Source: Natrinema salsiterrestre
GTDB lineage: Archaea; Halobacteriota; Halobacteria; Halobacteriales; Natrialbaceae
Direction of reading: 5' to 3'
Assembly (NCBI RefSeq): GCF_029502005.1
Contig: NZ_JAMQOT010000003.1
Coordinates: forward strand, 419,571 to 483,570
DNA length: 64,000 bases
Shown piece by piece: positions 1 through 64,000 of this stretch (its first letter is position 1; every line of letters begins with the position of its first letter). The notes beneath the pieces were generated by a model that was not told where the DNA came from, did no database searches, and was given only the letters and a program-made list of their open reading frames with translations. The position numbers and the translations under genes were made by a program.

Positions 1-57
1 CGTCGTCGGGACGGTCAGGATCAGCTTCCCGCCCTCGAGGTAATTCTGGTAACTCAT
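1..57 (-). CDS. 5' end of an unidentified protein (cut by window start)
   Basis: An ATG on the minus strand at 57 opens a frame that runs without a stop to the window edge, giving 19 residues that begin MSYQNYLEGGKL. The codons are GC-rich in third position, like the neighbours. It is divergent from the hydroxyacyl-CoA dehydrogenase at 119, and the 61 bp between them would have to hold both promoters. Too little is visible to name a family. Confidence 0.5.
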   Translation of the reverse strand, partial: MSYQNYLEGGKLILTVPTT

Positions 58-118
58 CTATCGTATTCCAGACGGGCCACCACGAAAGCATTAATGGACG
101 GCCCCGAGAGGGTGGACC

Positions 119-1126
119 ATGGACGACCAGCCGTCGGAGAGTGGGGAGGGAGCGCCACGTCCCGCGATCATCGGTGCCGGAACGATGGGACGCAACATCG
201 CCGTGGCGAGCGCGGTCGGCGGCCAGCCCGTCACGTTGTTCGACATCGACGAGGACGCGCTGGCGGAGGCGGAAGCGGAGATCCGATCGACCGTCGGGAC
301 GCTCGTCGACCGCGGCGTCGGAGATACGACGGACGTCTCGGCCGTCCGCGACCGCGTCGCGTACGCGACCGATCTGGCAGCGGCCGTCGGAGACGCGCCG
401 CTGATCGTCGAAGCGGTGACCGAGGACCGCGAGGTGAAAGCGGCCGTCTACGAAGACCTCGAACGCGAGGCACCGACGACCGCGACCATCGCGACGAACA
501 CGTCGTCGCTGTCGATCACCGAACTCGCGTCGTCGCTCTCCCACCCCGAGCGCTTCTGCGGGATGCACTGGTTCCACCCCGCTCACATCGTCCCCGTCGT
601 CGAGGTCGTCTACGGGGACCGAACGACCGACGAGGCGGTCGACACCGCGACCGCGTTCCTCGAGTCCATCGGCAAGGACCCGGTCGTCGTCGAACGTGAT
701 ATCCCGGGATTCATCGCCAACCGAATCCAGTCGGCGATGGCTCGCGAGGCGTGGGCGCTGCTCGAGTCGGGCGTCGCCAGCGCCGAGGACATCGACCGCG
801 CGGTCAAGGGGACGTTCGGCTTCCGGCTGCCGACGCTGGGCGTGCTCGAGAAGGGCGACCACTCCGGACTCGACGTCCACCACAAGGTGCTCACGGAACT
901 GCTCGGAGAGATCGACCGGCAACGGGAACCGGCACCGGTCCTCACCGAACTCGTCGAGGCGGGTCGACACGGCGTGAAGACCGACCGTGGCGTCTACGAT
1001 TGGTCGGACGCCGATCTCGACCGAGTGACGGCCGAACGGGACCAGCGGCTCCTCGATCAGCTCGAGGTGTACCGGGCCGCACGCGGTCCGCCGGACGTCC
1101 CCGACGAGTCGGAATCGGATCCCTGA
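119..1126 (+). CDS. 3-hydroxyacyl-CoA dehydrogenase
   Basis: This cytosolic NAD-dependent enzyme oxidises L-3-hydroxyacyl-CoA to 3-ketoacyl-CoA in beta-oxidation-type pathways. The 335-residue protein has the Rossmann motif GAGTMG at residues 19-24. The catalytic set is visible: Ser129 in TNTSS, His150 in HWFHP and Glu162 in VVEVV, with the His-Glu spacing of 12 usual for the family. The C-terminal dimer domain begins around DIPGFIANR. In the common HFFNP motif the Asn is His here (HWFHP). The length fits the single-domain Hbd/PaaH type, without a hydratase fusion. It stands alone with a stress protein downstream. The acyl chain it uses cannot be read from sequence; the CoA-transferase and thiolase-like genes nearby suggest acyl-CoA breakdown. 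Confidence 0.93.
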   Translation: MDDQPSESGEGAPRPAIIGAGTMGRNIAVASAVGGQPVTLFDIDEDALAEAEAEIRSTVGTLVDRGVGDTTDVSAVRDRVAYATDLAAAVGDAPLIVEAVTEDREVKAAVYEDLEREAPTTATIATNTSSLSITELASSLSHPERFCGMHWFHPAHIVPVVEVVYGDRTTDEAVDTATAFLESIGKDPVVVERDIPGFIANRIQSAMAREAWALLESGVASAEDIDRAVKGTFGFRLPTLGVLEKGDHSGLDVHHKVLTELLGEIDRQREPAPVLTELVEAGRHGVKTDRGVYDWSDADLDRVTAERDQRLLDQLEVYRAARGPPDVPDESESDP

Positions 1127-1201
1127 GCGATTTGTCCGTCATTACTCGGCGCGCCTGCGAGTACGACTATATGGCTGGAACAAGAACCCTCACTGAAGGT
1201 C

Positions 1202-1639
1202 ATGTACAAGATCGTTATCCCGATCGACGAGGACGAGACGCGAGCGATAACTGCAGCGGAGTTCGTGACGGACCTCGGCGACGAGTCCGGTCTCGCCGCC
1301 GATCTCGACGAGGTTTCGGTGTCGATAATAAACGTCTTCAAGGAGTTCAAGGCGGTCGACGACGGCGGCAACGTTCGGTCGGAAGACCTCTACGACGAGG
1401 ACAGTTACCCGGACTCCGTGGCGACCGCTCGCGACCACCTCGCCGCGGCCGGCGTGGACGTCGGCGTCGAGCGCCGTCACGGAGATCCCGGCGAAGAGAT
1501 CGTCGACTTCGCGGAGTCGGTCGACGCCGATACCATCATCATTCCCGGCCGAAAGCGATCACCGGTCGGAAAAGCGGTGTTCGGAAGCGTCACTCAGGAC
1601 GTCATTCTCAACGCCGATTCGCCGGTCACGATCGTCTAG
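1202..1639 (+). CDS. Universal stress protein (UspA family)
   Basis: A single-domain 145-residue Usp protein, a small cytosolic alpha/beta nucleotide-binding fold. The N-terminal strand IVIPIDEDE and the C-terminal loop GRKRSPVGKAVFGSVTQ match the ATP-binding loop of haloarchaeal Usp proteins, although the second Gly of the classic G-2X-G-9X-G(S/T) motif is Arg here. A TATA-like tract (actatatgg) lies about 30 nt before the ATG, suggesting its own promoter and a very short leader. The client process is unknown. Such proteins are abundant in haloarchaea, often beside transporters and metabolic genes. Confidence 0.9.
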   Translation: MYKIVIPIDEDETRAITAAEFVTDLGDESGLAADLDEVSVSIINVFKEFKAVDDGGNVRSEDLYDEDSYPDSVATARDHLAAAGVDVGVERRHGDPGEEIVDFAESVDADTIIIPGRKRSPVGKAVFGSVTQDVILNADSPVTIV

Positions 1640-1695
1640 CCGCTCTCCCGGTGCCATTCGATCGGTCGACCCGCCGCGACGGGCGGTCACCCTTC

Positions 1696-2877
1696 CTAGA
1701 TGACATCCTCCGCCTGTAACCGCTCGAGCTCGTCCGCGTCGTAGCCGAGCTCCGTCAGCACCTCGTCGGTGTGTTCGCCGAGGCGCGGCGGCGGCCCCTC
1801 CGCATCGGTCTCGAGCGAGCCGAAGTTGACCGGGTTGGCCGGCGACTTGAACGTCCCGAGATCGGGGTGGTCCATCTCGGCGATCATGTCGCGCGTCTCG
1901 ATGTGGGGATCGTCGACGAGCGTCTCGACGTCCTGAACGGGCGTGCAGGGGACGTCCTCGGCCTGGAGGATCGACAGCCACTCGTCGGTCGTCCGCTCCG
2001 CGAACATGTCGTCGAGGACGGGATCGAGTTCGTCCCTGTTTTCGACGCGATCGGAGAAGGTCGCGTAGCGCTCGTCGTCGATCCACTCCTCGCGGTCGAT
2101 CGCTCGACAGAACTTGGGCCAGATGTGTTCGCTCACGACGCCGACGACGATGTGGGAGTCGACCGTCTCGAACGCCTGGTACGGCATGAGGCTGGGATGG
2201 CGGGTTCCCATCCGCTTTGGATTCTCGCCCGTCGCGAAGTAGTTCGAGACGTGGTAGCCGAGGAACTGAAAGCTGGCGTCCAGTAGCGACACGTCGATGT
2301 ACTCGCCCTCGCCGGTTCGCTCGCGGTGGTACAGCGCCGTGAGGATCGAGTAGATCGACGTCATCGCGCCCGCCAGATCGCAGATCGAGACGCCGATCCG
2401 GGCGGGCTGGTCCTCGGTGCCGGTGACGCTCATCATCCCCGATTCGCCCTGGAGAATGATGTCGAAGGACTTCCGATCGGCGTAGGGGCTGTCCGGCCCG
2501 TAGCCGGAGATGTCACAGTAGACCAGCTCGTCGTTGATTTCCGAGAGCGTCTCGTACTCGGCACCGAAGCGCTCCTCGTTTCCGGGCGAGAAGTTCTGGA
2601 TGAAGACGTCCGCCTCCTCGACCAGGTCCCGCAGGATCGCCTGCCCCTCCGCCGTCGTGAGATCCAGACTGACGCTGCGCTTGTTCCGGTTGGTGCTGAC
2701 GAAGTACGCGGAGAGCTCCTCGCCGTACTGCGGCGAGTACGTCCGCGTGAGATCGCCGTGGCCCGGCCGTTCGATCTTGATCACGTCCGCCCCGAGGTCG
2801 CCGAGCGTCTGGCCCGCGAACGGACCGACGAGCGCCTGCGTCGCGTCGATCACGGTAATGTCCGCTAATGGTTGCAT
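1696..2877 (-). CDS. CoA-transferase family III (CaiB/BaiF) protein
   Basis: This enzyme moves CoA between carboxylic acids, or racemises 2-methylacyl-CoA in some members. The N-terminus (DATQALVGPFAGQTLGDLGADVIKIERPG) is the class III signature. The catalytic Asp that forms the acyl anhydride is visible as Asp167 in SICDLAG, where formyl-CoA transferase has Asp169. The length of about 393 residues is normal. The ATG at 2877 is preferred over a GTG two codons upstream (2883); a TATA-like tract (actatatcc) about 33 nt upstream supports a short leader. Neither substrate nor donor can be assigned. It is convergent with the Usp gene, and gamma-glutamyltransferase lies upstream on the same strand with its own promoter. 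Confidence 0.92.
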   Translation of the reverse strand: MQPLADITVIDATQALVGPFAGQTLGDLGADVIKIERPGHGDLTRTYSPQYGEELSAYFVSTNRNKRSVSLDLTTAEGQAILRDLVEEADVFIQNFSPGNEERFGAEYETLSEINDELVYCDISGYGPDSPYADRKSFDIILQGESGMMSVTGTEDQPARIGVSICDLAGAMTSIYSILTALYHRERTGEGEYIDVSLLDASFQFLGYHVSNYFATGENPKRMGTRHPSLMPYQAFETVDSHIVVGVVSEHIWPKFCRAIDREEWIDDERYATFSDRVENRDELDPVLDDMFAERTTDEWLSILQAEDVPCTPVQDVETLVDDPHIETRDMIAEMDHPDLGTFKSPANPVNFGSLETDAEGPPPRLGEHTDEVLTELGYDADELERLQAEDVI

Positions 2878-2956
2878 TCTCACCGAACGTGACCCGGCGA
2901 GGGGGATATAGTTTCCGCCGGTGGGCGGGTCGACGCGGCCGCGATCCGTGCGGAAT

Positions 2957-4582
2957 TCAGAAGCCGATCGCCGCGCCGTCCTTTCGCGGATCGGTCCCCC
3001 CGGAGAGGACTCCGTCCTCGTTGCGGGCGATCTGACCGCCGCCGAAGTGTGGCGGCTTCATCACGCGAACCTCGTGGCCGCGGCGGGCGAGTTTCGTCAG
3101 CGCGGTGCCGTCGAACCGGCCCTCGACGGCCAGCTGGCCGTCGACCTGATACCGCCAGCGCGGCTCGTCGAGGGCCTCCTGAATCGACATCCCGTCGTCG
3201 AGGAGGTTCATCAGCACCTGGAGGTGTCCCTGCGGTTGCATGTAGCCGGCCATCACTCCGAAGGCGGCCCAGTCGTCCTCGTCGAAGCGGGCGATTCCGG
3301 GTATCAGCGTGTGGAACGGCCGCTTTCCGGGCTCGAAGCGGTTCGGATGATCCGGATCGAGCGAGAACGAACTGCCGCGGTTCTGGAGGGCGATACCGGT
3401 GTCGCCGGCGACGACGCCGCTGCCGAAGTCCTTGAACCGCGAGTTGATGTACGAGACGACGTTCCCTTCCTCGTCGGCGACCGACAACAGCACGGTATCG
3501 GCCCCCTCCGCGCGGTCGTTCGGGAAGCCGACGTCGACGTCGGTCGTCGCTTCCGAGCCGATTTCCGCGGCGCGATCGGCCGCGTACGACTTCGACACGA
3601 GCGGCGGAACGTCCTCGAACTCGGGATCGGTGACGTGGTGAAGGCCGTCGGTCAGGGCTCGCTTCGCCGCCTCGGCGGCGAGGTGAATCCGTTCCGGCGA
3701 GCCGGCCGGGTGATCGCCAGCGCCCAGCGCTTCGGCGATGTTGAGCGCCTCGAGCGCCACGGGACCCTGATTGTTCGGCGGGAGTTCGTAGATCTCCGCG
3801 CCGCCGTAGGTCGTACTGACGGGATCGACGAACTCGGGCTCGAACGACGCGAGATCGTCGTGCGAGAGGAACCCGCCTCGAGATCGAACCTCCTCGACGA
3901 TGTCGTCCGCGATGTCGCCCTCGTAGACGACGTCAGCGCCCTCGTCGGCGATGCGTTGCATCGTTTCGCCCAGCGAGGTGAGGCGAACGCGCTCGCCCAC
4001 TCCCGGAGCGCTGCCACCGGGAAGATACGCAGCCCGGGCGTTGTCCCCGCGGAGGACGTCGGCCGCCTCGGCCCACTGCTGGGCGATGATCTCCGAGACC
4101 GGGAACCCCTCCGTCGCGTACTCGATCGCCGGCTCGAGCGCTCGCGCGAGGCTCAGCTCGCCGAGCTCCTCGACGGTGCGCTCCCAGCCGCGGGCCGTTC
4201 CCGGGACGGTAACGGTGAGCGGCCCGTACTCGGGCATTCGGGCGTCGTCGGGATCGACTTCCTCCTCGTCGGCGACCCGTTCGCGGATCGCCTCGAGGGA
4301 GGCATCCGCTGGGGCGCCACCGCAGCTTCGAAGCGCGCCGACCTCGCCGTCGGCGGTTTTGTAGAGGGCGAAGACGTCGCCGCCCAGCCCGGTCGACGTG
4401 GGCTCGACGACGTTCAACGCCGCGGCGGTGGCGACCGCCGCGTCGAAGGCGTTGCCGCCGTCCCGCAGCGTCGCAACGCCCGCCTCCGCTGCGAGGGGTT
4501 GGCTCGTCGCGACCACGCCGCGGGTGGCGTACACTGTCGATCGACGAGAGGTGAACTGGTCGAGGTCTGGCGTCGTGTCCAT
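2957..4582 (-). CDS. ggt: Gamma-glutamyltransferase
   Basis: An Ntn-hydrolase that removes or transfers the gamma-glutamyl group of glutathione, gamma-glutamylcysteine or gamma-glutamyl peptides. The 541-residue precursor shows the family N-terminus (GVVATSQPLAAEAGVATLRDGGNAFDAAVA), and the nucleophile that would free itself by autocleavage is Thr363 in DTVLLSVAD; the classic sequence is TTHYSVVD. The substrate-loop GSGV follows. There is no signal peptide, so the enzyme is probably cytosolic, unlike periplasmic bacterial GGT. A TATA-like actttagt lies about 27 nt upstream of the ATG, fitting a leaderless transcript. With the M20 dipeptidase downstream it could break down gamma-glutamyl thiols. 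Some GGT-fold proteins are cephalosporin acylases or hydrolases, so the exact substrate is uncertain. Confidence 0.93.
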   Translation of the reverse strand: MDTTPDLDQFTSRRSTVYATRGVVATSQPLAAEAGVATLRDGGNAFDAAVATAAALNVVEPTSTGLGGDVFALYKTADGEVGALRSCGGAPADASLEAIRERVADEEEVDPDDARMPEYGPLTVTVPGTARGWERTVEELGELSLARALEPAIEYATEGFPVSEIIAQQWAEAADVLRGDNARAAYLPGGSAPGVGERVRLTSLGETMQRIADEGADVVYEGDIADDIVEEVRSRGGFLSHDDLASFEPEFVDPVSTTYGGAEIYELPPNNQGPVALEALNIAEALGAGDHPAGSPERIHLAAEAAKRALTDGLHHVTDPEFEDVPPLVSKSYAADRAAEIGSEATTDVDVGFPNDRAEGADTVLLSVADEEGNVVSYINSRFKDFGSGVVAGDTGIALQNRGSSFSLDPDHPNRFEPGKRPFHTLIPGIARFDEDDWAAFGVMAGYMQPQGHLQVLMNLLDDGMSIQEALDEPRWRYQVDGQLAVEGRFDGTALTKLARRGHEVRVMKPPHFGGGQIARNEDGVLSGGTDPRKDGAAIGF

Positions 4583-4691
4583 ACGGACGGATTATCGGGT
4601 CTCGACTAAAGTATTGGTATCTCCTCACAAGGCGTTGCGCCGGGAGGCCGACCGCAGCAGATATGGTCATGTGGAATGACATCACACCACG

Positions 4692-5483
4692 ATGGACTTG
4701 CAACTAGACGGCGATGCGGCACTCGTAACGGCCTCCAGCAGCGGCCTCGGAAAGGCCTCCGCGAAGGCGCTCGCACGGGAGGGAGCGAACGTCGTGATCA
4801 ACGGCCGCGACGAAGACCGGCTCGAGGCGGCCCGGGAGGAGATCGCGGCCGTCGCCGGCGGTCGCGTCGTCACGCAGACGGGCGATCTCACCGACCCCGA
4901 CGACGTCTCCGACCTCGTCTCGGTCACGGCCGAGGAGTTCGGCGGCATCGATCACCTCGTGACGTCGGCGGGCGGGCCCCCGAGCGGCCCGTTCCTCGAG
5001 ACGACCGACGAGGACTGGTACGAGGCGTACGACCTGCTCGTGATGAGCGTCGTCCGGCTGGTTCGGGAGGCGGCCGACGAGTTGCGCGCCGGTGACGGCG
5101 GGAACGTCGTCCACATCACGTCCCGGAGCGTGAAGGAAGCCATCGACTCGCTCGTGCTCTCGAACTCGGTCCGAATGGGTGTCATCGGCCTCGAGAAGAC
5201 GCTGTCGCGAGAGCTCGCGCCCGAGGTCCGCTTCAATAGCGTGCTCCCCGGCCCGATCGAGACCGAACGCACCAGCGAACTGATCGAGCAGGCGATCGAG
5301 CGAGGGGAGGTCGACTCCTACGAGGAGGGGCTCGCGGCCAAGGGGAGCTCGAACCCCCTCGAGCGGATCGGTCGGCCGATGGAACTCGGCAACACGGTCG
5401 CGTTCCTCTGCTCGCCCGAAACGGCGTACATAAACGGCATCACCGTCCCCATCGACGGCGGTCTCGGCCGGTCGAACCTCTGA
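4692..5483 (+). CDS. SDR-family oxidoreductase lacking the Tyr/Lys catalytic pair
   Basis: A 263-residue Rossmann-fold protein with the SDR cofactor motif TASSSGLG (residues 13-20), a TSAGG variant of NNAG, and Ser144 in ITSRS. Where classical SDRs have YxxxK, this one reads SNSVR (157-161), so both catalytic Tyr and Lys are missing. The C-terminal VPIDGG and the GPIETERTSELI loop are well kept, so the protein is intact. This variant subgroup of FabG-like SDRs is known in other prokaryotes; whether it is catalytic is open. It is divergent from ggt, and the M20 dipeptidase is convergent with it 16 bp away. Confidence 0.9.
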   Translation: MDLQLDGDAALVTASSSGLGKASAKALAREGANVVINGRDEDRLEAAREEIAAVAGGRVVTQTGDLTDPDDVSDLVSVTAEEFGGIDHLVTSAGGPPSGPFLETTDEDWYEAYDLLVMSVVRLVREAADELRAGDGGNVVHITSRSVKEAIDSLVLSNSVRMGVIGLEKTLSRELAPEVRFNSVLPGPIETERTSELIEQAIERGEVDSYEEGLAAKGSSNPLERIGRPMELGNTVAFLCSPETAYINGITVPIDGGLGRSNL

Positions 5484-5499
5484 TCGTCCGCGTCCGAAC

Positions 5500-6894
5500 T
5501 CACTCGAGGGACGCGTCGGCGTACGCCGCGAGCAGTTCGACGGTGGTCCGCGCGCCGGCGCGGAAACAGGAGAGTTCGATGTTTTCGTCCGGCGCGTGGT
5601 TGTTCTCGTCGGCGTTGGCGTAGGGAACGACCAGACACGGGACGTCGAGCTCGTCGGCGAAGACGTACGTCGGCACGGAGCCGCCCAGCGAGGGTTTGAG
5701 AATCGGCTCCTCGTGCCACGCTTCGCGGACGGCCCGCATCATCGGCTCGACGACCGGACTGTCCGCCGGCGTCCGCTGGGGAGCCATCGCGGCCACGCGA
5801 GAAAGCGTCACGTCGATTCCCGGCGGTACCTGCTCCTCGGCGTGACGCGAAAGGGATTCGAAAACCTCGTCCGGATCCTGGTCGGCGACCAGGCGGAAGT
5901 CGATCTTCGCTCGAGCGCGCGACGGTAACACGGTCTTCATCCCCTCTCCGTCGTAGCCGGCGTCGAGGCCGGCGACGTTCAAATTGGGGCGACAGAGCAG
6001 TCGTTCGGTGTAGCTCTCGCCCGGGTCGGTCGCGAGCGCCGAGAGCCCGAGGTCCGCTTTCACCGCCTCCTCGTCGACGGGAATCGCCTCGAGTACCTCG
6101 CGATCGCGATCGGTGAGGGCCCGCACGTCGTCGTGAAACCCCTCGAGTGCGATCCGACCGTCGTCGGTCCGGAGCGACGAGAGCAGGTCGACGACGGCCG
6201 TCGCCGGGTTGGGAATCGGCCCGCCGAAGTTCCCCGAATGAAGGTCGCGATTCGCTCCCGTCGCCTCGATGTCGACGTAGAGCAACCCTCGCGAGCCGAG
6301 CAGCACGTGCGGTCGGCCCGATTCGTCGATGGGGCCGTCGGCAACGATCGCGACGTCCGCGCCGAGTTCGTCGCGATGCTCCCGAACCAGCCACTCGAGG
6401 TGTTCGCTACCGCTCTCTTCCTCGCCCTCGATCACGAGGGTCACGTCGGTCGGGAGCCCCGACGTCTCGCGGAGCGCGCGAACGGCACAGAGGTGCGCGA
6501 ACCACTGTCCCTTGTTGTCGCCGGCGCCGCGAGCGTAGAGGCGATCGGTTCCGTCCGGTCCCTCGCGAACGGTCGGTTCGAACGGGGGCGACCGCCATTC
6601 GGAGGCGGTCGCCGGCTGGACGTCGTAGTGGCCGTAGAGCAATACCGTCCGTCCCGACTCCGCCGGTTCGATATCGGCGGCCGCGTGAGCGATAACGGCC
6701 GGCCGACCGGGCGTTTCGACGATCTCCGCGTCGTCAAAGCCGTACTCGAGACACGACTGGCGGACCATCGCCGCGCAGTCGTCGATCCCCTCTCCGGTCG
6801 CGCTGATCGACGGCTGGGAGAGCAGCGATCGGAGATCGTCGAGAAACGCCGCGTCGTGACGCTCGAGGAACGCGTGCGATTCTGCAGTCGTCAT
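5500..6894 (-). CDS. M20-family dipeptidase (CNDP-like)
   Basis: A zinc metallopeptidase of 464 residues related to cytosolic non-specific dipeptidase and DapE/ArgE. The metal ligands are recognisable in YGHYDVQP, ARGAGDNKGQW and EGEEESGSEHL, where the EE pair supplies the general base. A lid domain is inserted from about residue 210 (GSRGLLYVDIEATG) and the C-terminal metal-binding residue lies in NADENNHAPDENI. No signal peptide is present, so it is cytosolic. Family members cut dipeptides such as Cys-Gly or beta-Ala-His. Next to gamma-glutamyltransferase, a Cys-Gly or gamma-glutamyl peptide route is a reasonable inference, not a demonstration. Confidence 0.92.
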   Translation of the reverse strand: MTTAESHAFLERHDAAFLDDLRSLLSQPSISATGEGIDDCAAMVRQSCLEYGFDDAEIVETPGRPAVIAHAAADIEPAESGRTVLLYGHYDVQPATASEWRSPPFEPTVREGPDGTDRLYARGAGDNKGQWFAHLCAVRALRETSGLPTDVTLVIEGEEESGSEHLEWLVREHRDELGADVAIVADGPIDESGRPHVLLGSRGLLYVDIEATGANRDLHSGNFGGPIPNPATAVVDLLSSLRTDDGRIALEGFHDDVRALTDRDREVLEAIPVDEEAVKADLGLSALATDPGESYTERLLCRPNLNVAGLDAGYDGEGMKTVLPSRARAKIDFRLVADQDPDEVFESLSRHAEEQVPPGIDVTLSRVAAMAPQRTPADSPVVEPMMRAVREAWHEEPILKPSLGGSVPTYVFADELDVPCLVVPYANADENNHAPDENIELSCFRAGARTTVELLAAYADASLE

Positions 6895-7215
6895 CGGTTC
6901 GGCACCGTCCGCGGATGGTCCGTTCTCACTGCCGTTCGCTGGCTCCAGTTCATGGCGATACTCATTCGTACCCTTCGGGGTACAAAGCTCTACTGCGGAA
7001 ATATCGTTTTAATTTCACTTTCGGGCGCGATACCGAATGCGGACGAGTTACGAACCGAGTACTATGACGTTCGTCCGGGTATCTATATTGGAGAATATTA
7101 TTCAGTATCGAATAGTATCTATGCACTATTTTCCACGGACTATTTAAGTGCAACCGGAACACGAGGGAGCGCTCTGGGAAAAGTTTAAATATAGGTGGCT
7201 ATATCATGTATAACG
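6895..7215. other. AT-rich intergenic promoter region
   Basis: The 321 bp between the divergent dipeptidase and TRAP receptor genes hold no convincing gene. The right two thirds are distinctly AT-rich and contain two TATA-like tracts reading toward the TRAP genes, tatttaag at 7141-7148 and tttaaata at 7184-7191, so two start sites or an operator-rich control region are likely. Confidence 0.55.
7184..7191 (+). promoter_or_regulatory. TATA box of the TRAP (TAXI) operon
   Basis: The tract tttaaata is a near-perfect archaeal TATA element. Its centre lies about 28 nt before the ATG at 7216, which puts the transcription start almost on the start codon. This leaderless geometry is why the start at 7216 is preferred to the in-frame GTG at 7195. 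Confidence 0.6.
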
Positions 7216-8268
7216 ATGTTTGATAACGATAGGCAAACACGCAGAAGCGTCTTGAAAGCAACGGCTGGATTCGGGACGCTTTCGCTTGCGGGGTGCCTCG
7301 GTGGTGGGGGCGACGGTCAAGAACAGGTCGATCTGACGGTCGGCTCGTCGTCGTCCGGGTCATCAACGTACGGTAACTCACAGGCGATTCAGCGGGTAGT
7401 GAGTCAGCAATCGGACTACCTGAACTTCATTACGCAGGACGCGGGCGGCGACCCGCAGTCCATCCGACTGTACGCTGACGGGGAGCTCAACTCCTACTCC
7501 GCCGGGAACTACATCATGAATCAGGCCCTCACCGAGACGGGCCCGTTCTCGGAAGATCCGGTCTCCGAATTCCCGCAGCTCGGGTTCGGTCACCTCTCGC
7601 TCAACCTCTACTGGATGGCCCTGGAAGACAGCGACATCCAGACGACCGACGACCTCGCCGGGAGGAACGTCTACTGTCTCCCCGCCAGCTGGGGACTGCG
7701 CGCGATGACGGAAGAGATGTACGGCGAGGCCGGTCTCTGGGAGGGCCTCTCCGAGAACGTCGTCAACGTGGAGACGAGTCAAGCGGCCAGCGCACTCTCC
7801 GAGGGCCGAGCCGAGGCGTTCATCGTGTACACCTCGAACTACACCCAACTGCCCTCGTGGGCGTCGGAGATCGACTCGCGCGTCGACGTCAGACCCATCG
7901 AAATGACCGACGAGTACGTGCAAGCGGCCCAGGACTTCGCCGGCGCGGGCTACGAGGAAGTCGACGAGATCGGCGGCTGGGAGCAGGACGTAGAGGGCGA
8001 CTTCCCGAAGCACACGTGGACGGAGACCTACCCGTACTACTTCAGTCCGGACATCTCCGCGGACGCCGTCTACGACCTGATGGAGATCTGCCACAACAAC
8101 TACGAGTCGATGCAGGAGGCGAACCCGACGATCCTCGACTGGTCTGACCCGTCGAACTTCACGTTCGCACTGACTCACACGGACGAGATCCCGATTCACC
8201 CAGGTGCCGCTGACTGGTACGAAGAGAACGACGTCTGGGACGACAGCTGGACTCGCGGCGACGAATAA
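7216..8268 (+). CDS. TRAP transporter solute-binding receptor, TAXI family (lipoprotein)
   Basis: The extracytoplasmic receptor of a TRAP secondary transporter. The N-terminus has a Tat motif (TRRSVLK) followed by a hydrophobic stretch and the lipobox LAGC, so the protein should be exported folded and anchored by a lipid on the Cys. The mature start (VDLTVGSSSSGSSTYGNSQAIQRVV), QDAGGDPQSIRLYADGELN and the mid-protein DDLAGRNVYCLPASWG are typical of the TAXI group. Its 350 residues are normal. Characterised TAXI receptors often bind glutamate or other small carboxylates, but the ligand cannot be assigned. The fused permease follows 27 bp downstream, forming an operon. Confidence 0.93.
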   Translation: MFDNDRQTRRSVLKATAGFGTLSLAGCLGGGGDGQEQVDLTVGSSSSGSSTYGNSQAIQRVVSQQSDYLNFITQDAGGDPQSIRLYADGELNSYSAGNYIMNQALTETGPFSEDPVSEFPQLGFGHLSLNLYWMALEDSDIQTTDDLAGRNVYCLPASWGLRAMTEEMYGEAGLWEGLSENVVNVETSQAASALSEGRAEAFIVYTSNYTQLPSWASEIDSRVDVRPIEMTDEYVQAAQDFAGAGYEEVDEIGGWEQDVEGDFPKHTWTETYPYYFSPDISADAVYDLMEICHNNYESMQEANPTILDWSDPSNFTFALTHTDEIPIHPGAADWYEENDVWDDSWTRGDE

Positions 8269-8295
8269 CACCTGCAGAATCCGTCACCGCCATAT

Positions 8296-10302
8296 ATGGT
8301 TTATTCAACAGCAGACAAGGACCGAATAGAGATCGCCAACGACGTCGTTACCGGACTCGCTATCTTGACCTGGTTGTGGATCCTGTACTTCGCGTTCACA
8401 CAGGGAATCCAGCGGATTCTATTCACGGTCACGTTTATCGGGTCGGTCATGCTCGTCTATCTCGGAAACGAACTCATCGAAGCGTACGAAGACGATGACA
8501 AACTGGCGTTAGCCGGCCTGACTCTCTCCGCGATCATCACCGCCGGAACGACGGTGTACTTGATCCTGAACTACAGGGAGTTGCTGCGTGTTCGCGTCGG
8601 TACGGCGTTCGGCTACGAGTACGCGATCGCGATCGCGTTCTTCCTCGTCATCCTGTACCTGTCGTACCGAGCCTACGGAATCACGTTTCTGGCCGTGATC
8701 GTGGGCGTGATACTGTACGGGCTCTTCGGTAACTACGTTCCGGGAATCCTGGGCCACGCCGGATTCAGCGTTAGCCGCATGATGAGCATCATGGTGCTCG
8801 ACTTTCAGGGGGTCTACGGCTCGATCTCTCGGATTATCGCGACGTGGGTCGCCCTATTCCTGCTATACGCAGGGCTGATGCGCGGCTTCGGGGCGTTCGA
8901 CCTCATCATGCGGATCGGACTCCGATCGGCCAACTACGTCAGATCGGGCGTCGCCCTCTCCGCCGTGACCTCGAGCATCATCATCGGGTCGATCACCGGT
9001 AGCCAGGCGGCGAACACGGCGATCACCGGATCATTCACGATTCCGCTCATGAAGGAGACGGGAATGAAGGGGGAGACGGCAGGCGGGATCGAATCCGTCG
9101 CCTCGACGGGGGGGCAAATCATGCCGCCGATCATGGGCGCCGCGGCGTTCGTCATGGCGTCGTTGCTCGGTATCACGTACGTCGAGGTGATCATCGCAGG
9201 TATCATTCCCGCGATGATATTCTACGGGTCCGTCACCTTCGCCGTCCACTACAAGGGCATCGGACAGCTCCGAGGTCAGGCGACCAAGATCGACGTCGAG
9301 AGCCAGTTCGAGGAGCAGATGTCCCAGAAGGAGTTCGTTATCCAGTGTCTCCGGTTCGGAATTCCGTTCGCCCTCCTGATTTACATCCTCGGCGTCCTCC
9401 AGTACACGGTGCTCACGGCCGCGCTGTACACCATCATCGCGATGTTCGTCACCGGATTCGGGTTCCCGCTGATCCAGACGGCCGTGGGTGGCGGTGACCT
9501 CGTGGCCGAGTTCGTCAGTCTACTCGGCGACGCGGCGAACGGCTTCAGAGAGGGAGCGATGATCCTCGCACCGATCGCGATCATCATCGCCGCCATCAAC
9601 GGTGTCGTCGACGTCTTCACCGCGTCGGGCATTCCGGGAATCCTCTCGCTGGCGCTGCTCGACCTCTCCGGCGGCGTCATGTTGACTGCGGTCGTCCTCG
9701 CGATGGTCATCTCGATCGTCCTCGGAATGGGGATGCCGACGGTCGCCGCGTACGTCATCGTCGCGGCCCTGATCGCGCCGGCACTGATCCAGCAGTTCTT
9801 CGTCCCCGACCTCGCGGCGCACTTCTTCGTGCTGTACGCCGCGATTCTCTCCGGGCTGACGCCCCCGATCGCGATCGCCGTCGTCGTTGCGACGGGGATC
9901 GCCGAGAGTAACTTCTGGCGGACGGCCGCCGAGGCCCTGAAGATCTCCGCACCGATCTACGTCCTGCCGTTCGCGTTCATCTACAATCCGGAGATCGTCG
10001 TCGGCGGCTTCGGCGTCGAGACGTTCTTCTCCGGCATGATCGCACTGGCCGGCGCACTGGGAATCTCTCACGGCCTCAACTACTACGGGACGTTCTTGCG
10101 CGAGAGTCTGTTCGTCGAGTACCCGCTCAGAGGCGTCTTCTTCGTCCTCGGGGTCCTCGCGATGGTCTACCCGGGCACCACGATCCGTCTCGGCTGCGTC
10201 GCTGTCATCTTCGTTCTGATGGGCATCCAACTCCAGAAACCGATCCGCGGGCGGCTGAGCCAGCGATCGACGACGGAAACCATCAACGCCGTCGAAGACT
10301 AG
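8296..10302 (+). CDS. TRAP transporter fused permease (small + large subunits)
   Basis: A 668-residue integral membrane protein with many helices along its whole length. The first part (to about residue 110) corresponds to the small DctQ-like subunit and the rest to the DctM-like large subunit, as usual for 4TM/12TM fused permeases that work with TAXI receptors. Conserved large-subunit motifs include SIIIGSITGSQAANTAITGSF, GGQIMPPIMGAAAF and GMGMPTVAAYVIVA. Transport should be driven by an ion gradient, probably Na+. It is co-transcribed with the receptor. The gene uses an ATG 27 bp after the receptor stop. Confidence 0.94.
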   Translation: MVYSTADKDRIEIANDVVTGLAILTWLWILYFAFTQGIQRILFTVTFIGSVMLVYLGNELIEAYEDDDKLALAGLTLSAIITAGTTVYLILNYRELLRVRVGTAFGYEYAIAIAFFLVILYLSYRAYGITFLAVIVGVILYGLFGNYVPGILGHAGFSVSRMMSIMVLDFQGVYGSISRIIATWVALFLLYAGLMRGFGAFDLIMRIGLRSANYVRSGVALSAVTSSIIIGSITGSQAANTAITGSFTIPLMKETGMKGETAGGIESVASTGGQIMPPIMGAAAFVMASLLGITYVEVIIAGIIPAMIFYGSVTFAVHYKGIGQLRGQATKIDVESQFEEQMSQKEFVIQCLRFGIPFALLIYILGVLQYTVLTAALYTIIAMFVTGFGFPLIQTAVGGGDLVAEFVSLLGDAANGFREGAMILAPIAIIIAAINGVVDVFTASGIPGILSLALLDLSGGVMLTAVVLAMVISIVLGMGMPTVAAYVIVAALIAPALIQQFFVPDLAAHFFVLYAAILSGLTPPIAIAVVVATGIAESNFWRTAAEALKISAPIYVLPFAFIYNPEIVVGGFGVETFFSGMIALAGALGISHGLNYYGTFLRESLFVEYPLRGVFFVLGVLAMVYPGTTIRLGCVAVIFVLMGIQLQKPIRGRLSQRSTTETINAVED

Positions 10303-10350
10303 CGACTACCACCTTCTCATCGGATTCGACCGACCGAGGCCAGCGCGGTC

Positions 10351-10743
10351 TCAGTCGAGCGGGCGCGCCGCGAAGAACGGATACCCCTCGAGCCAGCCGC
10401 GATCGTGCTCGACGTCGTACTCCGCGGCCTCGATACGGACGTCGTCGCCGATCTCGAGGGCGTCGTACGACGCGTCGATCGGCGCGAGTAGTTTGGGCCC
10501 GTCCGCGAGTTCGACGAGGCCGATCACGAGCTCGTCGTCGAACGCCGTCGCGGTCGCGTGGGTTCGCGTGAACGAGTAGAGCGTCCCTCGCCCCGTCGTC
10601 TCCGCCCAGTCGACGTCCGTCGAGTGACAGTGCGGACAGATCGGACTCGGGGGAAAGAACCGCTCGTCGCAGCTCTCGCAGGCGTGAATCAGGACCGTGC
10701 CGTCCCGAAGGGACTCCCAGAACGGTCGCGTGTAGGGCTCCAT
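10351..10743 (-). CDS. Zn-ribbon OB-fold protein (DUF35 family)
   Basis: A 130-residue protein with a rubredoxin-like zinc ribbon near the N-terminus (CESC at about 22-25 and CPHC about 12 residues later) and a C-terminal OB fold (GRGTLYSFTRTHATATAF ... PKLLAPIDA). DUF35 proteins associate with thiolase-fold partners and in archaea help arrange thiolase complexes. Here the start codon is 3 bp past the stop of a thiolase-like gene, which strongly supports a two-protein complex. It has no catalytic residues of its own. Confidence 0.93.
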   Translation of the reverse strand: MEPYTRPFWESLRDGTVLIHACESCDERFFPPSPICPHCHSTDVDWAETTGRGTLYSFTRTHATATAFDDELVIGLVELADGPKLLAPIDASYDALEIGDDVRIEAAEYDVEHDRGWLEGYPFFAARPLD

Positions 10744-10746
10744 CGA

Positions 10747-11913
10747 TCACACCTCCGTCGCGAACACGGTCGCGGTGACGCCGTTGACGTGGCCGTGTTC
10801 CGCCGTCGTGAGGACGCGCCCCGCGTCGGGAACCTGTGTCGACGCCGTCCCGCGGAGCTGTTTCACGGCCTCGACGTAATTCAGCAGCGGCGTCACCATC
10901 GGCGGATGGCCCCGCCCGAGACAGCCGCCCGACGGGCTTATCGGAAACGGCCCGTCCGGTGCAGTGTGGTCCTCGAGACAGGCGTCGACACCGCGGCCGC
11001 GTTCGGCGAGGCCGAGCTCTTCCGTCACGATCGCTTCGATGTGCGGAAACGGCGCGTACGGTTCGAAAACGTCGATATCGGCGATCGAAACGCCGGCGCG
11101 ATCGGTCGCCGTGTTCGCGGCGCGTCTGACGGCCGGCAGTTCCGTGATCGACGTCTCCCGACTCATCAGGAAGTGACTCGCCGTGTGGTGGTAGCCGGTT
11201 CCGTCCACGGCTATCTGCGGCGATGACGATTCGTCGACGTCGTCCGCCGTGAGTAGTATCGCGGCCGCACCGTCACAGGGGGCCGGACAGTCGAACAGTC
11301 GGATCGGGTCCGCGATCAACCGTGCGTCGAGTACGTCGTCCCGCGACGGACTCTCGTCGAAGAGTCCGTTCGGATTGGCGGCCCCGTTTTCGCGGTTTTT
11401 GACGACGATATCGGCGAGATCGCCGCGATCGATCCCGTACTCGTACGCGTACCGCTGCATGCTCTGTGCGTACGCCGCCGGAACGGTCATGCCGATCGGC
11501 GATTCGAACTCCGCGTCGAACGACTTCAGGATGTAGTCGAAGTACGGCCCCGTCGTCTCGACGATCGAGTTCCGTTCCACCGCCAGCACGAGCGCGGTCT
11601 CGACCGTCCCGTCGCGGATATCCGACACCGCGGAGTGAAACGCGTTCCCGCCGCTCGTCCCGCCAGTCGAGACCTCGAGCGAGCGATCGACCTCGAGTCC
11701 GAGCACGTGCAACAGATAGGTCGAAAAGAACCCCTGTGGCGTCCACGGGCGCGGCGCGGGCATGTAGAGCCCGTCGACGGTCGAGAGCTCGAGCGACGCG
11801 TCCTCGAGGGCGTCTCGAACGACACGCAACGCGAGATCTCGCTCCGGGACCGAATGCGTCCCGTTCGGAACGGTACCGATACCTGCAACGGCTGGAGTGG
11901 TAGTGTCTGGCAC
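10747..11913 (-). CDS. Thiolase-fold protein (lipid-transfer/SCP-x-like) without the nucleophilic Cys
   Basis: A 388-residue thiolase-superfamily protein. The family's active-site loop reads STGGTSGGNAFHS, so the usual acyl-accepting Cys is absent, while the C-terminal GGCLGRGHPP keeps the catalytic His region. This resembles thiolase-like lipid-transfer proteins that pair with DUF35 partners. The start is a GTG at 11913 (MPDTTTPAVAGIG); a TATA tract (atgtataataa-like) about 31 nt upstream supports it over an ATG in frame much further upstream whose translation is unlike a halophile protein. Reaction and substrate are unknown. It may be a degenerate thiolase cleaving branched or aromatic acyl-CoA. 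Confidence 0.88.
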   Translation of the reverse strand: MPDTTTPAVAGIGTVPNGTHSVPERDLALRVVRDALEDASLELSTVDGLYMPAPRPWTPQGFFSTYLLHVLGLEVDRSLEVSTGGTSGGNAFHSAVSDIRDGTVETALVLAVERNSIVETTGPYFDYILKSFDAEFESPIGMTVPAAYAQSMQRYAYEYGIDRGDLADIVVKNRENGAANPNGLFDESPSRDDVLDARLIADPIRLFDCPAPCDGAAAILLTADDVDESSSPQIAVDGTGYHHTASHFLMSRETSITELPAVRRAANTATDRAGVSIADIDVFEPYAPFPHIEAIVTEELGLAERGRGVDACLEDHTAPDGPFPISPSGGCLGRGHPPMVTPLLNYVEAVKQLRGTASTQVPDAGRVLTTAEHGHVNGVTATVFATEV

Positions 11914-12173
11914 GATATGATATAACAGACCAGAACGGATTATATACATTTGCATGACGCCGCGGAAGCGATCGGAGCTCCCCTGCAGAACCGGTCGGGA
12001 AGAGGGAAGGGTATGGATTTTGTTCAACTATTCACCAAAGCTTCGTATATTTTCCGACAGAGAAACAACTGTTTTGAATTTACGGGCGCTATTCGCTCCG
12101 ATGAGCGTCGTCGAGTTCACAATCGATAAGTAACCGGGTGGAGTGGTATTCGACGAAAGACACTCTACACATC

Positions 12174-13448
12174 ATGGGACTTGACACAAACGATCGGGCG
12201 ATCGCCAGCTTCACGATGGCAGGCCACTCGCTCGTCCACTGGTTCGAAACGTCGATTCCGATCTTTCTGGTCGTCTGGCTCGCGGAATTCGACGTGTCCG
12301 TCGCACTGATCGGCGTCATCGTCGCGCTGGGATACGCCCCGTTCGGGCTCGGCGCGCTCCCCGGCGGGATCCTCGCCGACAGGTTCGGTCCGAAGCGCCT
12401 CATCTTGCTCTGTCTCGCCGGGATGAGCGGTGCGTTCCTCCTGCTCGCGCTCTCGACGTCGATTTACACCGTCGCGGTCGGGCTGGTCTGCTGGGGGATC
12501 GCAGCGAGCGTCTACCACCCGGCAGGGCTCGCACTGATCAGCACCGGCGTCGAGGAGCGAGGTACCGTCTTCGCGTGGCACGGCATCGCCGGCAACGCCG
12601 GCATCGCCCTCGGCCCGTTCGCCGCAGCGACGCTCCTGTTCGTCCTCGACCAGTGGCAGCTCGTCGCCGCACTCCTCGCGATTCCGGGTCTCATTGCGGC
12701 CGTCTACGGTCTCCAGGCCGACTTCGACCCGGTCGCAGCCGAAGCCGACGCCGACGTTAGCACGGACGACGCTCTCTCGCTTTCCGAGTTCATCTCCAAC
12801 TCGCGAGTGCTGTTCGCGAGCGCGTTCGCCGCCGTCTTCGTCATCGTCACCTTCGAAGGGCTCTTCTACCGAGGAATGCTCACGTACCTCCCGGAAATTC
12901 TCCACGGCCTCCCCGCCATGGACGACGTGACGCTCTCGGCCGGACTCGAGGGGATCGAACCCGGCGATTACATCTACGTCGGCCTGCTCGTCATCGGAAT
13001 GGGTGGCCAGTACGCCGGTGGCAAACTCACGAATCGCGTGTCCGCCGAACGGGGACTGATGGCGATCTTCGCCGTCCTCTGCGTCCTCGCGCTCACGTTC
13101 ATTCCGGTTACCTCGATGGGTCTTCTCCCCGTTATCGCACTCTGTGCCGTCCTCGGCTTCTTCCTCTTCGCGATTCAGCCGTTCTATCAGGAGGCGGTCG
13201 CAGTCCACACGCCCGCCAACACGCGCGGCCTCTCCTACGGCTACACCTACCTCGGCGAGTTCGGACTCGGCGCGGCGAGCATCGCGATCGGCGGGTTCGT
13301 CCTCGGCGGGTTCTCGACGGCGACGTTCTTCGTCGTCCTCGCGACGTTCGCTCTGACCGGCATGGCGCTCTCGGCCGGCCTCCTGTTCACCCTCAATCGA
13401 GCCGGGTGGTGGGAGACCAGCCCCACGAGTACGAAGTCCGGGGATTGA
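12174..13448 (+). CDS. MFS transporter
   Basis: A 424-residue major-facilitator permease with about twelve hydrophobic segments. The loop after helix 2 (GGILADRFGPKRLI) is the MFS signature, and the second half opens after a long acidic loop (AEADADVSTDDALSLSE) at mid-protein. The ATG at 12174 (MGLDTNDRAIASF) is preferred; the in-frame GTG at 12138 would add 12 residues that look like untranslated leader. Substrate is not deducible. It is transcribed away from the thiolase-like gene. Confidence 0.9.
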   Translation: MGLDTNDRAIASFTMAGHSLVHWFETSIPIFLVVWLAEFDVSVALIGVIVALGYAPFGLGALPGGILADRFGPKRLILLCLAGMSGAFLLLALSTSIYTVAVGLVCWGIAASVYHPAGLALISTGVEERGTVFAWHGIAGNAGIALGPFAAATLLFVLDQWQLVAALLAIPGLIAAVYGLQADFDPVAAEADADVSTDDALSLSEFISNSRVLFASAFAAVFVIVTFEGLFYRGMLTYLPEILHGLPAMDDVTLSAGLEGIEPGDYIYVGLLVIGMGGQYAGGKLTNRVSAERGLMAIFAVLCVLALTFIPVTSMGLLPVIALCAVLGFFLFAIQPFYQEAVAVHTPANTRGLSYGYTYLGEFGLGAASIAIGGFVLGGFSTATFFVVLATFALTGMALSAGLLFTLNRAGWWETSPTSTKSGD

Positions 13449-13630
13449 CCAGGTCGACGACAGTCGCGACGCCGTCGGCCTCGACACCGACATTCACCGT
13501 CTCGATCCATCCGAACGCTCTCGATCGTTCCCACCGGTCACCCGGCGACTCCGGTCAGGTAACCGAACCCGACCGGTGACCGCCCTCCGGCTCGAGTAAT
13601 ACTTATACCAGTCTGTGTTCATTGTGATCT

Positions 13631-14386
13631 ATGAGCACAAAACGACCCCTAGCCGAAAAAACGGCGTTTATCACGGGCGCGAGTTCCGGAATCGGAGAGG
13701 CGACGGCGGAGGCCCTCGCGGTACAGGGCGCAGACGTCGCGTTGGTCGCCCGACGGGAGTCGAAACTCGAGTCAATCGCGGAGCGGATCGAAGCGGAAAC
13801 CGAGCAAACCGCGCTCGTCCTCCCCACCGACGTCACTGACAGCGACGCGGTCCGGGACGCGGTCGAACGGACCGTCGACACGTTCGGCCAACTGGACGTG
13901 CTGGTCAATAACGCGGGGATCGCCACCGGAAGCGACGTGACGGTCGAAACGATGCCCGCCGAGCAGTATCGGACCGTCATGGGAGTGAACGTGGACGGGA
14001 TGTTTTTCGTCACGCAAGCGGCGATTCCCCACCTCCGCGAGACGTCCGGCATCGCGGTGTTCGTCGCGAGTTTCGCCGGTCAATACCCTCGGCCGGGAGC
14101 GCCGATCTATGCGGCGACGAAGTGGTGGACGCGAGGCTTCGCACACAGTCTGGCGGGATCGCTCGGCGCGGACGAGATCGGGGTGACTGTCATCAACCCC
14201 TCCGAAGTCCGAACGGAGTTCGGAAAGGAATACCGGGACCAGGTTTCCGAAGATCGATACGAACCGAACGAAGTAACCGAGCCGGACGCGATCGGCGATG
14301 CAGTCGCCTTCGCTGCCCAGCAAGAACCGCCGAACGTCGTGTCGGAAATGGACCTGTACCGGCGCGATAAGTTCTCGAATTTCTAA
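13631..14386 (+). CDS. SDR-family oxidoreductase (classical)
   Basis: A complete classical short-chain dehydrogenase of 251 residues. The NAD(P) motif TGASSGIG is at 15-22, NNAG follows, and the catalytic triad is Ser147, Tyr160 and Lys164 (YAATK). After the Rossmann strand the sequence VARRESKLE has Arg residues that often select NADPH. Substrate unknown. It has its own promoter region, with a TATA-like aatacttatac about 35 nt upstream. An IclR regulator lies downstream and may control it, but 326 bp separate them. Confidence 0.93.
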   Translation: MSTKRPLAEKTAFITGASSGIGEATAEALAVQGADVALVARRESKLESIAERIEAETEQTALVLPTDVTDSDAVRDAVERTVDTFGQLDVLVNNAGIATGSDVTVETMPAEQYRTVMGVNVDGMFFVTQAAIPHLRETSGIAVFVASFAGQYPRPGAPIYAATKWWTRGFAHSLAGSLGADEIGVTVINPSEVRTEFGKEYRDQVSEDRYEPNEVTEPDAIGDAVAFAAQQEPPNVVSEMDLYRRDKFSNF

Positions 14387-14712
14387 GCGAGTCGACGTCT
14401 AGTGGAGATTTCTGGGGGAGTCGCCAGCTATCAGAGTCCCCGATGAAGGGGTGCTCTGCGTCTGTCAAACGGCGTCGATCACGAACCGGATCGACACCGT
14501 CGTCGCTCGGTGACTGGGATGTCGTCTCGTACTCCCGTCCCTACCTGCGGTGTCCAGTTCGCTCTCGACATCCCGTTCGCCCTCAGAGAACGAAACGCGA
14601 ATCGTTCTCTCAGAGCGAACAGTGATGAATCGGGACTCGGAGCAGCCGTCACCGGGAACCGTCGTTCGACGATACGAATGATTAATCACCGAGGGTGGTG
14701 TTATCACACCGT
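14387..14712. other. Intergenic region without a recognisable gene
   Basis: I see no credible coding frame between the SDR and the IclR gene; short frames on both strands give basic, low-complexity translations unlike haloarchaeal proteins. The final 40 bp before the IclR ATG are AT-rich (atgattaatcaccg) and probably carry its promoter. Confidence 0.4.
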
Positions 14713-15489
14713 ATGTCTACGGAAACGAGATCGGACGGGTACGTGAAATCCGATCAAACGGTGTTCGCCATCATCGAAGCGATCCATCGAGCGGAGGAGA
14801 TCGGCGTAACGGAGCTCGCAACGACGCTCGACATGTCGAAGAGTGCCGTTCACAAGCATCTCAAAACGCTCGAGAAACACGGATACGTCGTCAACAAAGA
14901 CGGACGGTATCGGCTGGGGCTCAAACTGCTCACGCTCGGCGGTCACCTCCGCGATCAGGACAAGTTCTGTCGGGCTGTCCGGTCGGTGATCGACGAGTTG
15001 GCCGACGAGAGCGATCAGATGGTTTCGTTCATTCTCCGCGACGACGTCCACGGCGTCTTCGTCTTCATCGAAAACGATCGGTACGGACTGCGGAAACCGG
15101 TACCGCTCGGCAATCGATACCCGATCCACCAGAACGCGGCGGGGAAGGCCATTCTAGCGAACCTCCCCGACGAGACGATCGACCGGATCATCGCGGAGAC
15201 CGGATTGCCGGGTGAAACGGAGAATACGATCACGGAGGCCGACGAACTCCGATCCGATATCGAACTGATCCGCGACCAGGGATACGCGACGAGTACCGGG
15301 GAACGACTCGAGGGGATTCAGTCGATCGCCGCCGCCATCGAAAGTCCGGATACGGACCAGATCGGCGCGATCAGTATCACCGGGCCGGCCGAACACTTCA
15401 CGCAAGAGCACGTTCACACCGGATACGCCGAAATGGTGATGGAAGCCACGAACGAACTCGAACTCCGCATGCGGTACGCACTCGAGTGA
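14713..15489 (+). CDS. IclR-family transcriptional regulator
   Basis: A 258-residue regulator with an N-terminal winged helix (residues about 15-75; EIGVTELATTLDMSKSAVHKHLKTLEKHGYV, then the wing DGRYRLGLKLL) and a C-terminal GAF-like IclR effector domain (NAAGKAILANLPDE, GEDRLEGIQSIAAAI-like region). Such proteins usually control catabolic operons for aromatic or other carbon sources and sense a pathway metabolite. The ATG at 14713 (MSTETRSDG) fits leaderless translation better than the GTG at 14695. The adjacent SDR and MFS genes are plausible targets. Confidence 0.93.
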   Translation: MSTETRSDGYVKSDQTVFAIIEAIHRAEEIGVTELATTLDMSKSAVHKHLKTLEKHGYVVNKDGRYRLGLKLLTLGGHLRDQDKFCRAVRSVIDELADESDQMVSFILRDDVHGVFVFIENDRYGLRKPVPLGNRYPIHQNAAGKAILANLPDETIDRIIAETGLPGETENTITEADELRSDIELIRDQGYATSTGERLEGIQSIAAAIESPDTDQIGAISITGPAEHFTQEHVHTGYAEMVMEATNELELRMRYALE

Positions 15490-15825
15490 CCGCTCTCGAA
15501 GCCTCCCCCGAGTCCTCCGTTCCGCGTCGCGGGAGGCCACCGTTCACTGTCAGCGAACTCATCGAACTCCGGACGGAAAACGAGAAGTGACTGTCTACCG
15601 AACTCCGTCTCTCTGGCCAATATCGTTCGCTCGTGTTCACTGTGAGGCGTGCAGCCGGTACGAGAGGATTCCAGGTCGAACGAAGACGGCGAGCGAGACG
15701 AACCGGGAGTCGGACGCTACTTTCCAACCGTACGGTCGGAAAGCAATGTATTTGACGTCGGCGGCCGATCGCTCTCACAGACATGGCAGAACCGGTAGAC
15801 CGGTCCCGGGGCGAGGTGCATCGCG
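15490..15825. other. Intergenic region upstream of the first rdfA
   Basis: No convincing larger gene is present. Near the right end a TATA-like atgtattt (15746-15753) is followed about 33 nt later by an ATG at 15783 that opens a 16-codon frame ending inside the start of rdfA (see findings). The rest shows no clear structure. Confidence 0.4.
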
Positions 15826-16461
15826 ATGACTGAATCGATGGATCACCGCTGCTCGTGTAAGGTCGGGCGAAAGCGCCGGAAGTACGATCTCGACGGATTG
15901 AACGGGGAACTCCGAGAGCGACGGTTCGATCACGGCGCGAGTCTCCGCGATCTCGCAGAGTACGTCAACCGACGAATGCTCGAAACGGCGATCGAGCGGG
16001 CCGGACTCGACTTCACGGACGTCGCGTACGGTGCCGTCAGCCCCGACGATGCACTGGCAGTCGTATACGAGACCCTCACGGGCGATGGAGTTCCTGCCGA
16101 CCGCGAAGTTCGCGTCCGAACCCGTCTCGAGCAACGCGGGGTCGACATCGAGGTGATCGAATCGGATTGGGTCACGCATCCGACGATCCGGGCTCATCTC
16201 AACGAGTGTCTCGAGATCGAAACGAGTCGATCGAGTCGAATCACTCCCGATGACTCGAGGGACACGATCGAATGGGCACGAACGCGATGTGCCCGAGTCG
16301 TCGACCAGACCGTGTCACGACTCATCAGTTCCGGCCACGTCACAGTATCCGACCCGGACATATCCGTATTAATACGAATAACCTGTTCGGATTGCGGCCA
16401 AACGTACCGGCTATCGGAGCTGCTAACTGAAGGTTCGTGTTCCTGTCACTCGGATACATAA
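15826..16461 (+). CDS. rdfA: Rod-determining factor RdfA family protein (copy 1)
   Basis: A 211-residue haloarchaeal protein. RdfA is required for rod shape in Haloferax volcanii, where the gene sits beside an SMC-like gene. Seen here: SLRDLAEYVNRRMLETAIERAG (39-60), GVDIEVIESDWVTHPTI (105-121), and a C-terminal treble-clef-like zinc site CX2C-X14-CXC at Cys187, Cys190, Cys205 and Cys207. Copy 2 at 22461 has the same motifs and identical Cys spacing. The start may be ATG 15826 or 15838. An SMC-like gene follows 208 bp downstream with its own TATA box. A role in cell shape is inferred from family membership only. Confidence 0.85.
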   Translation: MTESMDHRCSCKVGRKRRKYDLDGLNGELRERRFDHGASLRDLAEYVNRRMLETAIERAGLDFTDVAYGAVSPDDALAVVYETLTGDGVPADREVRVRTRLEQRGVDIEVIESDWVTHPTIRAHLNECLEIETSRSSRITPDDSRDTIEWARTRCARVVDQTVSRLISSGHVTVSDPDISVLIRITCSDCGQTYRLSELLTEGSCSCHSDT

Positions 16462-16640
16462 TACGATAGCGGATGAAACGAGTTCGACCCAGTAATCCCA
16501 CAGGAGCCGTTAAACGGCCGTCAGAGACGTAAACGAGTCCTGAGTTAGTTGGCGTTTGTCGTATTAGATACATCTAATACGGTCCGGGACCGGTTGATAT
16601 CATGATACATCATACTAAAACGACGGATTGTAGCCATCGA

Positions 16641-16649
16641 TTTTAAATA
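16641..16649 (+). promoter_or_regulatory. TATA box of SMC-like gene copy 1
   Basis: ttttaaata centred about 25 nt before the ATG at 16670 is the spacing expected for a leaderless archaeal transcript. It shows that this gene can be transcribed apart from rdfA and supports the start chosen. Confidence 0.6.
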
Positions 16650-16669
16650 GTCCGTCGCCATTATGAGCA

Positions 16670-18619
16670 ATGATGTCAACGACGGGTGCGGGAACGGATG
16701 AGACGACAGTTACCGATGCGACTCGGATCACAGTGACAAATATCGGCGGTATCGGAACCTGTTCGCTCACCATTCGAAAGGGGGAAACGCTTCTCACTGG
16801 ACGAAACGCGACGAACCGGACCAGTCTATTGCAAGCGATCAACGGTGTCCTCGGCGGGACCGCTGCGACGTTAAAGAGCGACACTGCGGAAGGCGAGGTC
16901 GTCTTGAAACTGGACGACACCACCTATACTCGACGGTTCGAACGAACGGACACCGGGATCGAAGTGAGCGGCGATCCGTACGAGACTGACAGCGACCTCG
17001 TCGATCCGTTCGTTTCCTTACTCCAGAACAATCCCGCACGACTGGCGGTCGAACGAGGGGACGACCTCCGCGATATTATCATGCGACCGGTCGATACGGA
17101 GACCATCGAACGACGAATCCGAACCCTCCAAACGGAACGCGAGGAGATAGCCGACGAACTCGAAACCGTCGAGGCGCAGTCGAAGCGATTACCGACGCTC
17201 GAGGAACGACGACAGACCCTCGAGACCGAACTCGAGGCGATCGACGAGCGAATCGACGCGGCTCGAGAAGCCGCGGCCGAGTTCGAGGCGAACGCCGAAA
17301 TGGCCGAAGAAGCCGAAGCCCTGGTCGATCGACTCGACGACCGTCGCCAGGACGTAAGCGAGGTGGAAGACGAGCTCGAACTGGTGGAAGCCGAACTCGA
17401 CGCCCTCCGCGACCGACCGGCCGAACTCCGCGCCGAGCGAGAGGAAGTTCCGGAGCATACTCAGGCGGACCTCGAACGAGTGCAAGACGAAGTACGAACG
17501 CTGCGGTCTCGAAAACGAGACCTCGAAAATACGATCGCGGATCTCTCGTCGATCGTCGATTTCAACGAGACCGTGCTCTCGGACAGCGGGTCGGACGGTC
17601 CCGCCTCGACGACCGACACCGCGGATCCGGTCGCGGAACTCGCCCCGTCGGACGAGCAGGAGATCACCTGCTGGACCTGTGGCAGTACTGCCAAACGCGG
17701 AACGATAGAAGAGCAGTTGGACAACCTCCGGGGTGTCGTTTCCGAAAAGCAGACCGAACTCGGTGATCTGACGGATCGAATCGACGAATTGACCGCAGAG
17801 GAGGACGCCGTTCGGGAAGCGATCGACACGCGAGACCGTCTCACACGAGAGCTCGAAAACGTCGAAGCGAAACTCGAGTCGAAGCGAGCGCGACGCGAAA
17901 CGCTCGAGGAACGGATTTCCGAGCTGCGTGAGACGATCACCGAACTCGAACAGGAGGTCGCGATCACGGAAGACCTCCGGAACAACGATCTCCTCGAGAC
18001 CTACGAGGAAATCAGCGACCTCCAGTACGAACGGGGACAAAAGCAGGAACAGCTGGAGACGGTCACTGACGAAATCGAGGAGATAGAGTCGCTACCGGAT
18101 AAATCGCGGCTTCGAGACCGACTGGACGAGATCCGCCGGGAGTTACGCGAGGAGCGCGGTCGAGTGGACGACCTCGAGTCGCAATCGGTGTCGCAGTTCA
18201 ACGAGCACATGGCGGAAGTGCTAGAGCTGCTCGATTATCGGAACATATCGCGGGTCTGGATCGAGCGGAAAGGAGAGCGCCGGAACGACCGCAACGAGGG
18301 TTCGACCTTCGATCTCCACATCGTTCGTGAGTCGGAGACCGGAACGGTTTACGAGGATTCCGTGGACAACCTGAGCGAAAGCGAGCGCGAAGTGATCGGG
18401 TTGGTCGTCGGGCTCGCCGGCTATCTAGTCCACGAGGTGTACGAAGAGGTGCCGTTTATGTTGCTGGATTCGCTGGAAGCGATCGACTCGGAGCGCATCG
18501 CCGAGCTCATCGAGTACTTTGCGGACTACGTCCCGTACCTCGTCGTCGCCTTGCTTCCCGAAGACGCGTCCGGAATCGCGGACGAATACCAGGAGATTCC
18601 GGCAACTGAACTCGATTGA
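16670..18619 (+). CDS. Archaea-specific SMC-related protein (ASRP/Sph3-like), copy 1
   Basis: A 649-residue SMC/Rad50-type protein. The N-terminal ATPase half-domain has TVTNIGGIG and a P-loop-like GRNATNRTS (44-52) in which Arg50 replaces the Walker A Lys. Two long charged coiled coils (about 145-300 and 345-520) flank a Rad50-like zinc-hook CWTCGS (334-339). The C-terminal half-domain has an ABC-type signature LSESE (568-572) and a Walker B-like FMLLDSLEAID ending near Asp600. The protein is far shorter than chromosomal SMC (about 1,200 residues). Such proteins should form hooked dimers and act on DNA or cell organisation. Loss of the Lys makes canonical ATP hydrolysis doubtful. Confidence 0.88.
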   Translation: MMSTTGAGTDETTVTDATRITVTNIGGIGTCSLTIRKGETLLTGRNATNRTSLLQAINGVLGGTAATLKSDTAEGEVVLKLDDTTYTRRFERTDTGIEVSGDPYETDSDLVDPFVSLLQNNPARLAVERGDDLRDIIMRPVDTETIERRIRTLQTEREEIADELETVEAQSKRLPTLEERRQTLETELEAIDERIDAAREAAAEFEANAEMAEEAEALVDRLDDRRQDVSEVEDELELVEAELDALRDRPAELRAEREEVPEHTQADLERVQDEVRTLRSRKRDLENTIADLSSIVDFNETVLSDSGSDGPASTTDTADPVAELAPSDEQEITCWTCGSTAKRGTIEEQLDNLRGVVSEKQTELGDLTDRIDELTAEEDAVREAIDTRDRLTRELENVEAKLESKRARRETLEERISELRETITELEQEVAITEDLRNNDLLETYEEISDLQYERGQKQEQLETVTDEIEEIESLPDKSRLRDRLDEIRRELREERGRVDDLESQSVSQFNEHMAEVLELLDYRNISRVWIERKGERRNDRNEGSTFDLHIVRESETGTVYEDSVDNLSESEREVIGLVVGLAGYLVHEVYEEVPFMLLDSLEAIDSERIAELIEYFADYVPYLVVALLPEDASGIADEYQEIPATELD

Positions 18620-18916
18620 GCCGGAACGATACTGCAATCGGACGCGACTGGCTTCGATAGGCGACGGCGAACGAAGATCGCGGTCACGGAAAGGCAATCA
18701 CGGACCCGAAGAGGGCTTTAGCGGTCGGTGTGCCTGATTACGAAGCATACGGTACTCCGTGTCAGCGACGGAGTGGCAGCAGCACTGCTCCCATCCCGGG
18801 CGGATGGAATGCATCGTCTATCGATCCGTTCTGTACTGGACTTTTCGGTTAGACTAATCAGTTAGCCTAACTGGATTTGGCCGCATTGAACGCCAAAGTA
18901 TCAGTTTCAAGTATAA

Positions 18917-19255
18917 ATAGAGATCTCGACACCAATAGTCGCAATCGCTCGAGAAGGACTTCCCGGAGTTGGGACGCGAGTTCGATTCACGGCCGTTCGC
19001 CGGTGGCTCTCCGAATCCCGCATTCGTTCTGAAATCGAAATCACGGTCGACGACTCCGGTACCACTGGCCGATACTACCGAGCCAGTCGGAACGAAATCG
19101 AGGCATACGCGGACTCTTTCGACGAATTCGATATTCGTAGCGATCCGTTTCCGAGAGGCAATCGGAACTATAGTATGAAATCCATTTCAGCAGAGGGGCA
19201 AGCTACACGCGATCAACAGCCGTCTGCAGAGGAGCAACTTCGAGCCGCTAACTGA
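18917..19255 (+). pseudogene. Remnant open frame without start codon
   Basis: A 112-codon frame is open from a TAA at 18914 to the TGA at 19253-19255. It contains no ATG or GTG until near the end, yet its translation looks like a real halophile protein (RWLSESRIRSEIEITVDDSG, GRYYRASRNEIEAYADSFDEFD) with good third-position GC. That is best read as the 3' part of a gene that lost its 5' end. I do not recognise the family; the first part could be a winged-helix segment. Chance openness in GC-rich DNA is the alternative. Confidence 0.35.
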
Positions 19256-19284
19256 GGGAGTCAGGTCGCTACAATATCTGTCTT

Positions 19285-19312
19285 CAGAGAGATAGAAATA
19301 GGTATCTCTCTG
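19285..19312. repeat. Perfect 10-bp inverted repeat with 8-nt loop
   Basis: cagagagata and tatctctctg are exact reverse complements around the loop gaaatagg. It lies in gene-poor DNA 220 bp from the stop of the downstream convergent SDR. It could be an operator, a terminator-like hairpin or part of a decayed mobile element. Confidence 0.5.
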
Positions 19313-19533
19313 ATTCCACATATGTCTTAAATGCTATTCGATGAAGTCGCGCCTGGAGACCTTCGCCAACGGACACCGCTACGAACTGAGACTACCGAGC
19401 AAGGAACGCAGAATATATAATTTTGAGTTATAATATGATGCCCGTATTTCGAGACGGGAGACCGCAGGTACCGCGATCACGAGTCGAGCCGTCCGGTTAC
19501 CGCCGCCGAGCCCCTTCACGAGCGCTGATCCGC

Positions 19534-20307
19534 TCAGAACGCACTGTCGGCGAAGCCGCCGTCGACAGTGACGACTTCGCCGGTTACGAAGGAGGCGGCG
19601 TCACTGGCGAGGAAGATCGCCGCGCCGACGATCTCCTCGCGTTCCGCGACGCGACCGAGCGGGGTTCTGTGATCGATGCGGTCGCGCTTCTCGGTTCCCT
19701 CGGCGTACGTCTCCGCGTTCTGAGGCGTGATAACGAATCCGGGCGCGATCGCGTTGACCCTGATATCCGGAGCGAGTTCCGTCGACGATGCGCGAGTGAA
19801 GGCGTCGACGCCTCCCTTGGCAGCGGTATATGCCGGGAGGTCAGCCATCGCGAGTCGGGCCGCGATGGACGAGATGTTGACGATCGAGCCGCCGGCCTCC
19901 ATCGCCGGAGCGAACGTCTGTGTCACGCGACGGACCCCATCGAGCGCGACGTCGGTGACGAAGTCCCACTCGTCGTCGGAGATATTCCGGACCGACGCCC
20001 GGGAAACCGCCCCTTGCGACGCGACGACGGTATCGATGCCGCCGAGTTCCTCGACGGCCGTTTCGCGGACGCGCTCGAGCGAATCGGGCTCGGTCACGTC
20101 GCAGGTGATTCGCGTCGTTTCGACGCCTCGGGCTTCGATCTCCGATGCCGTCTCGTCGACCTTCGTTTCGTCCCGGCTCGTCGCGATGACGTCGGCCCCC
20201 TCTTCGGCGAAGCCGAGGGCGATCGCCTGTCCGATCCCGCTCGTCCCGCCCACGACGACGGCTCGTTTGTCGGCCACGGTCACCGGGCTGTGCTGGTACT
20301 CGACCAT
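19534..20307 (-). CDS. SDR-family oxidoreductase
   Basis: A 257-residue classical SDR. The cofactor motif GGTSGIG is at 20-26, the catalytic Ser lies in NISS, Tyr and Lys in YTAAK, and the C-terminus carries the VVTVDGGF sequence common to FabG/glucose dehydrogenase-like enzymes. The NAG motif is VVASQGA, a small departure. The ATG at 20307 (MVEYQHS) is preferred to an upstream ATG that would add nine residues. It is divergent from the Gfo/Idh/MocA gene, so the two may share control and act on related sugars or polyols. Substrate is unknown. Confidence 0.9.
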   Translation of the reverse strand: MVEYQHSPVTVADKRAVVVGGTSGIGQAIALGFAEEGADVIATSRDETKVDETASEIEARGVETTRITCDVTEPDSLERVRETAVEELGGIDTVVASQGAVSRASVRNISDDEWDFVTDVALDGVRRVTQTFAPAMEAGGSIVNISSIAARLAMADLPAYTAAKGGVDAFTRASSTELAPDIRVNAIAPGFVITPQNAETYAEGTEKRDRIDHRTPLGRVAEREEIVGAAIFLASDAASFVTGEVVTVDGGFADSAF

Positions 20308-20534
20308 GCGACAGTCGACCCCGGCCCGACACATTAGGGTTACTCTCCCGATCCGACGGCCGTTCGACGGGGCGGCGGCGAGTACCGGCCCGTGCCCGGT
20401 CCGTTCCCGTTCCGGTGCGGACCGTGTGACCGGTTCCCCATCGATGTAGAGCCGGTGGTAGCGAGTCCCGTCCGCCGGACGTTCCGTGTGCTAGCTGTGG
20501 TCTCCGCGGCCATCGGTCGTTTTTTATCAAATCG

Positions 20535-20540
20535 GGAGGT
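20535..20540 (+). promoter_or_regulatory. Shine-Dalgarno site of the sugar dehydrogenase gene
   Basis: GGAGGT ten bases before the ATG at 20551 is a strong Shine-Dalgarno site in a genome where most starts look leaderless. It fixes the start of the downstream gene well inside the longer open frame that begins at 20392. Confidence 0.6.
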
Positions 20541-20550
20541 AACCCAGGCC

Positions 20551-21624
20551 ATGCGAGAGTGGCTCGACGGCTACGAGGAACGGACGTGGCAGACGACCGA
20601 AAGCGGGACCGTACGATACGCCCTGATCGGCCTGGGCTGGTGGACGATCGACGTCGCACTGCCGGCTATCGAGTCGTCGGACCTGGGCGAGGTGTCCGTT
20701 CTCGTCAGTAGCTCGACCGAGAAGGCGGCGCGACTCGCCGACGAGAACGACGTCGCACGCGGAATCGGTTACGACGAGTTCCACGACGGCGCGGCCAGCG
20801 ACGAGTACGACGCCGTCTACGTCGGGACGCCCAACGCCTATCACCTCGAGTACGTCGAGAGCGCCGCCGAGCTGGACAAGGCGGTTCTCTGCGAGAAACC
20901 GATGGAGGCGACCGTCGACCGCGCCGAGACGATGGTCGAGCGCTGCGAGGCGGCGGACGTGCCCCTGATGATCGCCTATCGCATGCAGACCGATCCGGCC
21001 GTTCAGCGAGCGCGCGAACTGATCGCGGACGGCTTCGTCGGCGACCCGGTGTCCGTCTACGGGCACAACAGTCAGCCCCTCCTCGAGATGATCCCCGATC
21101 CGGACCAGTGGCGGCTCGACCCCGACCTGAGCGGGTACGGGACTTCGGTCATGGATCTGGGCATTTACTCGATCAACACGGCCCGGTACCTGCTCCGGCG
21201 CGAGCCCGTGAGCGTCCAGTCCGAAATGGCCTCGACCCACGAGGCCTTCGCCGACGTGGCCGACGAACGCGCTTCGTCGCTGTTCGTCTTCGAGGACGAC
21301 GTTCAGATGATTTCGACCGCGAGTCAGAACGCCCACGAGGACACCCACCTGAAGATTACGGGGACGGAGGGGCAGATCGAACTTCGGCCCGCCTTCCACG
21401 GGGAGTGCTCGCTGCACTGCTCGCGGGGAGACGTCTCCGTCACGGTCGAGCACGACAGTTTCGACGCCGAACGCGAGATGGAAGAGGAGTTCGACTACTT
21501 CGCCGACCGAGTGCTGGGCGACGAGGAGATATATCCCGACGGGCGACACGGCCTGCAGGACATGCGGATCATCGAAGCGCTCCACGAGTCCGCCGAGCGG
21601 GGTGAGCCGGTCGCCCTCGAGTGA
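20551..21624 (+). CDS. Gfo/Idh/MocA oxidoreductase, probable NADP-dependent D-xylose 1-dehydrogenase
   Basis: A 357-residue protein with an N-terminal Rossmann fold (YALIGLGWWTIDVALPAI), the family's active-site EKP motif (CEKPMEATVDRAE) and the C-terminal alpha/beta dimer domain. From memory the sequence closely follows haloarchaeal xylose dehydrogenases (XacA/Gfo6): GWWT, ELDKAVLCEKPMEAT, MIAYRMQTDPAV, PDPDQWRLD and TASQNAH are shared. Those enzymes oxidise D-xylose to xylonolactone as the first step of oxidative pentose degradation. No other xylose genes are in the window, so the substrate may be another sugar. Translation begins at ATG 20551 after a strong Shine-Dalgarno site. Confidence 0.88.
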   Translation: MREWLDGYEERTWQTTESGTVRYALIGLGWWTIDVALPAIESSDLGEVSVLVSSSTEKAARLADENDVARGIGYDEFHDGAASDEYDAVYVGTPNAYHLEYVESAAELDKAVLCEKPMEATVDRAETMVERCEAADVPLMIAYRMQTDPAVQRARELIADGFVGDPVSVYGHNSQPLLEMIPDPDQWRLDPDLSGYGTSVMDLGIYSINTARYLLRREPVSVQSEMASTHEAFADVADERASSLFVFEDDVQMISTASQNAHEDTHLKITGTEGQIELRPAFHGECSLHCSRGDVSVTVEHDSFDAEREMEEEFDYFADRVLGDEEIYPDGRHGLQDMRIIEALHESAERGEPVALE

Positions 21625-22460
21625 GTGTGCGGTCTCGCGGACGTGGTCACCGGTCGGACGGCTCTCCCGCAGCGACTGAGCGACGTTCGACCGTACGTGA
21701 CCGAACCGCGCAATCGACGGGTTTTGATCGGCTTGTCTGTCAAGCGCGATCGGACGAGTCGCCGTCGTCGGAACGTATCCCTTTTCCGCCGTTCACCGAC
21801 CTATTGGTACGAGAACGTGCGCCGGTCTGCTCGAGAAAGGCACTGATAGCCGGTGGCGAGGTGCTTCCGACAGCGGATCGCCGGGAACTTCTGACCGGCC
21901 TTTCACTGCGTGTTCTGTAGAATCCGTTCGTGCGTGACCGCTTTCTCACATCGGTCCCTGCTCCGCCCTCGCTCCGCCGACGGGCCACTCCCCGCGGGCC
22001 GACCGCGACCCGCCAACCGCAATGGGGCTCCTGATGGTTTACAAGCATAGTTATGTCATAGAAACTGTCGAGCGCCGAGCCCTCCCGACGGTATTCGCTC
22101 GTGCTCTCCACCGGGGACAACGACAGCCGAGCCAGCGGAGGACATCCGTGACGTCGAAGGATAAATATTATAGCATCTGTGTGAATGTATTGCTGCCGGA
22201 CTAGTATTCGAAATCGGTCGGGCCGCTGTGACGAGCTGCCTCGGTTCATCACTGCGAAACGGAGATGATTCGTCGAAATAACGGACCCGATTCCTCCCGA
22301 CTACGTCTCGAGACGGACGTCAGTGGTCGAGAACAGACAACCGGACCTGTAGAGAACCGGTTCCGAGTAATCCGGTCGTCACGGTGTCTGCGTTCCGATC
22401 CCCCCGCCGAAAGTGGCGTCAACCACAACATTTGTACGACGGGCATCAGTGACAACCAGT
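21625..22460. other. 836-bp intergenic region upstream of second rdfA
   Basis: I find no supportable gene. Open frames on both strands give Arg/Ser-rich, non-acidic translations. The middle (about 22020-22200) is AT-rich with TATA-like tracts such as taaatattatag near 22161. The region ends in the promoter of the second rdfA. Confidence 0.4.
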
Positions 22461-23087
22461 ATGACAGACGATTCGAGTGGCGGGCGACGAACCAAGGTCG
22501 AGCGCGTGATGGACCAGTACGGACTCGAGGAGTGGGGTCCTCGACTGGAAGCGGAGTGGATCGGTGACGAGACGGAGCGAACGAGCCTTCGCGACCTCGC
22601 GACCGCGTTCAATCAGGCCGTCCTTCGCGCGGCCGTTCGCGACGCGGGAACGTCCGTCCTCGAAACCGATATCGAATCCCTCTACCGAATATTGACGGAC
22701 GACGACGTGTCGCGGTCCGATGCAGTCCGGAAACGTCGCGAGCTCGAGCGCTCCGGGGTCGACATCGACGACGTCCGTTCGGACTTCGTTACCCACCAGA
22801 CTATTTACACGTATCTCACGAACGTTCGCGATGCCTCCCTCCCCGAGGAAGACACCGGAGACCGCATCGACCGAAAGAAAGAGACCGTCCAGCGACTCGG
22901 CGGACGCACCCAAGTCATCACAGAGTCTACACTCGAAGAGCTGAGCAACGCAGGCGAGATCGCGGACCGAGAGTACGACGTGTTCGTCGACGTCCGCGCG
23001 ATCTGTGGGAACTGTGGGGCCGACTATCCGGTCGCCGACCTGCTCGAACAGCGGGGCTGCGATTGTGACGAGAGCGACGCAACGTGA
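22461..23087 (+). CDS. rdfA: Rod-determining factor RdfA family protein (copy 2)
   Basis: A 208-residue paralogue of the gene at 15826. Shared features are TKVERVMDQYGL near the N-terminus, SLRDLATAFNQAVLRAAVRDAG, GVDIDDVRSDFVTHQTI, and the C-terminal zinc site CX2C-X14-CXC (Cys182, Cys185, Cys200, Cys202). The ATG at 22461 (MTDDSSGG) lies about 28 nt after a weak TATA-like acatttgta, which favours it over the in-frame start at 22413. The middle segment (about 95-160) differs most from copy 1. The SMC-like gene follows immediately: its longest reading frame overlaps this stop by 4 nt. Confidence 0.86.
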   Translation: MTDDSSGGRRTKVERVMDQYGLEEWGPRLEAEWIGDETERTSLRDLATAFNQAVLRAAVRDAGTSVLETDIESLYRILTDDDVSRSDAVRKRRELERSGVDIDDVRSDFVTHQTIYTYLTNVRDASLPEEDTGDRIDRKKETVQRLGGRTQVITESTLEELSNAGEIADREYDVFVDVRAICGNCGADYPVADLLEQRGCDCDESDAT

Positions 23088-23120
23088 TTCAGTCGCGGAA
23101 GCCGGCTGTAACCAAACAAC

Positions 23121-23128
23121 ATTTATTT
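23121..23128 (+). promoter_or_regulatory. TATA box of SMC-like gene copy 2
   Basis: atttattt is centred 26 nt before the GTG at 23150. As in copy 1, the SMC-like gene appears to have its own leaderless promoter, here placed inside the gap after rdfA. Confidence 0.5.
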
Positions 23129-23149
23129 GAGCGGCATGAAGGGACCGTC

Positions 23150-25105
23150 GTGTCATCTCAAGAGTCAGTCACCTCGTCGATCACCGTTCAGGCGGAGAAT
23201 ATCGGGGGCATCGACAGCACCGAGGTTCGGCTCGAGCCCGGCGTGAACGTCCTGACTGGCCGAAACGCGACGAACCGGACGTCGTTTCTCCAGACCATCA
23301 TGGCGGCGCTGGGAAGCCGACGGTCGTCGCTGAAAGGCGACGCGGACACCGGTTCCGTCGAATTGACGTTCGACGACGAACGGTATACGCGATCCCTCGA
23401 GCGACGCAACGGTGAGGTCGTCTTCGACGGCGATCCGTACCTCGAGAACCCGGAGCTCGCGGATCTCTTCGCGTTCCTGCTCGAGTCGAACGAGGCGCGC
23501 CGGGCCGTCAGGGCCGGCGACGATCTCCGCGAACTCATCATGCGCCCCATCGATACGGACGAGATCGAGGCCGAAATCAGCAGCCTCGAGGCCGAAAAGC
23601 GGGAGTTAGACGACCGCCTCGAGGAGCTCGCACGGCTCGATACCGAACTCCCCGATCTCGAGGAGGATCGCGTCGCGCTCGAAGACGAGATCGAGACGAA
23701 AACCGAGCGGATCGACGCCCTTGAAACCGAACTCGAGGCGTTCGATCTCGACGTCGAGGCGAGTCGCGCCCGCAAAGACGAGATCGAATCGGCGTTCGCC
23801 GACCTCCAGGAAGCCCGCACCGAGCTCGAATCCATCGAGTACGACCTCGAGACCGAGCGGGAGAGCTACACCGAACTGGAGGGGGAACGCGACGAGCTCG
23901 AGCAAGAGCTCGAGGCGTTCGGCGACGAGCAGGAGTCGCCGGACCGGCTCGAAGGCCGAGTACAGGAGCTTCGCGCCCGGAAGCGGTCGCTCGATACGAC
24001 CGTCAGCGAGCTCCAGAGCGTGATCCGGTTCAACGAGGAGCGACTCGCCGAGGACGGGTTCGAACTCGATCTCGAGGAGACGGTCGAGTCCGACGGCGAG
24101 ACCGACGACGACATCACCGAGCAACTCCTCGCGGACTCCGACGACGTGATTTGCTGGACGTGTGGCTCCCAGGTCGATCGCGAACGGGTCGAGACGACGA
24201 TCGATCGATTGCGATCGCTCCGGCAACGGAAACTCGACGAACGAAGCGAGCTACAGGAACGGATCGACGAGCTCGCGACTCGGCGGAAGGAGCTCCGCGA
24301 GCGGTCCCAGAAACGCGGGGAGATCGAGACGCGACTCGAGGCGATCGACGACGAACTCGAGCGACGGGCCCAGCGGATCGAGGACCTCGAGGCTGACCTC
24401 GAAGACCAGCAGGCTCGCGTCGACGACCTCGAATCGGACGCCGAAACGTTCGAAAACGCGGAATACGGCGATGTCATCGAGACCCACCGCGAGCAGAACC
24501 GACTCGAACTCGAACGGGAGAACCTCGAGGCGGAACGCGACGAGGTACAGGCCCGGATCGACGAAATCGAGGGGCAGATCGAGGAACGGGACGAACTCGC
24601 CGGGCGGCGTGAAACCGTCGAGGACGAGCTGACCGATCTCAGAACCCGCGTCGACCGGATCGAGGAGAATGCCGTCGATGCCTTCAACGAACACATGGAC
24701 TCGATCCTCTCGATCCTCGAGTACCGGAACATCGATCGGATCTGGATCGAACGTCGCGAGACGACGGTCCGCGAGGGGCGTCGAAAGGTTTCGCGGACCG
24801 CGTTCGACCTGCACATCGTTCGGACGACCGAGGACGGGCGAACCTACGAGGACACCGTCGACCACCTCTCGGAGAGCGAACGGGAGGTCACGGGACTGGT
24901 CTTCGCGCTTGCCGGGTATCTGGTCCACGACGTCTACAAGGTCGTCCCGTTCATGCTGCTGGATTCGCTCGAGGCGATCGACTCGAACCGGATCGCCGAC
25001 CTCGTGGAGTACTTCGAAGAGTACGTCGACTGTCTCGTCGTCGCCCTGCTTCGGGAGGACGCCGAAGCGCTCGCCGATTCGTACACGTACGTCGAGCAGA
25101 TCTAG
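23150..25105 (+). CDS. Archaea-specific SMC-related protein (ASRP/Sph3-like), copy 2
   Basis: A 651-residue paralogue of the gene at 16670. The P-loop-like GRNATNRTS (37-45) is identical to copy 1, again with Arg for the Walker A Lys. Long coiled coils flank the zinc-hook CWTCGS (335-340). The C-terminal half keeps LSESE and FMLLDSLEAID, and FNEHM plus YRNI.R.WIER are shared. The coiled coils differ much more than the two head halves. I take GTG 23150 as the start because a TATA box sits 26 nt upstream; a GTG at 23084 would add 22 residues with no counterpart in copy 1. The function is presumably linked to RdfA. Confidence 0.86.
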   Translation: MSSQESVTSSITVQAENIGGIDSTEVRLEPGVNVLTGRNATNRTSFLQTIMAALGSRRSSLKGDADTGSVELTFDDERYTRSLERRNGEVVFDGDPYLENPELADLFAFLLESNEARRAVRAGDDLRELIMRPIDTDEIEAEISSLEAEKRELDDRLEELARLDTELPDLEEDRVALEDEIETKTERIDALETELEAFDLDVEASRARKDEIESAFADLQEARTELESIEYDLETERESYTELEGERDELEQELEAFGDEQESPDRLEGRVQELRARKRSLDTTVSELQSVIRFNEERLAEDGFELDLEETVESDGETDDDITEQLLADSDDVICWTCGSQVDRERVETTIDRLRSLRQRKLDERSELQERIDELATRRKELRERSQKRGEIETRLEAIDDELERRAQRIEDLEADLEDQQARVDDLESDAETFENAEYGDVIETHREQNRLELERENLEAERDEVQARIDEIEGQIEERDELAGRRETVEDELTDLRTRVDRIEENAVDAFNEHMDSILSILEYRNIDRIWIERRETTVREGRRKVSRTAFDLHIVRTTEDGRTYEDTVDHLSESEREVTGLVFALAGYLVHDVYKVVPFMLLDSLEAIDSNRIADLVEYFEEYVDCLVVALLREDAEALADSYTYVEQI

Positions 25106-25657
25106 CCGGCGCGATTGTGACTCGTCCCCCTGTTCGACCGGTCGGTTCCGGCCCGGAGGGCGACCGGGTCGACGAAGGTCGTTCTCGCCACCCACCGTCT
25201 CCCATTTCCTATCCACAATAGTACGTAAATCGCCTCGTATTTGGGAAGTGATAGTAATACAGAGCGGCGACCGTTCGAAGGACATCTCGTCCGTGTCCGA
25301 AATCGAATTCGGTGACATGCGACTGCTCGCCGCATTAATCGGGCTAATAGCGTTCGTCGAGCGGATCGGTCACGGACGGGTTCAAGCGAGACAGTGATTT
25401 TGTCGGGTTCGATCTTTCGAAGCGAATATCGGCCCGCTTCCTCACATCCGCTGTGAGAAATACCGCCAGCAAGCGACGAGCGTCTCTCTGGAACTGATCG
25501 ATAGTAATTCGCTAGTTATCAGGACATGTCTGCTCAGAGAGTACTGTAATATTTGGATATGTGTGCTGTGTTTTCGCTCTCGGATATCGACGGCTAGCGG
25601 ATTCGGTTCGGAGTCTACCCGTGACGATTTCCCTACCGATCGTTGTGAGACGACGGT
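25106..25657. other. 552-bp intergenic region
   Basis: No firm gene is visible. A 34-codon frame from a GTG near 25294 (MSEIEFGDMRLLAALIGLIAFVERIG...) could be a tiny hydrophobic peptide but has no clear promoter or homologue I recognise. The right part, 25490-25570, is AT-rich. The downstream MATE gene converges on this strip, so part of it is 3' flanking DNA. Confidence 0.35.
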
Positions 25658-27127
25658 TTAATCGCCGGGTGCGGGGTCGGGTCGATAGCCGCGACTGATG
25701 ACCTTCCAGTGGCCGGCGGCGAACCGGTAGTACGTGACGGCGGCAGGAACGAGCGTCTCGAGGATCAGTGCCGCGTAGAGCGCACCGATTCCGAGGGGCG
25801 TGACCGCCTCGAGGAACGGTACCGGGACCGCGATCGCACCGAGCGCAGCGACGGGGAGTGCGAACACGTATAGCCCGAGTAGCTGGCCGTAGAACGGCCA
25901 GCGCGTGTCGCCGCTCGCGCGGAGCGGTCCGGTCGCGCCGCCGCTCACGCCGCGGAAGACGACGCTCGCGCAGGCGACGACAATGAACGTCGTCACGAGC
26001 GGCCGGACAGACGGATCGTCGACGAAGAGGCTTCCGACCTGTCCGGCGAAGACGAGCACGACGGTCGCAGCGAAGAGATACACGGCGGTCCCGAACCAGA
26101 GCACTTCGTAGCCGTACGTGTCAGCGTCCCCTTCGTCGCCGGTTCCGAGTTCCTGTCCCACCAGACTACTGGACGCGAGCGAAAACCCCCAGCCGGGCGT
26201 ATCCATCAGATCCCGAACGCGCCGCGCGATGACGTATGCGGCCACTACGTTCGGACCGAACAGCGCGACGATGGCGAGCATCGGAAACTGGGCGGCCCGC
26301 CGAGCGACGTTCGTAAACACCAGCGGCGTCCCGATATCGATCACGTTCCGGACGTCCTCGAGGGTCGTGTACGGCCGAGCGAAGCGGACGCGAACCGGAA
26401 ACTCGCCGATCAGGGGTAACCGCCCGAACGCGAACCCGGTGACGAACGCCGTCAGTACCAGGACGTTCGCCAGTACCGTTCCGATCGCCGCACCGACCAC
26501 GCCCCACTCGAGGACGAACAGCAAGACGGCGTTGACGGCGATATTGACGACGGCGCCCCCCGCTCGGAGTACCATGGGTGTCCACGCGTCGTCGGCACCG
26601 ACGAGGGTTCGGCTTCCGATCAGGTTCAGCGCGGCGAAGGGAACGCCGAGGGCGACGACTCGAAGGTAGTCCCCGCCGTACGCGAGCGACGTTCCGTCGT
26701 TCCCGACGAGCGAGATCAGTCGTTCGGGAACGGTCCAGTAGAGGACCGCGAGCGGAACGGTGACCGCGACGACGACGAGCGCACTGGTCGTCACCGCACG
26801 CGACAGCTCCTCGGTCGCCCGGACGCTGTATCGCTGGGAGACCAGACTGATCGTCGCCCCGGCGATCCCGCCGCCGATACCGAACGCGATCGCCCAGAAG
26901 GGCGTCGCGAAGCCCACCCCAGCGATCGCTGCCGGACCGAGGGCGATCCCGACCATCGCCACGTCCGCCGCGGACTTGGACATCCGGGCGATGCCGGTCA
27001 CGATCCGCGGCCAGGCGAGGTCGGTGGTCCGCTCGGCGCGGTCCGAGTCGATGAGACCGACCCGCGCGAGCAGATACCCGATCGACAGCAGGAGCCAGCG
27101 GAACGGATTCGGCACTCGAGAAGCCAC
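25658..27127 (-). CDS. MATE-family multidrug/Na+ exporter
   Basis: A 489-residue membrane protein with about twelve helices. The N-terminal half carries the MATE pattern (RIVTGIARMSKSAADVAMVGIALGPAAIAGVGFATPFWAIAFG) and the second half repeats it around VNVARRAAQFPMLAIVALFGPNVVAAYVIARRV. Such exporters use Na+ or H+ gradients to expel cationic drugs or metabolites. The start is GTG at 27127; a TATA tract (gtataaagc on this strand) about 30 nt upstream supports it. Substrate cannot be predicted. Confidence 0.93.
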   Translation of the reverse strand: MASRVPNPFRWLLLSIGYLLARVGLIDSDRAERTTDLAWPRIVTGIARMSKSAADVAMVGIALGPAAIAGVGFATPFWAIAFGIGGGIAGATISLVSQRYSVRATEELSRAVTTSALVVVAVTVPLAVLYWTVPERLISLVGNDGTSLAYGGDYLRVVALGVPFAALNLIGSRTLVGADDAWTPMVLRAGGAVVNIAVNAVLLFVLEWGVVGAAIGTVLANVLVLTAFVTGFAFGRLPLIGEFPVRVRFARPYTTLEDVRNVIDIGTPLVFTNVARRAAQFPMLAIVALFGPNVVAAYVIARRVRDLMDTPGWGFSLASSSLVGQELGTGDEGDADTYGYEVLWFGTAVYLFAATVVLVFAGQVGSLFVDDPSVRPLVTTFIVVACASVVFRGVSGGATGPLRASGDTRWPFYGQLLGLYVFALPVAALGAIAVPVPFLEAVTPLGIGALYAALILETLVPAAVTYYRFAAGHWKVISRGYRPDPAPGD

Positions 27128-27383
27128 GATCTCCCGTACAGGATTCAGCGCTAAAACGCTTTATACATCACCGTTTTATCATTATCGATGTAGTTCGATA
27201 GGCCGTCTCACGGGCGATAGGGAACGATCGATTCAGATATTACGACAGCTCGACAGGAGACGAGCCCGTCGCCGGGCTACCGGGCGCCCGAGCGAGAGCA
27301 GTCGAAATCTCGGCCGTTTGCTACGAACCGGTGGCGCGGGTGCAGGCACCACTGGCTTGGCCCGTACCGGCGCACCCTCCGGT

Positions 27384-28052
27384 GTGAGTGGACGATTTTC
27401 GAACGCGGACGTCGGAAAACCGGTCGAGAACGAGACCGGAGAGGTATTCGGTCGGATCATTGAAACGCGGGGTGATACCGTCAGCGTCGAACCGAACCCC
27501 GGAGTGATCGCGTCGGTCAAGGCGGCTCTCGGCTGGAAACGAACACACGACGAGACGCTGGTGATTCACGAGGACGCGATCGAAACGGTGTCCGACGATA
27601 CGGTCCGGCTCGAGTCTGACCTCGACGTCGCGGCCATGCGGGCCGCAATCGGCGAACGAGACCCCAGTCCCGAGACGTTCGATGTAGGGTTCGATGCGAG
27701 GCGAAGCCGCGACGAGACGGAGCCGTTCACAGCAGTGGACGCGGATAGAGAGACGGACAGTGCCGACGAACCGGAGCCGTCCGAAAAGCGCCACCCGGCA
27801 GCGGAAGCCGACGAAGGCGGTACGGAAACCGACTCTATTCGCGCGAAAGTCGGCGACGATTCACCCGAACCCGAAAACCGAGAGGCCGATCAGGCTGCGA
27901 GTAAACCGACGAAACCGTCGGTTCCGGGGCGCTGGAACACCCCGAAGGGTCCTCCGCGCTCGACGGAACCAGCACGAGTGATGACCTCGAGATGGGTGAC
28001 GACGTTACTCTCGAGATGGGACCGCGGCCCGAAGAGACGGCGGGGGAACTGA
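27384..28052 (+). CDS. PRC-barrel domain protein, 5' part of a frameshifted gene
   Basis: From a GTG at 27384 the frame encodes a PRC-barrel-like domain (FSNADVGKPVENETGEVFG ... ALGWKRTHDETLVIHEDAIETVSDDTVRLESDL, residues about 4-80), then an acidic Asp/Glu/Ser/Thr-rich linker. After about residue 175 (nt 27905) the translation turns basic and Pro-rich (KPTKPSVPGRWNTP...), unlike a halophile protein. The acidic linker resumes in another frame, which leads into the gene listed at 27992. So residues from about 175 on are probably out of frame and the true product is one longer protein. PRC barrels bind RNA or partner proteins; the exact role is unknown. Confidence 0.6.
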   Translation: MSGRFSNADVGKPVENETGEVFGRIIETRGDTVSVEPNPGVIASVKAALGWKRTHDETLVIHEDAIETVSDDTVRLESDLDVAAMRAAIGERDPSPETFDVGFDARRSRDETEPFTAVDADRETDSADEPEPSEKRHPAAEADEGGTETDSIRAKVGDDSPEPENREADQAASKPTKPSVPGRWNTPKGPPRSTEPARVMTSRWVTTLLSRWDRGPKRRRGN

Positions 28053-29203
28053 CCGACTCGATGGACCACACCCGGACTCCCGAAGGGAACACACCCGATG
28101 AAGCCACATCGCCCGAAGAGACCGGAGACGAGCGGAAGACGACTGAGAACGGGTCATCGACCTCGAGCGACGAGTCGATCGGACGCATCGACAGCACGTC
28201 ACTCGAGGACGTCAGCGACGGAGTGGACGCCGACGAACGGCGTTCGTCTGAGGACGCTAATCTGGCGGACGAACTACACACGGGGACCGATATCGAGCCA
28301 CTCGAGGAACCGGGCGAATCCGAGACGGTCACTGTCGACGCGAGGACGGGCGGCGAAGCGAGCGTCGCACCCGACGAAGGAGACTCGAGCGTGGATCACG
28401 AATCAGCGACGACGATCGATCGGGCGCTGGGTCCCGACATCGATCCCGACACCATCGAGGGTCAACGCACCGACGTCGGGAACGGCGTCGAAACGGCCGA
28501 TCGCCGAATCGCCACCGATGACCGCGATATCGATCGTCGGTCCGCCGACACGGGCAGTGAGCACGAGAGAACGACGGTCTGTAACCGTGAGATCGAGTCC
28601 GACCGTGTCGCGGCCGAAGAGACAGCACCGGACGAACTCACAGCGATGGACGGACGTCATCGACCCACACCGGTTTCGGCACTGTTCGCCGGCCAGCGAG
28701 CGGCGCTCGAATCCGGAACCCGAACCGTCCAGCACGGGGTCGAAGCCCAGCGGCGGATTGCCGTCGGCGCACTGTCCGGGGGGTTGGCACTGCAGCGCCA
28801 GCAGCTGAAGCTGGTCGAGAGAGCGACCAGCGCGCCGTTCGAACTCGTCACCGCGATATCCGGCTCGGGGCGCGGGGAGACTGACCCCGGACTCGGTGAC
28901 CGACGCGACGAACTCGAGCAAGGGCGCGAACAACTGGTGTCCGACGCCGACCCGACGTCCCTCCCGCTCGAGTTCGTCGACGGGCTCGATAGGATGTCTC
29001 GCAAGCGCCTCACGGATGCGGATATTACGTCGCTCGACGACCTCGCCCGGGCGAACAGCGATACCGTCGCCGAGGCCGCCGGCGTCACCGAGAAGCGCGC
29101 GAAGAGCTGGATCGAACGGGTCGAGACGGAAGACCGGTCATGCCGTCAGTGGAACCCGCGATCCGAAATCGGATTCGATCGGTGTCCGGCCGCTGTGGAG
29201 TGA
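27992..29203 (+). CDS. Acidic-linker, helical and HhH-domain protein, 3' part of a frameshifted gene
   Basis: The frame is open from a TAA at about 27901 and its first ATG is at 27992. It begins with a long acidic linker (about 200 residues), followed by a helical segment (PVSALFAGQRAALESGTRTVQHGVEAQRRIAVGAL..., phasin-like in look), and ends with a helix-hairpin-helix repeat (SRKRLTDADITSLDDLARANSDTVAEAAGVTEKRAKSWIERV). The linker continues that of the PRC-barrel frame, so the two are probably one gene of about 600 codons broken by a single indel. A start at 27992 inside the linker has no promoter of its own that I can see. Confidence 0.65.
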   Translation: MGDDVTLEMGPRPEETAGELTDSMDHTRTPEGNTPDEATSPEETGDERKTTENGSSTSSDESIGRIDSTSLEDVSDGVDADERRSSEDANLADELHTGTDIEPLEEPGESETVTVDARTGGEASVAPDEGDSSVDHESATTIDRALGPDIDPDTIEGQRTDVGNGVETADRRIATDDRDIDRRSADTGSEHERTTVCNREIESDRVAAEETAPDELTAMDGRHRPTPVSALFAGQRAALESGTRTVQHGVEAQRRIAVGALSGGLALQRQQLKLVERATSAPFELVTAISGSGRGETDPGLGDRRDELEQGREQLVSDADPTSLPLEFVDGLDRMSRKRLTDADITSLDDLARANSDTVAEAAGVTEKRAKSWIERVETEDRSCRQWNPRSEIGFDRCPAAVE

Positions 29204-29279
29204 CTATCGGTACCGATGCGCCCAGATTTATTATATTCGAGAGGCTCCGTAGGAGCGTAGTACCACGAACCCTCCCGCA

Positions 29280-29696
29280 ATGACCAGCCCTGATCGATAC
29301 AAACTGTTCGGCGTCTACCTCTCGGAGGACGTCTACGACTCGCTCGCGGACTTCCTCTACGAAGAGGCCGGCGTCGTCGAGTACGACACTTACTTCGAGA
29401 CGTCCGACTCCGGGGTTCCAGCGGGCGATCCCGGCGCCGAGGCGACCGATCAACTCGTTTCGGACCTCGTCACGGCGTTCGCAGACCGCTACGACGAGGC
29501 GGATTTCGACGCCGCTCGGCGAGTCGACGACGACGCGTTCGTTCTCGCACATCTCGCCGCCGATCCGCGGACGGTGACGCGTGCCCGCGAGCGATTTCAG
29601 GCTGCCGCGACGATTCAGGACGCGGACAGCCGAACGGTTCACACCGCTATCGTGGCGGCACATCTCGGCGACCGGACCGATCTCGAGTCGCCGTAA
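29280..29696 (+). CDS. Conserved haloarchaeal protein of unknown function
   Basis: A 138-residue acidic soluble protein, MTSPDRYKLFGVYLSEDVYDSLADFLYEEAGVVEYDTYFET..., with no Cys, signal peptide or membrane segment. The composition and codon use are typical of the neighbours, so it is very likely real. I do not recognise a domain. It is mostly helical with a conserved-looking FADRYDEADFD segment. It lies 76 bp after the HhH gene in the same direction and could be co-transcribed. Confidence 0.75.
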   Translation: MTSPDRYKLFGVYLSEDVYDSLADFLYEEAGVVEYDTYFETSDSGVPAGDPGAEATDQLVSDLVTAFADRYDEADFDAARRVDDDAFVLAHLAADPRTVTRARERFQAAATIQDADSRTVHTAIVAAHLGDRTDLESP

Positions 29697-29777
29697 GCGG
29701 TCGCCGCTCGGGATCACGAGGCTGTTCGCGCGCTGAGGACGGCCTCGAGACGTCCCGCTCGACACGAACGGTCGTAC

Positions 29778-29918
29778 TCAGGCCTCCTGCAGATCGACGA
29801 TGCTCACCCAGTGATCGCCGTACTCGGCCTCGTGGTCGCTGGCATCCCTGTTCGCGTCGGCCCAGTCCGTGTGCCTGCGGTCGAAATCGCAGCTGTCACA
29901 CTGCAGCTGGTATGCCAT
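29778..29918 (-). CDS. 46-residue CxxC mini-protein
   Basis: An ATG at 29918 on the minus strand opens a 46-codon frame: MAYQLQCDSCDFDRRHTDWADA..., ending VSIVDLQEA. It has one CX2C pair followed by His residues (RRHTDW, ASDHEAEYGDHW), which together could bind one zinc. The composition is haloarchaeal. Small zinc-finger proteins of this kind are common in haloarchaea and some affect stress or metabolism, but I cannot name this one. It is convergent with the gene at 29280. Confidence 0.7.
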   Translation of the reverse strand: MAYQLQCDSCDFDRRHTDWADANRDASDHEAEYGDHWVSIVDLQEA

Positions 29919-30550
29919 GTTGGGTGCTACCACCCCAGTCGGCTTAAACCTCCCCGCTCCGATCTCCTGTGGGTAGTATCTGCACGTCGGTTTCGATGCC
30001 GGTTTCGAGGGGCCGATAGCTGAGGCCCTCGCCTGATAGGTATTCGAGTCCTCGAGCGAAGAGCAATCGATTTCGAACCACTACTCAGGTGATAGGAGGG
30101 ACCGTGGTTGCTATAAGATACAGGCAATCCACACTCTCGGAGCGACGATCCGGTCCAAGCTGGAATTAGGAATTGAACCTAACTCTCTACCGAACATATG
30201 GTAGTGCCTCGCCTTGAGGGCCGTTCCAGCGCGTTGCCGTTCGAACGATCACTTCGAATTCGAATCACAGTCGCCTGCGGTGGAATCCGATCGTCCGAAA
30301 TCGTTCTCTGTCAGGTCACGGTACAGTCCCTACTCGGATAAAAGTTGAGAGTGACGGCAGAGCGATCTCCGGTCGGTGATGATTGCGTACGGTTTCCCTA
30401 TCGATTCATCCCAAGGCCGTTTGATTGCTATGACCACAGGAGGTGGTGATACGGCATCGTTGTCTCGCCGGACTTCTTCACTCCACTACGCGCGTCTCGT
30501 CCAGTTCAAATCTGTTCCCCGTTACGAACCCGCCCCTCGTGACAACAGTA

Positions 30551-30573
30551 GTGGGTTGGGGCAGATTTGAACC
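30551..30573. repeat. tRNA-Val 3'-end copy 1 (att-like)
   Basis: The first 22 bases repeat the last 22 bases of the tRNA-Val gene plus its flanking base exactly (starts gtgggttggggcagat). A partial inverted copy (gttcaaatctg...) lies at 30504-30523. The match covers the T arm and acceptor 3' strand, the segment many archaeal integrases use as attachment site. Confidence 0.65.
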
Positions 30574-30639
30574 ACGTCGAGACGGTCGCTCTCACTTCGT
30601 TCGGCCGCTGCAACTCGTCTAGTTCAAACTACTGACTAT

Positions 30640-30690
30640 TTTTGCCGACACGGACTCGTCGCTAGGCTCCTCGTCGTTGTGTCGGCAAAA
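30640..30690. repeat. 12-bp perfect inverted repeat (hairpin) in the att-like array
   Basis: ttttgccgacac at 30640-30651 and gtgtcggcaaaa at 30679-30690 are exact reverse complements around a 27-nt loop. The right arm directly abuts tRNA copy 2, so the hairpin is part of the repeated unit. It could act as a terminator or a protein-binding site. Confidence 0.6.
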
Positions 30691-30714
30691 GTGGGTTGGG
30701 GCAGATTTGAACCA
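30691..30714. repeat. tRNA-Val 3'-end copy 2 (att-like)
   Basis: A second exact copy of the 22-base tRNA-Val 3' segment, 140 bp from copy 1 and 111 bp from the segment inside the real tRNA. Copies 1 and 2 continue with the shared bases cacg, beyond the tRNA match. A partial inverted copy follows at 30742-30760. Confidence 0.65.
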
Positions 30715-30802
30715 CGGTCGTTCCGCTCCGCTCCACTCCCTGATTCAAATCTGCCCAACGTGACGATCCTGTTGCTCGCGGGTTTGCTCGCGACAGAAGT
30801 AG

Positions 30803-30877
30803 TGGGTTGGGGCAGATTTGAACTGCCGACTTCCTCCGTGTGAAGGAGGTATCATAACCGGACTAGATCACCAACCC
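30803..30877 (-). tRNA. tRNA-Val (anticodon CAC)
   Basis: Read on the minus strand the 75-nt gene folds as a full cloverleaf. The acceptor GGGTTGG pairs with CCAACCC and the discriminator base is A. The D arm contains AGTCCGGTTA, the anticodon arm is CCTCC-TTCACAC-GGAGG with anticodon CAC, and the T arm is GGCAG-TTCAAAT-CTGCC. CAC reads GUG codons for valine. CCA is not encoded and I see no intron. Its 3' half is the source of the two att-like copies downstream. Confidence 0.95.
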
Positions 30878-30917
30878 GCACGAGGTGCTACCTGTGCGTT
30901 CGACTTAAGACTTCCTT

Positions 30918-31193
30918 TCACCGATCGCCGTCGGACTCGCTCGAGCGGCCAGCCACGAGCCGCTTCTGCACCGAATCGACGGCTCCGCGGGTGTGCGCCA
31001 CCGCCCGGCGCTCGAGTGCGGTCGCGTCTGCCACCGCGCCCTCGAGCCGGCTGGGTTCCGGATCCGGGTCGTCGCGTCCGAAGAGTGCTCGAACGCGAGT
31101 CGTCGGTGCCTCGAGTGCGTCAGTAACGCCGAGGCGGGCGTGTTCCGCGGCGCGGGCGAGGTAGTAGCGGCTGTCTGTGAAGTGTTTGTTCAT
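30918..31193 (-). CDS. Small conserved haloarchaeal helical protein
   Basis: A 91-residue protein, MNKHFTDSRYYLARAAEHARLGVTDALEAPTTRVRALFG..., mostly helical and hydrophilic. The N-terminal KHF.D.RYYL.RA.EHA.LG pattern matches a widespread small haloarchaeal family (DUF7553-like, from memory). The ATG at 31193 is chosen; the longer frame upstream reads through non-halophile-like sequence. Function unknown. It lies 40 bp from the tRNA-Val gene on the same strand. Confidence 0.75.
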   Translation of the reverse strand: MNKHFTDSRYYLARAAEHARLGVTDALEAPTTRVRALFGRDDPDPEPSRLEGAVADATALERRAVAHTRGAVDSVQKRLVAGRSSESDGDR

Positions 31194-31571
31194 CTGATTC
31201 TCTTCCGTAGAGAGGCATCCAGCGAATATAGTCCTTTCGTAGACGACAGAATCGGACGGTCCGCGAAACGGGCGGCTTCCGTCGGGGTCCGACCACCGGA
31301 TGCCGCCTCCCCACAACAAGAGCGAGCGAAGACCGGTCGCTATGGCGGCCCATCGATCGAATATTCCCGTGCTTCGTGATCACACGCGACATCCGAATTC
31401 CGCAAATAACCGGCGTTTCACCCGGTAACACTCCCGTTAGCGAGAATATAACCGGTACGGGAACGAACCAGATAACGTAATGCAACCACAGAAGCGGTTC
31501 GCGGTGACGGATCGATTCCAGGAGATTCACGGACGACATACAACGGCCTCGAGAACGGAGGTGGGCAACTG

Positions 31572-31988
31572 ATGGCGTTCGAGAGCGGAGTCGGTGCGGT
31601 ACTGCTGCTCGTCGGTCGGTTGCTCTTCGGCGGACTCCTCGTCTTTCAGGGAGTGAACCACTTCATGCAGACGGACATGCTGGCCGGCTACGCGGAATCG
31701 AAGGGCATCCCAGCGGCGCGGTTCGGCGTCGTGGCGTCGGGAGTCATGCTCGTCCTCGGCGGCCTCGGCATCGTCCTCGGCGTCTACCCCGTGATCGCCG
31801 CGGGGATGCTGGCGGTGTTCTTCCTCGCCGTCACGCCGTTCATGCACGACTTCTGGGCAGTCCCGGAGGAGCAACAGCAAAACGAGATGACTCACTTCCT
31901 CAAGAACGTCGAACTGCTGGGCGCCTCCTTGCTCGTGTTGGTTCTCGCGGGCGAGACCTGGGGTTACGCGCTGAATATCGGACTGTAA
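31572..31988 (+). CDS. DoxX-family membrane protein
   Basis: A 138-residue protein with four hydrophobic segments. The motif LLVGRLLFGGLLVFQGVNHFM near the N-terminus and the closing LLGASLLVLVLAGETW are typical of DoxX/DoxD-like proteins, which are associated with thiol or sulfur redox and respiratory membranes. A strong Shine-Dalgarno site (GGAGGTG, 31557-31563) lies nine bases before the ATG. The exact role is not assignable. Confidence 0.9.
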   Translation: MAFESGVGAVLLLVGRLLFGGLLVFQGVNHFMQTDMLAGYAESKGIPAARFGVVASGVMLVLGGLGIVLGVYPVIAAGMLAVFFLAVTPFMHDFWAVPEEQQQNEMTHFLKNVELLGASLLVLVLAGETWGYALNIGL

Positions 31989-32144
31989 ACTGGCTACCGC
32001 TGTGCGTCGCTTCTATCGAATCGTCGTGAAACCCTCGTTTTCCACGCTCGAAGCCACCAGTTCCCCGTCACGTCGGTCGGAACCGAGCGTCGATCCAATT
32101 TTGTTTGGGGTGTGATTCAAGCGGTCGGTCAGTGAAAGGGGGCT

Positions 32145-32333
32145 ATGGCAACGAAAGAGACGGCCCCCGTTCGCGGAGAAACGAAGCGGTTCCTCGTGGA
32201 GTGCGACGGCTGTTCGTACGAGCGATCGGCTGAGGGTCGTGACGAAGCGATGCGAATCGGAACCGACCACCGACTGGAGACGGGCCACGAACCCGTCGCC
32301 GTCGAACTCCCGCCCCCAACAGAGAACGCGTAA
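32145..32333 (+). CDS. 62-residue putative zinc-binding protein
   Basis: MATKETAPVRGETKRFLVECDGCSYERSAEGRDEAMRIGTDHRLETGHEPVAVELPP... The CX2C pair followed by two spaced His residues (DHRLETGHEP) resembles a C2H2-like zinc finger, as in many tiny haloarchaeal proteins. It stands alone between DoxX and the cobalamin adenosyltransferase gene. The codon use fits a real gene. Function unknown. Confidence 0.72.
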   Translation: MATKETAPVRGETKRFLVECDGCSYERSAEGRDEAMRIGTDHRLETGHEPVAVELPPPTENA

Positions 32334-32459
32334 GTCCCCTCGCAGTCTCGGGGACGATACGCGACGAGGATGGGGTTATATCCGGTTCGATACGGTCACT
32401 GCGGAGTCTCCGCTCCCGGCGAACTACTTGAACGAACTGGGGTCGGTGGCTGTCCGGGC

Positions 32460-32993
32460 CTAGTAATCGGGTGCTTCCTCCGGTTCGCCGTCTCGAGCGT
32501 TGACGACGCGGGCAAACGTAAATAGCCCGTCCGAGAGCCGATTGAGGTACTGGACTGCGTCCTCGTTGATCTGCTCCTCTGCGGCCAGTGCGACCGCTCG
32601 GCGTTCCGCCCGCCGGCAGACCGTCCGGCAGTGGTGGAGCGCCGCTCCGTGTTCACTGCCCGTCGGGAGAATAAACGAGGTCAGGGGCTCGAGTTCCTCG
32701 TCGTACTCGTCGATCCAGTCCTCGACGGCGTCGACGTGTTCGGGACGGATCGCCGGGTCGTCCTCGTCGGGATCGGGGTTCGCGAAGTCCGCTTGCACGA
32801 CGTGGAGGTGGTTCTGAATCGCCGAGAGCCGCTCGTTAATGTCGTCGTGGTCAGTCGGTCGGACGGTTCCGATCAGGGCGTTGAGTTCGTCGACCGTTCC
32901 GTAAGCCTCGATCCGTGGGCTCGCCTTCGAAACGCGAGTCATGTCCCGGAGGTCCGTGTCTCCGTCGTCGCCGCGGCCGGTATAGATCGACAT
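32460..32993 (-). CDS. Cob(I)alamin adenosyltransferase (PduO type)
   Basis: Transfers adenosyl from ATP to cob(I)alamin or cobyrinate diamide in coenzyme B12 synthesis. The 177-residue protein starts MSIYTGRGDDGDTDL, the ATP-binding loop of PduO-type enzymes, and has VDELNALIG, the helix pattern with CRRAERRAVAL, and YLNRLSDGLFTFAR near the end. The ATG at 32993 places the loop at the N-terminus as in the family; the longer open frame adds 55 non-conserved residues. Other B12 genes are not in the window. Confidence 0.94.
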   Translation of the reverse strand: MSIYTGRGDDGDTDLRDMTRVSKASPRIEAYGTVDELNALIGTVRPTDHDDINERLSAIQNHLHVVQADFANPDPDEDDPAIRPEHVDAVEDWIDEYDEELEPLTSFILPTGSEHGAALHHCRTVCRRAERRAVALAAEEQINEDAVQYLNRLSDGLFTFARVVNARDGEPEEAPDY

Positions 32994-33126
32994 GGATGGG
33001 GGGACGGCGGGAGCATACTTAACTTCCCTGTCACCCGGAACGCAGACCGTTGCCAGCGATTCGGTCGCGGATCCGCCTGCCGCAGAAACCAATATGTTAA
33101 AATCGCTTCGCACTCTACGGCCGCGC

Positions 33127-33303
33127 ATGGCTATGGAACTCGTCCACGAGTGTCCCAACTGCGGGGGCGAAAAGACGTTCTACCGCGCCGCCAGCACGAC
33201 GCTCCACCTCGGCGAGAAGATCAAGTGGCACTGCCCGGACTGCGATTACGGATTCGTCCGCATCGGCGACAACGGAACCGCCGTCGACTCGAGTACCGCG
33301 TAA
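33127..33303 (+). CDS. Small zinc-ribbon protein
   Basis: A 58-residue protein with two CX2C knuckles, CPNC and CPDC, about 26 residues apart, making a rubredoxin-like zinc ribbon. A TATA-like tgttaaaat lies about 28 nt before the ATG at 33127, fitting a leaderless transcript; a second ATG two codons on is possible. It is divergent from the cobalamin adenosyltransferase gene. Such ribbons may bind nucleic acids or protein partners. Confidence 0.82.
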   Translation: MAMELVHECPNCGGEKTFYRAASTTLHLGEKIKWHCPDCDYGFVRIGDNGTAVDSSTA

Positions 33304-33461
33304 ACCCGGCGTCCAGCCCCGATATCGACCCTTTTCACGGAATGGCGATTCGGAATCTGCATCGACGTCCCGACGATCTCCCTCGAACGAGTGCGGAACG
33401 AGAGAGCCGTCCGTAGCGGTGAAGGAACGGGTTTCAAGTAGCGTGTTACTCGCTAGGCGGT

Positions 33462-33839
33462 ATGAATCGTCGTTACTTCCTCGCGGGGACAGCGACTACC
33501 GCGCTGGCCGGCTGTGCGGGAGCGTTCGGTACCACGAAGCGTAGTCGGCTCGACCTCACCGTACAAAACGATCGCGCCGACCAGATCACGGTTCGGATTA
33601 CGGTCAGCGACGAGGAGGGAACGATGTACGAAGACGCGTCCGATCGAATCGATAGCGGTGTCGCCCGAGCGTTCGAGGTGATCGCAGGCACGGAGGGGCG
33701 TCACGAAGTAACCGTCTCAGGTGAGGATTGGCGCGGCCAGCTCGCCTGGCACGCCGATACCTGTGCGCTTTTCGATGGGACGGTCAGGGTGACGCCCGAA
33801 AGCGTCGAAGTGGCCAGCGAGTGCATCGAGCAGCGATAG
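33462..33839 (+). CDS. Tat-exported lipoprotein of unknown function
   Basis: A 125-residue protein. The N-terminus MNRRYFLAGTATTALAGCAG has the twin Arg, a short hydrophobic segment and a lipobox LAGC, so it should be a Tat-exported lipid-anchored surface protein. The mature part (LDLTVQNDRADQITVRITVSDEEG...) is beta-rich and looks like one small Ig-like or cupredoxin-like domain with two further Cys (DTCALF, SECIEQR) that may form a disulfide. Function unknown. Confidence 0.85.
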   Translation: MNRRYFLAGTATTALAGCAGAFGTTKRSRLDLTVQNDRADQITVRITVSDEEGTMYEDASDRIDSGVARAFEVIAGTEGRHEVTVSGEDWRGQLAWHADTCALFDGTVRVTPESVEVASECIEQR

Positions 33840-33890
33840 TCCGTCGGTCTCTCCCCGCCGGCTCGAAACACCATGGGTCGGAGACTCCCG

Positions 33891-35390
33891 TCAGGACTCG
33901 TCCTCGAGCGCCTGCCACGACAGCCGCGGCGTCCGCGCGGCGCTCGTCTGATCGATCCGGCGTGCGGTAGTGCGTTCGGGTGCGTCTGCGAGTGTATCGT
34001 CGTCCTCGGCGGCGACGGCGTTGAACGCGGCGGCGAGTCTGTCGAGCGTGTCCTTGCTCTCGACTTCGGTCGGTTCGGTCATCAGGGCTTCTGGGACGAT
34101 CTCGGGCCACTTGGTCGTCGGCGGGTGGACGCCGTAGTCGAGCATCCGCTTGGCCACGTCGGCCGCGTCCTGCTCGCCGGCGCTGGCGACGAACTCGTGG
34201 TGGAAGGGACCGTACGGCACGTCGTACTCGATCTGCTCCGCGAGGTAGTTCGCGTTGAGCACCGCGGAGGCGCTCGCGTCCGACAGGCCGGCGTCGCCGA
34301 GGCGTGCGATGTAGGCGAACGCTTTGACCAACACCAGCCAGTTACCGTCGAATCCGTGGACCTTGCCGATGGTGTGCTCGGGGTCGAAGCGTTCGTAAAC
34401 GGGTTCGTCCGCCTTCGACGTCCCCTCGCGTTCGCGAACGCGAGGTGCGGGCAGGAACGGTGCCAGCTTCTCGACCACGCCGACCGGCCCCGCACCGGGC
34501 CCGCCACCGCCGTGGGGCGTCGCGAACGTCTTGTGGACGTTGTAGTGCATCACGTCGAAGCCCATGTCGCCCGGCCGGGCACGGCCGAGCAGGGCGTTCA
34601 GGTTCGCCCCGTCGTAATAGAGTAATCCGCCCACGTCGTGGACCATCTCGGCGATCTCCGCGATGTCGCGTTCGAACAACCCGAGCGTGTTCGGGTTGGT
34701 CAGCATGAGCGCTGCCGTCTGCTCCCCCAGCGCGGCCTCGAGCGCGTCGAGATCGACCCGCCCCTCGTCGTCGCTCGGAAGGGAGACGACGTCGTAGCCG
34801 CCCAGCGCCGCAGTCGCGAAGTTGGTCCCGTGGGCGCTCTCGGGGACGATGACCTCGTCGCGGTGGCCCTCGCCGTTGTGCTCGTGGTAGGCCGCGGCGA
34901 CGCGAATACCCACGAACTCGCCCGCTGCTCCCGCGGGCGGCTGCAGTGTCACCGCGTCCATCCCGCCGATTCGGGCGAGGTAGTCCTGTAATCGATACAG
35001 GAGCTCGAGGGTGCCCTGAACGGACCCCTCCGACCGGTCGGGGTGGACGGCAGCCGACGGGAGCGCGGCCACGTCCTCGGTGAACTTGGGGTTGTACTTC
35101 ATCGTACACGACCCCAGCGGGTACGGGCCGCTGTCGATCCCGTAGATCATCTGGGAGAGCCGCGTGTAGTGACGAGCGACTTCCGGTTCGGAGAGTTCGG
35201 GTAACTCCAGCGCGTCACGCGTCAGATCGTCGGGGAGCGGCGAGGTGCCGTCGTCGTCTCCCGCATCACTGGCAGCGCCGATCTCGACCCGCGTCTGATC
35301 CTTCTCCGAGAGCAGCGGCTCGTACTCGCCGTCCTCGACGTATCGGGCCTGATCGTAGCGCGACTGTGCGGCGTCGGGGTCGTCGGTCAT
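33891..35390 (-). CDS. gcvPB: Glycine dehydrogenase (decarboxylating) subunit 2, P-protein C-terminal half
   Basis: Together with subunit 1 this PLP enzyme decarboxylates glycine and passes the aminomethyl group to lipoylated GcvH. The 499-residue protein has the PLP-binding Lys in [22 protein letters not shown], and SCTMKYNPK and [13 protein letters not shown] are typical P-protein segments. It carries a C-terminal acidic extension ([18 protein letters not shown]...) beyond the usual end. Its ATG overlaps the stop of gcvPA by four bases (ATGA), showing translational coupling. The T and H genes are near 53.7-55.1 kb. Confidence 0.96.
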
Positions 35391-36724
35391 CGCGCCACCT
35401 CCTCGAGCGCCTCGGCGAACCGATCGAGCCGATCGCCGGACACGCCGGCGACGCAGACCTGAATCTCGTGATCGCCGACGACGTGAACCGCGAAGCCGAG
35501 GTCCTCGAGGTCGTCGGCGACGGCCCGTGCCGGTTGATCGACGCGCGCGACGAACTCTCGGAGGTGGTATCGGTCGTGAACCGGCGCGCTGACGCCGACG
35601 ATGTCGTCGAGACGTTCCGCGAGATCCCGCGCTCGCCGGACGTCCCGTTCCGCCAAGTCGACCATTCCGCTCGGGCCGAGAACGGCGGCGTGCATCGCGG
35701 TTCGAAGCGCGACCCAGGCCTGATTCGTACAGATGTTACTCGTCGCGCGCTCCCGTCTGATGTGCTGTTCGCGCGTCTGGAGGGTGAGCGTGAACGCCCG
35801 GCGATCGGTCGCGTCCTCGCTCGCCCCGACCAGTCGGCCGGGGACCTGCCGGAGGTAGTCCTCGCGCGTCGCGAAGAGGCCGAGTCCCATCCCGTAGCTC
35901 GTCGGCAGACCGAGGACGCTCGCGTCGCCGACGACGACGTCGACACCGACGTCCGCGGGCCGCTCGAGCAACGACAGGGCGACCGGGTCCGAGCCGAGCG
36001 CAAAGAGGGCGTCGGTATCGTCGGCGATGTCGCCGACAGCGCCGAGGTGCTCCTCGATCGTCCCGCGAACCGTGGGGTTCTCGGCGTAGATCATGACGAC
36101 CTCCTCGTCGACGGCCGCCTCGAGCCCTGCGAGATCCACGTTCCCGTCGTCGACCGGATAGGTCTCGACTGCGAGATCGGTTCCGGCAACGTAGTTTGCC
36201 AGCGTACTCCGCCGTTCCTCGCGCAGGAGGTCGGGGACGAGCACGCGGTGGCCCGTGGTGTCGCGGACCCGATCCGCCAGCGTCGCGGCCTCGCCCAGCG
36301 CCGTCGCGGCGTCGTACATCGAACAGTTCGCGACCTCGAGGCCGGTCAGCTCGACCAGCAGCGACTGGTACTCGAAGAGGGCCTGCAGAAATCCCTGGGA
36401 GATCTCGGGTTGGTACTGGGTGTAGGACGTGAGGAACTCCGAGCGGTCCGCGAGGTGATCGACCAGCGACGGGATATAGTATCCGTAGTGGCCGCGGCCG
36501 AGTAGCTCGGTCTGGTCGTCGTTGCGACCCAGAATCGAGCGTACCAGTCGTCGAGTCTCTCGTTCCGTTCGCGCGTCGATGTCGAAACTCCCCTCGAACT
36601 GGACGTCCGACGGGATGTCGAAGAGATCGTCGACCGTCGCCGCGCCGACGGCATCGAGCATCGCCGTGCGATCTTCCGCCGTATGAGGAGCGTACGGACT
36701 CCCCGTTGCGTGTGATCCGTGCAT
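35387..36724 (-). CDS. gcvPA: Glycine dehydrogenase (decarboxylating) subunit 1, P-protein N-terminal half
   Basis: This 445-residue fold-type I aminotransferase-like subunit pairs with GcvPB. It carries [19 protein letters not shown] at the N-terminus, [34 protein letters not shown] and [14 protein letters not shown], all characteristic of archaeal and thermophile split P-proteins. It lacks the PLP Lys, which sits in subunit 2. ATG 36724 ([14 protein letters not shown]) is preferred over an upstream in-frame start at 36766. gcvPB overlaps it by four bases. Confidence 0.95.
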
Positions 36725-36940
36725 GATTAGCAGTGGTCTCGATCGATCCATCCGTTCGCTCCCCACCCGCGCCGGCTACCGCGATCGATCCGAGACACGA
36801 TACTGACGTCTAATGGGCAGGGGGTAATGAACGCACTCGTTTCGGAGTGGTTGGCCGGTGTTCGCTCGCGGACGAAATCGGGACGGCCCCTGCAGTCGCC
36901 ACACGGAGCACTATGCGGACCGGTGGTGTCGAACGGCCAC

Positions 36941-37654
36941 ATGGCCGACGAACGCGACGGGCGAGACGGTCCGCTCGATCGTGAGGATCAAGAAATCGGG
37001 GCAACGGTCGCAACAGACACTGACTCCCTGCTCGGCGTCCTCCCACACTTTTACCGCGGCGAGGTCAGTCAGGCCAACAGCGCCCAGAATCGGATCGACC
37101 GGACGACCGACTGGGCGATCACGCTGCTGGCCGCGCTGCTCTCGCTCGTCTTCTCGAGTCGCAACATGCCGGCGTTCCTGCTCCTCATCGGAATATTCGT
37201 CCTCTCGATCTTCCTCTTCTACGAAGTGCGCCGTTACCGGTTCTACGACCACTGGCGCGCACGCGTCCGCTTCGTCCAGGAAAACGTGTTCGCGAACGCG
37301 CTGGAACCCACCGGCGTCGAACATCCGGCGTGGCGCGAGGAACTGAGCGACGACCTCCGCAATCCGACGTTCAAGGTATCCACTCGAGAGGCGCTGTCCA
37401 GACGAATACGACGAGTGTACGGACTGTTGTTCGGAGTGGCCGGGATCGGCTGGGCGTTCAAAGTCACGCTGTTCACGCCGGAGCAACAGTGGACCGAAGC
37501 CGCCGAACTGCCGGGGATCCACGGTGGCATCGTGGCCGTACTCTTCGGACTCTTCTTCGCCTGCGTGATCGTCATCGCACTGTGGCCGGGCCGTCGGAAA
37601 GCGAAAGGGGAGATTCACGGCACGGAACCGGGCGATTGGAAAAACGATCGATAG
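36941..37654 (+). CDS. DUF2270 membrane protein
   Basis: A 237-residue protein with an acidic N-terminus, then four hydrophobic segments: a close pair at about residues 55-95 and another pair at about 160-215. The sequence LLGVLPHFYRGEVSQANSAQNRIDRTTDWAITLLAALLSLVF is characteristic of DUF2270. ATG 36941 (MADERDGRDG) is preferred; the frame extends upstream to 36827 but that part is Arg/Ser-rich and not halophile-like. Function unknown. Confidence 0.88.
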   Translation: MADERDGRDGPLDREDQEIGATVATDTDSLLGVLPHFYRGEVSQANSAQNRIDRTTDWAITLLAALLSLVFSSRNMPAFLLLIGIFVLSIFLFYEVRRYRFYDHWRARVRFVQENVFANALEPTGVEHPAWREELSDDLRNPTFKVSTREALSRRIRRVYGLLFGVAGIGWAFKVTLFTPEQQWTEAAELPGIHGGIVAVLFGLFFACVIVIALWPGRRKAKGEIHGTEPGDWKNDR

Positions 37655-37661
37655 CGTCCGA

Positions 37662-38813
37662 TCAGGAGCCGGAGTCGACGTCCGTAGTGCTCTCGCCGGA
37701 CGCCGTTACGTCACCGGTCGGCTCCGACTTCTCGCCCGCGTCCGCGGCGCTGGCCGCCGTCGCCTCGGTCGTGGCCCCGGTCTCTACGTCACCGACCCGT
37801 TCTCGAGCGAAGATATCGAGCACGACTTTCGCACCGCCGAGGACGACCGGGCCGATGAACAGGCCGACAGCGCCGAAGGTGAGGAGTCCCCCGAAGATGC
37901 CGACGACGATGATCGCGGAGTTGAGCGCGCTCGTTCGGCCGATGAGCGCGGGCCGCAGATAGGTGTCCGAAATCGTGACGAGGAAGCCATAGACCGCGAG
38001 CGCTGCGGCCCCGATTGGACGCCCGATCGCGACGAGATAGATCGAAACGGGGAGCCAGACGCCGAACGCGCCCACCAGCGGGAGGAGCGTGAGGACGAAC
38101 GTCAGCACGGTAAGCAAGACGACGGCGGGGATTCCGAGCACTGCGAGCCCCGCGCCGAGCAACACCGCCTGAATCGCCGCGACGAGGACGTTGCTGATGA
38201 CCGACGCTTGCATGAGCTGATCCAGTTCGGCGAAGAGCTCGCGCTGGATCCCGTCGTCGATCGGGACGACCCGATACAACCACGCCATCAGCCGATCCCC
38301 GTCGCGCAACAGCGCGAAGCAGACGAACAGCGTGATCGTCAAGCCGATCATGATCCCCGGCAGCCCGCCGACGACGTCGAACGCACTGGTCGCGAACCCG
38401 CGAAGCCCCCTCGTGATCCCGTCCTGATACGATCCGTAGAGGCTCGTGAGATCGACCGAATAGCCGCTCTCGGCGAGAGCCCGTTCGATCGATTCGAGAT
38501 CGACGTCACCGTTCCGGACCGCGGTCACAAGCAGGGACGACTGCTCGAACGCGACGTAGAGAATATACAGAAGCGGTAGCACGATGACGATAACCGCGAT
38601 GATAACGGTGACGAACGCGGCGATCATCGGCCTGACGTACGCCTCGAGTCGGTGTTGGACCGGCAGGAGAATGTACGCGAGGACGATTCCGAAGAGGACG
38701 TACTGCAGGTACGGCAGGACGATGAGGAGCCCGAGAACGATGCTGATCAGTGCGAGGCCGGTCAGGACGGGCTGCTCGACGACCCACGCGGGCGGCTCCG
38801 GACGGTCTGCCAT
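37662..38813 (-). CDS. AI-2E family transporter (PerM-like)
   Basis: A 383-residue integral membrane protein with about eight helices. The N-terminal hydrophobic pair, the cytosolic middle segment with two amphipathic helices, and the closing GIFGGLLTFGAVGLFIGPVVLGGAKVVLDIF match the AI-2E/PerM family. Some members export small molecules or are Na+/H+ exchangers, so the substrate is unknown. The C-terminal tail is low complexity (Ala/Thr/Ser/Glu). It is convergent with the DUF2270 gene, eight bases apart. Confidence 0.92.
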   Translation of the reverse strand: MADRPEPPAWVVEQPVLTGLALISIVLGLLIVLPYLQYVLFGIVLAYILLPVQHRLEAYVRPMIAAFVTVIIAVIVIVLPLLYILYVAFEQSSLLVTAVRNGDVDLESIERALAESGYSVDLTSLYGSYQDGITRGLRGFATSAFDVVGGLPGIMIGLTITLFVCFALLRDGDRLMAWLYRVVPIDDGIQRELFAELDQLMQASVISNVLVAAIQAVLLGAGLAVLGIPAVVLLTVLTFVLTLLPLVGAFGVWLPVSIYLVAIGRPIGAAALAVYGFLVTISDTYLRPALIGRTSALNSAIIVVGIFGGLLTFGAVGLFIGPVVLGGAKVVLDIFARERVGDVETGATTEATAASAADAGEKSEPTGDVTASGESTTDVDSGS

Positions 38814-39193
38814 ACGTCTGGCTCCAACGTCCCGACGGATTAGTCCTCTGAACGCTGGTGAGAATCGGGGTCTGACACGCCCGCGGAACGACCCGAAAAA
38901 CGCGAGCGACTACGGGCCCCGGTCTGTGACTTAGTCGACGCATCGGTACGTCCGATACCGACGAGCCGTTTTCCTCGCTCGCGCTCGGCGCTCGCTCGCA
39001 ACAATCTCCCTTGCGAGAGCTTCACTCTCGCCAGTCCTTCGCTCGTTCTACTCGCGAAGACACCAAAAAACCGCCGCGGCCCCGCTACTCGACGTATCGG
39101 TACTTCCGCTCACCCACACCGACGGACCTTTTTCCTCGCTCGCGCTCCGCGCTCGCTCGCAAAAATCTCCACCAAAAAACCGCCGCGACCCCA
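38814..39193. other. Intergenic repeats derived from the 3' end of the HMG-CoA synthase gene
   Basis: No gene is present. The strip holds imperfect repeated units: ctactcgacgtatcggtact followed by a tcctcgctcgcgctc run, at about 39085-39175, with a more diverged unit at about 38930-39010. The first part of the unit is the reverse complement of the last codons of the HMG-CoA synthase gene, so the units are tandem duplications of that gene's end plus its downstream flank. Confidence 0.65.
39085..39115 (-). repeat. Duplicated 3' end of HMG-CoA synthase
   Basis: These bases repeat the gene's last codons (encoding GERKYRYVE-stop) exactly and begin 109 bp beyond the true stop. The identity continues upstream of the stop codon into the aaaaaccgccgc flank. 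The copy has no upstream coding sequence, so it is not translated as part of an enzyme. Confidence 0.7.
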
Positions 39194-40531
39194 CTACTCG
39201 ACGTATCGGTACTTCCGCTCACCCATGCGGCCCCAGCCGTCGAAGACGAACTCCTCGCTGGGGGTCGTGAACTCCTCAACGTCGACGTCCATCTCGTGGT
39301 TGTGGGCGTCGTGAATCTCCTCGTAGTCCTCCCAGGCCATCTCGTAGCGATCGGCGAGTTGCTCGTCGACGTTCAGGGCCTCGATTTCCGCCTCCCAATC
39401 GTCCTGCACCGTCTCGAAGTGGATCTCCGCCTGCGCACCGCTGCCGTAGGAGCCGATAAGCAGCTTCTTCCCGATCATCTCGCGATCGTTCTCGAGAGCG
39501 TGTTTGAGCGCGCTCGCGCGGGCGACGTGGACGGAGCCGGTGTACCAGTTGCCGACCTCGCGGGCGATCGTCAGCGTCGGGTCGATCGTCGTGTCGTACC
39601 ACTCGGCGTAGCGGTCGGTCTCCTTGAGCAGGTCCATGTATTCGCGGAGCGCCTCGTGGTAGTCCTCGTCGGAGTCGAACGCCTCGGGACGGGGCTGGCG
39701 ACCGATTTCGTCGGCGAGCTCGTCCTCGATTTCCGTGTCGCGGATGACGTGACGGTAGGCCAGCAGGGCCGCCTTCCGGACCATGCCGGGGAACGGCGTG
39801 TGGAACGGTGCGTAGACGAAGTCCTCCTCGTGGACCTCGCCCGCGACGCTCTCGTAGTCCTCGAGGGCCTCGCGCATCCGCGCGAGATAGACCTGCACGG
39901 AGCGTTTGCCGTCGACGGACGGGAACTGCTGGTTGGGTTTGAGGAAGTCCGTCTCGTCGGCCGAGCCGTACCCCTGCTCGGCGGAGAGTTCGACGAGGTT
40001 CGGATCCTCGCTGATGAGCATCGCGACGGCACCGGCTCCCTGTGTCGCCTCGCCGTCGTCGCCGCGTGTGTACAGGGCCGTGTCGGTCGCGATAACCAGT
40101 GCGGAGCGACCGCGGTTACGTCCCGCGCGGATCCAGTTGTAGGCGTCGTCCAGGCTCTGGGTTCCCGCGATGCAGGCGAACTTCCGCTCGCCCTTGTTCG
40201 CGTGGTGGAAGTCCCCCTCGTAGACCTGCTCGAGGCAGCCAGCGACGTACGTCGAAACCGGCTTGGAGTTATCGAACGCGCTCTCGGTCGCGACGTCGAT
40301 GCGGCCGATATCGTCGGGCTCGAGGCCTTTGCGTTCCATCAGCCGGTGGGCGGCGTTCGCCCCCATCGTGACGATGTCCTCGTAACTGTCGGGGAAGGAA
40401 CTGGCGTTGAGGCCGAGTCCTTTCGTGTACTTTTCGGGGTCTTCGCCCTTCTCGGGAGCGAACGTGCCGGGCAGATCGAGTTTGAGGTTCCCGGTCCAGA
40501 TTTCGATGGCGTCAATACCGACTGCAGTCAT
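39194..40531 (-). CDS. mvaS: Hydroxymethylglutaryl-CoA synthase
   Basis: Condenses acetyl-CoA with acetoacetyl-CoA to HMG-CoA, the entry to mevalonate and archaeal isoprenoid lipids. The 445-residue protein starts MTAVGIDAIEIWTGNLKLDL. The catalytic Glu lies in DVATESAFDNSKP, the nucleophilic Cys in FACIAGTQS, and the His in YAPFHTPFPGMVRK, so it appears fully active. Its end (RMGERKYRYVE) is repeated in the downstream intergenic DNA. It stands alone here, as often in haloarchaea. Confidence 0.95.
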   Translation of the reverse strand: MTAVGIDAIEIWTGNLKLDLPGTFAPEKGEDPEKYTKGLGLNASSFPDSYEDIVTMGANAAHRLMERKGLEPDDIGRIDVATESAFDNSKPVSTYVAGCLEQVYEGDFHHANKGERKFACIAGTQSLDDAYNWIRAGRNRGRSALVIATDTALYTRGDDGEATQGAGAVAMLISEDPNLVELSAEQGYGSADETDFLKPNQQFPSVDGKRSVQVYLARMREALEDYESVAGEVHEEDFVYAPFHTPFPGMVRKAALLAYRHVIRDTEIEDELADEIGRQPRPEAFDSDEDYHEALREYMDLLKETDRYAEWYDTTIDPTLTIAREVGNWYTGSVHVARASALKHALENDREMIGKKLLIGSYGSGAQAEIHFETVQDDWEAEIEALNVDEQLADRYEMAWEDYEEIHDAHNHEMDVDVEEFTTPSEEFVFDGWGRMGERKYRYVE

Positions 40532-40640
40532 GTATCGTCAATATAGGTGATCATACATCATATTGTCGTTCGGAGTTTCGACGATCGTCGTAATCAGCGT
40601 GATGGAACGTGATAGGGCCTCTCGACGGTTCGATGGCAGG

Positions 40641-42797
40641 TTAGCCGGCTGTTTGCTGTTCCGTTTGAGATACTGTCTTGTCGTTCTGATCAGTAACGGT
40701 CAAAACCACATCGTACTGCTCACCGCCGTTGAGACCTTCGAAATCCACATTGTTTTCACGCGCAGTTTGATCGCCACTGACGTCGTATGTTCGAGTGTCG
40801 ACCACACCGCTATCATCTTCAACCCGGAGTTCGACGGTTTCGAGTGGAGCATCACCTGCTGAGGCTTCCCAACTAACTCGAATTCCAGTGTTTCCTGAAC
40901 CGGATCTCGTTTCAGCGTCAAACTGATCAATCGTCGGTCCAACAACTTCCGTCACCGAAAAGCTATCTTCAAACTGTACCGCGTTTGCGTTGTCCGCGTC
41001 AGCCGTCGCCGTATAGGTGTACTCGCCGGCTTCGAGCGTTCCGATATCCCCGAAGCTGACAGTCGTCGTTTCATCGGATATCTCCGCACTCGAGATTGTC
41101 TCATCGTATACCACGTCGTTGTCTGCATTTCTGATAACGAGGTCGACGCTGAGGTTCTCGGTCTCGACGGTGTTCGTTTCTTCGACGGTGATATCCGCTT
41201 CGTACGCGTCTGCGTCCGTTCCGTCCTCGAGACCAGTCACGTCCGTGATATCGATATCGGCAATCTCAGTGACGACTCGTAGTCCGTCCCGTGTCGCGGT
41301 ATCGTTCTCACTGGTGACGACTGCCGTGTATTCGCCAGCATCACCCGACGCGGTTCCCCACTGGAACGTCCGCGTATCGCTTTCACCGGAGTCGAGCTGG
41401 ACAGATGCAGTGTCGGTGAAAACGGTCGCCCCGCTTTCGTCCTCGAGTTCGAACTCGACGGTTTGGTCGCCGCTTTCCCCACCGGTGTTGTCGACGGTCG
41501 CCGTGACCTCGAGATCGTTCTCTTCCACGACCGGCTCGTTCGTCCCGGTAACCGAGACGTCGAAGAACGGTTCCCGGTTTACCTCCAACTCGATCGAATC
41601 GTCGTCCGTCCCGCTCGAGGTGTACACGGTGACTCTTTCGCCGTTATCGGCATTCGGATCGATTTCGAACCTCGTCGTATCCGTCCCGTCGTTCGCAGTC
41701 GTTCCGGTGTATCTCGAGAGGGTGCCGACAGTACGATCACTGACTGCATAATCGACGCTAGCGCCGGCAGCAGTTCCGCTTGTTTCCATCGTCAACGTTG
41801 TATCGTCCGTAACGACACAGGACTCAGAATCACAGTTATCGCCGTCAGCACCCGGCTCCGACGATGGGTCCTGCCAGTTGACGGTATAGGCCGGGCCGCT
41901 CGTCGAATCGCTGCTTGCGTCTTGAACGTCGAAGGGATCGCTCTCGGAGGCACTTGCATCGCCGACGCCGACTCGAGCCATCTGGAGTTCGTAGTCCGAG
42001 TCGGCCGCGAGTTCGATGGTCAACGCTCCGCCGGAGTAGTCCGTGACTTTCGCCTTCGCCTGACCTGAACCCGATCCGAGTTCGGTCCCGATCGTCTCGT
42101 TCCACGCGGTCGGCGACGCCGTCGGAACCGTGATCGTGATATTGTCGCCGTCGGGCTCGAGATCGATCGGATCAGTCGGGCCGCTCAGTACCCTGGTATC
42201 GACGGTCGTCGCGCCGCTCGAGGACGTCGACAGGTTGCCCTCGACGAGGACGATCGTGATCCGATCACCGTCGATCAGCGGCTGCTCGGTGAGCGCGACC
42301 GTGGCGTCGCTGAAATCGTTGAACGCGAAGCCGTGCTCGAGTCGAGTCGTCGGAGCAGTGCGGTACTCGTTGTAGGACGGTTCGTACTGGACCGTCCGCG
42401 TTTCGTGGGCCGTCCCCAGAAGGCCGTCCGGATTCCCCGTGTACGATCCGTCGGTGTCGTCGACAGCAGCATTGTCGATACGGACGGTTCCGGTCTCACT
42501 CGTCCGAAGCGTCCCCCTCGGATCCGTCGGGTTCGTCAGAAAGGTCCGGGTCGGGTAGCTGGTACCGAGCGTGACCGAGACCGACTCCGAACCGCCGCTC
42601 GTGCCGACGTTTCGGATCGCGTTTCGCAGCTCCTGCAGCTCGTCGTGGACCTGCTGATTGTGCTCGCTCTCGATCGCCTGATTCTCGGCGGGAACGGCGT
42701 TGACCTGGTAGAGCGCGAGCGCGGAAAACACGATGGCGAGCAGGAGCACCGCCCCGATCTGGACGGTCACCGCACGCTCGTCTGCCCACCGTGACAT
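40641..42797 (-). CDS. Large pilin-like surface protein with CARDB-type repeats
   Basis: A 718-residue protein. After a short charged start (MSRWADERAVTVQ) comes one hydrophobic segment (IGAVLLLAIVFSALALYQ), then a helix (ENQAIESEHNQQVHDELQELRNAIRN): the plan of haloarchaeal type IV pilin-like and DUF7289-type surface proteins. The rest is Ser/Thr/Asp-rich beta structure; residues about 400-600 contain two CARDB-like beta-sandwiches (VTGTNEPVVEENDLEVTATVDNTGG..., VEFELEDESG). One Cys pair (NCDSESC) lies mid-protein. It is probably cell-surface anchored; adhesion or pilus-related work is an inference. Confidence 0.8.
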   Translation of the reverse strand: MSRWADERAVTVQIGAVLLLAIVFSALALYQVNAVPAENQAIESEHNQQVHDELQELRNAIRNVGTSGGSESVSVTLGTSYPTRTFLTNPTDPRGTLRTSETGTVRIDNAAVDDTDGSYTGNPDGLLGTAHETRTVQYEPSYNEYRTAPTTRLEHGFAFNDFSDATVALTEQPLIDGDRITIVLVEGNLSTSSSGATTVDTRVLSGPTDPIDLEPDGDNITITVPTASPTAWNETIGTELGSGSGQAKAKVTDYSGGALTIELAADSDYELQMARVGVGDASASESDPFDVQDASSDSTSGPAYTVNWQDPSSEPGADGDNCDSESCVVTDDTTLTMETSGTAAGASVDYAVSDRTVGTLSRYTGTTANDGTDTTRFEIDPNADNGERVTVYTSSGTDDDSIELEVNREPFFDVSVTGTNEPVVEENDLEVTATVDNTGGESGDQTVEFELEDESGATVFTDTASVQLDSGESDTRTFQWGTASGDAGEYTAVVTSENDTATRDGLRVVTEIADIDITDVTGLEDGTDADAYEADITVEETNTVETENLSVDLVIRNADNDVVYDETISSAEISDETTTVSFGDIGTLEAGEYTYTATADADNANAVQFEDSFSVTEVVGPTIDQFDAETRSGSGNTGIRVSWEASAGDAPLETVELRVEDDSGVVDTRTYDVSGDQTARENNVDFEGLNGGEQYDVVLTVTDQNDKTVSQTEQQTAG

Positions 42798-42873
42798 ACG
42801 CGAGGATAGTCACCGTCGGTTAAACGTTTGGTGGCTATCGAACGTCCGACCGCTACTCGACGGCGTCGACCGA

Positions 42874-43452
42874 CTACTCGTCTTCTTCGACGACTTCGGG
42901 GTCGCTCATCGCGCTCTGGAGGCTATCGAGCCCGTTGATCCACTCGGTGACAAGTCCGTACTCGAGGTCCTCGGCGACGCTCATATCGAGTTCCTGTCCG
43001 TCGATAACCAGTGTCCCGGCCTGCGCCGCGTAGCCGAGGGCGGCGTCGAGATCTTCCTCGGCTTCGGCGTCGGCCGCGGCGCTGAGGTAGTCGCCGACGC
43101 TGCCCTCCTCGGCCGGGCCGTTCGCGACGTACTCCTCCGCCGCGAAGAAGACGCAGACGAGGCTCGTCTGCACGCCGTCGACGAGAATCAGCTTCTCCTC
43201 GTCCTCGATGTCGATCTCGCTGAGAACGATCTCGCGGACGTCGTTGATCTCCTCGAGTGCGTCCTCCTGGTCGAGTTCCCCGTCGTCGTAGGCGGCGACG
43301 ATCTTCGCGATCGCGATCGCCGTGTCGTCCTGCAGGTTCAACAGGAGTCGCGCCGACGATTCGTCTTCCGGATCGATGTCTTCGTCTTTGATGCGATCGA
43401 TCCAGTTCTGCCAGCGTTCCTCCGAGTAGAACTCGGTCGGGGGATTGCTCAT
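42874..43452 (-). CDS. DUF2150 family protein
   Basis: A 192-residue, very acidic, mainly helical cytosolic protein (FYSEERWQNWIDRIKDEDIDPEDESSARLLLNLQDDTAIAIAKIVAAYDDGEL...) matching the haloarchaeal/methanogen DUF2150 family by its N-terminal pattern. The C-terminal tail is Asp/Glu-rich. No catalytic motif is visible and its function is unknown. Confidence 0.88.
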   Translation of the reverse strand: MSNPPTEFYSEERWQNWIDRIKDEDIDPEDESSARLLLNLQDDTAIAIAKIVAAYDDGELDQEDALEEINDVREIVLSEIDIEDEEKLILVDGVQTSLVCVFFAAEEYVANGPAEEGSVGDYLSAAADAEAEEDLDAALGYAAQAGTLVIDGQELDMSVAEDLEYGLVTEWINGLDSLQSAMSDPEVVEEDE

Positions 43453-43619
43453 ACAGACACCTACACCGGCCGCTTGAAATGCCTTTCTCTACATTGACTG
43501 CTTCACGTGACTGTATCGCCCGGACGGACGAACTCCACAACGCCGCCTACAGCCATGTTCGGCGCAGGTCCGTCCGTGTCTCTCCGGTTCCGTCCGATTC
43601 GGTCGAACGTAATCGCTGC

Positions 43620-44471
43620 TTACTCGCTTCCCGCGAGCGTCGCTTCCGTATCGATGCCGTAGACCGCCATCGGCGTCTCGACGTGTGCGATCCGGACCGC
43701 CTCGTCGTGACCGTTCTCGAGCAACCACCGGACCCGCCGGGGGACCGTCTTGGGGCCCAGCACCGCGCCCGGCCGGTCTGGATCGTCGATGTAGTCGGTC
43801 TCCATCAGGAACGGCTCGCCCCGCTCGGCGGCCGTCTCGAGGCGCTCTTTATCGGCCATCACGCTCGGGGTCGGTCCCTCGAGGCGGCCGCTCGCGTAGT
43901 GTTTGACGACGCGGTGAGGTTGCATCCCGGCGTCCTCGGCCCACTCGGCCACGTCGGTCATGTCCTCGCTGGCCTCGGCGTGGAGCTGGACGGCGCACTC
44001 GAGGTCGGCCCCGTGTTCGAACGCGCGGCGCATGACCGCGTTCGAGGCCGCCCAGACGTCCTCGTCGACCTCGTAGTGGGGGCGACCGGACTTCAGCGCC
44101 AGCGCCTCGCCCGCATCGACGTACTCCGCGGCGACGTCGATCCCCGCCTGCATGAGATCGCGGGCGTCCTCGGGCGCGAAGCCGCGGTCGTCTACCAGCC
44201 GCGAGATCAATCCCGGGTGGACGCCGAGGACGGGCCACGCTCGGCCCTCGAGTTCGCTCGAGGCCTCGTCGACGATTTCGATGGTTCGGTCGAAGACCGC
44301 TCGGAAGTCCTCGCCGGTCTCGGCCTCGACGCCGAGGTGCCAGGAGGGCTTGTTCACCACGAGCAAGTGGGTGCCGCCGACGCGGGCGAAGTCGCGGACG
44401 GCGTCGATACCCCGATTGTTGTCCGGATCGAGGTGGAGGTGGTCGTCGAGCACCGGCCGATCGTCGATCAT
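43620..44471 (-). CDS. TatD-family metal-dependent hydrolase
   Basis: A 283-residue TIM-barrel amidohydrolase-like protein. The N-terminal DDHLHLDPDN carries the HxH metal ligands, VLGVHPGL and AVQLHAEAS supply the further His, and FLMETDYID a C-terminal Glu/Asp. TatD relatives are DNases or deacylases, but this divergent archaeal subgroup has no known substrate. ATG 44471 places HxH at residues 10-12 as in the family; the longer open frame adds non-conserved sequence. The adjacent divergent gene is an antiporter. Confidence 0.9.
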   Translation of the reverse strand: MIDDRPVLDDHLHLDPDNNRGIDAVRDFARVGGTHLLVVNKPSWHLGVEAETGEDFRAVFDRTIEIVDEASSELEGRAWPVLGVHPGLISRLVDDRGFAPEDARDLMQAGIDVAAEYVDAGEALALKSGRPHYEVDEDVWAASNAVMRRAFEHGADLECAVQLHAEASEDMTDVAEWAEDAGMQPHRVVKHYASGRLEGPTPSVMADKERLETAAERGEPFLMETDYIDDPDRPGAVLGPKTVPRRVRWLLENGHDEAVRIAHVETPMAVYGIDTEATLAGSE

Positions 44472-44743
44472 GCGTGGGACTGGGCGGGCCGCGTCCGAAA
44501 AGTCACCGACTTCCGGCCGTGCGCCGGCGGATCCCTCGAGCGTCGGCCGTCGGGTTCGGCTCGAGGGGTGGCATCCACTGACCGGCCCGCAGTCGGTCGA
44601 AACCGACGGGTAAATGATAGGGGCCGTCCGTACTGGACGAAGGATAGATAGCAATCGACGATATCCAGAAATCCGGTACTGTCAGAAATAGTTATCATGG
44701 CGAATATAGTTAGCACAGTCGTGTACCACACGAGTGATCGAGT

Positions 44744-46297
44744 ATGAGTGATACCGGGACGGATCCGACCGATCAGTTCGAACAACCGGACGACGACGGG
44801 CCGAGAGTCGAGTTCTACGGCGGCCGCGGGATGAGCGCGCTTCCGATCGGGATCTTCATCGTCTGGGCCATCGTTCAGACCGCTCTCTGGCGGATCGGGG
44901 ATACCGGCGGGCTCATCGTCGGCATTCTCATCGGACTCATCGCCGGGATGTTCTTCGTCCGGGGGAACTGGCAGTCCTACGCCAACACGATCTTCGAAGG
45001 GATGACCCAGCCCGTCGCGGTGACGGCGATCGTCGCGTGGCTCTGGGCCGGTATGTTCGCCCAGCTGTTACAGGACGGCGGTTTCGTGGGCGGGCTCGTC
45101 TGGCTGGCCGACACCGTCGGCGTCGGCGCGGCGCTGTTCCCCGCGATTACGTTCGTCCTCGCGGCGGTGTTCACCACGGGGATCGGAACCGGATACGGCG
45201 CGACCGTCGCCTTCGTCGGCCTGTTCTTCCCGGCCGGCGTGTTGCTCGGTGCGAACCCGGTCTTGCTGTTCGGTGCGATCCTCTCGGGGGCGATCTTCGG
45301 CGACAACCTCGCGCCCGTCAGCGACACGACGATCGTCAGCGCCGTCACCCAGGACGCCGACATCGGCGGCGTCGTCGCCTCGCGGTTCAAGTACGTCATC
45401 GTCGCCGCGATCGTCGCCTTCCTCGGCTACGTCGCCGCCGGCGGAGCGATGACCGGCCTCGACGTCTCCGCCGAAGCGCAGGCGATCTTCCTCGAGGGCA
45501 GCGAGGCGATCGGCCTGATTCACATCGTCTCGATGCTGGCCGTGATCGGCGCGGCGATCGCCGGCCGTCACATCGTCGAAGCGATCTCGTGGGGGATCGT
45601 CATCGCCATCGCGTTCAACCTCGTCTTCGGCCTCGCGAGTCTCGGCGATATGGTCATGTTCAACGCGCCCAGCGACGCGCCGCTCGCGGAACCGCTCGAG
45701 TCCCTCCCGATCCTCACCGTCGTCGATAACCCGGACTCGGTCGGCGTCACCGGGAGCCTCATGACCGGCGTCTCCGGCTTCCTGGAACTCTCGATTCTCG
45801 TCCTCCTGATCATCGGCGCCGCCCAGATCATGATTCGGGGCGGTGCGTTCCAGGTGCTACTCGAGTGGTCTATCGAGAACCTCGCGACGAACGTTCGCAA
45901 CGCCGAGTTGACGATGGTCGGGTCGGCGGCACTGATCAACGCGATCATCACGATCAACACGGCCGCCGAGGTCGCGATCGGCCCCTACATCTCGAAGATC
46001 GGCGAGCGGTTCAATCTGAACGGGTACCGACGCGCGAACATTCTGGACGGCCAGACCGCCGCACTGGGATACATCTTCCCGTGGTCGGGCGGCGTGCTCG
46101 CCGGCTTCAGCGCGATGCAGAACCTCCCCGGCGAGTACGACTGGTTCGAGCAGTCGATGGTCGTGACGCCCATCGACGTCGTGCCGTTCGTCTTCCAGGG
46201 CTGGTTGTTAGTGGCAGTGTTCGTCCTCGCGGCGCTCACCGGCTTCGGCCGCGAGTACGTTATCGATCGCGAGAGCGAAGAGGTGGCACGCGTATGA
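44744..46297 (+). CDS. NhaC-family Na+/H+ antiporter
   Basis: A 517-residue membrane protein with about eleven helices. The pattern AVFTTGIGTGYGATVAFVGLFFPAGVLLG, then GAILSGAIFGDNLAPVSDTTIVSAVTQDADI, is the NhaC/ArcD-type core with an Asp-rich ion site. The second half repeats the fold around INTAAEVAIGPYISKIGERF. It probably exchanges Na+ for H+ in salt balance. The stop overlaps the next ATG (ATGA), coupling it to the TRAM-like gene. Some relatives exchange malate or lactate, so substrate is not certain. Confidence 0.9.
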   Translation: MSDTGTDPTDQFEQPDDDGPRVEFYGGRGMSALPIGIFIVWAIVQTALWRIGDTGGLIVGILIGLIAGMFFVRGNWQSYANTIFEGMTQPVAVTAIVAWLWAGMFAQLLQDGGFVGGLVWLADTVGVGAALFPAITFVLAAVFTTGIGTGYGATVAFVGLFFPAGVLLGANPVLLFGAILSGAIFGDNLAPVSDTTIVSAVTQDADIGGVVASRFKYVIVAAIVAFLGYVAAGGAMTGLDVSAEAQAIFLEGSEAIGLIHIVSMLAVIGAAIAGRHIVEAISWGIVIAIAFNLVFGLASLGDMVMFNAPSDAPLAEPLESLPILTVVDNPDSVGVTGSLMTGVSGFLELSILVLLIIGAAQIMIRGGAFQVLLEWSIENLATNVRNAELTMVGSAALINAIITINTAAEVAIGPYISKIGERFNLNGYRRANILDGQTAALGYIFPWSGGVLAGFSAMQNLPGEYDWFEQSMVVTPIDVVPFVFQGWLLVAVFVLAALTGFGREYVIDRESEEVARV

Positions 46298-46566
46298 GTT
46301 TCTTCGAAACCTATCTCAAAGGCTGGCAGTTCCGGGCGAATAGACCGTCCCTCGAAGTCGGAAGCGAGATCGACGTCTTCGTGGCCGAATCGAACGGTAC
46401 CAGCGGGACGGTATACATCGGCGATACGGAGCTCGTCGTCGACGGTGCCGGCGCAGAGACCGTCGAAAAGCAGGTTCGAGTCCGCGTGACCGAGTTCGAC
46501 GAGACCACCGCGAGCGGTCGCGGCGAGCTCCTCGAAGTGGTCGGCGAAAGTTCCTACAGCGGTTGA
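46294..46566 (+). CDS. Small TRAM-like protein coupled to the antiporter
   Basis: A 90-residue protein (MSFFETYLKGWQFRANRPSLEVGSEIDVFVAESNGTSGTVYIGDTELVV...) that looks like a single beta-barrel TRAM/OB-type domain of a haloarchaeal family (DUF7513-like, from memory). Its ATG overlaps the antiporter stop by four bases, so it is translated from the same mRNA and may serve the transporter or simply RNA binding. Function is not known. Confidence 0.85.
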   Translation: MSFFETYLKGWQFRANRPSLEVGSEIDVFVAESNGTSGTVYIGDTELVVDGAGAETVEKQVRVRVTEFDETTASGRGELLEVVGESSYSG

Positions 46567-46581
46567 GTTCCCCGGACTTCC

Positions 46582-47040
46582 TCAGGGCTCGAGGGTCACC
46601 GCGTCGTCGGCCGCGTTCTGGAGCGCGTCGGAACGGCCGTGCGAACCCGGTGCGATCGCGACCGTTTCGACGCCGACGGTGCCCGCGTACTCGAGAACGG
46701 GTTTGAAGTCGGTGTCTCGTGACGCGATCGCGAGGCGGTCGATGGTTCCGTCGCCGGCGAGCGCTGTCGCGTCGACGGCGAGTTTGACGTCGACGTCGCC
46801 GCTGGTGACGATCACTTCGAAGCCGCGGGCCTCGGCGGCCTGAATGAGCCCCGGCGTGGCGTGTTCGTCGAGATAGAGTCGGATGACCCCGACGCGCCCG
46901 TGCTCGCGAGTTACGTCGCGGAGGTCGTCGAGGTCGACGTCGAACTCGTCGCGGAAGACGTTCGGTCCGTCGACGAACAGACCCACTGCCGGCTCGCGTG
47001 CGGTATCCGGAGCGAGACGGGAACGAACGCGGTCGAACAT
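46582..47040 (-). CDS. NYN-domain (LabA/DUF88) PIN-like protein
   Basis: A 152-residue protein with a PIN-like nuclease fold. GLFVDGPNVFRDEF holds the first catalytic Asp and FEVIVTSGDVDVKLAVDATALAG and LAIASRDTDFKPVLEYAG carry the other acidic residues. Such proteins are thought to be metal-dependent RNases. ATG 47040 (MFDRVRSRLAPD) is chosen over 47112. It is convergent with the TRAM-like gene, 15 bases apart. Confidence 0.88.
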   Translation of the reverse strand: MFDRVRSRLAPDTAREPAVGLFVDGPNVFRDEFDVDLDDLRDVTREHGRVGVIRLYLDEHATPGLIQAAEARGFEVIVTSGDVDVKLAVDATALAGDGTIDRLAIASRDTDFKPVLEYAGTVGVETVAIAPGSHGRSDALQNAADDAVTLEP

Positions 47041-47363
47041 AGTCAGATGCCCGCTCTTTCCCGCGCCCGGAGATAGGTGTGACGAAACGCCAGCGTCGCC
47101 GGGAGTCGCCATCGAACCGATCCGAGTATCGATCGATATCGAGCCGCATCAGGGCTGAAGATTAAAAAATCACTGTTATAACAGGGAACAAATAAATACT
47201 TATTGCGTTTATTATCTATTATTGTGTGCGAGACTAGATCATGGTATCTGCTATCAGTAATAGCGCCTGATCGTTATTTTTTAGATGATGTATCTAGCTT
47301 ATTTCAAATTTGATTCCGTTTGGAAATATTTTAATATGCGAACCGGTACCATTCACCTGCATC
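47041..47363. other. AT-rich upstream region of the first protease
   Basis: No gene. From 47160 the DNA is strikingly AT-rich with many runs of A and T (such as tttttta-like tracts near 47280). It holds the promoter of the protease: a TATA-like ttttaata at 47328-47335, about 33 nt before its ATG. Confidence 0.5.
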
Positions 47364-49073
47364 ATGTCCGATAATAAACGCACGCAACTGAACCGACGGT
47401 CCCTCCTCGAAGCGGCCGGCGCGTTCGGTGCGCTGGTCGGTTTCGGCGGCGTTACGTCCGCAACGCCGGGGCGTGAGCCGGGACCGAAGAAAGACGAAAT
47501 GATCGTCGGTGTCGATTCCGACGTTTCGAACATCGAAGCAGCAGTCGAGGCGAAACTCCCGAGCAACGCGACTATCGTCCACACGAACGAAACGCTCGGC
47601 TACGCGTCGGTAAAGTTGGCCGACGAAGCCTCTATACAGGCCAAAGAGAACGTCAAGCGGAACCTCATGGACGTCAACGAGGTACAGTACACGGAGGACA
47701 ACGTTACCTACCACGCCCTCGAGGCCGAACCGCTCGGATCGGGGGACGACGGCCAGACGGTTGACACGCAAGGGAGCGCGTCGCCGCTGTACGCGCCCGA
47801 CGACCCGCGATACGGTGAGCAGTACGCGCCACAGCAGGTCAACTGCGAGGCAGCCTGGGACGAGACGCTCGGCGATCCGAGCGTGACGATCGCGGTCGTC
47901 GACCAGGGGATCCAGTACGATCACCCCAATCTCGAGGGGAACATGGTCGACGACATCTCGAACGGCGGGCGGGACTTCGTCGACGATGACGACGATCCGT
48001 ACCCGGTAGACGGGAGCGAGAACCACGGCACCCACGTCGGCGGTATCGCGGCCGGCGGTACCGATAACGGCACGGGACACGCCGGCATCTCGAACTGTTC
48101 GCTGATCTCGGCCCGGGCGCTGAGCAGCGGCGGGGGCGGTTCGCTCACCGACATCGCCGATGCAGTGCAGTGGGCGGCCGATCAGGGAGCCGACATCATC
48201 AACATGTCTCTCGGTGGCGGCGGTGCGACCGACACGATGCAACAGGCCTGCGAGTACGCGCAAAACCAGGGATCGCTGCTCGTCGCGGCCGCCGGCAACA
48301 ACAGGGGCGCACCAGTCTCGTACCCGGCAGCCTACGAAACCGTCCTGGCCGTCTCCGCGCTCGACGAAAACGAGTCGCTGGCGAGCTACTCGAACGTCGG
48401 TCCGGAGATCGAACTGGCCGCACCCGGTAGCAACGTCCTCTCGTCGATCCCCTGGGACGAATACGACACCTTCTCCGGCACCTCGATGGCATCGCCGGTC
48501 GTCGCCGGCGTGGCCGGACTCACGCTGTCGGCCTGGCCCGAGCTCTCGAACGCAGAGCTGCGAACCCACCTCAACGAGACGGCCGTCGACATCGGTCTGG
48601 ACGACACCGAGCAAGGGAACGGTCGCGTCGACGCCGCCAACGCCGTCACCACCGATCCCGGTACGGACCCCGACCCCGATCCGGATCCCGACCCCGATCC
48701 GGATCCCGACCCAGATCCGGATCCCGACCCCGGCGAGTGCGGTGACGAAGTGAACACGGCCAGCGGCGACGGCCAGCTCAGCGGCGGCTGGTTCGGCAAC
48801 CCGAGTGACAGCTACACCTACACGCTCAAAACGGCGGATCCCTGCAGCGCTACCCTCAGCCTCGAGGGCCCGAGCAACGCGGACTTCGACCTCTACCTGA
48901 CCCTCGACGGCCGGACGCCGACGACGTGGGACTACGACGAGCGCTCGGTCGACAGCGACTCGAGCGAATCGATCGAGGTCGAGCTCGACGGCGACGAGGA
49001 GTTCGGCATCCTCGTCGACCGATACAGCGGCAGCGGCTCCTACACGGTGAGCGTCGAGGAGCGAGGCCGATAG
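47364..49073 (+). CDS. Halolysin-like secreted subtilase (S8), copy 1
   Basis: A Tat-exported serine protease of 569 residues. The signal has [18 protein letters not shown]; a propeptide follows to about residue 140. The catalytic triad is Asp180 (VVDQGIQ), His221 (NHGTHVGG) and Ser374 (SGTSMASP), with oxyanion Asn312. After the catalytic domain comes a (Asp-Pro)n linker (residues about 440-460), then a C-terminal pre-peptidase (PPC)-type beta-sandwich ([23 protein letters not shown]). The linker is coded by an 18-bp tandem repeat (48664-48732). ATG 47364 is chosen because it starts the Tat signal. Extracellular protein digestion is the expected role. Confidence 0.94.
48664..48732 (+). repeat. 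18-bp coding minisatellite ((Asp-Pro)n linker)
   Basis: Nearly four copies of an 18-bp unit (gaccccgatccggatccc) encode the Asp-Pro linker of the upstream protease. Units differ by single bases that keep the amino acids. Copy number probably varies between strains. Confidence 0.7.
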
Positions 49074-49336
49074 GTCAATCACCTCGGACACGCTGATCGC
49101 ATCGCTGCTCGAGGTCACCGACGGGGATCATTCGACATCCCGTCGTCTCAGCTCGGGAAACCAGTTTCGGGTTTCTCGAGGGTCGGCCGGATGCCGTAAC
49201 CGGCCGGCTTCACATATTCACACACTATTCGGATACATTTTTTCGTTCTGTTACTATATCGTCGGCATATTCGAAAATAAATCACCGCTAGTTCGATAAG
49301 AGTTTACTAATTTCAGACAGTGATGACTGTCGTCCT

Positions 49337-50959
49337 ATGACACAGAACAGTCCGCCGGAGGACGCCGCCGGCCGCACGCACGACCGCCGATCGATCCTTT
49401 CCGGTGTCGGGTCGATCGCCCTCGGCGGGGTGATCGGCGCGTCCGGTGTCACGACCGCAACGCCCGATCGCGAGCCGGGTCCGAAAGACGACGAGATCAT
49501 CGTCGGTATCTCTTCGTCGGCCTCGGACGTGGCCGGCGAGGCGCGCGCCGCCGTTCCCGGAAACGCCGACGTGGTTCACACGAACGACACGATTCGCTAC
49601 GCAGTCGTTTCGTTCCCGTCGGATGCGCCCGCCGCCGCTCGCGACGAGTTCATCGACGCCATCACCAGTTCGCCCGCCGTCGAGTACGCGGAACCGAACG
49701 TCTCCGTTCAGTCGTTCCTCGAGCCCGACGACCCTTACTACGAGTATCAGCACGCCCCCCAGCAGATCGACTGCGAGACCGCCTGGGAGACCACGCACGG
49801 GAGCGGGGACGTCGTCATCTCCGTCGTCGATCAGGGAATCCAGTACGACCATCCCGCGCTCGAGGGAATCGTGGACGATCGAGTCGGCGAGGATTTCGTC
49901 GACCGCGACGGCGACCCGTATCCGGCCGCCGGCGCGGATCACGGCACCCACGTCGGTGGCATCGCCGCCGGCGGGACGAACGACGGCACGGGTCACGCGG
50001 GTATCAGCGACTGCTCGCTCCTCTCGGTCCGTGCGCTCGACGAAAACGGCGTGGGCTCGCTCTCGGATATCGCCGACGGGATTCAGTGGTCGGCCGACGC
50101 CGGCGCGGATATCATCAACCTCTCTCTGGGCGTCGACGGCTCGTACGAGACGCTGACCGCCGCCTGCGAGTACGCGGCCGACCGAGGAGCGTTGCTCGTC
50201 GGTGCAGCCGGCAACGACGGGAACGACCGCGTCTACTCGCCGGCGGCCGAGGACAGCGTCGTCGCCGTCTCGGCCGTCGAGGGCGATGACTCGATCGCCT
50301 CCTTCTCCAACACCGGTCCGGAGATCGAACTGGCCGCCCCGGGTACCCGGCTCGTCTCGAGCGTCACCGGCGACGACTACGCCCGCATGTCGGGGACCTC
50401 GATGGCGGCGCCGGTGGTGTCCGGCGTGGCCGGGCTCGCACTCTCGGCCGATCCCGACCTCTCGCGGACGGCGCTCCGGGATCGCCTCCGAGAAACGGCG
50501 GTCGACGTCGGTCTGTCGAGCGACGAACAGGGCTACGGGCGGGTCGACGCGGCTCGAGCGGTCACGACCGGGTCGCCCGATGATACTGACGGCGGAACCG
50601 GCGAGGAGGACTCGAACGGCGAGTGCGGCGACGAAACCGTTACCGCGAGCGCGAGCGGGACCCTCGACGGCAGCGGCTGGTGGGGCGAGAGCGACAGATA
50701 CAGCTACTCCCTGAACACCGACGACCCCTGTTCGATCACGCTCTCGCTCGAGGGGCCGGACGGCGGCGACTTCGACCTCTACGCGACCACGGACGGCAGT
50801 TCGCCCGACAGGTGGAGCCACGACGAGTCGTCGACGGGAGCCAGCACGAGCGAATCGATCACGCTCTCGCTCGAGGGCGACGAGGAATTCGGCCTGCAGG
50901 TACACGCAAACAGCGGGAGCGGGGAGTACACGTTGCGTCTCGAAGAGCGGGGCCGATAA
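49337..50959 (+). CDS. Halolysin-like secreted subtilase (S8), copy 2
   Basis: A 540-residue tandem paralogue of the gene at 47364. A Tat signal (HDRRSILSGVGSIALGGVIG) and propeptide precede the catalytic domain: Asp165 (VVDQGIQ), His202 (DHGTHVGG), Asn293 and Ser355 (SGTSMAAP). The same propeptide start (ATPDREPGPKDDEIIVGI) and C-terminal PPC-type domain are present, but the (Asp-Pro)n linker is replaced by a short Gly/Asp/Glu segment (DDTDGGTGEEDSNG). A TATA-like agtttactaattt lies about 30 nt before the ATG. It probably arose by duplication with copy 1. Confidence 0.94.
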   Translation: MTQNSPPEDAAGRTHDRRSILSGVGSIALGGVIGASGVTTATPDREPGPKDDEIIVGISSSASDVAGEARAAVPGNADVVHTNDTIRYAVVSFPSDAPAAARDEFIDAITSSPAVEYAEPNVSVQSFLEPDDPYYEYQHAPQQIDCETAWETTHGSGDVVISVVDQGIQYDHPALEGIVDDRVGEDFVDRDGDPYPAAGADHGTHVGGIAAGGTNDGTGHAGISDCSLLSVRALDENGVGSLSDIADGIQWSADAGADIINLSLGVDGSYETLTAACEYAADRGALLVGAAGNDGNDRVYSPAAEDSVVAVSAVEGDDSIASFSNTGPEIELAAPGTRLVSSVTGDDYARMSGTSMAAPVVSGVAGLALSADPDLSRTALRDRLRETAVDVGLSSDEQGYGRVDAARAVTTGSPDDTDGGTGEEDSNGECGDETVTASASGTLDGSGWWGESDRYSYSLNTDDPCSITLSLEGPDGGDFDLYATTDGSSPDRWSHDESSTGASTSESITLSLEGDEEFGLQVHANSGSGEYTLRLEERGR

Positions 50960-51024
50960 CGGATCCGAGTCGAGCACAACGGGCGTGAATCCGCCCATCG
51001 TAGCCCCGTTCGCGATCGTCCGTG

Positions 51025-52506
51025 TTACTCGAAGACGAAGTAGTCCCGTTCCTCGCCCTGAACGGAGATCCACTTGGGCTCGGTGAGCTCCCGAACGATC
51101 CACTCACCGTGGTACCGGCCGAGGCCTGACTGCTTGACGCCGCCGAAGGGCGCGTTGTGGTCCTCGTTGATCGGCTGGTCGTTGATGTGAACCATCCCCG
51201 CGTCGATCCGGTCTGCGAGGTCGCGGGCGCGTTCGGCGTCCTCGCAGAAGACCGACGCCGAGAGGCCGTACTCGGTGTCGTTGGCCAGCTCGATGGCTTC
51301 TTCGTCGTCGGAGAACGGAATGACCGGCGCGACGGGGCCGAAGTGTTCGTTACACGCCGTCGGCATGTCGTTGGTGCACTCCGAGATGACGGTCGGTTCG
51401 ACGAACAGGCCGTCGGCCTCGCCGCCCGTTTCGACCGTCGCGCCCGCCTCGCGGGTCCCCTCGATGAACTCGAGCAGGTCGTCGCGCTGGGTCTCGTTCT
51501 GTACCGGGCCGAACGTCACGTCCTCGTTCTCGGAGGGGTCCCCGACGACGAGCGACTCGGCGTGGTCGACCAGCAGGTCGACGTACTCGTCGTAGCGGTC
51601 TTCGTGGACCAGATGGCGGTTGATCGAGATGCAGACCTGCCCCTGATGGAAGAAGGAGCCGAACGCACCGGCGCGAGCCGCTTTCTCGACGTCGGCCTCG
51701 TCGGTGACGACGAACGGGGCGTTGCCGCCGAGCTCGAGGGCCGGCAGCGCGAGGCTTCCGGCGGCGTTTTCGGCGACGCGCTTGCCGACGGCCGTCGAGC
51801 CGGTAAAGGAGACTACGCGCGGGATCGGATGGGTCGACATCCGGTCGCCGATGTCCGAGCCGCGGCCGGTGACGACGTTGACGACGCCGTCGGGGACGCC
51901 GGCGGCCTCGCAGAGCTTCGCGATGAGTAGCCCGCCCGTAATCGGGGTGTCCGTCGCGGGCTTCAGGACGACGGTGTTGCCCAGCGCGATGGCGGGGGCG
52001 ACCGCTCGCAGGGAGAGGTGCAGCGGGAAGTTCCACGGCGAGATGACGCCGACGACGCCCACCGGCTCGTAGACGACGTGGTTGTCCTTGTCTTCGATCG
52101 AGGACGAGGGTCGGACCTCCTCTTCGGGGGCTTCGAGCTCCAGCGCCATCTCCACGTCGCCGGTCGCGGTCGCGAACTCGCCCATCGCGCGGTAGGCCGG
52201 CGCGCCGGCTTCGGTCGCGAGCAGGCCGGCGATCTCCTCGAAGCTGTCGTTGAGTTCCGCGAGCAGGTTCTGGACGATCTCGTTGCGCTCCTCGCGGGGA
52301 GTCGCCTCCCACGCCGGTTGTGCGGCCTCGGCCGCCTCGTAGGCGGCGTCGACGTCGTCTTCGGTCGCGGCCGGGACCTCTGTAAACACTTCCTGTTTCG
52401 CCGGGTTTGCCACTGAAATCGTGTCACCGCTCGCGGCGTCGCGCCACTCGCCGTCGATATACAATCGGTTCCAGTCGGCCTCAGGCTCGAGTTCTTGGAC
52501 GCTCAT
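51025..52506 (-). CDS. Aldehyde dehydrogenase
   Basis: An NAD(P)-dependent ALDH of 493 residues that turns an aldehyde into its acid. Visible residues: Asn159 in SPWNFP, cofactor motif FTGSTAVG (234-241), Glu258 in LELGGN, and nucleophile Cys292 in GQVCIS. The sequence resembles benzaldehyde/vanillin-type ALDHs. Substrate unknown. ATG 52506 starts a typical N-terminal region. It is convergent with the second protease. Confidence 0.94.
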   Translation of the reverse strand: MSVQELEPEADWNRLYIDGEWRDAASGDTISVANPAKQEVFTEVPAATEDDVDAAYEAAEAAQPAWEATPREERNEIVQNLLAELNDSFEEIAGLLATEAGAPAYRAMGEFATATGDVEMALELEAPEEEVRPSSSIEDKDNHVVYEPVGVVGVISPWNFPLHLSLRAVAPAIALGNTVVLKPATDTPITGGLLIAKLCEAAGVPDGVVNVVTGRGSDIGDRMSTHPIPRVVSFTGSTAVGKRVAENAAGSLALPALELGGNAPFVVTDEADVEKAARAGAFGSFFHQGQVCISINRHLVHEDRYDEYVDLLVDHAESLVVGDPSENEDVTFGPVQNETQRDDLLEFIEGTREAGATVETGGEADGLFVEPTVISECTNDMPTACNEHFGPVAPVIPFSDDEEAIELANDTEYGLSASVFCEDAERARDLADRIDAGMVHINDQPINEDHNAPFGGVKQSGLGRYHGEWIVRELTEPKWISVQGEERDYFVFE

Positions 52507-52909
52507 CCTACACGCGGGATACGACGGAATCAGTGATATGTTTTCGTCAACCGGATACCGTTCGGCTACGAGTTTGTAACCGGAATCAGTTACCTTTCGA
52601 GCGGTGGCGTGAAGGCGATCGCTCGCGATCTGACTCGAGCGGGTGATCGAACCATTCTCGTTGCAGACTATTAGAAGTAGATATAAGTGAGTTTACGTCG
52701 AACTGAAAATCGGAAGCCGGTCTCCGACGGGGGCTGTATCGAAATGCCCCGGGTGGAACCAACACCCGAGACGTGGCTTCCAAACCCGCGTAAGGATTCG
52801 GACGCCATGATTCCGTACATTCTACCGGGATATAAACATCCCGCACACCGACAGAATCGCACGACTGAACGAGTCTCGACGCTGCTTCGGACCGCGAGGT
52901 GTAATCGCG
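52507..52909. other. Intergenic region with hairpins and a TATA-overlapping palindrome
   Basis: No gene. A 6-bp-arm inverted repeat (cgggtg/cacccg) lies at 52750-52768. A second (cgggat/atcccg, 52826-52843) has the TATA-like ataaac as its loop and could be an operator for the small gene at 52910. Further left only AT-rich sequence is seen. Confidence 0.45.
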
Positions 52910-53110
52910 ATGTGTCGTGACGACGCCGGAGGGAGCGACGGAGACGGGACGGCGGTGCCACCCCTCTCGTGTCCCTGCTGCGGCCAGCCGATTACGGGGC
53001 TCACGTCGACCGGTCCCCATACCGGTGCCGTCGAGCCCTGCGGCTGCTCGATCGCGCCCGGACTGATCCACAGGGAGAGCGTCCACGGGGCTGACGACGA
53101 CGGGGAGTAA
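52910..53110 (+). CDS. 66-residue Cys-rich small protein
   Basis: MCRDDAGGSDGDGTAVPPLSCPCCGQPITGLTSTGPHTGAVEPCGCSIAPGLIHRESVH... The CPCC and CGC clusters, with a Gly-rich loop between them, make a likely zinc ribbon (CX2C-type). Codon use and composition fit a small haloarchaeal gene. The start follows an operator-like palindrome by about 70 nt. Function unknown. Confidence 0.6.
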   Translation: MCRDDAGGSDGDGTAVPPLSCPCCGQPITGLTSTGPHTGAVEPCGCSIAPGLIHRESVHGADDDGE

Positions 53111-53664
53111 CTGGGGCTCGGCGCTCGAGCCCCGGCGACCAGCCGATCGGTCGGCGTCGCGAGTCGGACACGACCACACCACCACCGTCGACACCACCAC
53201 TCAACCGGCGCAATTGACCGGCCGATCGGCTCGAAAACGGGAGCTCGAGTCCGTTCACCTTCTGATTGTGCATCGGAGTCCTCCTCGGAATGGTCCGCGA
53301 AACGCGTGAGAGTCACCTCTGAGAGTGGAACCATCCGTTGGAAGAGTGGAACCACTGCAGAGAGCGTCCTGCTATCGTGGCAACACGGGATTGCCACGCC
53401 CTCCCCAACCGATTCGCTCGCTTTCCGAGGCGCTCACTCCGTTCGCGCCTCGCACTGCTCGCTCATCCCTCGCGCAGTATCGTCGGCCGCCCTCACGATC
53501 GTTCGGACGGCCCGCTCACGGATCGCTTCGCTCTCCGTTCGCTTCCGAGGCGCTCCCGATGGTCGCGCCTCGCGGACAGCGCGCGCCACCGCACGCCGAG
53601 TGATTAATATAGAGATCGGTGACCGACGAAAAGACATTACTACTCAGCGAATGACGTTGCGGGT
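53111..53664. other. Intergenic region with GC-rich hairpins and gcvT promoter
   Basis: No convincing gene. The middle holds two similar segments, each with ccgaggcgctc followed after about 10 bases by cgcgcctcg or gcgcctcgcg, which fold as hairpins near 53428-53455 and 53550-53575. The right end has an AT-rich gattaatatag tract, about 60 nt before the gcvT ATG. Confidence 0.4.
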
Positions 53665-54762
53665 ATGCCGCTTCAGACGCCGCCGTTACGTGGGATTCAC
53701 GACGAACGCGGAGCGAAGTTCACGGAGTTTGGCGGCTGGGACATGCCGGTCGAGTTCGATTCGATCCAGACGGAGCACGCGGCCGTCCGGGAGGACGCCG
53801 GGATCTTCGACGTCTCGCACATGGGCCAGATTCACGTCACCGGCCCCGATGCGACGGAACTGATGCAGCGCCTGACGTCGAACGACGTCACCCGACTCGA
53901 GGTGGGCGACTCCCAGTACGCCGCCATCACCGACGAGGACGGGATTATCATCGACGACACCGTGGTCTACCGGCTGCCCGACGAAGACGACCGCGCGACC
54001 TACCTGTTCGTTCCCAACGCCGGCACCGACGAGGCGACCCACGAGCGGTGGATCGACTACCGCAACGAGTGGGGACTCGAGGCGACCGTCGACAACCGGA
54101 CCGACGAGTACGCGATGTTCGCCGTTCAGGGGCCCAACGCCGCCGATCTCGTCGACGGCGCGACCGACGATCCGGTGTCCGATCTCGAGCGGTTCGAAGC
54201 CCGGTACGCGACGATCGACGATGTCGACTGCTGGACGGCCCGGACGGGCTACACGGGCGAGGACGGCTTCGAACTGATCGTGCCCTGGGACGCGGCGACG
54301 GACATCTGGACCGCGTTCGACTGCCAGCCCTGCGGGCTCGGGTCGCGGGACACGCTCCGCATCGAGGCCGGCCTACTGCTCGCCGGCCAGGACTTCGACG
54401 CGGAGGACGACCCGCGGACCCCCTACGAGGCGGGGATCGGCTTTACGGTCGCCCTCGACACGGAGTTCGTCGGCCGGGACGCCCTCGCGGAGATCGCGGA
54501 CGCCGGGGTCGACGAGAAACTCGTCGGCTTCCAGCTGATCGATCGCGGTATCCCGCGGCACGGCTACGACATCACGACCACCGAGAGCCGGGTCATCGGC
54601 ACCGTCACCAGCGGCACGATGAGCCCGACCCTCGAGCAACCGATCGGGCTCGGCTACGTGCCGGTCGAGTACGCGGAACCGGGGACCACCCTGCAGGTCG
54701 TCGTCCGCGGTCAATCGAAGAAAGCAAGAGTTGAAACCACGCCCTTCATCGACACAGTATAA
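53665..54762 (+). CDS. gcvT: Glycine cleavage system T protein (aminomethyltransferase)
   Basis: Moves the methylene group from aminomethyl-lipoyl GcvH to tetrahydrofolate and releases ammonia. The 365-residue protein begins [30 protein letters not shown], with the family's GWDMPV motif, and contains [15 protein letters not shown] and the folate-binding [12 protein letters not shown]. In archaea the one-carbon acceptor may be tetrahydrofolate or a related pterin. The stop TAA overlaps the gcvH ATG by one base, so the two are coupled. P-protein genes are at 33.9-36.7 kb. Confidence 0.96.
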
Positions 54763-55145
54763 TGAGCTTCGACGTTCCCGACGATAGACGGTACCTGGAA
54801 TCGCACGAGTGGGCACTCGAGACAGACGGCGTCGTCCGCGTCGGCATCTCGGACTTCGCACAGGACGAGCTCGGCGACGTGGTCTTCGTCGAACTCCCCG
54901 ACGTCGGCGACGACCTCGAGGCCGAAACCGAGTTCGGCGTCGTCGAATCGATCAAGGCCGTCTCGGACCTCTACGCGCCCGTCGGCGGCGAGGTCGTCGC
55001 GATCAACGACGACCTGTTCGACGCGCCCGAACTCGTCAACGAGGACCCCTTCGGCGAGGGCTGGATGCTCGAGATCGAGGCCGACGACCCCGACGAGCTC
55101 GAGGAACTCCTGACCGCCGAGGAGTACGAAGATCAGATCGCCTGA
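54762..55145 (+). CDS. gcvH: Glycine cleavage system H protein
   Basis: The lipoylated carrier of the glycine cleavage system, 127 residues. The lipoyl Lys is Lys65 in VESIKAVSD, inside the conserved hairpin. The N-terminal [11 protein letters not shown] and the acidic C-terminus (EEYEDQIA) are typical. It follows gcvT with a one-base overlap. No lipoate ligase or dihydrolipoamide dehydrogenase is in the window. Confidence 0.97.
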
Positions 55146-55205
55146 GAGGAATATCCCTTCTCTCGAGAGCGCTACCAGAGTCGGCAGCGAGAGGTCCGCG
55201 AGCCC

Positions 55206-57413
55206 CTAGAACACGAACCGCTCGACGATCCGTCCGAGGAGGCCGGGCTGGCGGGACTCGTGTGCGTGGACGCCGAGCGCCGGCGAGTCGGTGGCGTCGA
55301 TGAGCCGGTCGGAGAGATCGTTCCCGACGACGGTTCGGAGCCGGCCGCCTTCGCGCCCGATGACGAGGAACTCCGCAGTCTGGGCCACGGCGATCAGCTC
55401 CTCGGTCGACCCGTTCGTCTCGACGATCTCGGTCGTGACCGGGGCGGAACAGAGCTCGACGAGGTCGTCCTGGTAGTCCTCGATCGTTCGCCTGAGGTCG
55501 GCCGAGGCCGACGAGTCGAGCGCGTAGACGAGCCGGACCGTCGCGTCAAGCTCCGTCGCCAGCGCGTCGGCGATCGTGACCTTCGACGGATCGAACGGGC
55601 TCTGATCGGTGAGCACCGTCACCTCCGAGACGGTATCGAAGTCCCGGTCCTCGACGAGGACGACGTCGCAGGGGGAGTGACGGAGGATCCACTCGATCGG
55701 GCTCCCCACCAACTGGTGGCGAAGCCCGCCGGGCTGGCGTTCCATCAGGAGCACGTCGGCGTCCTCGTGGACCGCGAAATTGACGATCGCGTGTTTCGTG
55801 TCGTGGCTGACGATCTCGCCGTAGGAGATCGGCACGTCGAACTCCCGGGAGAGCTGTCCCGTCTGTTCCTCGAACTGTAAGTCCGCCGGCGACTGCGTCT
55901 CCGAGGCGAAGTCCAGCGAGACCTGATCCGGCACTTCGTCGAACTGAGTGACCGTGACGCCGCCGCCGCGCTTGCGGGCGACGTCCGCGGCGATCCGAAT
56001 CAGTTGCCGCTCGCGCGCCTCGCTGGTTCCCTCCGTCAGTGCGACGAGAACGTCCGACGTCGGCGACTCGAGGGCGTCCTCCGTCCGATCGACGGCGGAA
56101 CGACCGGTCGTCCGTCGGACCGTGTCGACCGCGAGACCCGCGCGGTCGATCCGCGGGCGGGCGTAGACCCAGTACCAGCCGATGCTTCCCGCGGTGATGA
56201 CAGCTGCACCCGCGAGAGCGACGGTTCCCATCTGCGTGAGCAAGACGAGGCCGCTCGCGATGCCGAAGAGTTGCATTCCCGGGTACAGCGGCGACTCGAA
56301 GCTGGGATCGTACTCCTCGAGGTCGGCGTGGCGAAAGGCGATCACGGCCACGTTGATGAGAACGAACACGAGTATCTGGAACGCGCTGGCGAGTTTGGCG
56401 ATGCTGAGGATGGGAACGAACGCGATCAGAACGAGCATGACGCCGCCGGTGAGGGTGATCGCGGTCGTCGGCGTGCCGAACCGGTCGCTGACGGTCGCGA
56501 AGGTCGGCGGTGCGAGATCATCGCGACTCATCGCGAACGGATACCGGGACGACGAGAGGATGCCGGCGTTGGCGGTACTGACGAGCGCGAGGAGCGCCGC
56601 GAGGACGACCGCGATGAAGCCGGGCCAGCCGAGCGCGTTCGTCGCCGCGACGGCCATCGGCGTCTGTGAATCGGCGAGGTCCGCGAGCGGCGAGACGCCG
56701 ACCATCACTGCGACGATGAGGACGTAGAGAACCGTCGTGAACGACAGCGAACCGAGGATACCGAGCGGAATGTTTCGGCCGGGATCTTCGATCTCTTCGG
56801 CGACGCTCGCGACTTTGGTGACGCCCGCGTAGGAGACGAAGACGAGCCCGGTCGCGGCCAGAATCCCGCCGAGACCGTCGTCGAAGGAGCCGCCGAACTG
56901 GCCGGGATCGACGGTCGGCACGCCGCCGCCGACGAACCAGGCCAGCGCGGCGAGCATGACGACGACGATAACGACCTGTAACTGACCGGTCTGTTTCGCC
57001 CCGAAGAGGTTCACGGCGATGAGAACGACCGCCAGCGTCAGTGCGACGGGTTTGACCGGGAGGTCGAGGAGGAGGACGAGATAGGGAACGCCGCCGACGA
57101 GGGCCAGCGCGCCCTTGAACGCGAGCGAGAACCAGGTTCCGACGCCCGCGACGGTCCCCAGTATCGGCCCCATCCCGCGCTCGATGAAGATGTAGGTCCC
57201 GCCGGCTTCGGGCATCGCCGTCGCCATCTCGGACTTGCTCAACGCGGCCGGTACCACGAGCAACCCGGCGACCAAGTAGGCGATAACGACGCCGGGACCG
57301 GCGATTTCGATCGCCAGCGCCGGCAGAATGAAGATGCCGCTCCCGATCATCGCTCCGATACTGATCGCCATCACCGCCGGCAATCCGAGGTCTCGTTCGA
57401 GGTCTTTTGTCAT
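55206..57413 (-). CDS. APC-family amino acid permease with two C-terminal UspA-like domains
   Basis: A 735-residue fusion. The first about 450 residues form a 12-helix amino acid-polyamine-organocation permease: GLPAVMAISIGAMIGSGIFILP holds the substrate-binding GSGIF motif. The C-terminal 270 residues hold two UspA-like alpha/beta domains (VLVALTEGTSE..., EVTVLTDQSPFD...) that face the cytosol and may regulate uptake. This fused type is common in haloarchaea. ATG 57413 (MTKDLERDLG) precedes the first helix; the longer frame upstream is not conserved-looking. Substrate unknown. Confidence 0.92.
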   Translation of the reverse strand: MTKDLERDLGLPAVMAISIGAMIGSGIFILPALAIEIAGPGVVIAYLVAGLLVVPAALSKSEMATAMPEAGGTYIFIERGMGPILGTVAGVGTWFSLAFKGALALVGGVPYLVLLLDLPVKPVALTLAVVLIAVNLFGAKQTGQLQVVIVVVMLAALAWFVGGGVPTVDPGQFGGSFDDGLGGILAATGLVFVSYAGVTKVASVAEEIEDPGRNIPLGILGSLSFTTVLYVLIVAVMVGVSPLADLADSQTPMAVAATNALGWPGFIAVVLAALLALVSTANAGILSSSRYPFAMSRDDLAPPTFATVSDRFGTPTTAITLTGGVMLVLIAFVPILSIAKLASAFQILVFVLINVAVIAFRHADLEEYDPSFESPLYPGMQLFGIASGLVLLTQMGTVALAGAAVITAGSIGWYWVYARPRIDRAGLAVDTVRRTTGRSAVDRTEDALESPTSDVLVALTEGTSEARERQLIRIAADVARKRGGGVTVTQFDEVPDQVSLDFASETQSPADLQFEEQTGQLSREFDVPISYGEIVSHDTKHAIVNFAVHEDADVLLMERQPGGLRHQLVGSPIEWILRHSPCDVVLVEDRDFDTVSEVTVLTDQSPFDPSKVTIADALATELDATVRLVYALDSSASADLRRTIEDYQDDLVELCSAPVTTEIVETNGSTEELIAVAQTAEFLVIGREGGRLRTVVGNDLSDRLIDATDSPALGVHAHESRQPGLLGRIVERFVF

Positions 57414-57711
57414 GGGGTGTATCTGTAACGGCGTCTCGAGCGGCGGCCTCCGAACGCGACGATACGCTGGTCGAACGAGGCCAGACGCGAGAGCGACGCG
57501 AGGTGGTATCCAGAAACCGGATACTCTCTCGGGCAACTAGCACGACGGGAACGGAATAAAACTCACGGATCCGATCGGCGTGTGTCATACGCACACATCG
57601 ATAGCGCGAATGAAGCCGACGTTACTCCGGAAATATCGGTAAAAGATACGAGATTGTAAAGAAAGGTCGGTCCGTACGGTTCCGGCGGTCGGTGGTTCCG
57701 ACCGCGCGGGC

Positions 57712-58422
57712 TCACTCAAGGCTCACCAGATACTCGAGCATCTCGTCGAGCGGCGCGTTCGTGACGGCGAGCGAGTAGCCGTCGATTCGCGCGAGATCGG
57801 CCGCGTGATCCCAGAGGTCGGCCTCGTCGATCCCGTGCAGGATGACGGCGTTGGGCGTCGGATTGACGACGCGCAGCGCGACGAGGGGGGATTCGCCCCG
57901 AGTGACGCCCGTGAAGACGAGGACGCGGTTCGTGCTCTGTCCGTAGAGGCGGAAGAACTCCTCGCTCGAGAGCCGCGTGATCGCCTCGATGCTGTCGATG
58001 ACCGTGTGGCCGCTGACGCTGTCGGTCCCGCCTCCGGCCACCTCGGTCGCCTCGAGATCGTCGTACAGCGTCGGCAGCGGGATCGAGGTCGCGTACTCTC
58101 GGAGGTCGTAGACGACGTCGCTGTCGAACCCCGCCGAGAGGACCCGACCGTACTGCCTGATTCGCTCGCCGCCGCGTCGCTCGTCGATCGCGAGCAGTCC
58201 CTCGACGAGTCTGCCCACGACGCCGATGCCGGGACTCTCCCGCCGGCCGCTCTCGTAATCGGAGATGACCGACGACGAGACCTCGAGTTCGGCCGCGAGA
58301 TCGGTCTGCGAGACGTCGAAATCGGTGCGCCACTTGCGCAGCGTCGCGCCGGGGTCGTCACTGAGCGTGATCTCCCCGGCGATCTTCTCGGCGAGTTCCC
58401 GTTTCGGTCCGCGTCCACCCAT
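57712..58422 (-). CDS. HTH (XRE-type) transcriptional regulator with C-terminal sensor-like domain
   Basis: A 236-residue protein with a helix-turn-helix in residues about 25-75 (LRKWRTDFDVSQTDLAAELEVSSSVISDYESGRRESPGI) and a conserved archaeal C-terminal domain (DSIEAITRLSSEEFFRLYGQSTNRVLVFTGVTRGESPL..., HGIDEADLWDH). Such regulators are widespread in euryarchaea. Its target is unknown; the permease lies downstream on the same strand after a gap of 298 bp. Confidence 0.9.
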   Translation of the reverse strand: MGGRGPKRELAEKIAGEITLSDDPGATLRKWRTDFDVSQTDLAAELEVSSSVISDYESGRRESPGIGVVGRLVEGLLAIDERRGGERIRQYGRVLSAGFDSDVVYDLREYATSIPLPTLYDDLEATEVAGGGTDSVSGHTVIDSIEAITRLSSEEFFRLYGQSTNRVLVFTGVTRGESPLVALRVVNPTPNAVILHGIDEADLWDHAADLARIDGYSLAVTNAPLDEMLEYLVSLE

Positions 58423-58573
58423 ACACGACGGTTACGCGGTCGATGCAAGTAGCTACCGGAGACGGATCGATAACGGGGCCCCTGATCGGCGTGGTCGTCG
58501 ACTCGGTCGAGTACCGCGCCCGACAGGTCGGTCGCCCCAACAGTCAAGCCGACGGGGTTCGAGTCGTCGGACG

Positions 58574-59218
58574 ATGCCATCGACCGTCGTCCACGTCGCG
58601 TTCGCGGGACTGGTCGGAGTCGCGTTGCTGGGCGAACGGTTCGACACCAGGTCGATTCTGGTCGTGATGGGATGTAGCGCCCTCCTCGATCTCGATACGG
58701 TGATCGGAATCGTCGTTCCCGGGACCCACCGCGCGGCGTTACACAACGTCTGGATCGTCCTCCTCCCGGCCGGGTTCCTCCTGTGGGACGCGGTGATCCG
58801 CGAGGAGTCGATCGTTCGCGCACGGTGGGGAGACGCCGCCCCGCGCGTCGCGTGGGCTACCCTTGCGGGACTCCTGTTCGCACACGTGCTGTTCGACGCC
58901 TTCTTCAACGGCGTCAACCTCTTCTGGCCGCTTCACGACCGGTTTTACGACCTCTCGGGAACCCTACTCGTAACCGATCAGCGCGGCCTCGTCCAGACGT
59001 TCGTCGAGTTCGACGCCGGGGCGCTCGCCGACTCGACGACGCGCGGAACGACGGAGAACACCCACTACAGAACGGGGTTCGACCCCACACGAGACGAACC
59101 CGCGACGGACGTCGAGCGGATCTTCCCCATCGCTGCGACCGGCGAGCGGTTCGTGCTTGCGCTGGCTGGCTATACGGCCGTCATTGTGCGGATCGTAGAG
59201 GATCGGCGGTCTGCGTGA
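58574..59218 (+). CDS. Membrane-bound metal-dependent hydrolase-like protein
   Basis: A 214-residue protein with four or five hydrophobic segments, starting MPSTVVHVAFAGLVGVALLG; HVAF, ALLDLDT and LLFAHVLFDAFFNG place His and Asp residues in the pattern of the YdjM/LexA-binding-like membrane hydrolases. The C-terminal part (VEFDAGALADSTTRG...) is soluble. ATG 58574 is chosen; the frame is open upstream but translates poorly. Function unproven. Confidence 0.8.
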   Translation: MPSTVVHVAFAGLVGVALLGERFDTRSILVVMGCSALLDLDTVIGIVVPGTHRAALHNVWIVLLPAGFLLWDAVIREESIVRARWGDAAPRVAWATLAGLLFAHVLFDAFFNGVNLFWPLHDRFYDLSGTLLVTDQRGLVQTFVEFDAGALADSTTRGTTENTHYRTGFDPTRDEPATDVERIFPIAATGERFVLALAGYTAVIVRIVEDRRSA

Positions 59219-59399
59219 ACTGCGGGGTGCCGACGATCCAACGCTGCGATACCGTCCCGGTCAGTCCGTGTTAATCTATAGACCGAGTATAGTTGCTGGC
59301 GCGATCAGTGCGGCTTGCAGTCACTGCTATCGCTCGGTCGTATCGAGTCGAACTGGCGACGACCCGTCTCGTTCGCCCCTTCGTAGCGACTCGTTCGAA

Positions 59400-60365
59400 T
59401 CAGTCGGTTGCGAGCGATCGGAGCTGTTCGAGACGCGTCTCGAGAGGTGGATGCGTTGACCGGACTCCGGCCACAGTTTTGGCGGGTCCAAGTGTCGGAA
59501 GCACGTTGATCGCGTTCGCCGATCGAGTGTGCTCGCGCAGATCTGCTGTCGGTTTGGTGGGTTCGGCCCCGTCGAGTCGTTCGAGGGCAGCCGCGAGCGC
59601 CCCGGGATCCCCGGTCAGCGTCACGGCGGCACGGTCGGCCGCTAACTCGCGACCGCGAGAGAACACACTGACACCGATCGATGCGACGAAAGAGAGAAGG
59701 TGGCCACAGATTTCGGAGACGTTCGTCGTAGCCCCCTCGTCTTCCGTCAGTGTCTCGGCGGCGACGAACGGCACGAGTACGAGCGTCATCAGTCGAAGAT
59801 CATCGTTGGCAATATGGCCGATCTCGTGCGCGAGGACTGCTACCAGCTCGGACTGTGGCAGCGTCTCGATTAGCCCCCTCGAAATAACGATAACCGGCGT
59901 ATCGTCTCGCCCGACTCTGACAATAGGATCAGTTGGCCGATACGTTGTGTATGCGAGTGGCGTCGCCGTCGGATCGACTCGAAGCTCGGGTACTGGAATA
60001 CCAACCTGTCTCGCGAGACGGTCGACTGCGGAGTCGAGGTGCGATGTCTCGACCACCGCGACTTCCGAGGGGGGTACTGCCCGTTCGAGCAAAGCCCGAC
60101 GTTCGGCTCGAACAGCGCGTTCGATCGCTCGAGTGAACCAACCGAGTGCGACGAGGCCACAGAGCGACCAGAAAATCGGCCATACGTGACGAGGCGGGTG
60201 AATGGGAACATATCCCAGTAAATCGGACGCATACGCGGTGATAATCATTCCACCGACGACCGCAATTATCAACACAACAGTAAGGCTGCCGGCGAGCACT
60301 GCCCCGCTGATACTAGCAGCGAGGGCTGCACGGAGTGTGAGGCCAGCAGGTGTTGTGAATCGCAT
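59400..60365 (-). CDS. M48-family membrane metallopeptidase (HtpX-like)
   Basis: A 321-residue zinc protease. Two hydrophobic segments lie at about 15-45 and 62-80. The catalytic helix LAHEIGHIANDD supplies His180, Glu181 and His184, and ELAADR near residue 247 the third ligand. HtpX-type proteases act at the membrane on misfolded proteins; some relatives process peptide precursors. It is divergent from the halocin C8-like precursor, with 131 bp of AT-rich DNA between the starts, so a processing role is a testable inference. Confidence 0.9.
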   Translation of the reverse strand: MRFTTPAGLTLRAALAASISGAVLAGSLTVVLIIAVVGGMIITAYASDLLGYVPIHPPRHVWPIFWSLCGLVALGWFTRAIERAVRAERRALLERAVPPSEVAVVETSHLDSAVDRLARQVGIPVPELRVDPTATPLAYTTYRPTDPIVRVGRDDTPVIVISRGLIETLPQSELVAVLAHEIGHIANDDLRLMTLVLVPFVAAETLTEDEGATTNVSEICGHLLSFVASIGVSVFSRGRELAADRAAVTLTGDPGALAAALERLDGAEPTKPTADLREHTRSANAINVLPTLGPAKTVAGVRSTHPPLETRLEQLRSLATD

Positions 60366-60466
60366 ACGAGACTATTTTTCATTCCGTCTGAAAAGTATTG
60401 TTCTCTCCTCTCTACAATATATGATCGGCTATGTAGTGTAACACAGAAGTATATAAGATATAAAAA

Positions 60467-60476
60467 TATATAAATT
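60467..60476 (+). promoter_or_regulatory. TATA box of the halocin-like gene
   Basis: atatataaat lies in a very AT-rich tract and is centred about 25 nt before the ATG at 60497. That leaderless spacing favours 60497 over the ATG at 60491. Confidence 0.5.
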
Positions 60477-60496
60477 AGTAATTAGATTATATGATT

Positions 60497-61531
60497 ATGT
60501 CTGGAAACAAAGGCGCGAGCGGTGTAAGTCGACGAGGCCTTCTTAGAAAAAGCGCTGGTACCGGTTTAGGAGTCGCTGGTATCAGTCAAACTGCTGCTGC
60601 TTGGGAGACGGCGGATCCTAGAGATATCAAACAGATTCGCCGGTCGTCCGAGGTGAAAGCGGTTCTGAAGGAACTCAACAGCGAGCGACTGCCAAAAGAC
60701 GGGAAAACGAGAACGCTCACTGTCGACGGCCGCGGTGAGGTAACGACTACGAAAGTCGAATTTGAATTCGGGACACTCCGCTTCGGAGAATTCGGGGATG
60801 ATCGAAATGCGAATTTCACTTTCGACTCAATCACTCACCCTGCGGTCCCATCGAAGTTTGCGAACATCCCGGAGGGAACTGCACCCATATTGATAGCAAA
60901 CGGCGATGACGTCACGGTGAGTCGAGAGGCAACTGATCGTGAACGCGATATCGTCCTCTCGGCTGTCCCGGAGCGGGGCGATCGGGCTACTGTTTCTACG
61001 CGTTCCGATATCAACGGATTCCGCGTTAACGTCGCAAAGAATACGTCGAGCATTGAGGATACGGAGATAAAACGGTATACCGTAGAGTTGCCAGATAGTA
61101 ACTTCTCCCCAGCAGTACGAGATACGAGTGATCGGCTCGAGGATGGAAGTGAACTGACTGTCACTAATGAAGTCGAAATTCAAGGAATAAAAAGCAAACT
61201 AATCGGAGACTACGTTGAGGGCGTTATAGCTAGTAATCTCGGTGACGAACTACACGAATGTGGAAGTAATTGTGTCGGGTGTGCAGACTGGATCATCAGT
61301 CTGGCACTGGACTGTCGTCTGTGCGGCCCGCTTTGTACTAGTGCAGCGTCGGGTGCCGGCGCAGTTCTGTGTGGTGTCTGTGTCTATCAGTTTTGTACCG
61401 ATGTTGATGCCATGGTCGGATGTGCAGACTGTATTGCATGTGCCGTCGAAGGGAACTCCTCGTGGAGCAGTCCGACGACACCCGATATCCCAGAAGATAT
61501 CCCAGGTCTCGGCGGTGGTGTTCCCTGGTAA
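60497..61531 (+). CDS. Halocin C8-like microhalocin precursor (putative)
   Basis: A 344-residue exported precursor. The N-terminus has a Tat motif (VSRRGLLRK, then GTGLGVAGISQTAAA). Residues about 40-245 are a charged pro-region with no Cys, equivalent in position to the HalI immunity part of halocin C8. Residues 255-315 hold 12 Cys in a small hydrophobic domain (Cys255, 259, 262, 273, 276, 280, 292, 295, 300, 309, 312, 315), then a Pro/Gly-rich tail. Halocin C8 is a 76-residue Cys-rich peptide released from a Tat precursor of the same plan. Low GC and AT-rich flanks suggest transfer. The match is by architecture, so antimicrobial activity is inferred. Confidence 0.75.
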   Translation: MSGNKGASGVSRRGLLRKSAGTGLGVAGISQTAAAWETADPRDIKQIRRSSEVKAVLKELNSERLPKDGKTRTLTVDGRGEVTTTKVEFEFGTLRFGEFGDDRNANFTFDSITHPAVPSKFANIPEGTAPILIANGDDVTVSREATDRERDIVLSAVPERGDRATVSTRSDINGFRVNVAKNTSSIEDTEIKRYTVELPDSNFSPAVRDTSDRLEDGSELTVTNEVEIQGIKSKLIGDYVEGVIASNLGDELHECGSNCVGCADWIISLALDCRLCGPLCTSAASGAGAVLCGVCVYQFCTDVDAMVGCADCIACAVEGNSSWSSPTTPDIPEDIPGLGGGVPW

Positions 61532-61685
61532 CGTCGTCCGTCTGCTCCGATTTCGACACGAGGATAGTCAGTACTCGTATATACCATATCCTACTCATGT
61601 GAATCGACCACTCTACCGATTTTTTCTGAGACTTTCGATACTAATTAGCGCCAGTCAACTGGCGAAGATCGGCAGACGATAACAG

Positions 61686-62447
61686 CTACTCCGCCGACCC
61701 GCCACGCTCCGAGGGCGGTTCGGTCGTCTCGACATGCTCCCGGAGCCACCCGATCGCCGCGTCGACCGTCTCCGGATCGGTACTCGAGACCCGGAGCCGA
61801 CCCGGTCGGTTCTCGCTTCGCGGATAACTCCCGACGGAGACGTCGAACCGTTCGGTGACGCCCTCGAGCGCGTCGTACAGCGATCCCTCCGGGGCCGGCG
61901 TGTACAGGGTTCGGGCGACCGCCTCGCCCTGAAACTCGTCCGCGACCGCCTCGAACATCGCTCGCATCTCGTCGGGGATGCCGGCGAAGACGTAGACGTT
62001 CTCGACGATACAGCCCGGGGCCCACCCCTCGTCGACGACGATGGGCGTCGCTCCTTCGGGGATCGAGGCCGCGGCGTCGATGTCGAGCTGGAGGTCGTAC
62101 TCCTCGACCATCTCAGGGTTTTCGTCCCGGAATGCGGCCGCCTTCTCGACCAGCCGCTCGCGAATCTCGCCGTGGACAACGAACTCGCGCTCGAGGCCGT
62201 CGGCGACGGCTTCGACGGTCACGTCGTCGGGAGTGCCGCCGATGCCGCCGGTGACGATCACGGCGTCGAACTCGTCGCTCCACCGGGCGACGTAGTCGGC
62301 GATGAGTGCGCGGTCGTCGGGAATCGTCAGGATGCGAGCGACGCTACTGCCGCGTTCGGTGATCCGCTCGGCGAGCCACGACGCGTTGGTGTTGGTCGTC
62401 GACCCTGCGAGTATCTCGTCGCCGACGGTGACGATCGCGACGTTCAT
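61686..62447 (-). CDS. CinA/MoaB-type molybdopterin-binding domain protein
   Basis: A 253-residue protein starting MNVAIVTVGDEILAGSTTNTNASWLAERI, the start of the CinA N-terminal (MoaB-like, COG1058) domain. VIVTGGIGGTPDDVTVEAVADGL is the family phosphate-binding loop, and GCIVENVYVFAGIPDEM a later conserved stretch. The C-terminal amidohydrolase half of bacterial CinA is absent. In archaea these proteins may act in nucleotide repair (ADP-ribose or NMN metabolism). Function is not proven. Confidence 0.88.
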   Translation of the reverse strand: MNVAIVTVGDEILAGSTTNTNASWLAERITERGSSVARILTIPDDRALIADYVARWSDEFDAVIVTGGIGGTPDDVTVEAVADGLEREFVVHGEIRERLVEKAAAFRDENPEMVEEYDLQLDIDAAASIPEGATPIVVDEGWAPGCIVENVYVFAGIPDEMRAMFEAVADEFQGEAVARTLYTPAPEGSLYDALEGVTERFDVSVGSYPRSENRPGRLRVSSTDPETVDAAIGWLREHVETTEPPSERGGSAE

Positions 62448-62739
62448 AGCCCGCCTTGGTGGGCCGGGAAGTTATTCGCTCCGGGATCATGTCGGCAATC
62501 GACGGCGGACGGACCCGTTCGAGCGAGCGCCAGCGCCACGGTTTTGTGAGCGGTGTGCGAACTCCTCGTATGGTCGTTGACACGGGCGACGGCGACATCG
62601 CAGTCGTCCCGTCGCCGAGCGATACGGACCGTCCCATCGATTCGGACGCGATGGACGATCGAACCCGCCGTAGAACAGTGAGTGACTCCGCCCGGAAACC
62701 GCCGATGTCGGGACGCTCACCACAGTCGCGGAGGCGACG

Positions 62740-64000
<1,261 letters not shown>

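Follow-up and report, generated by a model that had tools for sequence, protein, structure and literature searches.

A new haloarchaeal family of putative microhalocin precursors with a predicted nested disulfide ladder

The stretch of DNA analyzed here (the window) comprises 64,000 nucleotides of the Natrinema salsiterrestre genome (RefSeq GCF_029502005.1, contig NZ_JAMQOT010000003.1, positions 419,571 to 483,570), and the gene of interest lies at 60497..61531 on the forward strand. Its open reading frame (ORF; 60491-61531) is intact and encodes 346 amino acids counted from the first ATG, or 344 from the later ATG at 60497, which is the likelier start because the related proteins begin with MS. 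Immediately 5' of the ORF, an AT-rich stretch with a TATA-like sequence (60440..60490, +) is probably an archaeal promoter giving a leaderless mRNA. The encoded protein opens with a Tat signal peptide (60497..60601, +), in which an Ala-rich stretch comes after the motif SRRGLLRK, which includes RRGLL, and ends at QTAAA/W. A Cys-free pro-region follows (60602..61252, +), predicted to form a helix-loop-helix (60617..60673, +) and then beta-sheets; its best-conserved residues are G94, F109/F111, R145, T148, and E151. The next domain is a core of 61 residues with 12 Cys (residues 257-317; 61259..61441, +), predicted to form four helices with three Cys each, and the protein ends in a Pro/Gly-rich tail (61442..61528, +; AVEGNSSWSSPTTPDIPEDIPGLGGGVPW), which is similar in kind in one subgroup of the relatives. 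The first Cys of the whole protein is residue 257, or 255 if counted from the later ATG, and a density of 12 Cys in 61 residues far exceeds what chance would give (binomial probability 1.8e-14 at an assumed 0.7% Cys). A first-pass annotation had proposed exactly this plan and a visibly low GC content; all the elements were confirmed in the intact ORF, and the gene indeed has a GC content of 52.3%, lower than that of the window (63.4%) and of the adjoining M48 gene (60.8%). Over the 60 codons that could be compared with the closest copy, a remnant in another Natrinema genome (L011, genome G067), 21 of the 35 differing codons are synonymous, which argues that the window protein has been under selection.

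The adjoining gene encodes an M48 family membrane metalloprotease (59400..60365, -; PF01435, E=1.8e-21) and is transcribed divergently, 126 bp upstream of the precursor gene. Both genes are bounded by a YdjM-like membrane protein gene on the left (58580..59218, +) and a CinA-like/MoCF protein gene on the right (61686..62447, -), the latter separated from the precursor gene by 155 bp. In most Natrinema genomes, the YdjM and CinA genes are adjacent and the island is absent; four genomes have only the M48 gene between them, the window has the M48 gene and the precursor gene, and G067 has the M48 gene and the remnant. Because the site differs in this way among the Natrinema genomes, it can be regarded as a variable island, and because four of them have the M48 gene without the precursor, the M48 gene does not depend on the precursor. 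M48 genes also flank genes of the same family in Haloferax larsenii and in three other genomes. We considered the M48 protein as a dedicated maturation protease, but given the four genomes without the precursor and the six M48 genes in the window's own genome, this assignment is suggestive only, and the protein is either a candidate processing protease or a bystander.

Relatives of the window protein were sought in its taxonomic family, in its class, and in two further families. About 50 proteins of the same plan were recovered, most of them sharing 22-36% identity with the window protein. They are scattered across the Halobacteria, in dozens of genomes that are independent of one another. Their distribution is patchy (20 of the 125 genomes of the taxonomic family, with a loose cut-off), and the records with members include Natrarchaeobius chitinivorans, Natronolimnohabitans, Natrinema gelatinilyticum, the Haloferax larsenii plasmid pHl5678-1, and a Haladaptatus plasmid. 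The whole family has a Tat signal, which TAT models match in relatives of the window protein, and a Cys-free or nearly Cys-free pro-region; the consensus of the core is C-x3-C-x2-C-x10-C-x2-C-x3-C-x5-(T/S)GxGA-x2-C-x2-C-x4-C-x8-C-x2-C-x2-C. When genomes were scanned for the Cys pattern, it was found only in haloarchaea, apart from one chance match in an ABC ATPase of Desertimonas, and no viral contig contained it. A phage search gave no match, and single-protein queries against genome and viral collections returned no related loci. The relatives annotated by NCBI carry the label 'hypothetical protein'. Tandem copies occur, and at one locus (L113, G210:C17) four divergent paralogs form an array of about 7 kb. 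Other copies are broken, by a nonsense codon in Natrinema gelatinilyticum (L090 4566-5444) and by an internal deletion in the G067 remnant, showing that genes of this family are actively decaying. These sequences constitute an unnamed haloarchaeal family with a Tat-type leader, a conserved precursor plan, and mobile, patchy genetics.

The cysteines of the core behave as disulfide partners. Their number is even in all 49 cores of the family, and among the 42 cores that could be aligned, Cys residues are absent only in pairs: C1 with C12 (1 core), C2 with C11 (13), C4 with C9 (4), and C6 with C7 (7), with no single losses and no other pairings. The divergent members L081, L113b5861, L167, L168, L170, and L082 were omitted from this table because their cores align poorly, as was the truncated L004; their Cys counts are even, too. 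When mapped onto a tree of the pro-regions, with the core excluded, these absences correspond to at least 10 independent events (at least one for 1-12, four for 2-11, two for 4-9, and three for 6-7). Every lost pair obeys the rule i+j=13, for which the probability with four random disjoint pairs is 2.9e-4. Because the Cys residues vanish only in nested pairs, their co-variation implies a nested disulfide ladder, from which we infer the disulfides 257-317, 261-314, 275-302, and 282-294 in the window protein; 264-311 (Cys 3-10) and 278-297 (Cys 5-8) are extrapolated by extending the ladder. An AlphaFold model of the core is all-helical, and each of its four main helical segments carries or abuts three Cys, which fits a ladder that would stitch helices 1 and 4 together, and likewise helices 2 and 3. 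The models back this picture weakly, because their confidence is low to moderate (pLDDT 53 and 69, the latter for the core), and neither had a significant match in a Foldseek search of the PDB.

In the halocin field, immunity is usually attributed to the precursor itself. We found that small membrane protein genes (at most 200 amino acids, two or more transmembrane [TM] segments) lie within 300 bp downstream of 17 of 45 family genes, as against 38 of 457 other genes from the same loci (p=4.8e-7, with simple heuristics for gene calling and TM counting, and with related loci treated as independent). Upstream, the enrichment is not significant (p=0.32). Such small multi-TM partners are candidates for an immunity function, but the window gene lacks one within 300 bp downstream, where the CinA-like gene lies, and a Pfam scan of three adjoining membrane proteins at other loci (L124, 248 amino acids; L116; and L102) gave no match. 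Halocin C8-like genes, defined here by the TIGR04449 model, neighbor some of the family genes, and among the TIGR04449 loci (L026-L055) the 300 bp downstream contain a small multi-TM gene in 10 of 25 cases, even though the model proposed for halocin C8 assigns immunity to a single gene. Precursors of both families recurrently have a neighboring membrane protein that bears QPEYTGENRC or a similar motif (L113, L114, L117, L108, and the TIGR04449 locus L041); one protein of this type was scanned against Pfam without a match. On the plasmid of Haloferax larsenii NCIM 5678, an M48 gene, a family member, a rhomboid protease gene, a halocin C8-like gene, and a 68-amino-acid TM ORF lie together within 7 kb (L086 19971-25749). 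This strain is listed as a producer of the 13-kDa halocin HA3 (Table 1 of PMC11509114).

The first-pass annotation had called the protein a divergent relative of halocin C8, and this comparison needs to be treated in two parts. The likeness in plan stands: both the window protein and the halocin C8 precursor, ProC8 (models TIGR04449 and NF040679), begin with a Tat signal, continue with some 200 pro-region residues that lack Cys and open with a predicted helix-loop-helix, and end in a hydrophobic, acidic, Cys-rich mini-domain, and in both families a small TM gene is often found 3' of the precursor gene. When 56 TIGR04449 cores were subjected to the same Cys analysis, the paired absences were C4+C7 (15), C3+C8 (3), and C1+C10 (5), all with i+j=11 (p=0.003), although the alignment is somewhat noisy and one core has an odd number of Cys. 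Both families thus appear, from co-variation, to share one disulfide topology, in which Cys i pairs with Cys N+1-i, with unlike spacing; a search for the disulfides of halocin C8 in one literature library found no paper. The differences lie in the details. The window core has 12 Cys in 61 residues, whereas halocin C8 has 10 in about 76 amino acids; most members of the new family have 10-14 Cys at other spacings and a conserved TGxGA turn between Cys 6 and 7, the pro-regions are unlike past the first helices, and the window protein has its Pro/Gly tail. TIGR04449 matches 47 of the 391 genomes of the class (42 above its cut-off), and a TIGR04449 protein in a genome of the same genus contains the exact halocin C8 core. 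An apparent TIGR04449 match in the window's own genome (L002) was rejected as a chance match antisense to an oxidoreductase.

Kinship in the strict sense would make the protein a genuine, if extremely diverged, offshoot of the halocin C8 precursor lineage. It would account for the common plan and the nested Cys topology, but we consider it unlikely. Neither TIGR04449 nor NF040679 matches the window protein, and among 16 relatives the only match to either model is a chance-level one to NF040679 (E=7.9). With enlarged alignments of both families, hhalign aligned core with core at E 0.04-0.06 and a score of 14.7, within the range of shuffled columns (10.5 +/- 2.4, maximum 17.5), and the part of the earlier proposal that made the protein a relative by descent is left unsupported by these comparisons. 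The whole pro-regions do not match significantly either; beyond the Tat signal, the profiles share only a marginal match limited to the first helix-loop-helix (E 0.005-0.1), which nevertheless outscores 179-180 of 180 block shuffles and so speaks for kinship. This match is of interest because the N-terminal helix-loop-helix of HalI is reported to be essential to halocin C8 immunity, according to the title of reference 22 in PMC11509114, but it is not proof of kinship. Also in favor of a common origin is an odd acidic leader containing GGC (e.g., DEEQYQNELNDAVDDGGGCxET), which precedes the Tat signal in some precursors of both families and is nearly identical among otherwise unalignable ones (L078, L035/L036, L044, L083, and L165); against it, the number and spacing of the Cys residues are unlike. 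Membership of the halocin C8 family is therefore not supported, and the family defined here is, at the sequence level, distinct from it. The window precursor belongs to a new family of the same kind, which probably functions like halocin C8.

Two readings would remove the protein from the antimicrobial peptides altogether. Csp1, a copper storage protein built as a Cys-lined four-helix bundle, is likewise Tat-exported, helical, and Cys-rich, and a Foldseek search with the core model ranks copper storage proteins first, albeit at a TM score of about 0.5 and a nonsignificant E of 1.5. A Tat-exported store for copper or another metal is nonetheless very improbable: the core is about half the size, the strict Cys parity and paired loss fit disulfides rather than thiolate clusters, and the large conserved Cys-free pro-region would serve no storage role. 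Moreover, the window protein has no Pfam match at E<=10, and 16 relatives have only Tat-type and chance matches. The window protein also has no match in NCBIfam, PADLOC, or the PDB sequences, so no other known family was found to span the whole protein, which would have spoken against the first-pass proposal. A non-toxic function for a secreted, disulfide-rich protein, as a cell-surface, mating, or signaling factor or a protease inhibitor, has a somewhat better claim but is still a poor prospect, below even kinship with halocin C8. The antimicrobial activity of the members is itself putative, and the recurring M48 neighbors could mean a protease with its regulator; on the other hand, the M48 gene occupies the Natrinema site in genomes without the precursor gene, and patchy, fast-varying, decaying, tandem genes with small TM partners better fit interference peptides.

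On balance, the window protein is probably a microhalocin precursor of a new family, which would give rise to a secreted antimicrobial mini-protein. This interpretation draws on the paired, nested Cys losses and the nesting shared with TIGR04449, on the Tat signal and Cys-free pro-region, on bacteriocin-like genomics (patchy, tandem, decaying, and low in GC), on an insertion site that is empty in most Natrinema, on the small TM partners and halocin C8-like neighbors, and on the hydrophobicity of the core, whose GRAVY of +1.1 is close to the +0.9 of halocin C8. Counting against it are the undetected core homology to halocin C8 and the window gene's lack of a small TM partner. Whereas the family and its architecture are supported, as is, by co-variation, its disulfide pattern, we infer the antimicrobial activity, processing, target, and immunity as follows. 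The precursor would be exported by the Tat system, with the disulfides probably formed beforehand or on export, and the pro-region of about 218 residues would keep the core soluble and inactive. The pro-region may also confer immunity on the producer, as HalI does for halocin C8, and immunity could come from it, from a membrane partner, or from both. An extracellular or membrane protease would then free the C-terminal core of about 61 residues with its tail. The core would be a four-helix double hairpin with six disulfides. Three of them (Cys 1-12, 2-11, and 3-10) would join helices 1 and 4, and the other three (Cys 4-9, 5-8, and 6-7) helices 2 and 3. The resulting peptide, hydrophobic, acidic, and rigid, would kill related haloarchaea, with the membrane as its most likely site of action. 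Another secreted haloarchaeal precursor, HFX_0892 (HmHapP) of Haloferax mediterranei (PMC12893001), compared here by description, is activated by an extracellular protease, but its active part is N-terminal and consists of two alpha-helices, whereas the candidate active part here is the C-terminal disulfide core.

To our knowledge, few archaeal antimicrobial peptides are known at the gene level, and the family described here opens dozens of candidate halocins. We speculate, with the balance about even, that the nested disulfide ladder is a building plan of general use among the antimicrobial peptides of archaea, one found in at least two unalignable families (the halocin C8-like family and this one), in which Cys i pairs with Cys N+1-i, whole rungs are gained or lost as units, and small multi-TM immunity proteins are encoded alongside. 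If this rule is general, it would predict 1-10, 2-9, 3-8, 4-7, and 5-6 as the disulfides of halocin C8, and the rung-by-rung loss of Cys would yield an explicit disulfide map both for the new family and for halocin C8, while the adjoining small membrane proteins would be concrete candidates for immunity.
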